A stretch of DNA of 64,000 nucleotides from Coprinellus micaceus (taxonomy: Eukaryota > Basidiomycota > Agaricomycetes > Agaricales > Psathyrellaceae): assembly GCA_951394405.1 (NCBI GenBank), contig OX596336.1, forward strand, positions 4,092,001-4,156,000. The letters are read 5' to 3'. The position numbers and the translations under genes were made by a program. The notes below the pieces were generated by a model. That model did not search any database. It was not told the origin of the DNA and saw only the letters and a list, made by a program, of their open reading frames with translations. Positions 1 to 64,000 of this stretch are shown here, piece after piece; position 1 is the stretch's first letter, and every line of letters begins with the position of its first letter.

Positions 1-1497
1 GAATTTATCGAATCGCACCTGAAGCTCCTCGTAGGCTTGTATGAATGCAGGAGAATGGTACATCTCCCCGTAAACCCGAACATCCTCTTTCTGGGCTCCA
101 GGCCTCCAGCGAAGCTCAGCTCCAAGAGTATGAAAATGCTCTTGCCGTGTCGTCGACTCAAGTATCTCCTTGATAATGGGGACAAGTGGCCGATAGTGAA
201 ACTCAGGTACAGTAAACGCGTAACTTCCAGGTTTTTCCGAGCTCTTGCTAATCGGAACGTTAATAGTCGTTGGGACCGTCATCCACAAAACACCGTCGTC
301 CTGCCCAAATCTTGGATCGCACTCATCTTCATACTGAGAAGCAGCGAGGACGTCGTTAATTTGACCCCAGTTAGTGTCGCGAACATCCCCAGGTTTGAAG
401 CTGTCGCTCCCAACAATATCCAGTAGGTGCTGAAAAGAACGCTGGCTTTTCTCGTGATCGTCGGACCAGAACCATTCCCCAAGGCGGAAGGAACTGACGT
501 TGGGGAATGGGTAGAGAGAAGGCGCGGGCTCCTTCTGGGCGTATCCTTCAGGACTGACGTCGCCCTCCAACGCTTTCGGACCGCCGACACCTTCGAGGAC
601 TTCCGGAGCATGAACAGCTTTGAGCATTTCCGGCCCTCCGAGACCTTCGTGGAGGTCGGCTGGCACGGTGGAGGAGTCTGGGTCGTGAGGATTGTCATTT
701 GAATAGAGCGTGTACGACTTATACAAGCCAAAAGCGTTGAGACGGGTCGCCACGCGCCTGGGTTGAGATACAGGCGTGCTGCCTGATTGCACACCATCTA
801 CCGAGGGAGGAAGGGTACTAGAGGGCGAAGTATGCGTGCTGTTCACTTGGCTTGTTTGGGGCTCGAGCTGTGGTTCGCCGAGAACGGCGTGATAGAGCGA
901 GGCGGGGAGAGCAGACACGCAGGAGGGCTTTACGTTGGCGGCACGTTGGATCTTGTGCGGTAACACCCTCTTTCGAAGGCCCCTTCCAAGCTCTTCCTCT
1001 TCAGGAGTGTCCTCCTGCATCGCCAGAGGAGTTAGCCAGCCTACGAGGGTGTTTGAAAGATGCTTACGTTTGCTAGCAAGCTCGAGTGTTCGTCACTGAG
1101 TCCAAGTTCTGGCTATGAAATTCATGGCATATGACACCCGCGACATTAGTCTTAGAAAAGATGGGGAGCTCACCGGAGGGGGCGTGGCAGTAGTGATAGT
1201 AGCCTGCTTCACAATATCAACGTCGAAATCCTCGGTACTGCTCGATAGCCACGCCGGTCGTACTCGTTTCCTCGAGTGCGATTTCCCTCCGATCGAAGTC
1301 CCCGCTGACTGAGTATCATCTTTTCGCGACGTTGAGGCATAGTGTCTTTGCCGCGCTTCTTGAAGGTTACGGCCCAGTCGTTGCTTGAAGACAGAGCAGC
1401 GACTGACATGCAGTGCATAGCTGTTTGGCTGCATAAAACGCTTTCCGCATTGACACTTGGCCGACCAGGGCTGATTCGGAAGCTCATCGTTGTACAT
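1..1497 (-). CDS. Plavaka-type transposase, 5' part (runs off the left edge)
   Basis: N-terminal part of a Plavaka (CACTA-like) DNA transposon transposase. Model: exons 1497-1174, 1112-1068 and 1014 to the edge, with introns of 61 and 53 nt; phases agree. Exon 1 has a C2H2-like finger near residues 15-35 (CQCGKRF then HVSRC) and a basic stretch RKRVRP. Exon 3 carries the hallmark RRVATRLNAFGLYKSYTLYS, then FRLGEWFWSDDHEKSQRSFQ, NWGQINDVLAASQYEDE, VPEFHYRPLVPIIKEI and VYGEMYHSPAFIQAYEELQ, which correspond in order to blocks of the second Plavaka copy at 34.1-38.9 kb. The catalytic and C-terminal parts would lie outside the window, so intactness is unknown. No frameshift is visible in the part seen. 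The start at 1497 is the first Met of the open frame; an earlier start is possible. Confidence 0.8.
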
Positions 1498-1919
1498 ATC
1501 GAGGGGTGCCGGGGCCTGAGGGACCTGAGCTGAGAGGCCTGTCGAACTCGAAAATCTGCGTATATTGCTCTTGGCCGTTTCAAACTTGAGATTAAAGTTG
1601 AACTCAAATCTGCGTTGGGGATTATATTGACGCCGACCATGGCGGCACGTGTCTGAGGGGCAATCTTCGCCAACTGCTGTTGGGCGCTTAGCGCCTAGAT
1701 CTTGGCACGAAAGCTCCCTCGTAACCTCTTAAAACAGCCTCAGTACCTTTATCTCTCAGTTCTTTTCTTTCTAGCTGTCAGAATAAATGAAAGATGTATT
1801 GCATAGTATGAGTAAGCATAAGAAATGATGACGAAACCTGAAGTATTGCGAGTACTAGGATGGACTGCAAAGGAAACAAGACTGAAAAGGGAGGGACGTA
1901 TGCTTATGAGTCAGAACGA
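1498..1919. other. intergenic, no gene recognised
   Basis: Spacer of 420 bp between the 5' end of the Plavaka gene and the 3' end of the next minus-strand gene. Short open frames here overlap the transposase in other frames and look like shadows. Confidence 0.5.
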
Positions 1920-4900
1920 TTAGGTGACAACGCGGCGCTGGAAGCGAGGAGGGGATTTGGGAGCAGCACGCAACACATGCTCGATCTCCTTCTTGTCAAC
2001 AGCGGCTTCACGAAGCGCCTGGTTCATCTTATCAGAGATCATCGGCCAGGCTAAAATTCAATAAACTCGATGAGTTACAGGGAGTCCGTTGAGTGTCGTG
2101 GCGATGCTCACCATTGCCAGCAGTCTCCGGGGTAATATGGGTCATTTGGACAATAATCTCGCTACCCAGTAGCTCCGAGTCCAGCGTTTCAGCCGCCTTG
2201 CCAGCCGCCGATTCGGTGCGCGACACCTCTGGGAATCGTAGGCATTAGCGCAATATCAAGCATTCCGAAGTTGTGATGGGACTCACTATGGTTGACGATC
2301 GCCTCGCTGTACAAGCCCTTGAGAGTAGGGCCAACAACCTCGTTGTCTCCGTCGTCGGGGCTCGCCTCAGAACTCGCCGCCTCGGTCTCCGGAAGGCAAG
2401 ACGGACCCATGGTCTCGTAGAAGGACAAGAAGTCTTGGTGAGGCCCCATGGCAGTGATCGTCCAGGGTATGAGAGGATCGTAGAACACGGTGTCCGACCG
2501 ACCTGAGTGCCAGACACGGCGTTTCCCTTCACGAGACTGGATAGCTTGCAAGAAGCGCCGAGAAATGAACGTTTGCATCCAGGTGAGATCCTCGAGGTTG
2601 GATTTGGATGTTCCCTTGGAGAATGCAGTACGAATCCACACGTTAACACACCGTGCCTTCTTCAAGTAGATCTGCTCAAGTCGTGCGGAGCTGGCAACTT
2701 TCTCCGGCGAGGTCTGCGATCCGAAGTCTTCTATCGAACAGAACATCACGGTAATCTAGAACGGCAGTGATTAATTCTAATTTCAAAATAGAGGGGACGA
2801 TCGCGAGGCTCACTAAGGCTGTGATCATTGGCAGCAGGCCGACGAGAGGGTGTCTTTCCCTTGTTGCATTCGAACTGTCGATGTAGGGATTGCAACCCTT
2901 TTGATAAGAACGGGTGAGGGAGAGAGGGGCCGCTTCCGCGAGGTAATTGACGAGGGCGGCGATGGCGTTGTTGGTGAGGACGTTTCGGAAGAGGTAGGTG
3001 TGCCGTGGGTGTGGTACGCGACCTGCCCTGACATTGTCGTGACAGGACGAGATTGTGTCGAGGCAGATGTCCGCGCCGTCCTGAATAAATCGGACCAGCG
3101 TCAGTATTTAGCAAGACGTGTCAAGAAGGGACGATGCGTACCTGCTGGGTGTAGCATTCATGGCGATCGTGGTGGTCTCGGTGGGTTTGTTCACCGGGCT
3201 TCTCCAGGATGAGGTGGTAATTTGAGCTGGTGAGAGCAGTGTTGAGTGAGCTGTCGAGGAGCTGAACTGTTGAATGACGCTGGGCCGAAAAGTCTGGGCA
3301 GATTCTGGGGTCGAACATGCCAGTGTGAACACACCCCAGGATGCAGAGAAGGAGGCGGAAGAAGAACTCGAGCGCCTAAGTGCGATATTCATAAGAAAGA
3401 AGAATCGCGAACATGTTGCTAACTGCACTCACACGTTGCTTGACCGGAACAGCAACACGAGCCTTGTAGTAGAGGAGAGCATCTTCTGTAAAGACTGCGA
3501 AGGCCAGTAAGTAGAATGATCAAGGAGAAATCGTAAATATCATTACTCACGACCCATCCAACCGTACTTCTCAATATCCTCGAGGGACTTCTGAGAAAGG
3601 TCGTTCTGGCTTGCCAGCGACAGAAGAATTGTCGCCTCAAGAGAGTTCAGGCAGGCATCGATGAAGAGAGCGACGGTGGACGCAGTTGAGATACCTCCCC
3701 CAATGATCCTCATTGCCAACATGTTGCAAATCCACGTTGACAGGACGATGACAAGGCCGACATCAATGACATCGTCCTTCGGAAGACTCGGAGGGAACAC
3801 GCTGGGAGGCATCAGAAGAACTTGATAGTAGAAAGCTCTAAAGTTCAATATGTTCACCAGCACAAATTCCCAGCCTAACGCCTTGCGAATGGTGATAGTT
3901 GCCAAGACCTCCTCCGTCGTCTGGTCGATGACCTCCGCTTGGACGCTTTCGGTGTCGTTCACGATTGCAAACATTCGTGCGAGCTCGCCCAGGCCCAGTC
4001 GTACCACTTTCCCCGGTGATCGGTTGTAAACAGGGTTGCCTTCGCCCTCAACGTAGGCAAGACTGAACATGGGCGCTTGAACAGGTGCGGCCGTTGATTG
4101 AGACCCCTTGAATAGTGGTGTCAAGAGCACGTTAATGTGTGGACTTGAAAGAGAGCTCACCTGCGACGAGAGGTTGCTCGGGCCAGCAGTGCCTGGACCC
4201 TGGCTCGCGGGGGGGGCCACTCGAAAGTTGGCCAACACTGGCCTGTTCGCGGCAGGGGGAGTGGAGCGATGAGAAGAAGGGGCTGGTGGCTGAGATGGAG
4301 GTTGCGGTTGAGTTTCCGGTGGTGGCGCTGTGAAGTCGAAGAGGAGACTGTCCAATTGGGGGGCCAAGTCGTCGGGAGCAGGATAGGGGTGGGCGACCAA
4401 CGTGGCGAGATTGCCCAATGGAGGCGGGACTACGGAGTCCTCTCGACGGTAGATCGGCGTTCTACGTGGCGCTGGAGGGGTGTTTGCCTTTGTTGGGGGA
4501 GTGAGATGGAGCTTCGGCTCTTCAACGACACGGCGTACCTGCACAGTGCTCAAAATGGATGGCCCGGGTTGCTGCTGCTGAGGCTGTAGCCGTGGCTGTT
4601 GTTGTTGAGGATGAGATTGCGGTTGTGGTGTTTCTGAGGTGCTTGGGCCAGAGCGTTGTTGCTGCCGCTGTTGTGGTAACGACTGTGTGGAAGGGCCGGG
4701 GCCCTAAGTCACGGTGAATTAGTCGATCGACGTCGTTGAAGTCGACGCCTACTCACCTGCTGTTGGGGTGTCGATGCCCCTTGGTCCTTCTTCTTTTTCT
4801 TGCCTCGTTTCCCCTTTTGAGGAGGGGGAGGTGGTGGGGTATCCTGGCCGCCTTGGGAGAGGTCGACTCGCGTCGGCGGTAGTGACTGCGTCCTCTGTCG

Positions 4901-5557
4901 GACCATTGGCAATGGACATCTCTACAGAGATAAAGCGACCCAAAACTGCAAAGTGAGCCTCACCCAATCTCAAAACATCTGAGACACGCACCGTGAAGAG
5001 ATCTGAGTGTCCCATGCTATACTGAACGAACTCCGCATCGGTCTGTCTGAGATTACCAATGCTGAGGGGACCGGTGTTCGACTACGGACGATTCAGCACA
5101 CCGTCGGTGAGAAGATTCCGTTCGAAGAGGTGCTTACTGGAGATCCTGTTGATGCGTGAAGCTGTTGAAGTTGTTGAAGGCTCTCATAGATCTTGGCGGT
5201 GAAGGCATCCTTCTCGCTGTCGTTCATAAGCTCCGAGCCAGGGAGTTGGATGCTATCCGATGGCCGATCCGAGGGACACCACATCCGCGACGAGCTTGCC
5301 TAGGAGGTAATTTAATAGGGCTTCCTATTTCGATGGTTCGAGCTTACCGTAGCGGGCGGAATGACAGAGGAGAAAGGGATGATACCGGGGTGGATGCCAG
5401 CTCTTCGGGGTTGGATAGCGACATGAGGAGGCTGGCGCTGCGCAGAATTCGAGCCCTGTGCAGACGTTGACTGTGAAGAGGAACCGAGTTGGCTAAGGGG
5501 ATAGTACCGACCCTCCCCGCCAGGGGGAGGATTGGGCCCTCGCCGATGGAAATCCAT
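1920..5557 (-). CDS. unrecognised 11-exon protein, Pro/Gln-rich N half, hydrophobic middle
   Basis: Predicted 1019 aa from 11 exons: 5557-5348, 5299-5138, 5081-4992, 4921-4757, 4703-3551, 3494-3433, 3375-3142, 3080-2814, 2755-2287, 2228-2112 and 2050-1920. All phases close and the last exon ends in TAA. The first ~400 residues are low complexity: a P6 run and a K-rich block near 4790-4830, and a glutamine-rich block near 4560-4690. The middle has several hydrophobic stretches (DVGLVIVLSTWICNML, STVALFIDACL, LEFFFRLLLCILGCV, LVGLLPMITALITVMF), so membrane association is possible. The C-terminus is charged (KKEIEHVLRAAP). I recognise no family. It could be a lineage-restricted membrane protein with a disordered cytosolic N-terminus. 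Exon 1 starts at the ATG at 5557; an in-frame open stretch extends a little upstream. Confidence 0.7.
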
Positions 5558-5735
5558 CAAGGAGGCATGGGGTCTCGAGTCGAAGGGTAGCTGTATAAAT
5601 ACACCGCCATTCCCTGGCCCACCAATAGCCCCTTACCACTGGACATCCATTCTAGTGTTCCAAGGAACAGGACACAGAAGGAATGGTTGACCCACCCAGC
5701 AGCCCTTCACAGACGCATCCACAACGAATATGGGA

Positions 5736-6370
5736 TCTGTGAACCTGCGAACCAGAATCAGCGCTCGTGAACACCCCTATCCGTACCCTGCTTCACCTTA
5801 GTCACCAACGTCCTATCTTCATGGAACCGCCCAACATTCAGTGCCTTGGCTTTGACTCGAAATAGACGCTTACGTGGCAAGAACGGGACGTAGAAGGAAT
5901 AGCTTGAGCCACACGACAGGGCCCTCACAGAAGGCCATCTCCAGAAACAATAGATGCTGTCGAAGTGAGCTCAATCCAGATAGAACGAAGAAACACGCGA
6001 GGGAAGGTCGAGCGCTGTGTCCTCGTTCCCGGACGCTTATCGGTGAACCTGTGAACCAAAATCAGCGCTACGAACACCCCATGTCTGTCCCTGCTTCACC
6101 TTGGTCTCCAACGTCCTATCTCCATGGAACCGCCTGATATTCAGTGCCTTGGCTTTGACTCGAAATAGACGTTTATGTGGCAAGGACGGGACGCAGAAGG
6201 AATAGCTTGAGCCACACGACAGCGCCCTCACAGAGGGCCAACTCCAGAAGCAATAGATGCTGTAGAAGTGAGCCCAATCCAGATAGAATGAGGAAACGTG
6301 TGCGGGAAGGTCGAGCACCACGTCCTCGTTCCAGAGCCTTGATAAGCCTAGACTGGGAAGCTCTGGCGAC
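5736..6370. repeat. tandem duplication, 303-bp period, about two copies plus a partial one
   Basis: The block around 5736-5830 recurs around 6040-6133, and the block beginning with the ATGGAACCGCC motif at 5821 recurs at 6124, giving a period of 303 bp. Copies differ by scattered substitutions and small indels. A degraded third partial copy precedes 5736. A minus-strand open frame (6564-6037, 175 codons) spans the second copy, but the corresponding frame is not kept open across both copies, so I do not call it a gene. Confidence 0.75.
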
Positions 6371-7060
6371 GAAGTTCCGAGAAGAAGGGGGAACATAACG
6401 TGAATAAGGCTCCAGATAACAAAGCCTCGTTCCAAATACTCCAGAAGTGTGTGAAGCCGGGGTGATGACGACAGAAGTTTGAATGTTGGTTGCTTGGTCC
6501 ACGCTCCATTTTTGCAGATGGGGTTTGGCCGCCGCAAGGTGTGCATCTGGATGTCATTTGTCACTAGTTCAGTTCCATGTGTTCATATCAGCCAGTACAC
6601 GCACAGCCTAGCCTTCAAATCATGGAGAAATTGAATGCCAGGTGGCGATAGATGCTACAAAGGGATATGTTATACGGACAAGTTTAGTCACCCATAACCC
6701 AGGTCTGAGAACTCGGGGCTGGTGCTACCACCGTGATCGGATTGGAGAACGATTATCCCAGTCATACTCTCCGTACCCAAGAGCTTGAAGTCCGGCCTAT
6801 GAGGTGAAGCCAAGGGACAGAAAAGCGCAGATACAGGATTGCCTCAGGCCACAGGGTCCACTGGCAATCGAGTTCAGGACGTTGGTGATGAGGGGAGAGA
6901 GGAGGTTTGAACGGCGGTTCAATTTGATTCTGCGAAGTCGCTGCTGCTGATTGATCGGGTGATGTTGCGGTTGGCCCAAGAGTTCCCAGGTGGGCCTTTG
7001 GTGTCTCTCCTTGCCTCGTCTTCCGTCTTCTATTCAGTCGCTGAGGGTCTCACCCTCGAG
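6371..7060. other. intergenic, no gene recognised
   Basis: No family or convincing exon recognised. A 33-codon in-frame extension from 6962 could be a longer 5' exon of the following plus-strand gene. Confidence 0.4.
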
Positions 7061-7845
7061 ATGTCCCTCTTCGCTGTGAGTTCGCTCTCATGTTTAACTT
7101 GCACACTAACTCATCGGCCTGCTACAGGGGTTACCGTACGCATACGTGAACTTCTTGACTGACCCCGGAAACGGAGCCTCCGCCCTTTCGCCCGCCCCAT
7201 CGCCCGCCTCCCCCGAACCTGTTGAAGAACCGTTGTTCAGTACCTGCGGTACAGAGGCGGATCCACCCCTTGATTTTGTCTGGACTCTACCCCTGGAGTT
7301 GGTATGAATTGTTCCTCAGTTGCATGGCGTCAGTGACTGACATCATGCTTTTGCAGTCCCGACTCTCGTTGGACGAACTCGAGCAAGTGCACCTTTGGCT
7401 TCAGCAGCAGCGCATCGAAATCCAAATTGGAGGTGCAGAAGAACGGCTCGGCGAACATGTGCATCAATGCGTTGAAATTACCACCCTCTTAACTGGACTT
7501 CAGAACCGAATACGGGAGATCAAGGAGCGGCAGGAGGTGGTGTCGAATGGGATGTCTCGACGCAGGCCGCTCTACTACTACGAGCAGATGGAGCGGCTTT
7601 CGAATCTCTTTTTTACTAGCCAGAACTCCAGGATCCACTATCGTTTACACCAGCCTCCCATCCCCCCGCTTGGCCAGATCTTCCGGCGCATTGGCGCACT
7701 ATTCTACGGGGTACCCTCACTGGCCACTGAATATTTTACTCGTGAATGGAACTATATACTCAGGTCGGCACAGAGGACCTTGAATCTCCAGCTCTCCAAT
7801 GGGGTCATAGCGGCGGACGATGTCACCACGACAAATGTAAATTAA
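7061..7845 (+). CDS. small unrecognised coiled-coil protein
   Basis: Three exons (7061-7075, 7128-7301, 7357-7845) with introns of 52 and 55 nt give 225 aa ending in TAA. The N-terminus is MSLFAGLPYAYVNF, followed by a Pro/Ser/Glu-rich linker. A heptad-like helical region follows (LSLDELEQVHLWLQQQRIEI, then TTLLTGLQNRIREIKERQEV). The C-terminal part has aromatic and basic residues. In-frame ATGs at 6959 and 6962 would add 34 or 33 residues; I chose 7061 because it lies next to the short first exon. No catalytic motif is visible and I do not recognise the family. The organisation (short disordered part plus helix) resembles the other small single-copy proteins in this window, without sequence similarity that I can see. 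Confidence 0.65.
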
Positions 7846-8069
7846 CGTGTACTAGCTCTTGCCCATGTTGTATCCATACCCTAGTAACTGTAGCCTTAGT
7901 TCACTGAGCTCCCCAACCGAGTAAGTCCTAGCTTGAAGCTTGACGCCCAACGACTCGCACACGCAGGTTCGAACAAATTGAATGAATTAAACGAATTAAA
8001 GGGGATTATGCTACTTGGCATGAACGGCAGAGGGTGGACACATTAGAGAGACGCAAATGGGCTGGCAGC

Positions 8070-9550
8070 CTACTGCCCATCATACTCCGAAGAATCCTCT
8101 GCATCTCCTAGATCGGTGCAGTTATGCATGCACAAGAACCTTTCTAGGTAGACGCGGCGACACGTATCGCAAACCACGAATACCTTCTCGATATCCTCGG
8201 CGTCCATTCCTGGACAACGATCATGATAAATGGCGGTCAGGACACTGAATTCCTCGGCGGTGGGATCGTAGGGTTCGTCTTTGCAAGTGTGCCTCCTCAC
8301 GCCGTCAACGAAAATGTAGCGCTCACATCCGTCGCACTCCCGCATAATTTTGCCAAACTCTGAAAGAGAGACGCCGATGGCCATCAATGCTACACACTTG
8401 AACAGTGTCTCGAGCTGGCGGTCCGTGGGCTCGGGGGTGAACTTCTTGATTTTGGCTTCCTTCAGGAACATGGCATCGAGTGGCAGACCTTAGGGTGACC
8501 ATGTGACATTAGAAAATGAAAGGTAGGGGATCTCAACAGCAGGAACTCACCGACAATGCTGGCCTGCTCCTCGATCCGTTCAGCAACGTGGGCGCGATTG
8601 GTTCGCAAGAAGTAGGGGGATCTATCGGGGTGGTGGAGTAGCTCTGCTGGCACAGTAACGTACTCCCACCACCGCGATGGGGTATATGCGGGGTCCACTG
8701 CGTCGCCTGCACCACTAATGTCGGTATTTGGATCCAGGTGATCGCCCTGTTCTATTAGATCTAGGGCGTCCTGAGTCAACAGAGTGGAGAGAATGGGGAG
8801 CACTGAGTTCACACACCTGGGATATTATCACGACCTTCAGCGCCTTCTCCTGCGCCCGTGAAATCGACCTCAGACTCGCACTTGGTTTCAGGCAGGTCCG
8901 CAGGAGCCCATCCCAAACGGACAAGTGGCTTGAACGTGGGCGTAACAATCAAGTCTTCTGGTTCTTCCCAAGATGTCTCGAGATCTCCAGTCCCTACCAG
9001 CAACGGAGTTGTGTGGTCAGTAAGAAATAATGGTCGCTCAAGTCCCTCCAGAATGCACCTATCAGCGTCGCAGCAACGCCACCCAACACATTTCCCAGTG
9101 ACCCCCTTCGTGTGGGAGTACCGCTGTGCCCAGTGAGAAAGGCGTGATCAACAGAGTAAGGTTTGACCCGACGTTGTGCGCGGCCACGGCGGAGGGTGAT
9201 GGTAGAGAGAGGGGATATTTCCCTGAAGTGGAGAGAGGGCGAGAGAGGAGAGGCATTCGACCTAACTCTGCCCTCGCGCCAACTGTCGTCTAGGAAGAGA
9301 TTGTTGGGGCTATGCACAGGGCCCCCACGAAATGGTGATCTGAGAGGAGCGTTGAGAAGCGTATAGGAGGAAGGCATGGTCCTCGTGTGATGACGAGAGG
9401 AGGAGGGGTGAGCTGGGGCTGAGAGCACCAGCACCCTCCCTTCTTATACCTGGTTGACTCGATGCCGGCAGTGATGAAGCCATCGGGTATAGCCCCGAGA
9501 ATCACCCCAACAATTGCAAGGTGGGGGGCGAGTTGGCCAAGGTTCACCAT
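8070..9550 (-). CDS. Cys-rich protein with two zinc-knuckle-like motifs, five exons
   Basis: Exons 9550-9450, 9381-9059, 8993-8815, 8770-8551 and 8488-8070; introns are 44-68 nt and phases agree. The N-terminus MVNLGQLAPHLAIVGVILGA is hydrophobic and could be a signal or membrane anchor. The central part is disordered. The C-terminal exon holds two CxxC..HxC motifs: CDGCERYIFVDGVRRHTC and CDTCRRVYLERFLCMHNC. The same spacing occurs once in each of the two genes at 31.6 and 39.6 kb (CISCKVVMIRSGALSVHAC, CLVCEAIVLREGLFSQHC), so I place all three in one local Cys-rich family, probably zinc binding. The function is unknown. The 8771-8814 intron is short and uses a weak GTGTGA donor, so that junction is the least certain. 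A start at 9655 is also possible. Confidence 0.68.
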
Positions 9551-9963
9551 ATTGATGAGAGGAATGAGGCGGGAAGAGAGTGAACTCAAAAACAAATTGA
9601 AGATTGGGTTCACAGGTCGGGCATCACCGGCGTCTATTCGGTCGCCAACTGACATGAGAGACCGGACTCGTCGAGAGTTCAACACTCAACCTTCAACGTT
9701 CAGAGTTTCTGTACAAAAGGGGGATATTCTCCGACTCGGATGGGGCGGGATATTGTTTCGTTCGTCGGCAAACTCTCACTTTCTTGAGGCGAATAGGGGA
9801 GTCAGCAAACTCTATTTTCCTTGCGAGGAAATAGGTGTCACCATTTTGTACTTATCGAGCCGTTTATCAAAACACTTCGACGTCTGACTTCAGTTTTCTT
9901 GAAGTTCCCTTTCCTCTCCCACAACGCGCCGTACAGCACCGAGCCTCCCCAACGCTACACTAC
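9551..9963. other. intergenic between divergent genes
   Basis: Spacer of 413 bp between two divergently transcribed genes; it presumably carries both promoters. No TATA element or repeat is convincing. Confidence 0.5.
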
Positions 9964-10725
9964 ATGTCGTCAGATCCCCCACCAAGTGGAGGCAATCAAG
10001 ATGTCAAGATTCGCCTCTGCACGATCTGCAAGAAGCCAAGGAGAGGTCACCCGCCTTCGGGCTGCCCGAACGCGATTGTAATTCCCATACATCGCACTCA
10101 GGACGGATCCTCCATATCTACTACGACCCCTACTATCCATCTCCAGACCTCCTCGACATCCCCTTTCGCTGGGAACCCGCAGGGATACTCGATTTCCGTT
10201 GCCGACAATGATATCCACCTTCTCTCGTCGCGTTCGCCTTCGGTCAAGCCGACCGCAGCCCAGCTCCAAAATGCCCAAGTCCAATGGAACAACATGTTCC
10301 ACGGACATGGTACATCAACCTCCCTGCCGTATGATTCCACCCCACAATTCACTCCAAACCCGGAACGGCCAGCCAATAACGACCCTCAGTGGCCTTCCAA
10401 CGCGGAATGGCAGCTCATTTTGGTTGGCCAGCGCGACCATGCGGGTAATTGGATTGTCACGAGTAGGGATGCAGGAGGTTCCTCGACTACAGCATCCCAT
10501 CCTCAACCCTCGTCAATGCCCAGCTCGTTCCCCACCCCTCCGGCCATGCCAACCACAGGACTTGATCCCGTGATGGCAGCGCACAATGGTCAAGTACAGC
10601 ACGCGCCGACTACCTCAACCCAGAACATGTCGGACAGCGTTGTCAAGCTCATTCTTGCGGCACTCGTCGGGGCTGCTCTGGCACTCTATGGTGTGGCCCG
10701 TCTCGCAAGACCTGAGTCTCAGTAG
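9964..10725 (+). CDS. tail-anchored protein with an N-terminal zinc-knuckle-like motif
   Basis: Single exon of 253 aa from ATG 9964 to TAG 10725; the open frame extends upstream, but 9964 opens directly onto the conserved-looking part (MSSDPPPSGGNQDVK). Residues 18-33 read CTICKKPRRGHPPSGC, a CxxC..H..C pattern. The middle 170 residues are Ser/Thr/Pro-rich and low complexity. A segment EWQLILVGQRDHAGNWIV stands out as folded. The last ~25 residues are VVKLILAALVGAALALYG followed by a short polar tail, a good C-terminal membrane anchor. Expected topology is cytosolic with an ER or outer-membrane tail anchor. The family is not recognised. The zinc-knuckle spacing is compatible with, but shorter than, that of the neighbouring minus-strand gene. 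Confidence 0.65.
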   Translation: MSSDPPPSGGNQDVKIRLCTICKKPRRGHPPSGCPNAIVIPIHRTQDGSSISTTTPTIHLQTSSTSPFAGNPQGYSISVADNDIHLLSSRSPSVKPTAAQLQNAQVQWNNMFHGHGTSTSLPYDSTPQFTPNPERPANNDPQWPSNAEWQLILVGQRDHAGNWIVTSRDAGGSSTTASHPQPSSMPSSFPTPPAMPTTGLDPVMAAHNGQVQHAPTTSTQNMSDSVVKLILAALVGAALALYGVARLARPESQ

Positions 10726-11256
10726 GGTAAGTCGTCGCAAATCCTGTCGCTCATCTGTTTCTCATTTTGGGCGATAGGACCACCACCGAGAGACCAATAT
10801 ACCCTTCAAGATAGCCATCTCCGTTTCGTTTACCTCTCACATTGTTATCAGTAGAATTGTGCTCGAATATATGTTATGAATTTGCTATGATCCCATCTCT
10901 ATTTGCTTCTCGAGGACCTACGACGATCCTAGCAAATTTGTGGCATGGCTCCTCGTAAAGGTTGACCTTGGAACTATTCCTCGCTTTCCGACTTAGAAAG
11001 GAGAGTAGGGCTCCCCCAATCATAGAAACAAGTGCCTGTGAAAGGAATTGGCGTCAAACTCAAGGGTCGCATCTCGGATGTGGGCGACTGTGGGCGTCCA
11101 CAAGGTTTGATGAACCCAATATCCCCCATCCAAAAATAGGCGTGCCGTCAGCCAAACTCAAATTAGTTGTGACATGCAATCGGAGTTCTAGCAATCACTC
11201 ATCCTCCACTCTCATCCTCCTTCCACTCTCCGACCTCGTTCACCTCTGCTATCAGA
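10726..11256. other. intergenic, no gene recognised
   Basis: Spacer of 530 bp between the tail-anchored gene and the DUF6698 pseudogene. Nothing supported here. Confidence 0.5.
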
Positions 11257-13051
11257 ATGAGAGACAGCTCACCAACCCCGGCGCCGAGCCCTAAGCGACC
11301 TAGGTATGGGGTTACTCAGCCCCTAGCCGGTCAGAAGCGTCCACTCAGCAATGCTTTAGAGTTGGGTCCAAGGAAACGACCGTGAGTTCAGCACAATACC
11401 TCGTACCCCGGCTCTTCTTTGTAACCACCAACTCCGTCAGTGCGCAACCCGACCCCCTGGTCCATCATGGAAGGCACTTTGGTCGAGCGGTGTTCGCTTT
11501 CGCCAACATGCATGCGCTGATCCTCGCGGGATTGAATTTGGACGAGGATGAGGTGCCCGAGACGCAGCAGTACGTCTGAACACGACCACTCTATCCCAAT
11601 CTTTGTCCTTGATGTCTTTCGTAGGGGTCGCCGTGAAGCTCGGGTTTTCGATGCGCTCTTGAAGATGGTCCCCGGCTTGGAAGATCGTTTGTATTCTGAG
11701 GATACGGATGCGACGGATGTTGTTGAAATAGCGACACACGTAAGTATCCAGCCCGTCATCGCATATGCTAATACGCACACTTGTCACAGCTTCAGAAAGG
11801 CGCCTCTAGCGCGCGCTCTGACGACACGAAAGGTCTCAAGGGTGCCGTCCTCGACTGGATAACGCTGGAGAACGAACCCCTCCGTCCGCCTATTGCGAGG
11901 AACATCAAGATCGAGCGAGGGTTCAACCATGACAGGACAGGCTTCCTGCTGTGTCCTGCTGGCCTCGACTGGAACGATCCCGAGTGAGCTTCTGATGACA
12001 CCCTCTCCTTGCTATGGCTGACCCTCAAGGCGTTCCTCCCAAGGGTCAAGTCCCAACTGAAGACTTGTGGGTAGTAGACCATCGCGTTGCGTGGCATGTT
12101 CCTCGGCTTCTCCTGACTTGTTGACTTAAATAAAATACATTGTGCTCTGGTGGAATTGAACTCGCAACCTTGTGAAACATAAATAAATGCGCTCACTTGG
12201 AATTGAACCAGGGACCTGCAAAAAAGGAAAATGCACTGGTGGGGAATTGAACTTGCGACCAGTTGGATGGACATCACTTGAATAGCATTTTTAGCAGGTG
12301 GCTCCCACGATCACTGGGTCTTATTCTGCGGAAAAGCTTGGCACTTTGGGTGCCGGGTACAAGTACCCGAGTACTATTAAAATAGCCTCGGAAACAAGAC
12401 GATCGTGGTGCCCGGAAATCATTGGCCTATCTTCCTCTTCCGTGATGAGAAGTACGACCCCGACGAACCGTGGAGGGGTTTCTGTCGGAGCAAGCTCCTT
12501 GTTTATGTGGGTTCACCCTCTCATTCGTGTAGTAGGCTGTACTCACGGTCATAACTACACCTACCAGGGATACAAGCACATCTTTACTTCCCCCAGCTCC
12601 GTTGACGATGATCCAAGAGCCACCCGCTCCGGTAATGCACGCCTTCATGGCATGACGAGCGTGACGAAGGCCTCCATCGCTTACATTGCTACTCAGGCAA
12701 GCTAATCCCTTGTCATCTGGTGACCGAGTACTGACATGTTCTACTAAGATTCGATTTTCTCTCTCTTCTGCGAGTGTCTTCTGTCGCACAGACAAAGAAA
12801 CCGACTCAGAAACATTCTACACGTCCTTGGTAGAACTCTTCGAAGACCCCGAGGAACAAGATGAGGTCAAGGGTTTGATCACATGGTGGAATAGGCAGAT
12901 CTTCCCATCATTCTCTACGTTTAAGCGCGTGGTTCCTGCGAATAGTGTGCTTTCCAAGATGAAGGAGAAGCGGGCGGCGTTGAAGGCGCTGGATATAAAC
13001 AAGATTGCGAGTACTAGGCCAGAGTCTCCAGGTGGTCAGCCCGAGGAGTGA
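11257..13051 (+). pseudogene. DUF6698-type gene, interrupted
   Basis: Matches, from memory, the Agaricomycete family called DUF6698 in Pfam; its function is unknown. 5' exons: 11257-11381, 11441-11569, 11625-11739 and 11790-11983. They read a KRPRY-containing N-terminus, then HHGRHFGRAVFAFANMHALI, LLKMVPGLEDRL, LQKGASSARSDDTKGLKGAV and RTGFLLCPAGLDWNDPE. 3' exons: ~12408-12506, 12568-12696 and 12749-13051, reading VPGNHWPIFLFRDEKYDP, GYKHIFTSPSSVDDDPRATR, GNARLHGMTSVTKASIAYIA and EVKGLITWWNRQIFPSF, ending in TGA. Between WNDPE and VPGNHWP the frame is lost over about 400 bp that contain stops and tRNA-like repeats. The junction after 12696 is GC-AG (GCAAGC donor). Both halves look otherwise undamaged, so the break may be recent. 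Confidence 0.8.
12065..12395 (-). mobile_element. tRNA-like (SINE-like) insertion inside the DUF6698 gene
   Basis: AT-rich segment of about 330 bp replacing the middle of a coding exon. On the minus strand it holds three copies of a tRNA B-box-like motif, each containing GTTCAATTCC (near 12150, 12200 and 12255), within otherwise different flanks. Arm pairing is poor, so these are not functional tRNAs. The ends are not sharply defined: AGACCATCGCG near 12075 and AGACGATCGTGG near 12396 are similar and might be remnants of a target-site duplication. Weak call; it could also be an unrelated insertion carrying decayed tRNA fragments. Confidence 0.4.
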
Positions 13052-13810
13052 TTTGTAGTGTACGAAATTTTCTATCTCCATAATCCCACGGTACATTATT
13101 ATTACACTATTTGACACCTTTTTTCCGATGTGACCCAGCAAAGCTGCACCCTAAAACAATCCTGAGCAATTCATCCTGTAGCCCTGGTGGCTGGCGACCA
13201 AGCGTTGCAACTCCGGCGCTCCTCACACAAATTAAGCAGCCTGAGTATTTTCGCTGAGCCGCACAACTAAGACCCCTCCTCCCAGAAGCTGGGCGACCGC
13301 TGTGAGTTCACCATCCTGTGGTTCTGCCTTCGGAGCGGTTGACGCCGATCAGCAAGGCATGAATTGGGTGCATGCATAATCCTTGACGGACGGGGAGCGC
13401 CTGATCAGACAACGACAGCCGGTAACGGTACGTTACGTCTGGCAATCAGTTGTCAGACCCATCAGCGCGATCATCACTGAGCGACCATACAACCTGCGCG
13501 AGCCATTGACAAGATTTTCGCCAGGTCTGTCCCAGTTCCTGACTTTGTGGCCGTGTGTCTGGCATATACTCGCTTGTCAAAGCTGCACAATAAATCAAGG
13601 CCATGAGAATCCAGCAATTCCAAGCTGATCACCTCTGTTACACTTGCAGGTGAGGCGAGATTTGACCAGGCCCAGCAGCCGTACAGGTCATGGCAGTGGA
13701 GCAATTCCGAACTTATCAGGTCTGCTATTCTGGTAGGTCAGGTGAGAGCTGACCAGGTATAGCGTCCATTAGATGCTGTCGTCAGACCCATTGCAAGGCT
13801 TACAGGGTTT
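13052..13810. other. intergenic, no gene recognised
   Basis: About 760 bp between convergent genes. No coding signal; it contains several short CAGGT/GACCAG-like words but no regular repeat. Confidence 0.5.
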
Positions 13811-16546
13811 TTACACACTATAGGCCCTTATAGCCTCACCCCAGTGATAACCAGGTGTTATCGGGTGATCCTCGGTTTCGTGATGGGACATCTGGCGTTC
13901 AGCTACGCTCGTCAGTCTGAGGAACTGGGACTTACTTCCTAGAGGGCAAACAGGACATCTGGCGTTGAGCTATGCTCGTCGGTCTGAGGAACTGGGACTT
14001 ACTTCCTAGAGGGCAAACAGGACATCTGGCGTTGAGCTACGCTCGCCGGTCTGAGGAACTGGGACTTACGCTCTGGAGGGCAAACGGAGCGTCTGGCTTT
14101 GAGCGACGCTCGTCGGTCTGAGGAACTTGGACTTACCGTCTTGAGGGCAAACGGGGCGTCTGGCGCTGAGCTACGCTTGTCGGTCTGAGGAACTTGGACT
14201 TACATACTGGAGGGTAAACGGGGCGTCTGGCGTTGAGTGACGCTCGTCGGTTTGCGGAACGTGGACTTACGAACTGGAGGGCAAACGGGGCGTCTGGGGT
14301 TGAGCGAGGCTCGTCGGTTTGCGCAACTCGGACTTACTTCCTGGAGGGAACGCGGGGAATCCGGCGTTGAGCGACGCTCGCTGGGTTGCAGAACTTGGAC
14401 TTACTACCTGGAGGGCAAACGGGGTGTCTAGCGTTGAGCGAGGCTCGTCAGTTTTCGGAACTTGGACTTACTGCCTGGAGGGCAAATGGGGTGTCTGGCG
14501 TTGAGCGAGGCTCGTCAGTTTTCGGAACTTGGACTTACTTCCTGGAGGGCGAACGGGGCGTCTGGCGTTGAGCGAGGCTTGTCGGTTTGCGGAACTGGGA
14601 CTTACTTTCTGGAGGGAAAACAGGGCGTCTGGCGTTGAGCGACGCTCGTTGGGTTGCAGAACTTGGACTTACGAACTGGAGGGAAAACAGGGCCCCTGGC
14701 ACTGAGTGACACTCGTCAGTTTGTGGAACTTGCACTTACACTCTGCAGGGCAAACAGGGCGCGCGGTGTTGAGTGACGCTCGTCGGTTTGCAGAACTTGC
14801 ACTTACACGCTGGATGGCCCATGGAGCATCTAGCGTTGAGTGACGCTCGTCGGTTTGCAGAAATTGGACTTACGGGCTGGAGGGCAAACAGGGCCCCTGG
14901 CGTTGAGCGACGCTCGCCGGTTTGAGGAACTCGGACTTACTTGCTGGAGGGCAAACAGGGCATCTGGCGTTGAGTGACGCTCATCGGTTTGCAGAACTTG
15001 GACTTACGCGCTAGAGCGCAAACAGGGCGGCTGGCGTTGAGTGACGCTCGTCGGTTTGCGGAACTTGGACTTACGGGCTGGAGCGCAAACGGGACGGCTG
15101 GTATTGAGTAACGCTGGTCGAGTTGCGGAACTTGGACTTACACGCTGGAGCGCAAACAGGGCCCCTGGCGTTGAGTGACGCTGGTCGGTTTGCAGAACTT
15201 GGACTTACGGGCTGGAGCGCAAACGGGGCGCCTGGCGTTGAGTGGCGCTCGTCGATTGCAGAACTTTCACTTACGTACTAAACCGTACACGGGGTATCTG
15301 GCGTTGAGTGACGCTCGTTGGTTTGCAGAACTTGGACTTACTTCCTGGAGGGCATACGGGGCGCCTGGCGTTGAGCTACGCTCGTCGGCCTGAGGAACTT
15401 GGACTCACGTACTGCAGGAGATAGGGGTGAGGAAACATCATCATTTGGAGAAAACTGGCCTAATGTGTTCCACTCACCACCTGGATGACGGTCAGTGGGG
15501 TACCCCAATTTTCATTCGAGACGGAAGCCGAGTACTCACCGTCTTGCGTGCGTGGCGAAAGAATGCTTCGTCATTGTCAATATTCAAGCTTGCTGGCGAG
15601 ACCGTCCGTTTCCTAATAATTGATGAGGTGAAACGAGTATTACACCTTCGACTGAATCTCCGTGAGTATGGAATAGCTATGGTATATACGCATGCAGCAA
15701 ACAACGTACCACACTTGCCACCCTTCGTCCTCAAAAGTCCCGAGCTTTGTCTTCCCACATTTTGGGCACAGTTTTCTTACTTTTCTTAGTCCTGCATTGA
15801 GCTCCTGTTCAATCAGCATAACCATCACCAAATGCTCAGGTTTCCCAACAATACTTATCCAGGTCTCGGGGGTAACGTCTGTTCCACCCCTCGCTCCTCC
15901 TGCCCGTGCAATGCAGTAAAGCCCCCATCTCACATGGCGTTCCCCAACCTTGTCTCTGAAATGAGTAACAAGCATCTTATGTAAATCCTGCCTCATGGGT
16001 GTCAGGGGCCAGTTCCAGGCGTAAATGTATTTGCAGTGAACTCACGTCGTAGGTCGAGACGATATCCCAAGGGAGGGTGAAGGTCAACCCCAGCGCATCA
16101 GTTAAGGTCAACGCATTGGCGCTGGTGTAGCCCAGGTGGGATGGAAGGGATGTGAGTGTAGCTTTCATTTCAGCCCACATTTCAGCCCGAATTCTTCGTA
16201 CTGAAATGCGAGTTAACTGCCATGTCCTTGGCCACGATACGCCGAGGGGGGAACGCACGCTCCTCAAGGTCGGTGCCGTGTACAGTGACCATATCTCCCC
16301 CAACGTTTGTAACGTCCAAACGACCTACAGAAGCGTTGGAGCTGTTGCAGAAAAGTTGCACTCCTCTCTGGTCGGTGCTGGTCGACTGAATCGTGGCTGA
16401 AGAAGGTCAGGTTGAACGTCGAAATTCGGGGTTCAGAGGGCAGTTCGAGCGGGCTACTCACCCGTTCTCGTGTATGGATGCCAGCGGTGTGATGTGGCGG
16501 GCGTTTGAGCTCTTCTGCGGCCCCGCGCGCCTGACGCGCGGCTCAT
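13811..16546 (-). CDS. ULD_2 / zinc-ribbon protein with a 24-fold single-codon micro-exon tail
   Basis: Five ordinary exons (16546-16462, 16396-16259, 16200-16046, 15987-15710, 15651-15540; introns 58-65 nt, phases close) encode 256 residues. They show a Gly/Asn-rich stretch VGRLDVTNVGGDMVTVHGTD, a ULD_2-like ubiquitin fold (LTLTDALGLTFTLPWDIVST, then VTPETWISIVGKPEHLVMVM) and a zinc ribbon (CPKCG ... CRRCNTRF). After RHARKT each intron is followed by only three bases. Micro-exons (first plus-strand base, residue): 15478 V, 15409 Y, 15342 E, 15275 Y, 15209 P, 15142 R, 15075 P, 15008 R, 14941 Q, 14874 P, 14807 R, 14740 S, 14673 F, 14606 K, 14539 E, 14472 A, 14405 V, 14338 E, 14271 F, 14204 Y, 14137 T, 14070 S, 14003 E, 13936 E. 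The last exon is 13870-13811 (starts DHPITPGYHW, ends TAA); an alternative acceptor at 13892 adds 7 residues in the same frame. Total about 299 aa, 30 exons. Exons 1-5 are solid; the array reading is inference from splice signals. Confidence 0.72.
13872..15411. repeat. 67-bp minisatellite, about 23 copies, each an intron plus one codon
   Basis: Unit length is exactly 67 bp except one 66-bp unit. In minus orientation each unit runs GTAAGTCC, AAGTTCC, a short GAGCG/CGCTC hairpin, a CTCAAC branch-like site, a pyrimidine-rich tract, CCTCCAG, then three variable bases. Since 67 is not a multiple of 3, the array is not a conventional coding repeat; short open frames inside it (for example 14237-14571) are chance frames. 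In all units the donor GT and acceptor AG are kept: GTAAGT in 22 units and GTGAGT in the first two junctions, with acceptors CAG, TAG or AAG. Confidence 0.93.
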
Positions 16547-16625
16547 GCTTAGTGGTGCTTTAAGTTCCTGGGAGCTGCGGTATGGTCTACCTTTGGCTCG
16601 AGGATGCATTCTATCGTGTCGCTGT

Positions 16626-17087
16626 TTAATGTTGACAGGTGGGAGAGTTCAAGAAGCGTTCTAGGTAGACACTGGCACACCTATGTGGGTGTGAACAGTG
16701 CGCTCCCAAACGGCTGAGGTGGGGGTCGCGATACCTCGCGCGATGTCTTTCGGAATCCTCTGAGACTCGGAATCCTGGCTGAGCGCTGAATCCGGGATGG
16801 GTTCTGGGATCTTGTTGGTGGCCGGAGTCGGTGTCTTTATGGGATGGAAGAGCTGCTAGAGTGCAGACTTCAGTGGGGTGGGTAAGAGTGCAAAGAACGC
16901 ATGGCTCGCTTCGTAAAGTATTCAAATAGGCAAAGGCATGAGGTTTCCTCACGCTGACTACGGGGACGTGACCTGCCGACCAATGTCCGCAAAGCTGATC
17001 GCAGCTCAGTGGTGTTGCGAGATGAGTGCAACTAATACGATCGCAGGGTTGACCGTGCCACCGCCTGTAATCCGGACACTGCTGCAC
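16626..17087 (-). pseudogene. decayed fragment related to the Cys-rich zinc-knuckle family
   Basis: An open frame of 153 codons ends with CASVYLERFLNSPTC, close to CRRVYLERFLCMHNC at the end of the 8.1-kb gene; the DNA is also similar over that stretch (GTCTACCTAGAA..CTTCTTG). The upstream part is arginine/histidine-rich and shows no family signature. I read it as a remnant of a fourth family member placed just 5' of the ULD_2 gene. It might alternatively be a divergent working gene with exons I cannot define. Confidence 0.35.
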
Positions 17088-17776
17088 CTCCAGCTCTCAA
17101 ATACTTGTATAAGTTTCTCGTCTTCCCAGGAAATAAGTTGGCAAACGTGAAGCGAGGATGGTATGGCCGTTCACAAGGGGAGATCACGTCGTCGGATGGG
17201 TTCCTTCTGGTTGGTCGAGGAGAGAGGAAACGGCGGGCGGTGGGTCAAGTACGCAGAGCCAGCGTTTGATCGTTTTCCCGGACTCAACCTCCCCGAACTT
17301 GAAGTACCTTTCTTAAGTCGCCTTACTCGAGGAGAGGCTATTTCGTGCGGCCTAGAACGTTTATTATAAATATATTGTGAAAGACGGGTGTAAATAAGCA
17401 ATCGGTCAGGGCAGATCCAGCGGTAACAACCTCTTCTCCTGTACGGATACCAGAGTAGAAATTCGAGAGGAGGGTGGCCTCTACAGTAACTGTAAAGCTC
17501 AGACTCGTATCATGAGACAGCCGATCTCCCCTCGACGTGCCGTCATTGCCTCGCAGCAATGCGGTTCGCCCGCGCGTCTTCTCGAGATCTCGAGTGCCTA
17601 TCCTCAGGACCTCGAGCGCGGAAATGCGTAGCTCGAGGTCTTAAACAACATGAACGGGAGGTGGGGCTGGCTTCTCCGCTGTGGGAAAGATGGAAGGACG
17701 CCATTGGCGCCAACCTATGACAACCCGGTTCGAGATCATCAGTTTCTTTAGCATCTTCGTTCAGGCTCCCAATCTT
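17088..17776. other. intergenic, no gene recognised
   Basis: About 690 bp downstream of the PC-esterase array. Short open frames at 17163-17369 (+) and 17171-17559 (-) have no recognisable content. Confidence 0.5.
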
Positions 17777-19467
17777 CATGACCTTGTCCCGAGCTCCTGG
17801 GCAAGGAAATGCCAGATGTAGCGAGTCCACCCCTCCAGGACGCCAGCACCCGTCATGACATGCAAACAATCTCTCGCAGAGTGCTATAATTGTCAAATGA
17901 GCGTCGATAGACAAAACTCGGACGGACGATGAAGTGTACTAACAGCGTCTGGACGCGTCCTCCCAGGACGGTCTATTGATAGGTAGTGGATGTTGGGGTA
18001 CGCCTCTCTGTCTGTGAGAAGCGTCTGGTTGTATGACAGTCAGCGAGCATTCAAGACACCAAGTCCGGAGAACTCACCTCAAGAATATGATTGTACTTCC
18101 ATATGTGCCGCCAGTTGTACTTCTCATATTCCATCACCATCACCTCCTTCAAAACACCCTTTGCTTTACGACACTCGTCGTGACCAGGCAGGTATGGCCG
18201 GATGACTACATTCCTGCGTCGAGAACTAGGCCCTAAGCTCAACGCCCCAGGCCTGCCAGAGACATCCATCATAACCTCCCTCTCCTTTTCCATCTCACTT
18301 GACAACCGGTCCTGAACCTCCCATGCCCACCTCCTCACGACGTGCTCGTAGAACGATACAACTCCGTCCACACCCCACCCCTCCTTGTCCACGTCCCGAT
18401 ACCCACTGAAGAGCGTCGTTGTCCAATGGCCTCCGGTGCTCACTACCATCGTTCCATAGTTCCCGTACGGAAGGGGAGCCATAAGCAAATCGAGGGCCTC
18501 TTTTGCCGGTCGCGTATGCGTCTCCTCTTTGCTGAAGAGGTGCGTTGAGGATGGGAATGACGGGTATAGTTCCTGGTGCATCATGACCAGCTCCTCCTTC
18601 GAATATAGGACGTCGACACGCCGGAATGTGACCAAAGGGGTTTTGGAGGGTGAAAACCCTGGAGGAAAGTTGATCGGATTGGGGTGCAGGGGGGATGCGA
18701 GCGGCGAAGACGGGTTCAGGTACAAGTGCTGAAATGAGCCCCGATTTGTGGTAAGCTTGACCCACGGGTTGTTATAATTCGGAGTGGCGATTACGTGCGG
18801 ATACAACAAACACGATAGGGAGAAGAAATGATTTTCGGTCACCGAATCTGCGATCCCATTAGGTCTTTTCCGGAAGACACGAATGAACGGGGATGGAGGA
18901 CTCACCGCCGATCAGCAGCCAACCTCCGTCTTGCACCAAGTGTCTAACCATCTTCTCCTTATTCCACGCCTCTAACCCTTTGCAGCTCTCCCCTGGTACC
19001 CACTCCCAACTGGTCACATTCGGAAACCGATCCCACTGTTCCGGGATATCCGCTCCTAGCGCCCAAGCTACCTCCCGCGAGCTCGCACATCCTTCGAACC
19101 CAGCAAACTTGATGGCGTCGAGAGAATCTCTCATACCGTCGGGCACCGTTCCAGCAGGCGATGGTCGGAAGACCCATGACCCATTTGAGTATCCAGCGGG
19201 AGGACACGATAGCGTTTGGCTAGAGGATCCAGCGGATAATAATCCACCCTGTTTGGCAAGTCTCAATGCATCAAACTCGGTCCGGGCGCATGGCTGGCCA
19301 GGGGCACATTCGCGAGAGGCGAAGGGAATGTATGGAGGGGATTCAACTGGGATAAGGGGGGCCCTGGGGTGGAAGAAGTGGTAGTACGCGAGCAGGAGAG
19401 ATGCCAGGATACCTCCGTAGAGTATAGCTCTGCGCCTTGAGAGTCCAGATAACCGAGAGAGCAGCAT
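17777..19467 (-). CDS. PC-esterase / PMR5-type O-acyltransferase-like protein, copy 1
   Basis: Type II membrane protein of the GDSL/SGNH acyl-esterase family seen in plant PMR5/TBL proteins and fungal Cas1p, which O-acylate polysaccharides in the Golgi. Exons 19467-18906, 18847-18078, ~18003-17944 and 17883-17777. One membrane span lies near residues 12-32 (RRAILYGGILASLLLAYYHF). The luminal part has CPPAGYSNGSWVFRP and FEGCASSREVAWALGAD. The GDS motif is split by intron 1: ...LLIGG joins ..DSVTENHFFSLSCLL to give GDSV with the nucleophile Ser. The C-terminal DxxH block reads DCLHVMTGAGVLEGW, supplying Asp and His. It has the same four-exon structure as copies 2 and 3 but is the most diverged and has the shortest exon 2. 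The start of exon 3 has several possible AG acceptors. Confidence 0.85.
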
Positions 19468-19853
19468 TTCGATTGCGCCCGTTGCCCACGCACTCCTGCT
19501 TGTAGTAGGTCAGAAGTCAGGGCGACCTGTGGGCGGAAGGTGAGGACATGGAAGTTTGGGAACAAGAGAATTACATACCAATACCGACCGAACAATAGCC
19601 ACAATTAATGGCGCCGACGTGGGCATCATGGGGACCATCTCGTTCAGCCTTCGGCATGGGAACGACAGAACGCCGATCAACATGGACCCACAACTCCGAG
19701 TCGCCTGGATTGCTATCATAGATCACTACTGGAATTGGTTTAGGGATTGTATCGGTGGCACAGAACGACTGGAAGTATTGGGGCTGCCCGGGGACTGCAA
19801 ATCCTAACCGAGACTCGAATTCGTCTGGAAATCGATCGATCATCACCCATTCA

Positions 19854-21623
19854 TTACAGCTCGCGGCTAAGATAGTGCCAAATGTAGTGGGTCCATCCCT
19901 CCAACACACCTGCGCCGGACATTAGATGAAGGCAATCGTGGCTCGAGTGCTGTTGAATCGGGAGATACGAGACCTCTTAATATGACCCTTCAATTTATTT
20001 TGACTGAACACTCACAGCATCAGGTCGCAGCCTTGCAGGGCTGTCAATCTTCAAGAAGTGCAAGCGCTTGTACGGAGCCAAAAGTGCCTTTACGACACCC
20101 TTGTCAATGCGCCTGACTGATATAGTGAGGTTGAGTGGCCACAAACCTCAAATATCCGGTTGTATTTCCATATATCCACCCAGTTCCAAGGCTGGTCCCC
20201 ACCCCAGGGATGAATCTTACCCCACGGCTCCCTATGGCTGTGACAATCGGGATGGCCAGGCAGGTAGGGGCGTAGAATGACCTGTCGGGGTGCTTTGATT
20301 GTGCGACCTGCTGGCCCTGGCGCAAGGACGGCGCCGGTATCAGAGTCCAAGGTCGACTGAACCTTCCTGGCCCACCGACCCATAACCTCTCCGAAGAAGG
20401 TCAGCACTCCATCATATCCCATCATATATCTTCCCTCAAATTTAAGCGTTGCAGGAGGAGTTAATGCCGCTGTGAGCTCCGTCTCGTTGGAAAATAGAAC
20501 TTTGGACGCGTCTCCACCAGAGTGGTGGTACCCACGGAACAGTCCTGTTGTCCAGTGCCCCGCGGTGCTCACTACCATGGCTGCGTAGTTCGCCTCGGGG
20601 AGAGGCTTCGTAAATATGTCGAGGTATACGTCAGGCGACACTGTCCACGTTAGATCTCCAGAGAACAGCTCGAAGGCAGGATTCTGCTCGTAGGTGTCTG
20701 GATGGTGTTCCCGGTGCATTCGGCTCAGCTCGTCTCTTGACCATAGGAGGTCGACCCGTCGGTAGGTGACCAGAGGTGTCTTGGCGATGTCGAACCCTGG
20801 GGGGAAGCGTAGGGGCTTGAACGTTGTCCCAGCGCTGGCGTTGCGATCTTGAAGAATGGGAGACTTGGGGTTGAGGAAAAGGTTCTGTGGCCAACCGCGA
20901 TCGAAAGTCCCGTGCCTATAATCTGGCACAGCGATGACATGTGGATAGAGAAGGCAGGAAAGAGAGAAGAAGTGGTTCTCCGTGACCGAATCTGAATATG
21001 TTAGACGCCGTAGCCAAAAACGAGCATCGCGGAGACGCACCTCCAACAAGCAACCACCCGCCCTTCTCAACCAAGTCCCTCACTGCCTCCTCCTTGTCCC
21101 ACTCTCGCAGACCTCCCGCTGATCCACACTGCCCACCGGGTACCCACTCCCACTCGTGCGCCTTCGGAAATCTATCCCACCTCTCCACAATATCCGCCCC
21201 TAGCTGCAGCCAATACTCTCTGTTGGATGCGCACCCTTCGAACCTCGCGAACTTCAGGATATCGTCATGTTTCGTCATGGTCGCCGCGGGACCAGACTCT
21301 GGCTCAATATCGAACAGTGTATCGTCCGCGTCCGTCTTGCTCAGGGGACCGGGCCTCGACCAGTAGGGCCGCCTCACCCACTGCCCGCTCGAGTACTCTC
21401 TCGGCGAACATGACCCGTTTGTGTCTTGTTTAGCGCCCGGTGTGAAGAGGTGGGATGGGAGGCTGGTGGCGAGGGCCCTACCGCGTTGTGTAGCAGTGGA
21501 GAGGAAGAGCAGGGTTCCAAGGACGAGAAAGAGGAATAGGAGTTTCCGTCTCCCCGAGCGAGTGTAATTGGAGAGGGATGCGAACCCTACACCAAGGGAC
21601 ATGTCGGCGCGCGCGGCTGCCAT
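19854..21623 (-). CDS. PC-esterase / PMR5-type O-acyltransferase-like protein, copy 2
   Basis: Exons 21623-21041, 20991-20147, 20066-20016 and 19949-19854, ending in TAA. N-terminal anchor RRKLLFLFLVLGTLLFLS, then CSPREYSSGQWVRRPYWSRP, FEGCASNREYWLQLGADI and the split GDS motif (LLVGG|DSVTENHFF). The central block includes PLVTYRRVDLLWSRDELSRM and MVVSTAGHWTTGLFRGYHH. Exon 3 encodes RLHFLKIDSPARLRPDA and exon 4 the DCLHLMSGAGVLEGWTHYIW block with the catalytic Asp/His pair. Close to copy 3 in most blocks. An ATG at 21602 is an alternative start. Expected in the Golgi, acting on wall or capsule-type glycans; the acceptor substrate cannot be read from sequence. It lies head to tail with its neighbours, 386 bp upstream of copy 1. 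Confidence 0.87.
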
Positions 21624-22236
21624 ATGGATGTCGGGGGGACGAGGCCGCGGTGCGTTGGCGGGGGCTACGTGGGGGCGAGAGTCTTCCCTTCTTAAGACTA
21701 CCCGCGCCGACAACACTAAGCCTTTTCAAGAGCGAAGAGAATAGTGGTCAATCACCTGAGAATTCTCGGAAGATGGAATGGCCTACAAATTAGGACACAT
21801 TGCTGATATCTATCTGTCAATGGAGCGGCTTATCGTCACTGTTCGCCGCCAGCGCTAGTCCAAGCAAAGTCCAAGCAAAAGTAGAAGGCGAAGATCCACC
21901 CCACCGTGCCCTTGAACTCGACCTAGAAAACTGATTGTCAGTACATACGGGTAAGTGTAACTCGTCCTTCAAACCGAGAGCTAAGCATCTGGGTCCATGT
22001 TAGGGAGGAATCTTGCGGATCCATGATTGGCCTTAGCTTCCGCTGGCTAATGGATCACGGAGAAAGATCGAAAGAACCTATGGGAGATAGAGAGGCATCG
22101 GCAAGATGTTAAAATAGAAATTAGTAGTAAGTATAGCAATTAAGTATAACGTTAGGTATCCAAGGCTTGGTTAAAGCGGCGGGAAGACGCATCGTCGCCA
22201 GTCGTGCTTAGACTGTCAGTGTTGCCTTTTCCCTCC
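21624..22236. other. intergenic between PC-esterase copies 2 and 3
   Basis: About 610 bp; must carry the copy 2 promoter and the copy 3 terminator. No gene seen. It includes an AT-rich stretch near 22100-22150. Confidence 0.5.
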
Positions 22237-24069
22237 TTACACCTCGCGTGTAAGGTAGTGCCAGATGTAGTGGGACCAGCCCTCCAGCACACCTGCGCCA
22301 GACATGATGTGTAGGCAATCCCCGCTCGCATGCTGGTGTACCGAAACGACGGGGTCAGCAACTGTCCAAGTAACGAAACGATGCCACTTACAGCATCAGG
22401 CCTTAATCTTCCCGGCCTATCGATATCCAAGAAGTGTACGTTTGCGTGCTCAGACACGATATTCTGGGAAGCACGACCCGTCAACTTCTACATTCAATAG
22501 ACGGACGGGAAGGGAATGAACTCACCTCAAACATCCTGTTATACTTCCAAATCTCTCCCCAGTTATACCAGTTCCACTTGAACGGCAGAATCTCGCTCCG
22601 GGCCTCCCGATGCGCATGGCAGTCCTCATGCCCTGGCAAGTACGCACGAACAACCACCTGCCTCGGTGCTATCGCACCCCTTCCTGGGGGATACGCCCCT
22701 CTAGGCGAGACGACAGCCCCGAACTCACTTCTATCCAACCTCTTCTGCACCTTGTCCGCCCACCTCTCCATCGCTTCCCCAAAGAACGTCAAGAGCCCAT
22801 CGTATCCCAGAACCACTTCTCCACTGCTATTACTAGGCAGCTTGGTGACGGGATTCGTAGAGCGCAGGACCTCCGTATCATTGGAGAAGAGCACCGTGGA
22901 TCCGTCCCCCTCCTCTTGATGATACCCATGGAACAACCCCGTCGTCCAATGCCCCGCCGTACTAACCACCATTGCCGCATAGTTCGCCTCAGGCATCGGC
23001 TTCGTAAAGATATCCAAGTACTCATCCGGAGACATCGTCCACACCGCCTCGTCACCAAACAGCCGGAACGCCGGATTCGCAGCATAGATCTCTGGGTGGA
23101 GCTCCTTATGCATCACGAGCAGCTCTTCCTTCTGCCAAAGAATGTCGACGCGGCGGAAGGTGACGAGAGGGGTGTTGGCGGGGTCGAAGCCAATAGGGAA
23201 TCGGACGGGCCTGCGGGAGGTGTTTTGGAACCCGGCTTTATGTTTCGTCATGCGGATGGTGCCGTCGTCTTGGAAGAGAGGAGATTCGGGGTTGAGGTAG
23301 AGATGTTGGGGCCAGGCGCGGTCGAAGCTGCCCTGGTGTTTCGTATAGTCTGGTGTGGCGATAACGTGAGGGTAGAGAAGACACGATAGCGAGAAGAAGT
23401 GGTTCTCCGTAACGGAATCTGCACCCAGGACATTAGCATCTAACTAGCCAAGTCTCCAGATTGAACAAACCTACCTCCAATGAGGAGCCACCCACCCCGC
23501 TCAACCAGATCCCTCACAACCTCATGAACAACCCACTCCCTCAAACCACCCTCCCCCTCTCCACACCGTCCTCCAGGAACCCACTCCCACTCCAACGCCC
23601 CCGGAAACCTATCCCACTGCTCCTCCCTATCCGCCGCAAGATGCCACCAAAACTCCCTCGAACTCGCGCACCCCCCAAACCTTGCAAAGTCCAAAATATC
23701 TTCAGGCTTCGTCATACCCACATCCTTCGTGCCCTCCGTATGCACTGAACCGTTTTTGAACCTCGGATCGTCTATGTCGGTCTTGGATAGCGGACCAGGT
23801 CTCGACCAGTACGGTCTCCGAATCCACTCCCCGCTCGCATACTCCCCCGGGGAACACACGCTCAGCGGTTTTCCACCATTAAACCCAAACTTGGAGGAGA
23901 ATGATTCAGGGAGTCGGCTCATCGTCCATTCGTACGCGGTGGATACGTAGAAGAGGAAGATGACGCATGAGACGGTGATTACGAGGAAGAGGGATTTGCG
24001 TGTCCGGAAACGGCTGAGGAGCGGTTGTATGAAGCTTGGGAGGCTCCAGAGGGTGTGTAGCGCCGACAT
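22237..24069 (-). CDS. PC-esterase / PMR5-type O-acyltransferase-like protein, copy 3
   Basis: Exons 24069-23475, 23418-22526, 22463-22392 and 22332-22237, ending in TAA; ATG at 24069. The N-terminal anchor is RKSLFLVITVSCVIFLFYVS. It is followed by CSPGEYASGEWIRRPYWSRP, FGGCASSREFWWHLAADREE, the split GDS motif (LLIGG|DSVTENHFF), PLVTFRRVDILWQKEELLVM, MVVSTAGHWTTGLFHGYHQ, then EHANVHFLDIDRPGRLRPDA and DCLHIMSGAGVLEGWSHYIW. Catalytic Ser, Asp and His candidates are all present, so it looks functional. Together with copies 1 and 2 it forms a tandem array in one orientation with identical intron positions, which points to local gene duplication. The CPS1-type synthase 1.8 kb upstream supports a shared role in extracellular glycan production (inference). 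Confidence 0.88.
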
Positions 24070-25897
24070 TGTGGGTGTGGAGGGTATTATGTAGTCGGTG
24101 TGGGGTATACGGCCTCTTGAAAGGGCTTTATATGCGGTCGAATCTACGCGATTTCGTGAAAGCGTTTCGCAACGCGTTCGATGGGCTTGGTTTCAGGATG
24201 CTTGCACTGTATATTATCAGTTAGATCTTTTTCTAACCCCCCTACACCCGTCCACGACTCACATATCTCGCCACTGAACGCCTAAATCGCCCCAGCGGTT
24301 GATTATATGCGCCCCAGTCGCTCAACAACGATCCTGCTCGTCGTACTGGTCACCGAGTGATCTCGCCCAGCTCGATTCAAATCCCTAGCGAAGATCTGTC
24401 CATAGGAAGGGTTCAATACCATCAAAACGAAAGCGAAAAGAGCAAGATAATCAAGTCCTCGTCGATCCCCCACAAAATCGACAGAACGGAACGTACCTCG
24501 CCCGAATAAAACTCCCGTTTACGAAACCTTCTCCTCCGTGTCTTCCTCCTTGTCTTCCTCAAAATCGCCCTGAGCCTTGAAGTGGCTGGCCTATTCTAAA
24601 CGACGTCCTCGCGTCGAGCAGCCAAGACGAAATTCGAATGATGTTGGACAGAAACCAAAAACGATGATGGCGCCTGCTGGCAACGAACTCAAGAGTCAAT
24701 AAGCGCCAGATGGAATAGCCGAGTCCCGAGGGCCCGTGCGCCACCGGTCGCGTTAGGGGCTTCTCAAATGACAAAGGTGTCCCGAGGTCGAGCCTAGTCT
24801 ATTTTGCTGTGGCAGCATGAGGAAGGTGTTGCTTCTTCCTTCCACCCTTGTCGGTGCCTCGAAGGACGTCATGACAGGCAAGTTTACGGAAGGAGCACTT
24901 GGGGTTCGCACTCGATCGTTGGCTAGGCCGGCGGCGGAGGGACGACCAAGACGAAGGCAAACCCACTGGCGGCAGTCAATAGGCACACTCTACAGAACAG
25001 GAATCGAGCGTTCATTATCCAAAGCAAGAAACTACGAAGAAAAATTGTCATAGGACCACACAAAACGAAAACGAGGGGAACAAAAAGGGAAATATGCGAT
25101 GCGCGGTATAACGTGCTCAATACTACGAGGCAGGTACTGGTAGGTAGGGAATTCGAATTTAGGGTTTACGATAAGCTAGGTATGCAGACGTAGACGTAGA
25201 CATAGGTACGTACGTAGTACGCAAAGAGAGAGAGAGAAGGGGAACGGAAGTCGTAGTGCTGCTGCTCGTCGTAGAGAGTCTGACCGTAGACGTGATTGTC
25301 TGCAATGATTGAGAGAGAGAGAGATGAGATGAGGGATGAGAGGGAGGAGGAAGGTGGTACGGTGAACGAAAGTCTGAGAGTGTCAAGTCGAGAGTCGAGA
25401 GTCAATGGAGGGAGGGCAAGGAACACTAGAGGGGGCAGAGCCATAACCGGGCGGTCTGGTCCAAGTCGAAAGAACAAAGGGCAAAAGACGAAAGACAAAA
25501 GTAAAAAGGGTAAACAAAGTCCTCGGCAGAGCGTCAACATCGTATGTCGTGGTGCACGTAATGACGAAGCTCGCAAGCCATATAGCTCGACACATAGAGT
25601 GAGAGTTATAAAAAAGGTATATCATTCCACACCATCCCCCCAAAAAAGGTGCACGATGCGTAGCGAGTGAGTGGTATGTAGAAGTCACCAGGAAATCCAG
25701 ACGGGGTGAGGGGTAGCGTAGCGTAAAGTAAAAAAGTCAAAGTCAAAGTCAAAGTCAAGTAGAACAAGTAACAGCACCGCCGAAGAAGAAAAAAGTCTAG
25801 TCAAATGGTGGGAAGAAAAAAGACCGACCAAACCACCAACCACCTCCCTACCCCCACCCTATAATTACACCTCCCTCCACCACCATCACAACACCCC
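24070..25897. other. long gene-free stretch, including the probable 3' UTR of the GT2 gene
   Basis: No coding family recognised. The part near 25200-25760 is purine-rich on the plus strand, with GAGA runs at ~25220 and ~25315 and a short tandem AGTCAA repeat near 25735-25760. Open frames such as 25166-25576 (-) follow the simple sequence and are probably chance. Confidence 0.5.
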
Positions 25898-27912
25898 CTA
25901 CCGCGCATACCCAACCTGCATCTCCAAACTCCCCGTATCATCCTCCGCCGGCCTCCTCCTCGTCGTAATACTATTCCCCCGATTATGATCACTCCTCTGC
26001 GTATATATCGGCGTACTCGAATGCGGCGTCCGCGGCTCATGCTCGTCCAGGCTCAAATCCGACGTGTTATGGTCCCGATTCCCATAGGGGTTGTTGTTCG
26101 CGTACAAATGCTGCTGTTGCTGTTGCGTCGTCATATTGTTGTTGTTGTTATTGCCGTTGTGGTTGTGGTTATGGTTCCCTCCAGTGTGGCCGGCGGCTGC
26201 GGCTGCAGCAGCACTCTTTTCGTTCTGGTTCTGGGCGTCGAGGGCGGCGGTCGCAGCAGAGGCATCACCGATACCAGCACGAGTTCCCCAACCAGTCTGC
26301 ACGTCGCACGGAAAAGAGGTATGTGTCAGTCAAATCAGATCATCAAAAAACGCGCGATCATGTAATGGATGGATAGATAGGGAAAATGAGGGTGGGAGGG
26401 GTGTGTAATGTGATGAAAAGACAAAGGGTATGAAGAGAGAAAGGAAACAAGGTAGAAGGCTTACCTCGTGCAACGTGAACAAGGCGTAGAGCTTCATCAC
26501 GGCAAAGTAGTATCCGAAGAGGATGAAGGCGGGGACGTGAATGATATCTTGGGGTCGCTGCCACAGGTGCGGCATAAGCTTTAGCGTTCGCGTGGCGGTA
26601 AGCCAGACTACGTATGAGGCGATGATGTTCCTGTAAGCAAAGATATGCTTAGGTCATGCTGGTGGTACCCGGTGGACGATAAATATACACTCACCACCAA
26701 GGTAAATGATAACCGCCCTGATCGGTTGGGATGGTACTCTTCCAGATCAGGACAGAGACAAAGACGGGGCCAGCGAGGAGGGTGAGGGGGTTGATGAGTT
26801 TATCCACCTAGTCCGAAAACACCACGTTAACGTCACCCGAGGCAGTCAAGGTACAAGGGGCACTCACCATGGTGTAGGCAACGTAAGGATGCGATGTCCA
26901 AATATACCGCTCCATGAACAAACTCCTCAGATCCGAACGCCAAGTATTCCTGGTCCACCGTAGCACCTGCTTCAAAAAGCGCCAATTCGGCTTCATAGTA
27001 CTGAGTAGCTCCGCCTCCTTGCAACACTGCACATACGTGTTCCACCCGTGGCTGACCATCCACCTGGTCAAGAACTTGTCGTCGCCCGAGTTGAGCTGGT
27101 ACTTGCCCAACCAGTAATCATGAGTAAAACCATGCAAAAACTCTGGGTCCTTGAGAATGACGGTCCGGTACGCCGCTGTGCGTCCTGACAGACAAGGGAG
27201 GCCGCCATCAATGTGCGTCGAGGAGGAGATTTCGATGTTTCGAATGGTGAGCCGGAACGCCGCGAGGACCTCCCAGACCGTCATACGGTCCCCACATGGC
27301 TGTACACGCTGGCTGGTGCCCACACCGCCGACCTTTTGGTCCTCGAAACAGGCGAGGGTGTAGGGGAGGAGGGTGGGTGGCCAGATGGCGTCGTCGTCGG
27401 CGAACACGATGATGTCTGTGGTGGTATTCTTGATTCCATGGCTCATCTGCAGCCGCTTATTCGCAAATGGGACGGTCAAAACACGAATGCGCTCCGGGTC
27501 GACCTGGTTGGCAAGGTCTTGCAGGGGGCCAAGCATCTTCTCCTCGGTAATGATGAGGATTTCCTTGGGCTTGCCGACGAGCCAGCTGTGTGCGGCCTCC
27601 TTGAACTCCTCGCCTGCGTCGATGGTGGGGACGATGATGGTGACATCTTCTGAGGCGATGTATGTCGGGTTTTCAGGGAGGGGGACTGGGCGGTAGACCG
27701 ACCAGGCTATGAGACGTATGCAGTACCAGAGGTAGCGATAGAACCTGGAGAGTATTCAGTACGATGAGGTGGTGGTCGCCGGTGTACGCACCCGATGACA
27801 CCAAATGGCACGACTGGAGGTGGGTGGTGGGTGAGTGAGTGACTAGCCCGGGTGTGATAGAGGCAGGGAGAGACTCACAGACGGGGAAGTCATCCGACGT
27901 CAGGTAGAGCAT
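25898..27912 (-). CDS. CPS1: GT2 polysaccharide synthase (CPS1 / hyaluronan-synthase-like)
   Basis: Membrane glycosyltransferase family 2 enzyme resembling the fungal Cps1 group; it would polymerise a surface polysaccharide from nucleotide sugars. Exons 27912-27879, 27813-27792, 27744-26868, 26807-26695, 26630-26465 and 26296-25898; phases close. An N-terminal membrane segment (FVPFGVIGFYRYLWYCIRLI) precedes the catalytic domain: EDVTIIVPTIDAGEEF, a DDD metal site (IVFADDDAIWP), HDYWLGKYQLNSGDDKFLTR with the GDD acid, and LRWTRNTWRSD, equivalent to the Q/RxxRW motif. Exons 4-5 add hydrophobic spans (LTLLAGPVFVSVLIW, FILFGYYFAVM). Exon 6 opens with TGWGTRAGIGD, then becomes low complexity (Ala, His/Asn and Gln runs), probably a disordered cytosolic tail. 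The last intron is 168 nt, longer than the rest. The symbol is given by family resemblance only. Confidence 0.88.
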
Positions 27913-28961
27913 CTGGCGTGCGGGAAAGGTAAAGAGCGAATATTATCGACACTGGCGAGGAGGACGACAAGTAGTTGGATCAAAAATACGGAATTAGAGA
28001 AGGAATTAATGGCGGACGTTAGACAGCGACAACACTCGCCAGCCCACCAGGCGGAGTTTGAACACTCGGCTTCCCACACTCCACCGCACACTCTGCTCCT
28101 CCGGGGACGCGATTTCAGCGCTGGGGTTTCTACTACGAGGGTGCTAAGACGTTTTATTTACGATTTCTTGTCAAAGCAAATTTAGCGCCAAGAAGCACTT
28201 CTCCAGCGGCAGCTTTCCACGTTCCTCGACAGGCACCGCCCCAGCCACCGCAGACTCGCAGAGTGGCAAGACTCCCTCTCCTAGCCTCCCCGCCCCCTCT
28301 TCCTGCCACGTCTCCAGTCATCACGCTATTTTGGCGCCAAGCCGAGCACCCGATATCACCTCGCCTCGGTGGCCCAACAACATCACCCGAACCAGCCAAG
28401 CGCACCCTAACCTGTCCAAGCGCTCACTTCGATCCTCGGCCGCGACTGTGGGCGTTCCATGATTCTGTTCGGGAATGAAATATGTACTCCTACGATGGTA
28501 ACGTTTTCGTTGCATGGGCGCCCAGGAGTCTTTACGTGGAGGTAGACGGGCAGACTTCGTCTTCTTGGGAAGAGCGTCGGCGCCCAGAGAATCTCTCGTC
28601 ATCCATGAGATCATCAGCGGCAATCCCAATGCGCAGTCTGCGCAGCTCAGCCACAGGGCGCCCCTTTCGCATATCCTTTTTCCGACCTTCATTCACCGAC
28701 GAGCGCACCCATAAGCCTAACAACCCGTCCAATCCCGTACGCATCCCAACCCCCCCCCCTGCCCGCACAGGACAAACTGTGGCGCGGGCGCTTGGCACAC
28801 GCCTCGGGAGCAGAGCGGATTGACGGAAGAGAAGATACGGGACCAGAGCCGAGGAAGCAAAGCCGATGGCGCTGTGGCAACCGGCGGGAAACCACACGAA
28901 AGAAAAAACAAGAGAGAGGGAACGGACAGAAGATAACGCGCAAACTCCGAACATAGAACAA
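27913..28961. other. intergenic between the GT2 gene and tRNA-Arg
   Basis: About 1 kb; presumably contains the GT2 promoter. Open frames on both strands (for example 28321-28692 -) carry no recognisable domain. Confidence 0.5.
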
Positions 28962-29034
28962 GCCCTCGTTGTCTAATGGTTATGACGTCAGACTTCTAAT
29001 CTGGAGGTTGCGAGTTCGAGTCTCGCCGGGGGTA
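28962..29034 (+). tRNA. tRNA-Arg(UCU)
   Basis: Folds into a full cloverleaf of 73 nt. Acceptor GCCCTCG pairs with CGGGGGT (one G-U), D arm GTC..GAC, anticodon stem TCAGA/TCTGG enclosing loop CTTCTAA with anticodon TCT, T arm GCGAG/CTCGC around TTCGAGT, discriminator A. No intron and no encoded CCA, as expected for a eukaryotic nuclear tRNA. Confidence 0.95.
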
Positions 29035-31599
29035 CTTGGAAACGAGTAGGGCTTCTTTTTGGTCTTGACGGGGTTCGGTGTTGCTTGGATACATCAGGGA
29101 AATAATAGGGTAGAGATAAGATCTTATCTAGGTAGATAAAAACTATCTTCTGTGCCATCGTCGCAAGTCTGATATAGCCGCTGGTAAAGCCTTGCCTGTT
29201 CTGACAATCATGGCCAAGCTCGTGAAATCCCACATCCTGAATACCAACACTGGTTTGTAATCTCTTGGGCGCAAATTCAGGCACGGAATTGTTCATTGCG
29301 AAGGGCTCCATCAGGGTACAGCCCAACTCCCCGGCTTTCTCCAACCACCCCAGTCCGAACACGGTGCGACGCGACTCCTGCTCGGATCTGACTGCAAGAA
29401 AGTGGGCGTCAAATGCGTCGTTTTCTTCTACGTTCTGACAGATAGCGGTGGCGCACGGGCCTGTTCAGCTAACCAAGAGCATCCTCTTGCACGTCCTCCT
29501 GTCGTTCGTTATCCATCGGAAGGAGTCCATCAGGTACTGGACCACCTACATGCAGTGAGTGATGCGGTATATTGCACTGGGAAGGCCGCCCGATTGAGCG
29601 CCATTTTACAATTCCACAGGGTGATTGCGGCGTCGGACCCTGAACATGTCGGCTGAAACGAGGGTGAAGGGGATGAATGGGCTGGGATACCCGAGAGCAG
29701 GAGGGACGGGGGATGATGATGATGGATATTTTCATCGTTCATCGAGTCTCACGACGAACGACGAAGATATGGTCGTCGGGGCTGACGCGGTACGTAAGTA
29801 ATGTGTCCCCGTACTCTTATATCCCCGTACTCTCGGTCTTAAATTCGAGGTCGTGGAGCCAAAGCCAAATAGCCTTTTGGGCGACTGTGCAGTCCCTGAC
29901 CCCCAGAGTCGACTGACGAGCGGGTCTGGTAAGCGCCGCGCCTCTGGCGACTGCGACTTGCCCAACATGATGGGCGACAACTGAGCATAGCCTTTCAACT
30001 GCCGGGGATGGCGTCCGAACTGCGGTACCATCAAGAGTTGAAGCGTGCAGATGTGCTGGGATTTGGGGAGGAGGACAGGAAGCGATGACATTCTTATTCT
30101 TATTATGCGGCGTAAGGTCCCACTAGGGAAACGGCCGTTTCCACACCGACCAATTAAATTGCTGGGTCGAAAACCTCGAGTAATCTATCAGCCTCTCCCT
30201 CAGGATGTGGATCGGTGGACCGGCTTCGGTTTTGAACGCCCCATGAGGGGCTCAGAGGTTGAATACCCTTGGCAACATCTGCCTTTCGAGTCATTTATCG
30301 AACCTGGTCGAGAAAGGCGTTGACTGCCTTGCAAAAGTCTATACTATAGAACCGGTGGAGGATACCTAGGAGCGCTAGGGTTGACGACAAAATCATGGGG
30401 GGTTCATCGCCTCCAGGCTTTGTATGCGTGTGTGCGGCACCCGGGCTACGGGGCCGCGGAACCACCCTACCCCCATGGACGCTACAGAACTACGTGTCGG
30501 AGGGTCTTGGGAATCCAGGAAACATGTCCAATACATCCAATACATATTTACCGAAGGCTGGTACAAGGTCAGGGTGACTCAGAAAGAAGTATGCACAGCG
30601 AGAAGGGTTTCGGAGGCAACGTCCAGTAGAGAAGGACGGAAAGGTGCATGAGATGTGGCGATGCGGCTGTGGTACGGCTTCGCACATCTCGGGCGACAGC
30701 AAGAACTGACTTTCTGGTAGCCCCGGCAAAGATGATAGGAACCTGGCGAGACTTCGACGGACCACCTTCCTCACCAATTCTGACATCGCTAGAAGCTGGC
30801 CTCTGGTCATACCAGACACACGATAGCCACAACACTGCTCTCCCCTCCTGCCCACTCACCTCAGCATTACTCTCCTATCCTACCCAGTTACCTGCGGCAT
30901 GCAAGGTTCAAGCGTTAAGTACAAGTGCGTGCATAATTGTCTGGGCTCTAGGATGCTATTTTTTAGGAGGGGGCGTCGATCACATTGAGCGAGCTTGAGG
31001 ATGGAAAAGTGTGTCAATTGTTTCGACTGAGCTTCGAGCAACGAGGGCGGTGTCCCAGTCGCCGATTGTCAAGTCCTGGTACGGTTATGGCCCAGAAAAC
31101 CATGTATTTCTACCCGAAAGGCTCAAGTTCCAATGGAAAGAGAATTCGGACGCGAACGCGGTCCCACAAGCACGGTGCACACCGTGGCCGGCTCCTTTGG
31201 ATGGGCAATTGAGGTGGGGACGGCGCATGGTCTATTCACACAGAAAGATCAGACACCCGGCCCACAAAGTACTGCTCATAGAGGCTGTCCGATGTGTTCG
31301 ACCCAGCGGGGGGACGGCATAGAACGGCGCTCAAGCTGGTTGGGAAGATCAAATTTCAATCATCTATCTCACTTGAAATTGGCAAGACAGCCTCAACAGT
31401 CAAATGCCAGGTTCAAAGCTAGACTTGCTCGTTGGTGCTCGGGGTTCTATCACCCTACGCGGATTAGAAGCCTTAGGATTTGGAGGGTGTTCCAAATCAG
31501 CAGAAGCGATAGGTGTCATAGTACGGAATATCATAGTACATACAGTAGCTCAAGGAGTTTATTGGGACTTTCGGACATCTCATTCTCTGGTCAAATTTT
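29035..31599. other. gene-free stretch, nothing recognised
   Basis: About 2.5 kb downstream of the tRNA. Open frames at 28988-29362 (-), 30045-30323 (+) and 31133-31603 (+) were inspected; none shows a family signature or a consistent splice model. Confidence 0.45.
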
Positions 31600-32839
31600 C
31601 TAAACACGGTCATCAGGCTCAGAGTCAGACCCTGGTGATAGAATATCCGTCGGGGTGAGGCTCCTCCGGGTTTCGGGTTGGATGGAAGCTACTGGGCGGA
31701 TCTCTGGGGAATCGCCGATGAGGCTTTGTAGGCGGGGGGAGACGATCCGTGGAGAGAGCCCGATGTCCCTGAGGAGGCGTGTGGGAGCTCGGCGGTTAGG
31801 GGTGGCATTGGGATAGGGTCTGTAGCGGTGGCTGCCTCGATCTGGCCCTTCGCGATGGTTGTTGTCAGCAATGTTCAAGTTGCATGCGTGAACTGAGAGT
31901 GCGCCGCTTCGAATCATGACCACCTTGCACGAAATGCATTGAATAAACGTCAGCCAAAATTCCTCCTCGGAGACCCCATCGATAAGACTCTGCATGAACT
32001 TCAATCTTGCCTTCTCCGGGTGGTCTTGATCCATCGTGGATAGCCCTGTCCGACGGGAGCAAATGAGGCGCTGTCACACATCTGGAGAGCCAATACGTAC
32101 GCTCGTGCCCCCCTCCTCTGGTCGTAGATCCGCTGATGAGTTGGGGTAAACCCGATCGGCCGGTTGCACGTTGCAAATCCGACTGGTGAGTAAGAGCCTG
32201 AGGAGGCAAAGGCCGACCTATAACCGCATATTTTTTTAGATATTCCAGCGAACTACCTTGAGACGAAAAGCCGACGCACTTCGCTTGCTGCATGTCATGA
32301 ACATCAAGCGGGGCAGTTGATAAAACACTTCGAGGCGGACTGGTAACACGAGGTGACTCAGTCAAATGAGGACGTTCATGTAAGCATGGAGCAACACTCA
32401 CGAAGATATCCGCAACGTTGTCTCGAGCACACGGCCACATATTCGCCATAAAGCTCATTTGGCTGGTGGTGGGCCGCTTCAACGACACCAATGAAGGCTT
32501 CTATGTAGTCGGTGGACCCGTCGAGAAGAGGGCACAAGCAGCAGGGCGCTCTGAATATGTGAGTTCGCCGGTAGGCGTCGAGCATGCTTGGAGCGACCAA
32601 TCGTTTAGCTTCCCTATCGCGAGGCCTAAGGCACGAGAACAACGTGAGAACAACTCGAATGCAGAGAAGTGGGCATACCATAAGTATCGCGCTAGTGACC
32701 TTGTATTCGTGTCAAAGTGGAGAGGGTGAGGAGAGCGGCCCGAAGTATGGAAGTGATGCTCATGGACTTGGCGAATGAAGTGCCCAAGGATCACGGAGGG
32801 AAGGGGGCTTTGGATTTGAGCTGAGTTCTGGGTAGTCAT
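31600..32839 (-). CDS. Cys-rich family member A (four-exon gene or recent pseudogene)
   Basis: Paralogue of the 39.6-40.8 kb gene. Exon 1 (32839-32700) includes VILGHFIRQVHEHHFHTSGR and PLHFDTNT. Exon 2 (32625-32402) reads MLDAYRRTHIFRAPCCLCPL, then GVVEAAHHQPNELYGEYVAV and CSRQRCGYL, a Cys-rich module. A later exon (~32338-32098) is disordered. The last exon (~32044-31600) carries the CxxC..HxC motif CISCKVVMIRSGALSVHAC and ends GSDSEPDDRV. Exon 1-2 and 3-4 phases agree. Joining exon 2 to exon 3 needs a frame change with the obvious GTGAGT/CAG sites, so either an intron is unresolved or the gene carries a frameshift. A TATA-like element lies about 75 bp upstream of the ATG. Probable zinc binding; the role is unknown. 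Confidence 0.6.
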
Positions 32840-32910
32840 AGCGGATTACAGTGTGAAGGGGTGGAATCGGATGCACCTCGGGGGGTGGGGAATAAATTTC
32901 CTGGGCCAGA

Positions 32911-32921
32911 TTTTATATAAA
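32911..32921 (-). promoter_or_regulatory. possible TATA element of Cys-rich gene A
   Basis: TTTATATAAA on the minus strand, about 75 bp 5' of the ATG at 32839. Position and sequence fit a core promoter; no other support. Confidence 0.35.
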
Positions 32922-34071
32922 GGGTTGGTCCGCAGCTCTTGGGATGACAAATACGGAGACCCTGTATGACTCTGCTGAACAAGACGCTCCCAATACAACC
33001 ACAGTCGCCTATGACTAGAATTTACTGATACGAACTCATAGGTCGGAGTCATGTCAGCCCAGGGCTGACAAAACAGCGGCAGCGTTCCAAACGATAGTCC
33101 TCGCATCAAATATGAGCACTGGCCGAGCGCCTGGAGGCTAGGGATCGAGGCGAGGAGGGGGTGTATGTTGAACTGCTACCACACCAACTCGAATCTGAGG
33201 TTTGCGTCGACGAGGGAGGTCGTCACCATGGAACGGCCCATGGTATATGAACAGAGAACGGTACCCAAGTACGAGAATCTGGGACAGGTCTGCACAAGCA
33301 GGCTAACGAACAAAATTGTTGTCCGATGCGCCAAGAAAGAGCTTTGGATGCACACAGCAGAGAAAAGTAGAGCACAGGCCACGCAAAACCCACGAAACAT
33401 AGAGGATCGATTCCTTGAGCATATGCTCGAAATGGCGAGAGCAGAGCCGCTGATGGCTGAGAGGAGGAGTGGGTGAGAGGGGGCATTCTCGCAGGGTATC
33501 GCCTTCCCGGCTCGACGTAACGAGGGAAATGGAGGTCAACACACCTCAGTTATAGGATAGCAGAGGCCGATGGCGGGGGCGGCAAGTGATATGGGACAGA
33601 AGTCCACGACAGACCCCTCCACGCCCCAGGGATTCAGAAAGCCTAGGTGGTGCGGCGTGGAATCTGGATAGTAGGCACAGCGTTGAAGGCAAGGAGCGAC
33701 ACTGCCTTGGGTTGAGAAGAGGTCAGCCACCTAATCTAATCTAATCTAATCTATAATCAAGCTGATGAACGCTTTGCAATCACTTTCGCAAACGAAGGAT
33801 AGAGCTACTGGTCGCCATTGGCAGCCACACAGGGCTCGGTACCCGCAATAAATCCAATGAGTCGTCCTCTGGCCGGAATGGATGAATCAATATGAAGCCG
33901 AACAAAGCGCAGGCGGGGCTCCCTGCAGGCTATGCTACCTATTGCCATCCAGTGGCGTGGCGCCTTATATGAACCTGCTGTGAGATGGAAATGAAGCGCA
34001 GACCAATGGCCTACCTCCTGCGCCGTACAGGATGAAATCAAAGAGTTTGGCTAGCGTGGATAAATTCAGGC
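32922..34071. other. intergenic left of the Plavaka transposase
   Basis: No gene seen. Holds a small AATCT microsatellite (about four units, near 33733-33752). The left end of the transposon should lie here, but I could not identify a terminal inverted repeat by eye. Confidence 0.45.
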
Positions 34072-37000
34072 CTAAGTGCCATACATATCATCGTGCTGGA
34101 GGAGCTCCTGGTCGTCCATGCGGTCAAAGTAATCCTCTTCTTGGTCGTCGTCGTCGTCGTCATCACTGTCTTCGTCACCGTCGCTGTGCCTCACCGACTC
34201 GTCGTCGTCGCCATCGTCGTCGTCATCATCGCCGTCATCCCCTTCGCAATTCTGCGCCTCTCGCTCTTGAAGTGGGGAGTGCGATACCCGTCTACCGTCT
34301 CCAAGGTTCGACGTCGAAGGTTGTTCGTTGACATTGGTTCTCAGTTCCGAAGGCTGACCGGGGTTCTGGTGTATCGATGTCACCGACGCAGAGTGTGGGG
34401 TTGAGGTTGGCCCTGGCTTGAAGACGAGGCAATGGTCAAAGTCGCGGGGAATCTTGGGCACTCGTGGAGGAGGAAACGCATCGGTGAGCATATAAGCATG
34501 ACCAATTGACATGCCATACTGATATCGCATATAAGCATGACCAATTGACATGCCATACTGATATCGCATATAAGCATGACCAATTGACATGCCATACTGA
34601 TATCGCATAAATGCGTCGCGGTCGACAAACCTGTGGCAGAAATAGAAATGGATCAACGAGTTGTATCGATGAACCGGAGACCAAGAAACGAACCTGTTGA
34701 TATAGTATGCGCTCCACGCAACGTTCTCCTTTCCGGCGAACTTGGACTTTGGAAGAGGTGTTTTCGTTTTAGATGAGAATTGGGGGATGAGGTGGATTCC
34801 TCGGATGATGTTATCTGGGTCCGCGAAGTTGACCGAGGGCCTGAGATGTGGGGAGTGGAGGGCGACCCGATCGAGAGAGAACTCGGACTTTGATGGAAGG
34901 AACTGATACCAGTTTACCCAAACGACGTCAAGTCGGTGGTAGGCGGTACTGGGCTTCAGGCCATCTGGGAGGTGACCCACAAAGCAGACGTCGGCGTGGT
35001 AAATCCCCAAGATCTTCCCATACAGGTAAGGGTGCTTGGTGAGGCGCGAGGCGGAGGTATACAGAGGGTTGAGGAACATTACATTGCACTGAGCTGTGTC
35101 GACGTGGATGATATCTTGATCTCGACGAATGTCATATGTGGTGTAGTTCACCTTGAGTAGCTGGTGGCTGTAGATTTGGCCATCCTTGATTACCACATGT
35201 GGCCATTGGTTTGCAGCGGCAGCTACGACGGCCTTGGCGCATCCCAGTTTCTCCAAAATACGTGGCAGTAGATGCCTCTTCAGTTTCTCGTTGAAACCCT
35301 ATGATTTTTGTTGACGGGATGGTACAGCGCAGGTAAGTAGGAGGACTAAGTGATAGGAGAGGGTCGGAACTCGGGAACGTACCACAAGGTATGGGTCGCG
35401 AACTCCCCAATCGGACCTGTCGATTAGGGCATTGAGGGTGATCGGGGAGTTCCGGTTCTCGCCCATGATATAATGGCGCTCCAATTCGAGAAGGCTTTCC
35501 CCCAAGCCGACTCGAGGAGCAGAAGTCCCTTCGGACCCAGTGTTGAGTCTTGCGCGAATGGCAGAAAGACGGGCCTGCCGACGTTCTATGCGGGTAAGCT
35601 GTGTCTCATAGTCCTTCCTGTCGGTGCGAGGGTACCATGATTTCGGTACTCTGTGGTACAGCTCCCCCTGTGTGTGAGCAGCATCAGTGACGTCTGATGG
35701 GTGGAAGGATAGGCTACCCACAGTCTGAGTCGAAAACGAGTCTGTTGTCCCGACTCTCCGAATAGTCGAACTGTAGTCGCCAAGAAAATGAAATTTGATC
35801 GTAAAAACGTCCAGCGTGGCCGGTCGTCGAGTAGAACCAGCCGTCGCATTTCCCGCCCCACTGGCAGGTGGCTTAGTCCTTTTCGCCCTTGCATCGGCTT
35901 CCTTCTTGGTCTCCTTCGTTGGAATTTTGGAGCACGTATCCCTGCAAAAAGTCCTCATTTTAGCCCCAAGTTGGACCGTCGTATAATCCAGAAGTTCGAG
36001 AGTGTGATCGTTATGGAGGCGCAACTTCGCTAGCGCGTGCCACTGAGCGCAAATGAAGAGAAGTTCCATAAGCCTAGCATTGTGCTCTTCTGGTAGTAGC
36101 CCTTCAAAAGTGGGTATTGCGCACTAGATGTCATATGAGCGGCAGGCACATAAATCAGTATCGTTCGAGGATTGTCTCACCTGCAAAAGATCCTCGTAGT
36201 CTCTGGCAGCCTTTCGCTTCATTTCCGAAACATTAAGCGGGAACTTGCGGATCGTGTCTCGAGCGAAGGGAGGAACAGATCTATATCTGTAGGGTGTATC
36301 AATAGGAAGTCCCGACTCAAGGTATTGATGTCTCACCGCGAATTCAATTCAGCGCTCAAGGTAGCAGCCATTCGACCACGGCTTAAAGATTCTAGTAAAC
36401 GAATGAGATGCACATAAAGTTTCTTCCAAACCCCAATCTCGAATTCGTGCAAGATGTCCACAACTAGGGCGCCTAGAATGTCAAACGGGAGATGTGCTTC
36501 CGAAATGATTGAACTGAACGCCGTCTTCGATGATATTTAGCACGCCACCTCCCGATTACAGGAGTCAAAAAGGGTAGAGACGAACCTGTACGGGGGCAAG
36601 GCACTGCGGCCCCAAAATGCATTCCAGCTTGTCGTTACTGAGGGCATAGCCGGCTCGAATGAGATCCTGAGCTTTTACAGCCACCTTCCGTTGCTCGGAA
36701 GATATCCGCAGTTGGTTTATTCGCTCTGTGTCCGAAGGGGCGCCCAATTTCCATAAATCCGCCTTCCTCACCAAACAACGATGACATGGGCGGCCACCAT
36801 TGTTGCGAATTCCACCCACGAGGGTCCTAAATTGTATGCCAAAAGGTAAGCGGCGCTCCTGAGGGTCTAAAAGAACGAGTACTTTTCTGGATAATCACAA
36901 GAGTAAGTGAGAATTCTTGGGAAGAAACACCTCTCCTTGTCATCGGGGCACATGACAACGATACCGTACTTCATTGCGTCGATAAATTCCGCGTTTAAAA

Positions 37001-38858
37001 GAACGGACCATTGCTTGTGGAAAAGCTCCCGGGCCAAGTACTTGAATAGGGCCCTCGCCGGGAGCCTTCCTTTGTTTTGCTCCTTGAAGAAGTCACCTAA
37101 CCTGTCTGGAAGCTGAATGTGCGAATCAGCGGGGAGCGCGTGAAGGACGAGGAGAAGGAGAGCTTACCTTGATGAAATACGCTACCTGCTGCCCCAATTT
37201 AGCGGATGGTTCGCCTCGCTGGTGCTTGGGCTCATTGCCAAAGAACATGTAGCAGGGCCATAGACTGGCCCCCCCAAACGCGGTCAACTGCGTCGCGTCC
37301 GACCAGAACATTAACGCAACAACTACCCTCTCGAGTCCTTCGTCCCTCTTTGTTCGGGGCTGCCTTTGTAGTGCCTCGTGCGCCTCGCGGAATGCGCGGG
37401 AGGTGTAAAGCTCCCCGTAAAGCTTGACCTCTGGTGAACGACCTGTCGGTTTCCATGATGCCTCGTATGGATAATAGTGAAAATTTGGGGTGTCTTCGGC
37501 ACTAGAAACCTTTTCCTTGATGACGGAGACGAGGGATCGATAATGAAATTCGCCGACAGAGAACGGCTTGATCCCTCGCTGCGGCATGCGATTGTGGAAG
37601 GGTATGTCGATGGATATTGTTTCCGTCTTCCAACCGTCGTCGTGGATCCATGAACCCGAGTCTTTCGGAAGATCCTCCTTGTTTGCGCCCAATGCGTTGA
37701 AAGCGGCCCTCCAATCGACGCAAGTTGCGTCAGGAAGGGAGAACTGCGGGTCTTTGAGGATCGAAACCAGGTTTTGGAAGTCAAGAAGTGATTTCCGGCT
37801 AGACTGCCAGTACCACTCCGCCAGAAGGAAGGCCGTACGACTGGAAAACGGCCCAAAGCCCAAGGATCCACGAGTACCATTGGGGTTCTGGCGGTCCCCA
37901 GTCTCCGGGAATCCGCGAGTATCATTGGAGTTCCGGCGGTCACCAGCCTCAGTGGATTCGCGAGTATCATTTGGGTTCCGGCTGTCCCCAGCCTCGTCGG
38001 GCCTTTTTGGGTTGCGCTTGAAGACGAGTTGGTCTGGATCATGCGTTGGCTTGAAACCTTCAGGGAGGGTGTATCGCCGAACAATCCCAAGTAGGTTCCG
38101 CTTCGTTTCGAGAAGGTAGAGTCTTGCGGTTTCGGCGTTATCCTGTGTTGCGGATTCCCCCCGACCTTCTTCAGACGGGAGCGTCAGTCGCTCCACCCTT
38201 TCTAAATTCCAGTATTTCAAGTGCATACCTCCGAGCGTGGGTAGGAGCGCGAGCACGGGGGTTGTAGCTGCGTGGTTATTGAATGCAAGCAAGCTGGACG
38301 AAGCTGCATGCGAAACAGCGTCTTGGAGGGCGGAAGGGGTTATGGGTAAGCTGTCGTGCTCATAGCGGGCGGGGAGGTGAATCGGCCGTTTCCCCTTCCT
38401 GACGCCAATGGGGATGTGGAGGTCAGCAGGTTCCACCTGGATGTGATTTGAGTGTGAAATGTGAGCGCGATACAGCTGCAGGGCTTACGGGTGGTTCGGG
38501 TGCATGGCGGTTAGGCGTCTGATGCGTAGGACATGAGCCATTGGAGCATTCAGAATTGAGAAGATACAAGAGACCAACTTACATCATCATCTTCCTGTGG
38601 CCTCGGAGAGGAGCCTTCCCCAGTTTCTTCGTCCGTCTCGCGTTTCCTCCTTTTCCTCTTCCTGCTCTCCCAATGTGCTTTCGATTCTTCGAGCAGGTCC
38701 GTGAGATTTCGTTTGGCGAGGACGCACGCTGAGCGTTCATGCTTCTGCAAGAAATGAAGCACGGAATACTCCTTACCGCAGTGGTCACAACAGTAAGAGG
38801 AGCCGTGGTGTTCATGAACCTGAACGTGCCGAGGGTCAGAGTAGATGATTTGGCTCAT
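34072..38858 (-). CDS. Plavaka transposase, apparently intact, ten exons
   Basis: Transposase of a Plavaka (CACTA-like) DNA transposon. Exons: 38858-38583, 38436-37168, 37112-36883, 36826-36586, 36524-36337, 36286-36181, 36123-35722, 35667-35383, 35298-34694 and 34630-34072. They join without a phase error into 1386 aa. Landmarks in order: C2H2 finger CCDHCGKEYSVLHFLQKHERS; the DLHIPIGVRKGKRP entry; VVVALMFWSDATQLTAFGGA and YMFFGNEPKHQRGEP; LLNAEFIDAMKYGIVVMCPD; GRPCHRCLVRK; GALVVDILHEFEIGVW; SVPPFARDTIRKFPLNVSEM; LMELLFICAQWHALAKLRLH; VNYTTYDIRRDQDIIHVDTA; IIRGIHLIPQF. The tail is strongly acidic (Asp-rich). A threefold 39-bp in-frame repeat sits in the last exon. No stop or frameshift was found, so it may be active, but the ends of the element and a target-site duplication were not found. 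Confidence 0.9.
34489..34605 (-). repeat. 39-bp tandem repeat, three copies, in frame in the transposase
   Basis: Three essentially identical 39-bp units (34489-34527, 34528-34566, 34567-34605) encode 13-residue repeats containing RYQYGMSIGHAY. The length keeps the reading frame. Near-identity implies a recent expansion. Confidence 0.93.
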
Positions 38859-39585
38859 CAGTGCAACTGTGAACTATGAACAGGGAAGGACGCCCTTCGT
38901 GTAGACAGGGGGGGAGGGAATCACCGAATAAAGGGGGAAATTTTGTCCGTCAACCTTGGCCTTTTGAGGTGGCTGCGGCGAATGACTGAAAAATACGTGG
39001 CCTGACTCGGACTCTCCAAAAGATGCCCAGGAGACCAGCCCATTTCCGTCCGTTTCTCGAGGGTTCCCGAAAGTCGGCCAATACATCCAGCAACGAACGT
39101 CCAGGGGAGCAGGACGACTTGGGCAGAGCCAGAGCTCATCGAACGAACCCTGGCTCGCTGTTTCAGGCGAAACGATGAGCTGCCGAGTCTGATGCTACTG
39201 GAACGACCGTGCAGGTCGGGTAACAGGAAGGAGCTGGATCCGACACGGGCTTGTCGGGGGAATAGGAGGGAGCGAGATTCACCTCATCGGACATTAATTT
39301 GGAACTGAGCAACGGGGTCGCGCAGTTTACTCTGCGAGTCTATAGGCGTACCTTTAGGCGGTCGGTACCATGGGGATTTGGATGTGTGAGGAGCTGAGAG
39401 GAGCAATAACTTGAAACCAAAGGATCGAATTCAATTTGATGGGCACGGTGATCGGGGCATGTAGCGGGCATACATACAAGGGGATGCATACTAAGCTATT
39501 GAAGAGTGCATTGAAAGCCCAAGTAAAATATAGGATACTATATGGGAAGATTGAGATCAAGAAGTGGGACGACACGGCGTTGCCG
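38859..39585. other. intergenic right of the Plavaka transposase
   Basis: No gene seen. The transposon's right end and promoter should lie here; no terminal repeat was recognised by eye. Confidence 0.45.
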
Positions 39586-40775
39586 CTAGACTCCTGCCTC
39601 AGGCTCGGAGTCGGGGATGCTTTCAGTTGAAGCAGACCCTGAAGAGCGTCGTGGCCGCACGGAGTAAGTTCGAATAGGGTCGCCCGGTTCCCCAGTTCCG
39701 ACTCGAAGCCTAACGAGGCGGCCGTTAACCCTGGTAATTCGCATCCGTACTCGGGATGTGGTGCTGCTGCTATCGGGAGTGGCGTGATCCTCCTGCGGGT
39801 GTTGACCAGGGCGAACCCCAGATATCACGCAACAATGTTGTGAGAACAATCCTTCACGGAGGACAATGGCCTCGCAGACAAGGCACTGCACAAAGGTCCT
39901 AGAAAAGGTCTCCCACGACACACCATGAGCGAGGTCCCAAAAGAGCCCCTCTATGGCCTTCTTCGGCATAGCAGGCTTGATCAAACCTTTCGGGTGATTT
40001 GTTCGTTAGCTACCTAACCGTAGGTTCATGGAGCTCAGCTACTCACGGAGGGTTTGTGGGGTTCCTGTCGCAGGTACCATTGAAGTGAAGGAGGCTTCTT
40101 CAAGTGACCTAGACAAATACAAGGAATCTGAGAAATGCGTGCTCTCTTTCGGGGCTAAAGGATGGTCTTGGGGTCCAAGTCCGATCGTGAGCAGGAGTAG
40201 GGTATATATATAAACTTTAGCTCACCTCGCTTGCAACAACTTTGTAACCTTAAGCCGTCAACGGTATAAAACCTTTCGAGCCAGACTACGAAGGGTACGG
40301 GTGAACGGGAAGTAACTCTAGCAGGGCAGTTCTACTCACCAATATATCCGCATCGCCTGCTTGAACACAACGCGACATATTGGCCGGTCAGTATTGTCGA
40401 GTGACCGCCTTCGACGATTCCAATCTCAGATTCGGTATACTCTGTACCGTCGATATAGGCACACAAGCAGCATGGCGCTCGAAACTCGTGGCTCCTTTGG
40501 TAGGCCTCAAGCATGTCTGGCATAATTCTTTGACCAGATTCCGGGTCGTAAGGCCTATAAATGAAGAAGAAACGGTGAATTAACCCAAATGTCTACAACA
40601 GAAGAAAGAAGAAGAAAACCCCGCACCAAGGAAATTCTATCAGACCATGCGTCGCGGCGTCGTAGTGAAGGGGACAAGCCGCACGGGTGGGGGTACGACG
40701 GTGGTAGTCTTGGATTTGGCGAATGAAATCGGCCAACATGGGAGCCAGCGCAGGTGGGGTTGAAGTACAATTCAT
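39586..40775 (-). CDS. Cys-rich family member B
   Basis: Paralogue of the 31.6-kb gene. Exon 1 starts at ATG 40775 (APMLADFIRQIQDYHRRTPT, then PLHYDAAT). Exon 2 (to 40340) reads MPDMLEAYQRSHEFRAPCCL, GIVEGGHSTILTGQYVALCS and RRCGYI. Exon 3 (40166-40047) is disordered. Exon 4 (39986-39586) has IEGLFWDLAHGVSWETFSRT, the CxxC..HxC motif CLVCEAIVLREGLFSQHC and a tail ending SEPEAGV. Junctions 2-3 and 3-4 close in phase. The exon 1-2 junction does not close with the apparent GTCTGA donor, so exon 1 is uncertain or the copy is damaged. The two paralogues lie in the same orientation on either side of the Plavaka gene. Probable zinc-binding protein of unknown role. Confidence 0.6.
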
Positions 40776-43700
40776 GATGCCGAGTGATGGGAAGGGGTTG
40801 TCAGAATCGCCAACGAGGCCCCTGTATATCAAGGGCCCAAAACCAACCGCAGTATAAAGAATAAAGAATAAAAAGGGCCCAAAACCAACCGCAGGTAGAA
40901 CAGGAGTCATCCCACAACATGGACCGGCTAATGTCATGTTTCTCTAGTCATTATGAGACATAAACGATGGATGACCCCGCAGCTCTGCGTATTCTAGCCT
41001 ATCGTAAGCACGAATATCAATCTACGCAAACGAACTGGCAGTCCAGGAGTATAAGGGGCGAAGGAATGCATAGGCGGAGGGAAGGAAGCGACAATGGGTG
41101 TGAGTGGAGACCGCGCCGTCGGAGTAGGGGGGAGAAAGGGAGGACGGATGGGCTGCTGGGCTGCTGGTGTTGCGTCTGCGGCCTACGTACTCGAATCCAT
41201 GCGCGCCGGGTTGCTCGATGCCGTTACCCGCACCATGCATCTGCGGATGGGGCTCTCGAAAAGCGCCGCGCACCTCGTATGGATGGAACGCCGTACGTAG
41301 CTGGTGGCTCGGCGGAGTTCGACGAGGGTTTGCGAAATATTGACCTGCTCCGCTTCGACGAAGATGCGACGAGGACAATGAAGGGTATGGAGGGTGTGAC
41401 TGTGTGTAAGGGGAATCGAACTGGTCATCAATAAGGGTCGGCTGGATCGCTAGGGCACTCGGGTTCATGGCGTTAGGCATCGTCTTCGACTGGCCGAGTT
41501 CCTCGCATCCCTTGTCCCTCGAACCGCCCCACTCCTTCCCAGAGCGCATACAACCAATTTGCACTGAAGAACACTCGCAGAGGCGGACAAGGGTTTCGAC
41601 TTCGACCTGGCTTTGCCCGACTTCTCGGACTCCGACGAACTGGAGGGTTCAGGCGGAAGGATGGGTATCGAAGAGTGTATCTTCCCCTCTTTGGTCGGGA
41701 ACCGCCGTCGTCCATCCCCGCCTCCCCGTCACCACCTGTCGGTCTCCACCCAGACATCTCCACTCCCTTCTGGCTCGCCCATTCGCCCCTTCCCGCGACA
41801 CTGGTCGCATGCTCGCCATGCCCACGACACTGGTCATCGAACACGTGCTGGCGGTACTAGCTCGAGCGAATGCTCGCAGAACTCCCTCTTCTCCCTATGC
41901 TGGAGAACGGCGTGGGCGTTGAGCTCGAAGTCGACGTCGTGTACCCTGGTTTCCCCGACCAAATCAGCGGGAAGGATGCTACGATCAGCAGCTGCGACCA
42001 GTGTGGATGATAAGGGGATGGTTGACGAAAGGGCTATGATAGGCCGTGGACTCGTTCCTCCGCTCCAAAACCACCTCGTCAGTAGCCCATAGTGATAATT
42101 GGCTCAATGAGGCGGAGGTGACTTGGGAGTCCTGGTGCGTCGTGTTCACCTGTCCGTGGTTTATGTGGGTCGAACGAGGATGTACTAAAGTAATTTACAA
42201 TGGACTTACTGTTGGGTCTAGGGAATCCTCCGGGGAGATGTGGTCCTCGATCTGGCCATTCCCGATTACTTGGAGGTGAATCGGAGCCTCTTCGCTGACG
42301 CTGGGGAGGAAGCCCTGATGACGCAGACGAGGCCGACGACTTGCGCACCGGGACTTCTGGCTTCGATGGTGAGGACGTCGGTAAAGGGGCGGGGGTCGTG
42401 GCGATCGATCCGGAGGCACGGGTAGAGGTTATGTTCTGGAGTTATAGCGAGCTGGAGGTGATATACAGTAAGGGTGAACCTGGGGGTCGTCCATTCCGAA
42501 GGGCATCCCCTCCACTCTCCTACGTAATCCCTGCAAACAGCGCTTCCCGCTCCTGCCTCACTCCATCTGGGATGGCGTTCCCAACCATTGAGATCCGGTC
42601 CTGCTTCTCCGCTCGAGCTGGGTGCAGAATTGTCTTCAGCTCACCACCGGACTCTAGGCCGTCGGGCATGCTAACCGGGAGCTCCATTCCATAGCGACTG
42701 GGCTGGCCATAAGGGGACGTCGAAGAGTATCCGCGCTGTGCTGACGAGGACGATGTGTGCATCTAATGCAAGGTGCTGGGTATCGCGTCGGTCGATCATA
42801 GCACGAGTAGAGGGGTATGTCGTGATAGTCGTAGAGGTATGGGTAAGAGAGTGGATCGCAGTCTTCGAGGTCCGTATCCGTAACGCTTCGTGGTCGTCAC
42901 ACTCGTTGTCAACGTGGGTATGTAAGCCAGCAGATACCAGCTTCCGATACGCAGGACCGAGGTCGACCTCGTCCTGCCCTAATGTATGACGATCGAACAG
43001 CGGCATAGGGGCAAGGTGGCCACCAAGCAGGCTCGCTGGCACCGAGACGCACGATGTCGGTCGGTGTAGGTGGTGGTCGAGGCGCTCCTTCACAATTAGT
43101 TGGTGCCTTCTTGGGCCCGCACTCCGTAATCAGAATCCGTCCATGGGGATATGCCTGGAATCGTCTGCCTCATGTCAGTCCACGAGGATTGGATTGTGAT
43201 CAAATGAAAGGAGAACTCTACCTTGCTGCCTTTTGATTGACCAGGTCCCCAACTCCTCCGAGTCCACGGTCGATGGTGAATATGTGTAATCAGTGGTCGT
43301 TGTCGTCGACGCGGCCCCCGAGTCCGTCGAGGAACGAGGCAGACCCTATAGACCTAATCTCTGGGAATCGTCCTGAGAACGACTTGCCGAGAACGGAGCG
43401 TCGATGTGGGACGACTCTAATTGGCCCGGGAAGCATGGGAACGGTACCGGCTTTGTACTGGCTCGACGCCGGCGGAGTTGCTTTGTCCGATTCGTCGTTC
43501 CGATACATCAATCGAATAGTCGAACGGGATGACAATCCGGAGGGGCTCGAGAACTGATCAGGCGTGACGGGGATACCAGGAACCAGGCGATGCAGGGAGG
43601 TTCCTGAAACCTATACAACACGCCGGAACAGGGGGTTCTTTCACCTGCTTCTTGATGGAAGTGGCATGACCATGGCCTGCGCCAGCCAAGCGGGTTGACG

Positions 43701-43855
43701 AATGACGTTCACACTGGCATGAAATATGGGCAAAGTGCGAAGTCCTCGAGCCCACCCGCACACCATCAAGAGTCGCGCTGCCTCAAAGAGGTATCGCATG
43801 TGGTAGCGACGACAGCCTAAGAGTGTAGGGAAATAGTTTGAAAAGTTAGGTAGGG
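40776..43855. other. gene-poor stretch, unassigned open frames
   Basis: The 5' flank of Cys-rich gene B contains a direct repeat of about 20 bp (GGGCCCAAAACCAACCGCAG) near 40827 and 40875. Further right, long open frames on both strands (for example 41473-41844 -, 42671-43093 -, 43237-43557 +) are GC-driven and show no family signature. Confidence 0.4.
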
Positions 43856-44075
43856 CACCGTCGAATAGAAGAGAGGAGAGGAGAGGAAGTGAAGAGAAAC
43901 CAAATGGAGAGAAGGGAAGAAGGGAAGGGAAGGGAAGGGAAGGGAAGGGAAGGGACGAGATGAGATGAGATGAGATGAAAAGGCGGAAATGGGAAGAGAA
44001 GTCACCGAAAGAGAAGAGAAGTCACCAAAAGAGAAGAGAAGTCACCAAAGGAGAAGAGAAGTCACCAAAGAGGAC
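43856..44075. repeat. purine-rich simple repeats and a ~20-bp minisatellite
   Basis: Plus strand is almost pure purine from ~43860 to 43985, with GGGAA units and GAGAT units. A short minisatellite follows, in which GAGAAGAGAAGTCACCAAA-like units repeat four times (about 44000-44065). Confidence 0.9.
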
Positions 44076-47000
44076 TCGGAAGAGCCGAGAGACGGGAAAA
44101 GATAAGGATAGACACGAGGGAAGCCAGGGGAACGGCGAGCATTTATAGATGTCGCCGAATGTCTCCTCAGCGAAGGCCCTCAGCCTCTGATATTGGGGAC
44201 ACCTTTTCTTTGGCGAGCTTCGGAATGGGTTGGAAGCGACGGCGGATGAGGGAAGGTTGAGGGGGTCTGACTCAACTCCCGAACTCGTCGATTTGCTATA
44301 CAACCCGACCGCCTATTGCCGCCGGGTCGGGATGGGCGCTTGTCGATGGCCTTGAGGTGTATCCCATGACGTCGGCTGGGGAGGGTGGTGTGTGAACTGG
44401 CGAAGGGAGGGGTGTGACCTGAGAAGTGCGGCCTGAGTGTCACGTCGGCGAGATGTGGTATAACGTCGCATATATTCTTCACAAGCGCCTCTTGATAGTA
44501 TCCTGCAAACCCCCAATACCTTCCGCGCTGCTGTATCCGGCCAGTGGCCTCCGAGTCTCGGAGAACGCCAAGAATCGCGTCATTAGACTATCATCACAAA
44601 TGTTGGGGAGATCGCGAATCAAGCGCCCGTTCACACACAAAGGCTCAGATCGGCGATACGGCCTCCAACACACGATCGCCCACCCCACCAGCACCGAGGG
44701 CATCTCCGCGGCCACCGACTCGGAGGACGGGTGTTAAAGGCGGCGTTGTTGAGCGCCTGGAACGCGATATGGCCTCACCGTAACCTGAAGCGTTGTACTT
44801 GAAAGGATAGGCATGATTGTTCAGGGCGGCGGTGTCGTAGGAGCAAGGATGGGAAAGTCATGCTTGGCGATCGTGGCGGGCCCATGTCGTCTGGTTCCAG
44901 TCGTTCGGAGGACCTGCAGCGATCCCAGAGCACGGGGTCGGTGATGCTGAACCAGATAGAGTTCGACTGTCATTGGAGAACTGTATGTAGACTCGGCGGG
45001 TGTGGTAGAGTCGAGACCTGCGACCTGCCACTGGAATGCCGCATACCACATCCAGAGACTTGAAGCGCTGACGAGGTCAACCATGGTGTCGGCATGATTG
45101 ACAACCCTACTTCGAGTGCCTTACGCCAGTACTGGATATTAGACGACGCGAGATCCTTGTGCACCCCGAGACACGAAAACCCGCTCACGTTTTCGATAGG
45201 GTGCCCCTCGTCCCCAATCTTTACTAGGGCTACCTCACCATGGATGGACGACAATTAAATGCCGTGTGCGGCGGTGGACTAGAGAAAGAAGGACGTCGCT
45301 GTTTCCTGGGGGGAGGGTGCGGGGGCTACAATGTTTGAGAGGATTTAGCTGCACCACTCAGGCAACAGTTGTGACCCGACGAACCTTGGAACTTTGCTCA
45401 TCGACCCGTCGGAGGTCAATCGAAGGCTCAAGCGCTCAAGAACGAAATGCTTGTATTTGCTTCCTAGCTCGAACAGGTGTAACTTGAGGGGGTGAAGAAC
45501 ACGAAATGATGGGGATCGGAGCACGTCAAGTTTCGTATACGAACCTGGCACCAGCGATCACCGATCATCGCTGAAGTTTCAAAAGACGGGAACCACTCAC
45601 CAAGGTTTCAACTCCTGGGGCGAACTGCAGCGGTCATATTCAGTTATCCCCACTGACCGGCTGGAACTCATCGCGCATCCACGCAAGCGCCGTTTTCAAG
45701 TAGGCATGCTTTCGTTCCGTAGTGGTTTGGCTGGAGTCTGCAACTCGTTTCGAGTCTGAAGATGGCAAGAAACACAAACATGCCTTCGCACCTGCTCGCT
45801 TCCTCCTCTTTCAGACATGGCACAAGCGTGTCCGAATACAGCATCACGTTCGGAAGAGGAATAGTCCTATGGTCGGTGAAGCTAGAAATGGGAAGGTCGA
45901 GCAGGGCCTGCATAACGTCAAGAATTCCTTCAGGTTCCCCGTCGACCCCGTTCTTCTTCACCTTTCCCTGACATTCAAGGTTCTCGCCCCGACATCAATC
46001 AACTCGGCCACGATGATAGCGAATTCACTTATGACCCTCGCCCCCGCCTCGCCTTCATCCCGCACCCTCGCCCAGTGATACTCGATTCGAAGTTCCTCAG
46101 ACACCGAGGTCGTCGTCGGTATTCGCCTCCTTGCTTTGTCCCCTCTTGTCTACTTTCCAGTTCCTTCTCTTCGCCCTTCATGTTCGAAGCGGTTGAGGGA
46201 TACCACCAACGACCCTACTCCTATATTCCGTGTAACCTGCCCTTGTTGCTCACGCAGTGAAAACTCTACGAAGGCGGCTACGAGAGTTTGAGTCTGAAGT
46301 CTACGCTGGGAGCACTTCGTTTTGAGGAGAAGGTCCGGGCCCTGGGAAAGGAGAGCTAGAGAAGCGGTGAGGGCTGTGGAGTCGAGGTTGGAGGGGTAGG
46401 GGTCATGTCTGCAGAAACCTCAAAGTGCTCACTTTCCCCTCGGCATCGCCTCTACATTTCAGGTAGTGGGCGCAAGCCAGCGGCAAAGCCCATCGTCCCC
46501 TTCCCTCCCACACCGCAAGACCCTCACCCATTCATGCCGGTTCTCTGTGTCCGTCACCGGAGAACTTGGATGCGAGGAAAGCTTTAGCATTGCCCAATGC
46601 ACCGTCGAACTTGAACCAACAATGTGGCAGAAGCTTGCCGATCCTGAACAGAACAAAAGAGTCGATTGCGCGGTATTAAGGACCGGATAAATAAATGCTT
46701 AGATGGAGGAGTAGCCGAGCACTAGAATGCGAATCGGAAAAGGGTCGACCGCGTTTGAATTCGGTGCTCGTGTCTAACTCGCGGTTGCACAGGAGGCCGG
46801 TCTAAACGCTGGTTCTGAGGTGCGAGCTGAAGTGAGCTCGACATAGTCTTTGTTAAGATGAGAATTGAAGTTGGGGACTCACTGCCTGCTTGGAGGCCGG
46901 TCGAAGCCTACATCCTCCTAACCACGATCCTCGGCCCATTTCGAACTGTGTGCCCATCCTCATTGCAAACCGGCTCGAGGGTATCACCCCACGACCGGCT

Positions 47001-47439
47001 TGTGAACAGTTTGAAGGAAAGCGGCTACTTGCTACTGTCGTGTTCTCTTTCGTTGTCATTGTCGTCGACTTGACCCTCCGAGACACGCGAAGTCCTCTTT
47101 CAGTCTATTCATCTCCTTCACAGTCCCGCTGCCATTCGCTCTCGCCGTCGAAACTGGGGGTCGGACCGAGTAGAGCTGTTCATAAACGCACTCAGTCGAG
47201 CGCTTACTTGAACATATGGACTACCCACCGGCTCCGTCACCACGGCGAAGAACAATGCTTTCCCAATACCGCGTGTCGTAAACTTGATAGGGTAGGGTGT
47301 CGCCCATGACCCGAACCCGAAGGTTGCAGCCTATGTGTGGTAGGAGTGGATTTGACTGGAGAGATGGTGGCCAAGGCTACTAGGAGGAAGGGAGCGTAGG
47401 GAGGCAATTGGGGGAGGGAAAGGTGGTGGTGCTTGTCTT
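44076..47439. other. gene-poor stretch with coding-like shards
   Basis: On the minus strand 46080-45668 reads FAIIVAELIDVGARTLN and then, after a frame change, GILDVMQALLDLPISSF; 45254-44970 reads ALVKIGDEGHPIENVSGFSC. These look like remnants of one or more decayed genes, but I cannot name the family or build a gene model. Confidence 0.35.
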
Positions 47440-48379
47440 CAAACCGATAAATCCGGATGTCGCCGGAGACGCAGAAAGCTGAGCGCTCGAGCAGCGGCAG
47501 CCACCTCCCCGACCTCTACGTGCTGCAAGACTCCCTTCTGGACATACACTGACTCTTTCTCCTTCCCACCCTCCTGGTCCCTGCTAGGTCTGTAGTGACA
47601 TTCTCGCCCACATTTCTCCGTCGCTATGTTTTTGGCAGCTCCCGAACTCTTCTTTCCAAGGGGTAGGGTTGATGAAAGAACGGGGAGAACGGGGAGAAGG
47701 AGAGGTTCGAGCAGGGAGAAATCGGGCGAGCGCCACGTGCGAAGTGTTATCGACAAAACGCCAGTTAGCTAATGGATAGTGTGCAAGCGACGAGAGCGTA
47801 ACTGCCGTTGGCGGTGCAGTTTCCCACAAGAGCACCGTCTAAAGAAGAAAAGGAATCGGGGAGGTGAGAGCACAATTGATTTGGAGGAGTTTGGAGGACG
47901 ACAGACGAACATGGTGATTAACAGGACTTATCGGAACTTGAGAAGGATGATGTCACCATCGGAAGGTATAGCTCAGGCTCGCATTGAATAGTAGAACTGT
48001 AGGAATACTCTGAGGAATGGCGGCGAATATTGCGTGGATTCGTATTGTTACAGGTACTGACAGCATTTGGTAAATACAGGGACGCGGACGGCTTTTGGAT
48101 ATAGATGATGGGGGAAACTGGATGGAAACGGGCATATGTACAACGGACGCGGCGGGAACGACAGATCAAAGATAACTTGAAGTAAATAAAGCCCTCACCC
48201 CCAGCCCCAGGACTTCGTTCTTGACGATGTTGATGAGCTTGCCGGCGTCGATGAGCTTCAAGACGATGACAGATGCGAAGTGGATGCTGATGGGCTTGAC
48301 CAATGGCGACTGCGATGATGATTCAGAAAGGAAGGAGGAGGAAGGGGCATAGAAGGGAAAGAGGGATATGCGATTGCCG
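47440..48379. other. intergenic, no gene recognised
   Basis: Region 3' of the 48.4-kb gene. Nothing supported. Confidence 0.45.
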
Positions 48380-49000
48380 TTAAGCTTTCTTGATGTTGTC
48401 GCGGATCCTTTTAACCGCGCAGGAGGCGGCCGTCTTGACGAACTCCTCAGCCAAGTCAAAATCCATCTCATCCGCGATACCTCTGAACAACTTCCTCCAC
48501 TCATGCTCCGAGCAGAGCAACTTCTCCCCCCTTTCAGTGCCAAGAAGGAACATGTCCTGGTCCTCGATCTGAGGCGAGGCAAATCCAGGGGTGGGAGCAA
48601 CGGTGGGGCCGCGCGAGGTCGAGGGGCTGCGCGGGCCGCTAAACGGAGACCGAAGTTGCTTCAAGATGGTCGCGATGGCTCGGAAAGGGCCAACGGTGGG
48701 AGTAGGGACCTTGTCGAAGCCCAAGACCTCTTTCCCCTTGCTGTTCCCCTTGCTTCCGCCGCCGAAGTTGTTGAACATATCAATCATCTCTGGGATAGGG
48801 TCTGGCTGGGGTATGTTGATCATCGACGGCACGGAGGTCATGAAGCGACGCTGGTAGCGTTCGATGCCGAACGCCTCACGCCAAACATGAGTGTGTTTAG
48901 CCAGGGTTGGGTCATCGAAACTCTTGCCTTCAAGTATACCGTGGTAGAGCTTCTTTCTAGACACGGCGTCGGCGATGGCATTGAGGAGTTCGGCGTCCAT
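48380..49000 (-). CDS. unrecognised 206-aa protein
   Basis: Single exon, ATG 49000 to TAA. Opens MDAELLNAIADAVSRKKLYH. A Gly/Ser/Lys-rich linker (FNNFGGGSKGNSKG) lies mid-way, then a Pro/Ser-rich part, then a charged helical C-terminus (WRKLFRGIADEMDFDLAEEF, SCAVKRIRDNIKKA). No motif is recognised. Only 120 bp separate it from the next gene in the same orientation, so the two may be co-regulated. Confidence 0.6.
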   Translation of the reverse strand: MDAELLNAIADAVSRKKLYHGILEGKSFDDPTLAKHTHVWREAFGIERYQRRFMTSVPSMINIPQPDPIPEMIDMFNNFGGGSKGNSKGKEVLGFDKVPTPTVGPFRAIATILKQLRSPFSGPRSPSTSRGPTVAPTPGFASPQIEDQDMFLLGTERGEKLLCSEHEWRKLFRGIADEMDFDLAEEFVKTAASCAVKRIRDNIKKA

Positions 49001-49120
49001 GGACAGCGACGGAGTGAGGTAGTAAGTGGGAAAGCGAAAGGATTACATTGAGAGACCAGGAATGAGGGTAAGAACGCGAACGTAGTCAGAGGTTGTATAT
49101 GTGAGATGGCGAACGTTCAC

Positions 49121-49560
49121 TCACAGATGGTCGATATATAGGTCGTCTTTCATACCCACTATAGACTCAACTTCCTCCGCCGTAGCGTCCGACTTCGCAA
49201 CGCGCAGGCAAACGGCAGACTCGGCCATGGCGTCTGAAGCCATTTGGTAGGCAACTCCCTGCACGATTTCCCGAGCAGACGCGTTCTGACGTTGCTCGGG
49301 AGTGAGGACCTTCTGTCCCCACCCGCACAAGCGTCCGGCCTGTCCCTAACGGTTGCCGTATCAGTAACGGATTCGAAGTAGACAAGGACATGAAATAAAC
49401 TCACTCCGTAGTAGTGGTCGTTGATGAGTTGAAGGTACACCCCCACGCGGTCGAAGTCTTTGTTGTCGCACAAGGCACCGTCAGGATGGTATGCCTGCGT
49501 GAACGTAGCGAGGCTATCGTCGGAGAGCTGGGCGTCGAACCGTTGTTGGATCGAAGACAT
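49121..49560 (-). CDS. unrecognised 124-aa protein
   Basis: Two exons (49560-49405 and 49339-49121) with a 65-nt intron, phase 0. N-terminus MSSIQQRFDAQLSDDSLATF; second exon GRLCGWGQKVLTPEQRQNAS, then AMAESAVCLRVAKSDATAEE, ending DDLYIDHL. Balanced composition suggests a small folded helical protein. Family not recognised. Confidence 0.6.
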
Positions 49561-52500
49561 TACAGTAAACGAGAGAGGGCGGGGCACGAACAGCTGGTGG
49601 GTGGTGGCGGAAAGGATGGGAAAGAAATGGGGGGCTGGTTTTTCTAGATATGAACCTTTATGTGAAGTAGGAGCGAGGCAAACCGGCGCTGAAGATGGAA
49701 AGAGGACGGACGGGACGGGACGGACTCCCCAAGTGGAATTGGCGGAACCTTTCACCCTTTTCTCCTCATCTTCCCCTTCTGGAGCGAGGGTTCACTGCAA
49801 ACGAGTGTCTGACTCCTGTTTAAACTTTGGTCTAGTCATTTCGTCCCGGAAGGCTGGCCGATCTAGCCAATACCCTCCAGCCGGTGAATTGCGCGTTGCC
49901 GATTGGTTATTGATGGCGATAGGCGCCCAACCGCGATTTGTGCCCATCGGTTCGTCGCTGCGGTGATATCTGCGCCATGGTATTTGTGTCCAGGGAAACA
50001 TGGGCACGTCTGAAACTGAACACATATTTGGATGGGCGCCCCAGCTATTCGCGAGGAGATGCGACGTATGTTCACTCGTTCCTTCAGCTGTACGGGTTGA
50101 GAATGCTCGACCGCCGCAGCCAACTTGAACCAATCTGGTGTTGTCATTGGCCCGTGTAACTTTACGTATACATCGTACATCGGAGATCGCCGACTCGATG
50201 CGAGCGAATCTCGTTGGCATCCCTCGTTCAAGTCAGGCGACTTCCTCTAGCGCGACTTCTTTAAATCTCATGTACAACAGGCCTTTGCTCTAGTTGGCGG
50301 ATTCGAACAGGTCGTCTTTTGGTACCACTTTCCTCGTGCGACTGTACAGTCTCTCTATGTCGCGAAGCTGTGCTGCGGAGAACATGAGGTGGCGAGGTGG
50401 CGCACACGCGTCGCGGATCCAAGCCAAACCAGGTAGGTAGCATTGTCCCCTCACACGAGGCCGCGGCTCTGTTTCCTTGGCCCCGAGTAAAGGGCAAAAA
50501 GGGGTTTTAGTTTCGGGGCTGATTGACTACTATCAACCAAAACTGAATGAACGCCGGCGAGGTACCTCTGGTGGTGTGGCCGCTCATCGCGACGCCTTCA
50601 AGTTGGACATCTTCAACAGGCCATTCCTTTGGGTTGTCCGGAGAACAACCAAGCGAAGGGAGCACATGAGTTATCACCGTAGTAATTGGTGCCCTCGACC
50701 TCGCCCCTCCAGAATTACAAATTAACCTCGAGCTTCCAGAGCAATGGGGTTAATTTGAGGGATGTGATCGCGATCGCGAACATATTGGGGCGACCTACCT
50801 CCTTTCCAAATCGGGCCAAACCTCAAACGCATCGGGCTGCCTTTCTGGACATCCCGTTTCCCCGGCCCCATTAAAATGCCTCTGGGTAGAAATTCACTTT
50901 GGATGGATTGCGTACTAAGTCACTCCTCAGCTCGGGGGAGGACGTTCACGAATTCATGACCAGCGGCCTCGATACTGCGACAGCCACGGCAACTTGTGAA
51001 AGGCTGGACCGAATCGAGTCATCGTTGAGGAGGTCATGAGATTAACAGGCAGGACCCCGGGGACTCCCACACCCGCAGCAAGACATCAAACATACGATCA
51101 TGAATATCGAATTGGAAGTGCAAGCATCGCCTTCGGCCTCGTGGGTTGGAGACAAAGTTTAGTAATTGTCCCCCAACCGTGACGGTCACGGTAGTAAGGC
51201 TCGTGCATGACACAGAGCCTGAACCTCTCTTCAACCTGAAGGAATCTGCTTAGCCTCGCAACACACCGGTACACCTGTGTTCCAGGTGGAAGACTTAGTC
51301 GTTGGCTCTCACTTTGTAACACGTCTGTTTATGGACTCGCCGAACATTAGCTTAGTGGTCTCCCTTGCTTGTTCTCTGGGTCGAAGGTTACGAGCAAGGC
51401 GCCAACGACCAGCGTCTAATTTAGGCGCCCTCAATTTTAGAGTTCAGAGGTCCGAATAGGGCCTTGAACAGTCATAGTAATAGCCAGGAAAGCTCCCGCT
51501 GGATCGCCGTATGTGCTTGCCTGCTATCGAGCCCCTCCTATGTTTCAGCCTGAGAAGCCCAACAAATTCACGATATCATTAGAGTCAAGTGGCGCTCACG
51601 CAACAATCGAATGTCCCCGCCAAGTCGGCCAGTCGCGGAGGGGTGTTCCCGGGTCCGTACCACGTGAGGAATCAGCCCAAGGTTGGGATATCATGTGCGA
51701 CACCGGCGTCTCAGCCGTGATGTACGGTCGAGTTTATCTGATTTGTTCGTTAAGCGTTGGGCGGTTCAAGATGTGGCAAACTGTGACTCTGATCTCCGAT
51801 GGAGCGAGCCCACTCAAAGGCGCCAAACGACGATCCGGTTTTCAAGCGACGTAGCGGTCTCAACATACTAGGGCTTCCAAGGTTAAATAAGCTCATCCCT
51901 CCGGTCCCATCTCTGGTACTGCGGATAGACGTTGAAGGCACCCTCTTGACTTTATACATATGCACTGCATCTATGAGCCTTGTCATCATACCCAGGTTCG
52001 CTCTCGGGGTCTGGTGGGAGAATGCTCCGACTGGGTCGGGGATCAGACACCCTTTCGAGCCTCACAAATAATTTGGGGCAATGTACAGGAGGAGATTGAA
52101 GGTGCGAATCTGGAATACCCTTGCTGAGGCCAATGTATAAACAAGACCGGAGATGGTGTGAAAGACTGCAGGGTTGTCACGAGCAGTGAAAGGCTACACG
52201 AGATACGGCACTCAACCGGTACTAGTCAGTTCAACTCACACACTGGGGAATGCAGAACGACCCACCCTGTCACTGCCCATCTATCTCCCTCCTGGGCCCT
52301 CTCTCCCAAAAGACTAGAGCGTAGGGGACAATCCTTGATCCTGACTCGGGCTTCCAGCGTTCCAGATGCACCAAGGTTGCTGTGGGTGGGTAGCATGGGT
52401 TCACCGGGCGCAGGGTGACTCAGGCTCGGTGCCAAGCCGCCATGGTAGAAGAAACCTGCTGAGAGCGTCTTGAACCTTGCCCACTGGCAGTTGACAACGA

Positions 52501-53085
52501 TGCCAGTGGTTTGGCAAAGGCGTTCAGCGGAGTTTCAAAGCCGCCACAGCCTGTGTGTTTGTCCGACAGGGAAAAGGGAAACAACGCAGTCTCCGGCCCC
52601 GGGTTCACAGCGGGATCATCATATCATCACCCAGGACACATATGTTTTTGGGGCAGTGAGGGCCGGGGAGAGTAACCGGGGACCATATTATCATCCGCCC
52701 GAATGGGAAGAACGCATGGTGCCTAAAAGTGGAGTTGTCAGGGAAAGGAATTCCTGCATCCCCCAATACAACCTCCCTATCGATACCACGTAAAGATCCA
52801 CGACTGAACACTCCAGTCATTCCCCTTCCGAAACCCGAGATCCCTTCCATAATCCAAGGAGCCTCGTTCCGTCAGTCGAGCATAGTGCTTTCAGTCTGCC
52901 ATCTGTCCGGAGCTCTCCGATTGGCACCTGACCACATCATCGTGCCATCACACACAAGCAGAACACGACGCCAACGGCGCAACCCCCACGTTCCCCTCAT
53001 TTCCCTAGGGTCCTCCCAGTCCCATTCTCGTTTCTACACCCTTTAACCTCCTGTGTCGGACCTCCCCTCTTCACTGGCCAGAGAT
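49561..53085. other. gene-free stretch of 3.5 kb
   Basis: Open frames at 49792-50220 (-), 51513-51854 (+) and 52729-53046 (+) were examined. None has a recognisable domain, a plausible splice partner or a repeat structure. Possibly decayed transposon or gene material. Confidence 0.4.
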
Positions 53086-54074
53086 ATGTCGATCATGTGT
53101 GTAATCCTCCTTCTTGATTTGATTGAGTCTCCGTTGACACCTTGCCTCGAACAACAGGTCGACCGCGGTTCCAAGTCCAGTCGGCAAGAGCTCAGGGAGC
53201 CCATACCCCTATCCGGAGCTCGACAGTAGCTTCCTCCCAAGCAGCGCTGATGGCTCTTCAGTCAGCGCTGGTCTGGTCGAAGACCCCCGAGCAAGTTTCG
53301 AGAAAGTCGCAACCGTGGTTGCCATTTATAAGGTTGCTTTGTTCTGGGCGGGTCGGGTCAAGGCGGAGCCGGGTCTGTATTCCGCCGAGGAGCAGGACCA
53401 GAAACTCTCTGCCTTGTTGGTTGCCGAGAAAATGCTTCTGGATGTCACTAGAAATGCAGAACGGCTCCCTGGCGCATCTCAGCAACAGCTTCATATCTTA
53501 CAGAACGAGCTCCTTAATCAAGGTATGTCATTTAGTTGTATCCCTGGGATACAGTGCTAACGAAGTCAACCCATGTTAGGCGTCAGTACACAGCTCGAGC
53601 TTCATTTCAGCAGCCACCGAGCGCCAGTCCCTCAAATCGATGATACCTTGGACTCCGCGTCAGAGTACGGGAGTGACGACCCGTTCCTGGCTAGCCCCCA
53701 ACATTACGCCCAGGAGACCACGTATGGTTAGTCCTAACGTCCTTGCTTTATTGTTTATTGTTTTTGTTTTTGTTTTGTGATCAAAGAACCGGCGCGCATC
53801 AACGCTGTGGGCGTTAAATCCTCATTGCCGTTCCATCATCTCGACAAAAGCTGATAACAACCACACAGGGAACGAAGGCTACTTGTGGCAGCCATTTTCC
53901 TCAATCGCCAACCTGAAATCGGGGGTGGCCAAGCTCTTGTCTACCATTATGATTTTGTCTCTTCTAGTAATTATCATCTGGACCTTCTTATGCTGCTTCA
54001 CGTCTGGTCGTTACAATTTCCCCACCCCCATTTTGTTTTATTCCTCTCGCCCAGGCTTTCGGCCTACGTTGTGA
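53086..54074 (+). CDS. small tail-anchored protein, four exons
   Basis: Exons 53086-53096, 53158-53522, 53580-53726 and 53869-54074 give 242 aa. The first exon is only 11 nt (ATG TCG ATC AT). The N-terminal part is Ser/Pro-rich, followed by a helical stretch (FEKVATVVAIYKVALFWAGR, LLVAEKMLLDVTRNAERLPG, QLHILQNELLNQ). An acidic linker leads to a hydrophobic anchor LLSTIMILSLLVIIIWTF about 30 residues from the end. Organisation (soluble part plus C-terminal anchor) parallels the 10-kb gene, without obvious sequence similarity. The third intron (142 nt) contains T-rich tracts. It converges with the next gene; the stop codons are 255 bp apart. Confidence 0.68.
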
Positions 54075-54329
54075 TTACGGGACTGGGGCAGGCCTATCCA
54101 GACACCGACGACTCACCCCAGCGCGCCTACGTGCCTACACTATGTTCATTCCCTACGTCCCCTCGCATTTACCGACGGAGATATGGAAGCACGTCTCAGA
54201 TCCCCCAATATATATCCAGACCCTTGCATATGCTCGCTGCTCACCAGTGCTCGATGTCGACGGGAACATGTTTATACACTCGGGTTCTCGATTCGACAAG
54301 GCTAGTAAGAACGATTCTACTTCGGGTGC

Positions 54330-55054
54330 TTAGAGAGTGGCGTAGTACAGCCTGAAACGGTCGTTGGCAGAGGAAGCGATGGCTTCAACATCGCGCCTGT
54401 CTGGTATCAAGCCCAGAAGGGCCTGGAGGGAATAATACTCCGTCAGCCACCAACCCTTGTAGCGCTCGAGGCACCGAACTAATTCCTGCATCTCGTCCAC
54501 CTTCTCCTCCATCGCCACAGCCTGGTTACGAGCCTCTTCCAGCTCTACCTTGATATCCTTCAGACTCTCCGTCTTGGCTTGAACTCGCTGGCGGTATCTC
54601 CCTTGCGAGCGCTCGAGGGATTGAATCTTCAGCTTCAGGGAATCCATCTCCGCCACAAGTTTACGGTTGGATTTTTGCAGCATCGCCACGGGGGAAGGGC
54701 CGTGGCTTCGGTGAAGAGTTGACGCATTAGAGGCATCGCTCCGACCTCCCTGGGTGGAATTCCCGTTTCCACTGACGGCTGATGGAAGAGTGGTGCACTA
54801 TTAGTTTTGTAACACGGGTGCGTCTCGTACGCGGTTTGCCTACCTGTGCCTAAGGGTATACCCAATGTAACCTCCAAGGACATGCTCTTGATGCCAGTAC
54901 TGGCGCATGGAAGACCGGCTGTGACTTCTTTGGCGTATCGGAGAGAGCTCGACCCCAATCGCGACTTGGGTGCGAGGGGCGGGGGACCAGAGGGAATGAT
55001 CAAGCGGGTCCGGATGGGTGTGCCTGGGTGCGGCGAAGGCGATGCTTTGGGCAT
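54330..55054 (-). CDS. coiled-coil protein with GWWLTEY signature, copy 1
   Basis: Two exons (55054-54844, 54781-54330; 62-nt intron) give 220 aa. The N-terminal 110 residues are disordered (Pro/Ser/Gly-rich). A coiled coil follows (LVAEMDSLKLKIQSLERSQG and on to EKVDEMQELVRCLE). The C-terminus carries RYKGWWLTEYYSLQALLGLI, then DVEAIASSANDRFRLYYATL. The same arrangement and motif recur in the gene at 60.3-61.0 kb (RYRGWWLTEYCHLKRVLELV, DVGAIASEARDRFLAYTAAL), so this is a conserved family with two local copies. Function unknown; a protein-interaction role is a guess. Confidence 0.75.
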
Positions 55055-56619
55055 TGTGAATGTGATAGAAGATTATCGACTGGGCGAAAGATGGAGGGAT
55101 GCGATTGCGAGTTGGGGTACTCTGCTTTTCCCAGCCGCCTTATAACTCTTCTCCCGTGCTCCTTGAAAGCTGCGGTTTGGATTGTTGTATTGGAAATTTG
55201 ACTCTGTCGACCCCCCGCAGCAGGTCGGGCACAACGACGCTAATCGAGTCACATATTCGCCTTGGTCATACAGTACACGGGTCTGTGAGAGCAATAGATC
55301 GGAGTGACCGGCGACCTCAGGCTTCCTAGTGAAGCCCAAAGGCAGTCGGCCCCGGAAACGCTCAAGCTGCGCTCAGTACAGCTTCCGAGCGGGGCGTCTA
55401 ATAGGATCGTCGAACTTTTGCAAGTCGCAAAAGTTGACCATCACATTAGCAGGGGTATAACCCGTGACAAATATTAACAGGGTATCTGTGTGCTCTTATA
55501 CTCAGGAAACTTGGACTCGTTGGGAATGAATTCCTATCGCAAATTCCATCTCAGCGCTCGTCGGCGAACCCAGTCTGCACTGATGGCCATCAGGATGATG
55601 CAGTTTTGAACTCAGCTGTCCGGGCCTCCAACTTCAAGTTGAAGGAACTCGGCTTTCTTATGATCACTGGCACCGTCATGAGCACGACCCCATGATCTCG
55701 CCTTCTGCCTGCAGAAGTCCTCACCTAACTGCGAGACGATGGTGGGTTATCACCACAGATATACAAACCAAAGTCAGTAGACCTCTGCCAGTAAAATTTC
55801 TTCGGCTTCGGGAGCTGAGCCCAGGGTAAGCGCCGATTCTCTATCATAAGATACGCGGCTCACCCAGATAGGATGGTTGTATTAGCAAAACTCACGGCCG
55901 GTGCACGACCGACCTGAGTGAGAAAAACATCGTCGAGAACCCGCCCCTACCACCATTGCGGCACAGCCCAGCGAAACTGCTGTAGCCGACACGACCCAAG
56001 ACGGTTCACCTTTCTCCCCTTCCTTCCGCTCCCTCATCGCCGATACGCTTCTTGAGCTGGTAGAACGCGATCAAGAACGTTATCAGATACCATTAGTCTA
56101 TGAACAGCCAAATGCTATGCTCCCCAATACCGCTATAAGAGGCGCCGAGCCCATACGCCTTGTCCAAGAAACTGTTCGCTGCGCTTCGAGGCAACTCGCA
56201 GGGTATGTCCTCCTTTTTATCGGTAAACTGAAAGCTCAAACAAGATGGATCGTCCCCTTTCTATTACTAGAGGTTAACGGGTCCGAGAGCGCCTGAACAG
56301 GCAGAACATACCCAAGAACCATCACCTGGAGGATCCGCGGACGGCTCGACAGCACTGCTATACTCACCACGGCCTGATGAGTTGCCTCGGATTCCCTCTG
56401 GATTGACTTCACCGTAAAGACAACCCACGGCTATTCATAGACAGCCAGCAGCTACCCCTCACCCTTGCCCAGCCGTCGAAGTCGACCACGAAAGGTTTTC
56501 ACGACGCCTCCAGAACTCCAATTCTCCGTGGTCAGTATCACCAACGCACTTCCCACCCGAAGATGTGCCGAACCTGAGCAGCTCTCAAACATACGAAGAA
56601 GTTCTTACCCTACGCGTTA
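55055..56619. other. stretch with one possible spliced open frame
   Basis: Between ~55922 and 56199 (+) a stop-free frame reads FRSLIADTLLELVERDQERY and NTAIRGAEPIRLVQETVRCA up to a GTATGT donor. A continuation after an AG near 56272 reads EPSPGGSADGSTALLYSPRP and stops near 56416. No initiating ATG or family was found, so I leave it as a possible gene remnant. Confidence 0.35.
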
Positions 56620-59060
56620 AGATCTAAGGGAGCTCCGCAGCCCCAGCGGGTTGCGGCGGAGGGTCGCGACAGTTGTTCGACCATTGGAAAGACGACCCCG
56701 TCCAATTGTCTGTTCTTACCTGCCTCAACGATTCGTTCTCCCCCAAACTATCGTGTGACAGCATGCCAGCGTCTTCTGCACCGTCGTATGTGCCGTCAAT
56801 GTCGACATCAACATTCACTCTCTCATCCGCCACTGACGGATCGTCGCCTTCCTCTGTCCTATTTGACCAGCCGAGTCAAGCCACCGACAATTCGGCTGGT
56901 TCTGCTCCCTCGAAGAAACCCAAACGGCTATATCGCGTCACCACCGATCTCGAAATGAAGGTGAAGCGGCAGGAGGCCGCAGCCGATATGGAGGAAGGGA
57001 GCAATAGTAGTGTTTTGTTGACAGGGAAGGAGGTCGTCAACGCCGACGTTGATAAAGAGAAGTGGCAGAGACGGGTAGCGGACCACAAGGAGTGCGTCCC
57101 CCTCCTCTCTATCTACGAATCTGAACTGACTTAGACCTGGTTTCCCAAGGCTCGCCGAAACCATCCATGACTTACTCCAGCACCCCTTCGACCCCAAGGT
57201 CCTCGTTTCTCTTCGTAGTATCCTCCAGAAATACAACGTAATCGGCCGCCTTTGGACATTTCTTTCCACAAGATCCTCGAAGCCCTTCGGCGCGCTTCAT
57301 TCACATCACCTGTCGCCCTCGAGCGCCTTCAGGACTACATCTATTACTCCTACACCTTCTACACCGGAAGTCGAACTGGCTGGAAACCCTCAGCGATTTG
57401 GCTCGATATGGGATGGCCGTCTCGGCGATGGCGAACAGCGGTGTCTGTGCAGAGTGGCCTGACTACCAAAGCGGTCAACGAGGCGAAGGAGGAAGGAATT
57501 GACGACCGTTTGGCGGCCCACATCGACGACAGTCCCTCTCCCAGTGTCGGAATTACCGCCGCGCGCCTATCGGGCTGGCCAAACATCGCGCGAGATTGTG
57601 CAGTGCTGGTCTCTCTGAACAGCTTGGAAATGGTAGATTGCGCCGCCATCTAGGTTTGCTTTCTCGGGAGGTAGAATTGGAAGAACTGCGTGGAATCCAC
57701 CACTTTATGAAAAGGTGGGTTTCATTTTCTCATTGTCCACCACATTGCTAACGGGTAGCCTGTCTTTCTGTAGTATGACCACACGCACCCCTTCCACACG
57801 TCGCGAGAGTCCATCTTACCCATCTGGTTGCTCGCCTGACGCCTGTGTTCCGGACCTTTTCGTGCTCCTTCATGGCATGCTCTTCACCAACGTCCAGCTC
57901 GATGACTTCCAGTCAACCCTCGCCCACTTCGTCGAACGCCTCAACATCGAGGGTGTGGAGGAAAAGGAATGGATAATGATCGGCATCGTAAACATAACTG
58001 CTATCTTGGAGTATGGGCGTGGCGCTGGCGTGCTGCGGAAACACGGGGTTGTCGGGCCAAAGGACCGGTGCCCAGCAGCCGCCACGATGAGCGTCATGGC
58101 GAAGAAGGCGGCGGCTGGGGTTCCTGGGGCAGTGAACCCGGAGGAGATGATGGACGTCGACTCGAATTTTGACTATATTATGCGTGGATCGCTATCCCTT
58201 GCGTCACATCAGCAACTGTCTCCTCCTTCGCCCTCGACCGACCTTCCTGATTGCCCTCTCTCAGCTATATTTTACAACTTACACTCTTCATGATTTCCCT
58301 TGCCCTCCGTCAACACCTCCATCAACCCAACACCTGCGTTCGCTCGACCCTCAATCCTTACCTCACGATCATTCTTACATCCCTCTCGACTATCCTCAAG
58401 CAAGCCGCCGCCCTCAACGTCCTTGAACACACTACCCCCTGGCAGGAACTTGCCACCTTCGGCACGATCCCCCAGCGTGCCATGACCTCGCAAGGCCTCC
58501 TCGACCCATCAGCTCCTTCGGTCTCTGGTAACCGCCGGGCCTACCCCGCTCTCTGAAGATTGGTGCACGAGGGATATGGAATCGGTCGGCCGCAAGATTG
58601 GACATCAGGCGATGATCGGAAAGCGGAGATGAAGGTGTGGAGGTCCCGGATGGCATGATGGAGGATGGCGAGGACAACGACGATGATCTCGAGCCCCCTT
58701 GGATCAGAATTTCCTGGGCAGGAGTCACTGTCAGTGGGTGCGTTGATGGGCTCGCATGGGAGGAGGGGACGAGGGAGTCGTTGGTCGAAGGCAAACTGGC
58801 GCAAAAGGTGCGGCGGTGGAAGGAGGAGGATTGCGTCGAGAAAATTGAGGAGGAAAGGAGGAGGATGGGTAGGAGGTGGACAGGAGACGCGATGGAACAT
58901 GATGAGGCTGACATGGACCAAGCCTCGCCTGGTGGCGGCGCTGACGACAACAACCCGGAGGAGATTGAGCCCCTCAAGGTCGCCATCTTAATCTCCTACT
59001 TCAGGTCCTTTGCCAAGGGCGGTCGTTTCTGTGGGCGTGTTGCCCCTACCTTAGGAACCC
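56620..59060 (+). pseudogene. EST1/SMG6-like gene, frameshifted and lacking the PIN domain
   Basis: Pieces in several frames follow the order of the Agaricomycete EST1-type family: LYRVTTDLEMKVKRQEAAAD; LAETIHDLLQHPFDPKVLVS; KILEALRRASFTSPVALERL and DYIYYSYTFYTG; then, shifted, WLETLSDLARYGMAVSAMAN; back-shifted HIDDSPSPSVGITAARL; shifted HLGLLSREVELEELRGIHHF; DLFVLLHGMLFTNVQLDDFQ and EEKEWIMIGIVNITAILEYG; NPYLTIILTSLSTILKQAAA; and AQKVRRWKEEDCVEKIEEER. Working family members continue into a PIN nuclease domain after an IVPG motif; here PIVPG at ~59098 is followed by unrelated repeats. At least three frame changes make this a pseudogene, unless extra introns absorb them. Confidence 0.75.
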
Positions 59061-59099
59061 CCTGGCTTTATCTGGACTGTCCGCCGTCCCCTCTTCCCA

Positions 59100-59860
59100 T
59101 CGTCCCCGGCAAGAAAATCCCTGGCAACCGCACCGTTCTCAATCCTCTCAATGATCACCTCCCTCTCGATGGTCGCCTCCCCCTCGATGGTCGCCTCTCT
59201 CTCCATCGAAGGAGTAGAAGAAAAGGAATGGGTAGTTATAGGGAAACATTGACACAAAGCTATCGGGCCATGTCCTATGTCCCTCCGTCGAACCCTCCAC
59301 CAACACAGCACCTATGTTTCCTCTTTTCTCAATCCTTACCTCACTATCGGCCTTACGTTCCTGTCGGTCGGTCACCCTCGACGTCTTCAAACGCGCTATC
59401 ACTTGCCAAGACCCTGCCACTTTCGGAACAGTCTCCACTGTGTTACGACTTTACCAAGTTTCCTCAGCCATCGACTCCTTCAGCGTTGTCTCTCTCCGCT
59501 CTCTGAAGATTAGTCCACGAAGGGTATGGAGTGGGTTGGACGCAAGGTGTTCGGGAGGAGTCACCGGAAATCAGGTGACGATCCTCGAGCATACTGAAGG
59601 TGTGGGAGTCGAGGATGGGACAATCGAGGATGGCGAAGACGACGATAGCGGCGCGAAGGCGCTGAAAACCTTGAGTGATCCCGAACGGCGTTGGATTGGG
59701 ATTTGGAGGGTAGCAGTCACTATCAGTGGGCGTGTCGATGGGCTCGTATGGGCGGTGGGGAGGGGGAGTGATCCGTCGAATAAAATATCGCGCAAATTTT
59801 GAGTGGAAGGAGAAGGACTACGTCAAGTAGCTTGAGGAGAGTGTGACCCGAGGGACATCA
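59100..59860 (+). pseudogene. second, partial copy of the EST1-like 3' region
   Basis: Repeats the order of 58250-58830 in degraded form: SFLNPYLTIGLTFLS (copy A STLNPYLTIILTSLS), CQDPATFGT (copy A ELATFGT), GTIEDGEDDDSG and RVAVTISGRVDGLVWAVG (copy A AGVTVSGCVDGLAWEEG), and WKEKDYVK followed by a stop (copy A WKEEDCVEK). Stops and indels throughout. It is a segmental duplication within the pseudogene, offset by about 1 kb. A short repeat encoding PLDGRL lies at 59160-59200. Confidence 0.7.
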
Positions 59861-60279
59861 AGGCACGCAAAGTATGTTTGTTTTCCTTCCTTTTCAAACG
59901 TCCTCTGCTCAATGTGCCTGTTCGTCTAGGCTCGCCAACGCAATATCAAACTGCCTGGCTTCGGCGATATCGTTTCTGGCTCGATTGTTTTCGTCGTCGC
60001 CACCAACTCGAAGGTTCTTCTCCCGCTGCCACTGATTACATCTGGGTCCTACTTCATCGAAAGCATGCAGCCTTTATCTCGTCATCGTTCCGGCCCTGCC
60101 TTCGCTTCCAATTCGAATGTCACTCCAAAGCTCAAAGCCGTCGCCATCAGCCGTTCTCACATTCGAGTCCCCCCTCTCAACGTGAACGCCTCGATATGGC
60201 CACGGCGGTTGGGCCTGGGCTTGCAGGCACCAATTATAAACGTTACCGAAGGTTCTACCACATTTATTCGATTTCAAAT

Positions 60280-61028
60280 CTATTTCTGAGTCTCCAACGC
60301 TGCAGTGTACGCTAGGAAGCGGTCCCTAGCTTCTGAGGCAATAGCCCCGACATCCTTTTCGACGGGAACCAGTTCAAGGACCCTCTTCAAGTGACAGTAC
60401 TCGGTCAGCCACCACCCACGATAGCGACTTGCTTGACGGGTGACCCCCTCCAGCGTATTCTCCCGTTCTGCCAGCGCCTCTTCGGCCTTAATGCATTCTG
60501 TGCGCGCCTCGTCCCTTTCCCCTCTGACTTCTTTGATTAACTCCCTCTTCTCGGCTAACCGTTTTTTGAGTCGTTTTTCAGATCCCTCAAGCGCTTGGAT
60601 ACGGTTTTGCAGCGCCTCGATATCCGTTCTAAGCTTCGTGGTAGATCGTGTCTGCATGTTACTGCCTAAGCCTCTGGCCACGGGCTTACGACGTTTGACG
60701 ACACTGAAGGTTTCATTCGGTTCCTTGTTTCGGTCAAACGGAACGACTGCAGAGAACCACGCTCAGCACATGTTCAGTGTACGAAACTGAGTCTGCACTT
60801 ACCTCCAGCTGACCCTGATCCGCGAGCAGAATGAATATCGAGTTCGTGGCCCTCAACAATATTGTCGTCCGCAGGTCCGATAACCGGAATCTGCTGGCTG
60901 TCCCTTGTTTGCTCCTCGTGCATTGCACAAGGACTGACTTCAATTCCGCCCTGCCACAAGGCGGGATGGGACCTCTTTCCCATTGTGCGAAGAAGGGCGG
61001 GTGGCAGGGGGTTGGGCGTCTCTGACAT
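60280..61028 (-). CDS. coiled-coil protein with GWWLTEY signature, copy 2
   Basis: Two exons (61028-60803, 60746-60280; 56-nt intron) give 230 aa. ATG 61028 opens MSETPNPLPPALLRTMGKRS, then an acidic disordered part (GPADDNIVEGHELDIHSARG). A basic segment VVKRRKPVARG precedes a long coiled coil (LRTDIEALQNRIQALEGSEK, ELIKEVRGERDEARTECIKA). The end has RYRGWWLTEYCHLKRVLELV and AIASEARDRFLAYTAAL, the signature shared with the 54.3-kb gene. Intron position, before the coiled coil, is also shared. The basic block could be a nuclear localisation signal (inference). Divergent from the MYND gene on its right. Confidence 0.76.
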
Positions 61029-61590
61029 CTCGGGCACTTCGCGTTGGGGTTAGAGCAGACTGGGGCATTCAAGGTGTTCAAGAGCTGGGCCAGGGAGTCT
61101 AGCTGTGAGTGGTTCCAATAGGCGTTCCCGCTCAGACCACGCTTTATTAATAAGACCACAGTAGGGCGCCGCAGCAGGCACCAAGGTGGACTCAGCGCTT
61201 GTCATTATGACCGGCTTGATGGAACATGGAGTCATTTTCCCCTGATGCCCACGGATTACACCGGATCGACCACCGCCATGATGACGAGGAAAGTACGGCT
61301 GGAGCTGAACAAGGGGTTCGCAACGACTAGAGGCAGGAACCTAGTCCGAACAACTGGCGAACAAAAAACGGCCTTTTGCAGTACTAGTTCTCAGGCCTTG
61401 TGACCGGTCTGTGACCAGTAACGGTTCGGTTGCGCAGGAAACGGAAATAGAAAGGGAGACGGAGAGTGAATCTCCAGCCGCAGGAAGATCGAACAGGCTT
61501 TGGAGTAGATCATACCCTGTCGTCCGTCCATCTCGTATTGAACACAGTCTCTTAAAAACTGCCTCACCCCTTCGTCACACCCCCTCTCCA
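61029..61590. other. intergenic between divergent genes
   Basis: About 560 bp; presumably the shared promoter region of the coiled-coil gene and the MYND gene. No clear element. Confidence 0.5.
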
Positions 61591-63959
61591 ATGCCGAACC
61601 CCAGACGACAAGACAAGCGTCGGATCGCCCAGGCATTGGACCGTATGGTCTTATTAGAAACACCCTTGAATGTGGAGAGAGCTATCCAGATCCTGCGCAC
61701 TTGCGTCGCACTCCCAGGTGTGCAACCTTGGCAAGGGCATACTCTGTTCCCTGGGTCGTGAAAACTGACTGTCGCTTCATTCTCAGACGTAAGTACGAGG
61801 CAAGGTCTCAAAAGGCTACACGACACATACGATGTTGTGGGCCACAAGCTTCAAGAAGCATATGAGTATTCTCCCAGTAGCATGGGCATCCGCGCGGGCG
61901 TCATGGCCTTCTACGCCGCGATGTGCGCAGACCACATCTTGTGTCAAAAGTTGCTTCAAGAGCAAAGCCACAGTATGTCAGAACCACCTTTATAGGCACG
62001 AAGGCAGCCCTGGCCATCGTACACTACGTACCCTTAGATCCTGATTATGATCTCTTTCTAGCTATCGTATACAAGGCCACGTCACTCCTTCCTTTCGATT
62101 CCACCAAGTACATGGCCCTCAGACTACTTGCCAGTCTGGTGCGATATGGAAGGCAGGAATTTCGCAGAGTGACCATCGAAACCTACGTGACTAACCTAGC
62201 CAAAGCGGCTGGTGATAACTTGAACGATCCTGTGATCTGTGACTTGGTGGTGACCATTCTGTCTCAGTGCCTCTCATCGATTGACCCCGCCCAGTACAAG
62301 ATCGACGTCGCCGGGAAGACCCTAGTCACGGTAGTGGCCTGCATGTCCAATACCCACGCTCTTCCAACTTGCATCCTCGAAGGGCTTTCAGTCCTCGGCA
62401 TGCTTTTGGCGACCAATTGGTCGCAGGAGTGGCGCAACTCCCTGCTGACAGTGTGCCCGGAGGCCGTCGGAATTCTAGTCGCTGGCCTCCGCTCGCCGAG
62501 CTGGGAAACACGCACCATGTCACTGGCCACTCTTCTCTGCCTCCACGACGTCATGGGGAGCGGGTACCTCCCCGGGCCTGTCATTGATGAGCATCCGAGC
62601 TTCAGCTATATCTCCGCTCTTCCTGGGCTTGGGGGAAGGTTGACGAGCACGATCGAGAAATCGATCGAGAACCATACCGGCGACTGGGAGGAATCTACCT
62701 CCTACCTCGCTGCCTGCGCACCGTGGAGGCTCATAGAGGCTTTCCAGGACTTCCGGAAGAATGGAGACGTCATTTCCCTCGGCTATACTCTGTTCAACCT
62801 CATACTCAGCACCGAGTTCGCAATCCCGAATGATGGGAAGGATTGGGGAGCATATGGATGTCGCCCTTTCCCAGATTATGCTGATGCATTGCCTTTCTGC
62901 GCAGCCGCCCTTCGGTACAGGGGGAAACACCACGACGGCCTTGTCGCTGATGTCCTCAACGCCACGTTCAAGTTAAAACGTTGTCATGTGGATACGGCTC
63001 TCCAAGCAGCCAGAGATAGCCACGAGAGGTATCCCGAAGCCGCATACTTCCATCTCATAATCCTCATGCTTGAGACACCGATCAACCCATTCCAAGAGCT
63101 CTCGCGCGCACTGGTAGCGAGAAACTGCTCCGATGTGACGGCCACAACTTTCATTAAACACGCTCTGCTGGCTAGGTGCGTGGAGAAGTACGCCCTTGCT
63201 GGTGTCCAGAAAATGATGGTTGTGAGCGCACACCCTGGGCAGTCCCCTGAATGGAGTGCTGGACATCTGTACCTGGTGTTGGCATTCCAACATTCGAAAG
63301 AGTTCCTTGCTACGACCTCACCTTGCCATCTGGAAAGGGGGCGCATTTTTGGATGGTATACCATCCTCTCTATCTTCCTCACCACCACGACTCCTGCCAA
63401 CGTTGACCAGGTCGGTGTTCGTTGAAATCCCATGTTTACCCTTTGCACGTACTGATGGAACACTCCAATTCAAACAGAACGAGTGCAGCCGGTACCTTGG
63501 ACCGTACATGGAGTTCTGCCAGCTACTTGGGATCAACCCAGCATCCTCGCCGATCGCTAAATTCCATCAAGTACTCCTCCAAACATATGAAGGATGCACA
63601 ACTCACTACGCAGCGATGTTTGACCGCCTGGGGCACGGCCTGCCTTTGCGGGGCCCCGACCTGTATGCAGAGGGCTTGGACGAGCTTCTGGACGAAGCAT
63701 GTGCAAGAGATGCTGAAGTTGGGGAGGACCCACGCCACGAACATAATTCGCGCCCTCGGGATTGCGACCAACTGTTCAAGGCCCCGCCAAGGATCAGCTC
63801 AAACCAAGTACCGCTGTACGCTTGTTCATTTTGCAGCAAGCCTTCTGCTAACCTGAAGAAGTGTGGGTGCAATTCGTCGTCTAGTCGACTAGCTTGCTTG
63901 GCTGACTCGAACTTGATTTATTCATTGGCGAAAATAGGCTCTGCCTGTAGGAACGCTCG
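61591..63959 (+). CDS. MYND-finger protein, 5' part (continues past the right edge)
   Basis: Exons 61591-61717, 61787-61972, 62038-63410, 63478-63862 and 63938-63959; the last donor CG|GTATGT lies 40 bp from the edge. The N-terminus reads RIAQALDRMVLLETPLNVER and ILRTCVALPG. A long helical, HEAT-like region follows (LLASLVRYGRQEFRRVTIET, LEGLSVLGMLLATNWSQEWR). At the end CSFCSKPSANLKKC joins, across a 75-nt intron, to SACRNAR, giving the first two Cys pairs of a MYND zinc finger; the YCS..CQ..H..C half should be outside the window. Agaricomycetes have many such helical-plus-MYND proteins; the role is unknown, probably protein-protein contact. Phases close at every junction. Confidence 0.85.
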
Positions 63960-64000
63960 GTATGTCGTGTTCATTCACTGGCCGAATGGACCGACACCTG

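Follow-up and report, generated by a model that had tools for sequence, protein, structure and literature searches.

The closest described systems are the micro-exon genes (MEGs) of flatworms (schistosomes and tapeworms), which have consecutive exons divisible by three and form multi-copy, variable families in which gain or loss of one residue leaves the frame intact (PMC7653826, PMC10526429). Schistosome MEG exons are described as mostly 15 bp long (range 6-81, or 3-81 according to the abstract), with introns of 0.1-5 kb, and as encoding secreted proteins (PMC10526429). Isolated exons of even smaller size are reported as well, namely a single 1-nt exon with read support in Fusarium CYP621A (PMC12940212) and a 3-bp exon in Drosophila homothorax (PMC7392893). 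Stepwise removal is known from recursive splicing, in which long Drosophila introns carry ratchet points with the acceptor directly at a donor (PMC8605326). Furthermore, the WD, ANK and TPR repeats of fungal NLRs are described as near-identical, with concerted evolution suggested, a few hypervariable positions under positive selection, and length polymorphism (PMC4986451). SP7-like effectors of Rhizophagus were considered as a parallel and set aside, as the accessible text on them describes no micro-exon array (PMC11333574); aphid bicycle genes were considered without result. Runs of one-codon exons were not found described in the accessible parts of the open-licence literature searched. Frame-neutral short exons and isolated exons of 1-3 nt are already known from the sources above, and minisatellite-like runs of one-codon exons appear to be new.

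Here, we analysed a stretch of 64,000 nucleotides of Coprinellus micaceus (the window), in which a predicted gene on the minus strand (gene A) runs into a 67-bp tandem repeat. Its features are as follows.

16046..16180, minus strand: core exon of gene A with the start of ULD_2, from the open frame and Pfam; further exons and the start codon would lie upstream
15710..15987, minus strand: core exon with the remainder of ULD_2 and the first half (CPKCG) of a zinc ribbon, from frame, Pfam and homologues
15540..15651, minus strand: last core exon with the CRRC half of the zinc ribbon, ending FFRHARKT in phase 0, from the sequence
13936..15539, minus strand: array with a period of 67, in which 24 triplets (VYEYPRPRQPRSFKEAVEFYTSEE) alternate with GT...AG stretches of 59-66 nt, from Tandem Repeats Finder and the sequence
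15481..15539, minus strand: intron of 59 nt that opens the array and is not part of the 67-bp repeat
15478..15480, minus strand: first predicted one-codon exon, GTG (V)
13936..13938, minus strand: 24th predicted one-codon exon, GAA (E)
13811..13870 (or 13891-13811), minus strand: possible last exon, ending in TAA, with no counterpart seen at sister loci

The core exons before the array are open, and the exon at 15710..15987 is common to homologues from the same genome and from Ephemerocybe and Coprinellus. In the joined exons of gene A, ULD_2 (PF22893) covered residues 21-105 (E 1.9e-15). It scored 57.2 bits here, and 63.7 and 52.9 bits in two further family members (B and C10a, see below), above the curated cut-off of 24.5 bits; it was the only Pfam domain above cut-off in these three joined proteins, the zinc ribbons staying sub-threshold. 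The last core exon ends at 15540 and is followed by a GTGAGT donor from 15539. The 24 triplets, which the initial annotation had already read as exons on the minus strand, proved exact in position, as did the lengths of the 23 inner introns (64 nt in 21, 63 nt in one and 66 nt in one). The acceptors were also of the three types reported (CAG 19, TAG 4 and AAG 1, n = 24), and no stop codon was present among the 24 triplets. The description of every donor as a perfect GTAAGT was too strong, since GTAAGT was found in 22 of 25 and GTGAGT in three. Tandem Repeats Finder placed the repeat at 13891-15405, with a period of 67, 22.6 copies and 83% matches.

The 3' end of gene A is doubtful. The unit after the 24th triplet is broken, and two acceptors open a path to the stop at 13811, one at 13872-13871 (GAG, 65-nt intron) and one at 13893-13892 (CAG, 44-nt intron); both are weak and, counted by eye, in frame. 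The proposal of a short last exon with a stop stands insofar as such an in-frame exon is present; it suffers from the weak acceptors, the broken unit and a different, conserved pair of terminal exons at the sister loci. This possible last exon probably arose by rearrangement. The tail exons of three sister loci (B, C and D) were searched for in the window by exact words, none of which was found, the tail DNA of B matched the genome at B, C and D only, and a genome search for a repeat or transposon replacing the tail of gene A returned, besides the locus itself, just a 78-bp piece on contig C9. The window copy lacks the family tail and may be truncated at the 3' end.

The array, first described as belonging to a single odd gene, turned out to be a property of a gene family with arrays at ten loci. 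The genome holding the window (50.3 Mb, 17 contigs) contained ten arrays of 6-51 triplets each, 194 triplets together. Four of them, with a 67-bp unit and 6-51 triplets, lie on the contig of the window (C3), and three of these, within about 100 kb of the window array, were recognized by DNA match to it:

C3:4066574-4069689: array B, 51 one-codon exons
C3:4006867-4008364: array C, 23 one-codon exons
C3:4086767-4087086: array D, 6 one-codon exons

The other six (C10a-f, on contig C10) were found via a protein search with the core (identity of 32-42% over the matched stretch) and have 13-17 triplets, mostly GTATGT donors, and a 69-70-bp unit unrelated in sequence to the 67-bp unit; the interiors of the two unit families aligned no better than shuffles in all three comparisons (P 0.17-0.50). 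ULD_2/zinc-ribbon exons stood upstream of the array at eight of the ten loci, and the protein search recovered no ULD_2 exons for C and D. Genome-wide, two successive AG-NNN-GTRAGT steps gave 84 matches, 81 of which fell in the C3 cluster and three at single other places, and two successive AG-NNN-GTATGT steps gave 41 matches, all in the C10 cluster; reversed controls gave 0 in both cases. Because the matches cluster at C3 and C10, one-codon arrays are, within reach of these two patterns, confined to the ULD_2/zinc-ribbon gene family. Further relatives included a decayed stretch of the C10 type with broken splice sites at C11:91695, a family member without an array at C9:1879689, and a core-only copy (E) at C3:3984439 that is repeated on C13, with an array seen in neither place. 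A C2 candidate from the core search showed no AG-NNN-donor step by the pattern used, and a look for relatives in viral contigs yielded none. The family survey followed part of the candidates from the protein search.

Some counts depend on how the arrays were delimited. The C10 chains (clade 2) were built by a script requiring an AG, three bases and a fair donor, and their zero AG diversity and exon length of 3 are therefore given by construction. The 194 triplets exclude the core-exon end that the parser took first in each of A, B and C, as well as a pair of entries of C that come from 9-nt exons. In the C10 chains, the first donor, which is arbitrary, was dropped each time, and so were chain ends extended too far (one in C10b and two in C10c). 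The two 9-nt exons open locus C and so lie outside the 194, which do include an AAA triplet of this locus behind a lost acceptor (CAC).

A published structural definition of MEGs asks for seven or more exons, half or more of them micro-exons of <70 nt and divisible by three, in runs of four or more (PMC7653826); by it, the predicted models of B (51), C10a-f (13-17) and the window (24) would be classed as such, and D, with 6, perhaps not. No common ancestry with flatworm MEG proteins was seen in Pfam searches of A, B and C10a or in homologue searches. The likeness to flatworm MEGs lies in frame-neutral short exons in a multi-copy variable family; the array loci differ in that all predicted array exons are of one codon, the introns of about 64-67 nt are the tandem repeat itself, and the protein is of the ULD_2/zinc-ribbon type. 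The isolated exons of Fusarium and Drosophila are likewise too short for internal signals, yet they are spliced there, whereas the array exons are predicted; moreover, they are single, whereas the arrays have runs of 6-51 with variable content. As for the ratchet points, the stepwise splicing proposed for the arrays also has the next donor near the acceptor, but three bases would remain per step and the introns are short. A recursive splice site has by definition no bases between acceptor and donor, and the arrays have three (in clade 2 required by rule). In fungal NLRs, as in the arrays, near-identical units have hypervariable positions and vary in number. The repeat of fungal NLRs is protein, tens of residues long, whereas the array repeat is intron, with one residue coded per unit. 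No match to NACHT or NB-ARC was present in the proteins of A, B and C10a with exons as joined. Introners are near-identical introns dispersed at unrelated genes; spread of this kind was rejected, as the DNA of the 67-bp unit matched only the four C3 loci and that of the 69-70-bp unit only the six C10 loci plus one decayed C11 piece, among the best-scoring candidates and with very common words skipped.

Within the arrays, the triplets vary and the splice sites hold steady. Over the 21 full-length units of gene A, donor positions G1, T2, G5 and T6 and the acceptor AG showed 0 departures, where six random interior columns averaged 15.1, and 0 of 5000 draws were as low as 0; hence the window array is not due to chance. 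Departures at these fixed bases numbered 0, 1 and 1 in A, B and C versus 15 to 19 for six random interior columns, and 0 versus 8.0 in C10e; the same test was suggestive in C10a (P 0.052) and C10b (P 0.091). Chance occurrence of AG and GT in a satellite was rejected by this column test together with the pattern searches and their reversed controls, and a sequencing artefact was rejected given arrays at ten separate loci. Diversity was 0.49-0.74 for triplets, 0.10-0.28 for intron interiors and 0.02-0.13 for donors, and no interior three-column window reached the triplet diversity in any of the eight arrays tested (two of the ten had too few units). In B, 47 site pairs had at most three differences over 128 flanking intron bases, and the triplets differed in 24 of them; in one example, CGA and TTG stand between flanking introns with one difference. 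The closest gene pair, C10e and C10f, differed at 1/84 donor, 1/42 acceptor, 1/45 triplet and 12/808 interior positions, and is too alike to show triplets outpacing interiors; nothing stands out in it. Further, 38 of 53 intron length deviations were not multiples of 3, and the array exon stayed constant at 3 nt.

Splice sites are worst in the damaged copies, namely C10d (a TGA in the core and 6/17 donors off consensus), C (no ULD_2 exons, 3/26 donors off consensus including one GTAGAT, and one lost acceptor) and the C11 relic, though open copies also carry 0-3 off-consensus donors (A 0/25, B 3/52 including one GC donor, C10a 0/16, C10b 0/14, C10c 1/13, C10e 1/15 and C10f 2/15). D, which lacks a core, had 1/6 donors off consensus, and outside C10d each of the other nine arrays had 0-3. 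Random breakage of unit splice sites, which the initial annotation had set beforehand as a test against itself for related strains, was examined here among the sister loci; the breakage was not random, most off-consensus sites falling in copies with other damage. Retention of a single intron would lead to an early stop in 14/15 cases in C10a, 12/14 in C10b, 9/13 in C10c (the last intron of C10b and of C10c coming from an over-extended chain), 11/14 in C10e and 11/14 in C10f, and in 30/51 in B, where a placeholder core was used.

The triplets also have a distinct codon content. As units within an array share descent, triplet counts are not independent, and counts with each codon taken once per array are therefore given as well. 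The ten arrays contained 0 stops in 194 triplets versus a mean of 14.1 by within-array column shuffles, and 0 versus 7.8 expected with each codon taken once per array; under neither count did any of 5000 shuffles come out free of stops. The core exons of A, B and C10a-f had NAA and NAG in a ratio of 80:120, the arrays in a ratio of 44:2 (Fisher P 4e-13), or 24:2 once per array (P 2e-7). Among the controls, NGA:NGG showed no shift between arrays and core exons (P 1.0), and NCA:NCG (11:9 in arrays, 87:22 in core exons, P 0.024) and NTA:NTG (1:18 and 42:98, P 0.026) showed a mild shift towards G, the opposite way. It is as if a second AG acceptor directly before the donor were avoided. GTN triplets were rare (3/194 in arrays versus 94/1243 in core exons, P 6e-4), although once per array the deficit was not clear (3 versus 6.3 expected, P 0.08). 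The avoidance is not limited to stops, because TTA, CTA and TCA were also depleted (1 versus 12.7 expected), for which rare codon use is one possible reason. Among pairs of triplets differing by a single base, 47 of 413 (0.114) were synonymous versus 0.212 expected. No amphipathic pattern was detected in the array peptides (smallest shuffle P of 0.116 in 18 tests).

We therefore favour, with a probability of roughly 0.78 and from sequence evidence, the reading that the units are spliced one after another, each repeat adding one residue to a hypervariable near-C-terminal segment of a predicted ULD_2/zinc-ribbon protein. The view of the initial annotation that the repeat is not filler gains from the nine further arrays, the missing stops (0/194), the NAA:NAG ratio of 44:2, the conserved splice sites beside variable triplets and the in-frame tails at nine of ten loci. 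Beyond this, it seems probable, with rather less assurance, that the arrays act as a codon-by-codon peptide generator. The minisatellite unit would be a whole intron and its coding content the single codon between units, and repeat turnover and codon change would write peptides residue by residue with the frame never broken, at ten loci, with two unrelated units and on one old ULD_2 design, the codons diversifying far faster than the introns, as in a recognition segment. Short fungal introns are recognised across the intron. By such intron definition, removal of one short intron would bring the end of the growing exon up against the following GTAAGT or GTATGT, ready for a further round, a process resembling recursive splicing with a three-base remainder per step. 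Gain or loss of whole units would change the length of the peptide without shifting the frame, and exchange between units would keep the introns alike as selection for change drives the codons apart. In the likely product, 13 to 51 variable residues would precede a fixed tail in a protein of the ULD_2/zinc-ribbon type. The variable segment could be a recognition surface, e.g., for nonself or parasite recognition; this least certain step is a guess, made by analogy because the segment diversifies in a multi-copy family with broken copies, like fungal NLR repeats.

Alternatively, the units could be spliced for another end, with the run of introns working as a splicing ratchet, a timer or an expression enhancer and the three bases a mere by-product. 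In A, B and C, the splice sites do rank with the most conserved columns, and joining the core directly to the tail is also in frame in the models. Nevertheless, a by-product should drift no faster than the interiors, whereas the triplets of eight arrays are more diverse than any interior three-column window, stops are absent, and synonymous single-base differences fall below expectation, so that we regard this explanation as improbable. Still further down the scale, and hardly credible to us, is a non-coding minisatellite within one long intron whose GT and AG are held by homogenisation. Minisatellites do homogenise, and the tandem repeat has 83% matches, but homogenisation leaves fixed columns beside three highly variable bases unexplained, as well as the avoidance of stops and NAG, the existence within one gene family of two unit families unrelated in sequence, and the in-frame tails.

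Two further readings accept the one-codon exons as real. The window copy could be a dying, 3'-truncated member that has lost the normal tail, for which speak the missing tail words of B, C and D in the window, the confinement of B tail DNA to these three loci, the broken last unit and its weak acceptors. The core is nevertheless open, all 25 donors and 24 acceptors are intact, and 13870-13811 provides an in-frame exon closed by a stop; we hold this reading to be possible, if the lesser prospect for the window. The proposal that skipping of any subset creates a very large isoform space in each individual, as the purpose of the array, draws on the fact that each array exon is 3 nt long and in phase 0, whereby any subset keeps the frame. 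It is rather doubtful, since donors are near consensus in most arrays and NAG triplets, which would ease skipping by a shift of the acceptor, are avoided. A NAG would let a 3-nt shift of the acceptor bypass the codon, and its avoidance points rather to accurate inclusion. The visible variation is between units and between genes.

An in-frame conserved tail (SRF... to the stop) followed the array at nine of the ten loci, the exception being the window copy. The tails read RAISHDQQPGPSRFHVLEE in B, ..QQPGPSRFQVLED in C and PDDQQPGPSKFQVLED in D, each ending at a stop. In these three, the exon after the last triplet ends in QQPGPS(R/K); the following codon is split by a phase-1 intron, and the reading continues (F)(H/Q)VLE(E/D) to the stop. 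C10a-f have a tail of ..QEESRFEELP and a stop, and a phase-1 intron inside the F codon of the tail is present in both clades. Two Ephemerocybe angulata proteins end in SRFEELAD and SRFEELDG, and these group with A and B in a midpoint-rooted tree, for which 10 core sequences from this genome were combined with 12 of the proteins found (22 in all). One group of the tree, supported at 100/100, joined C10a-f to four Coprinellus micaceus proteins; the other, likewise at 100/100, combined A, B, E and the C9 gene with proteins from E. angulata (six), C. micaceus (one) and C. aureogranulatus (one). The presence of SRFEEL tails in both groups makes it likely that the tail predates the divergence of the two. 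The array may be equally old or have arisen twice, the units of the two clades not aligning. Ephemerocybe and Coprinellus both belong to Psathyrellaceae, and the named homologues found were from these two genera only.

If RNA confirms the models, one-codon exons would be building blocks of whole protein segments, with up to 51 in a row. In that case, current gene finders may overlook such tails: by eye, the C-termini annotated for the homologues from Ephemerocybe and Coprinellus vary among genes past the FRH motif.

The core exons carrying ULD_2 also occur without a one-codon array elsewhere in the genome (positions count within each piece):
L062 (C3:3983500-3991500), 98-6098: duplicated stretch with ULD_2 core exons, no array; equals L063 (C13:982500-988500), 1-6001
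L064 (C9:1875000-1881500), about 1290-2200, reversed: array-free family member

The C3 and C13 copies were 100% identical over at least 6001 bp, a lower bound since this is the whole piece compared of the C13 copy. By eye, the flank immediately preceding it is shared with locus C, a C3 array locus that itself lacks the ULD_2 core exons, as if the core had been relocated. In the C-terminal part of the C9 member, a 12-nt exon (VAKS), read by eye, apparently takes the position occupied by the array in other members.

Arrays of the C10 type (69-70-bp unit, mostly GTATGT donor) were found in decayed and altered form:
L072 (C11:88500-96500), about 3135-3660: degenerate C10-type array, a relic
L069 (C10:2076000-2083000), about 3858, reversed: enlarged array intron

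The relic has GTACGT donors and broken acceptors, and no ULD_2 match on C11 was listed in the protein search of the genome with the core. In L069, one array intron was expanded to 127 nt by a CT repeat and may conceal a lost unit.

Outside the family clusters, the genome-wide search for two successive one-codon steps gave single matches at C1:5547932, C3:8386, and C6:808, with identical starting sequence. They are perhaps a subtelomeric gene family, as the C3 and C6 matches lie close to the starts of their contigs.

The window contained further features:
18051-23251, minus strand: three similar consecutive ORFs sharing motifs YLPGH and IWKYN; Pfam gave nothing at E 0.01
34488-34609, within an ORF: tandem repeat, 39-bp unit, 3.1 copies, 100% identity
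37126-38436, minus strand: Plavaka transposase fragment (PF18759, E 1.5e-9)

The last, a mobile element, is approximately 20 kb away from the array gene of the window.
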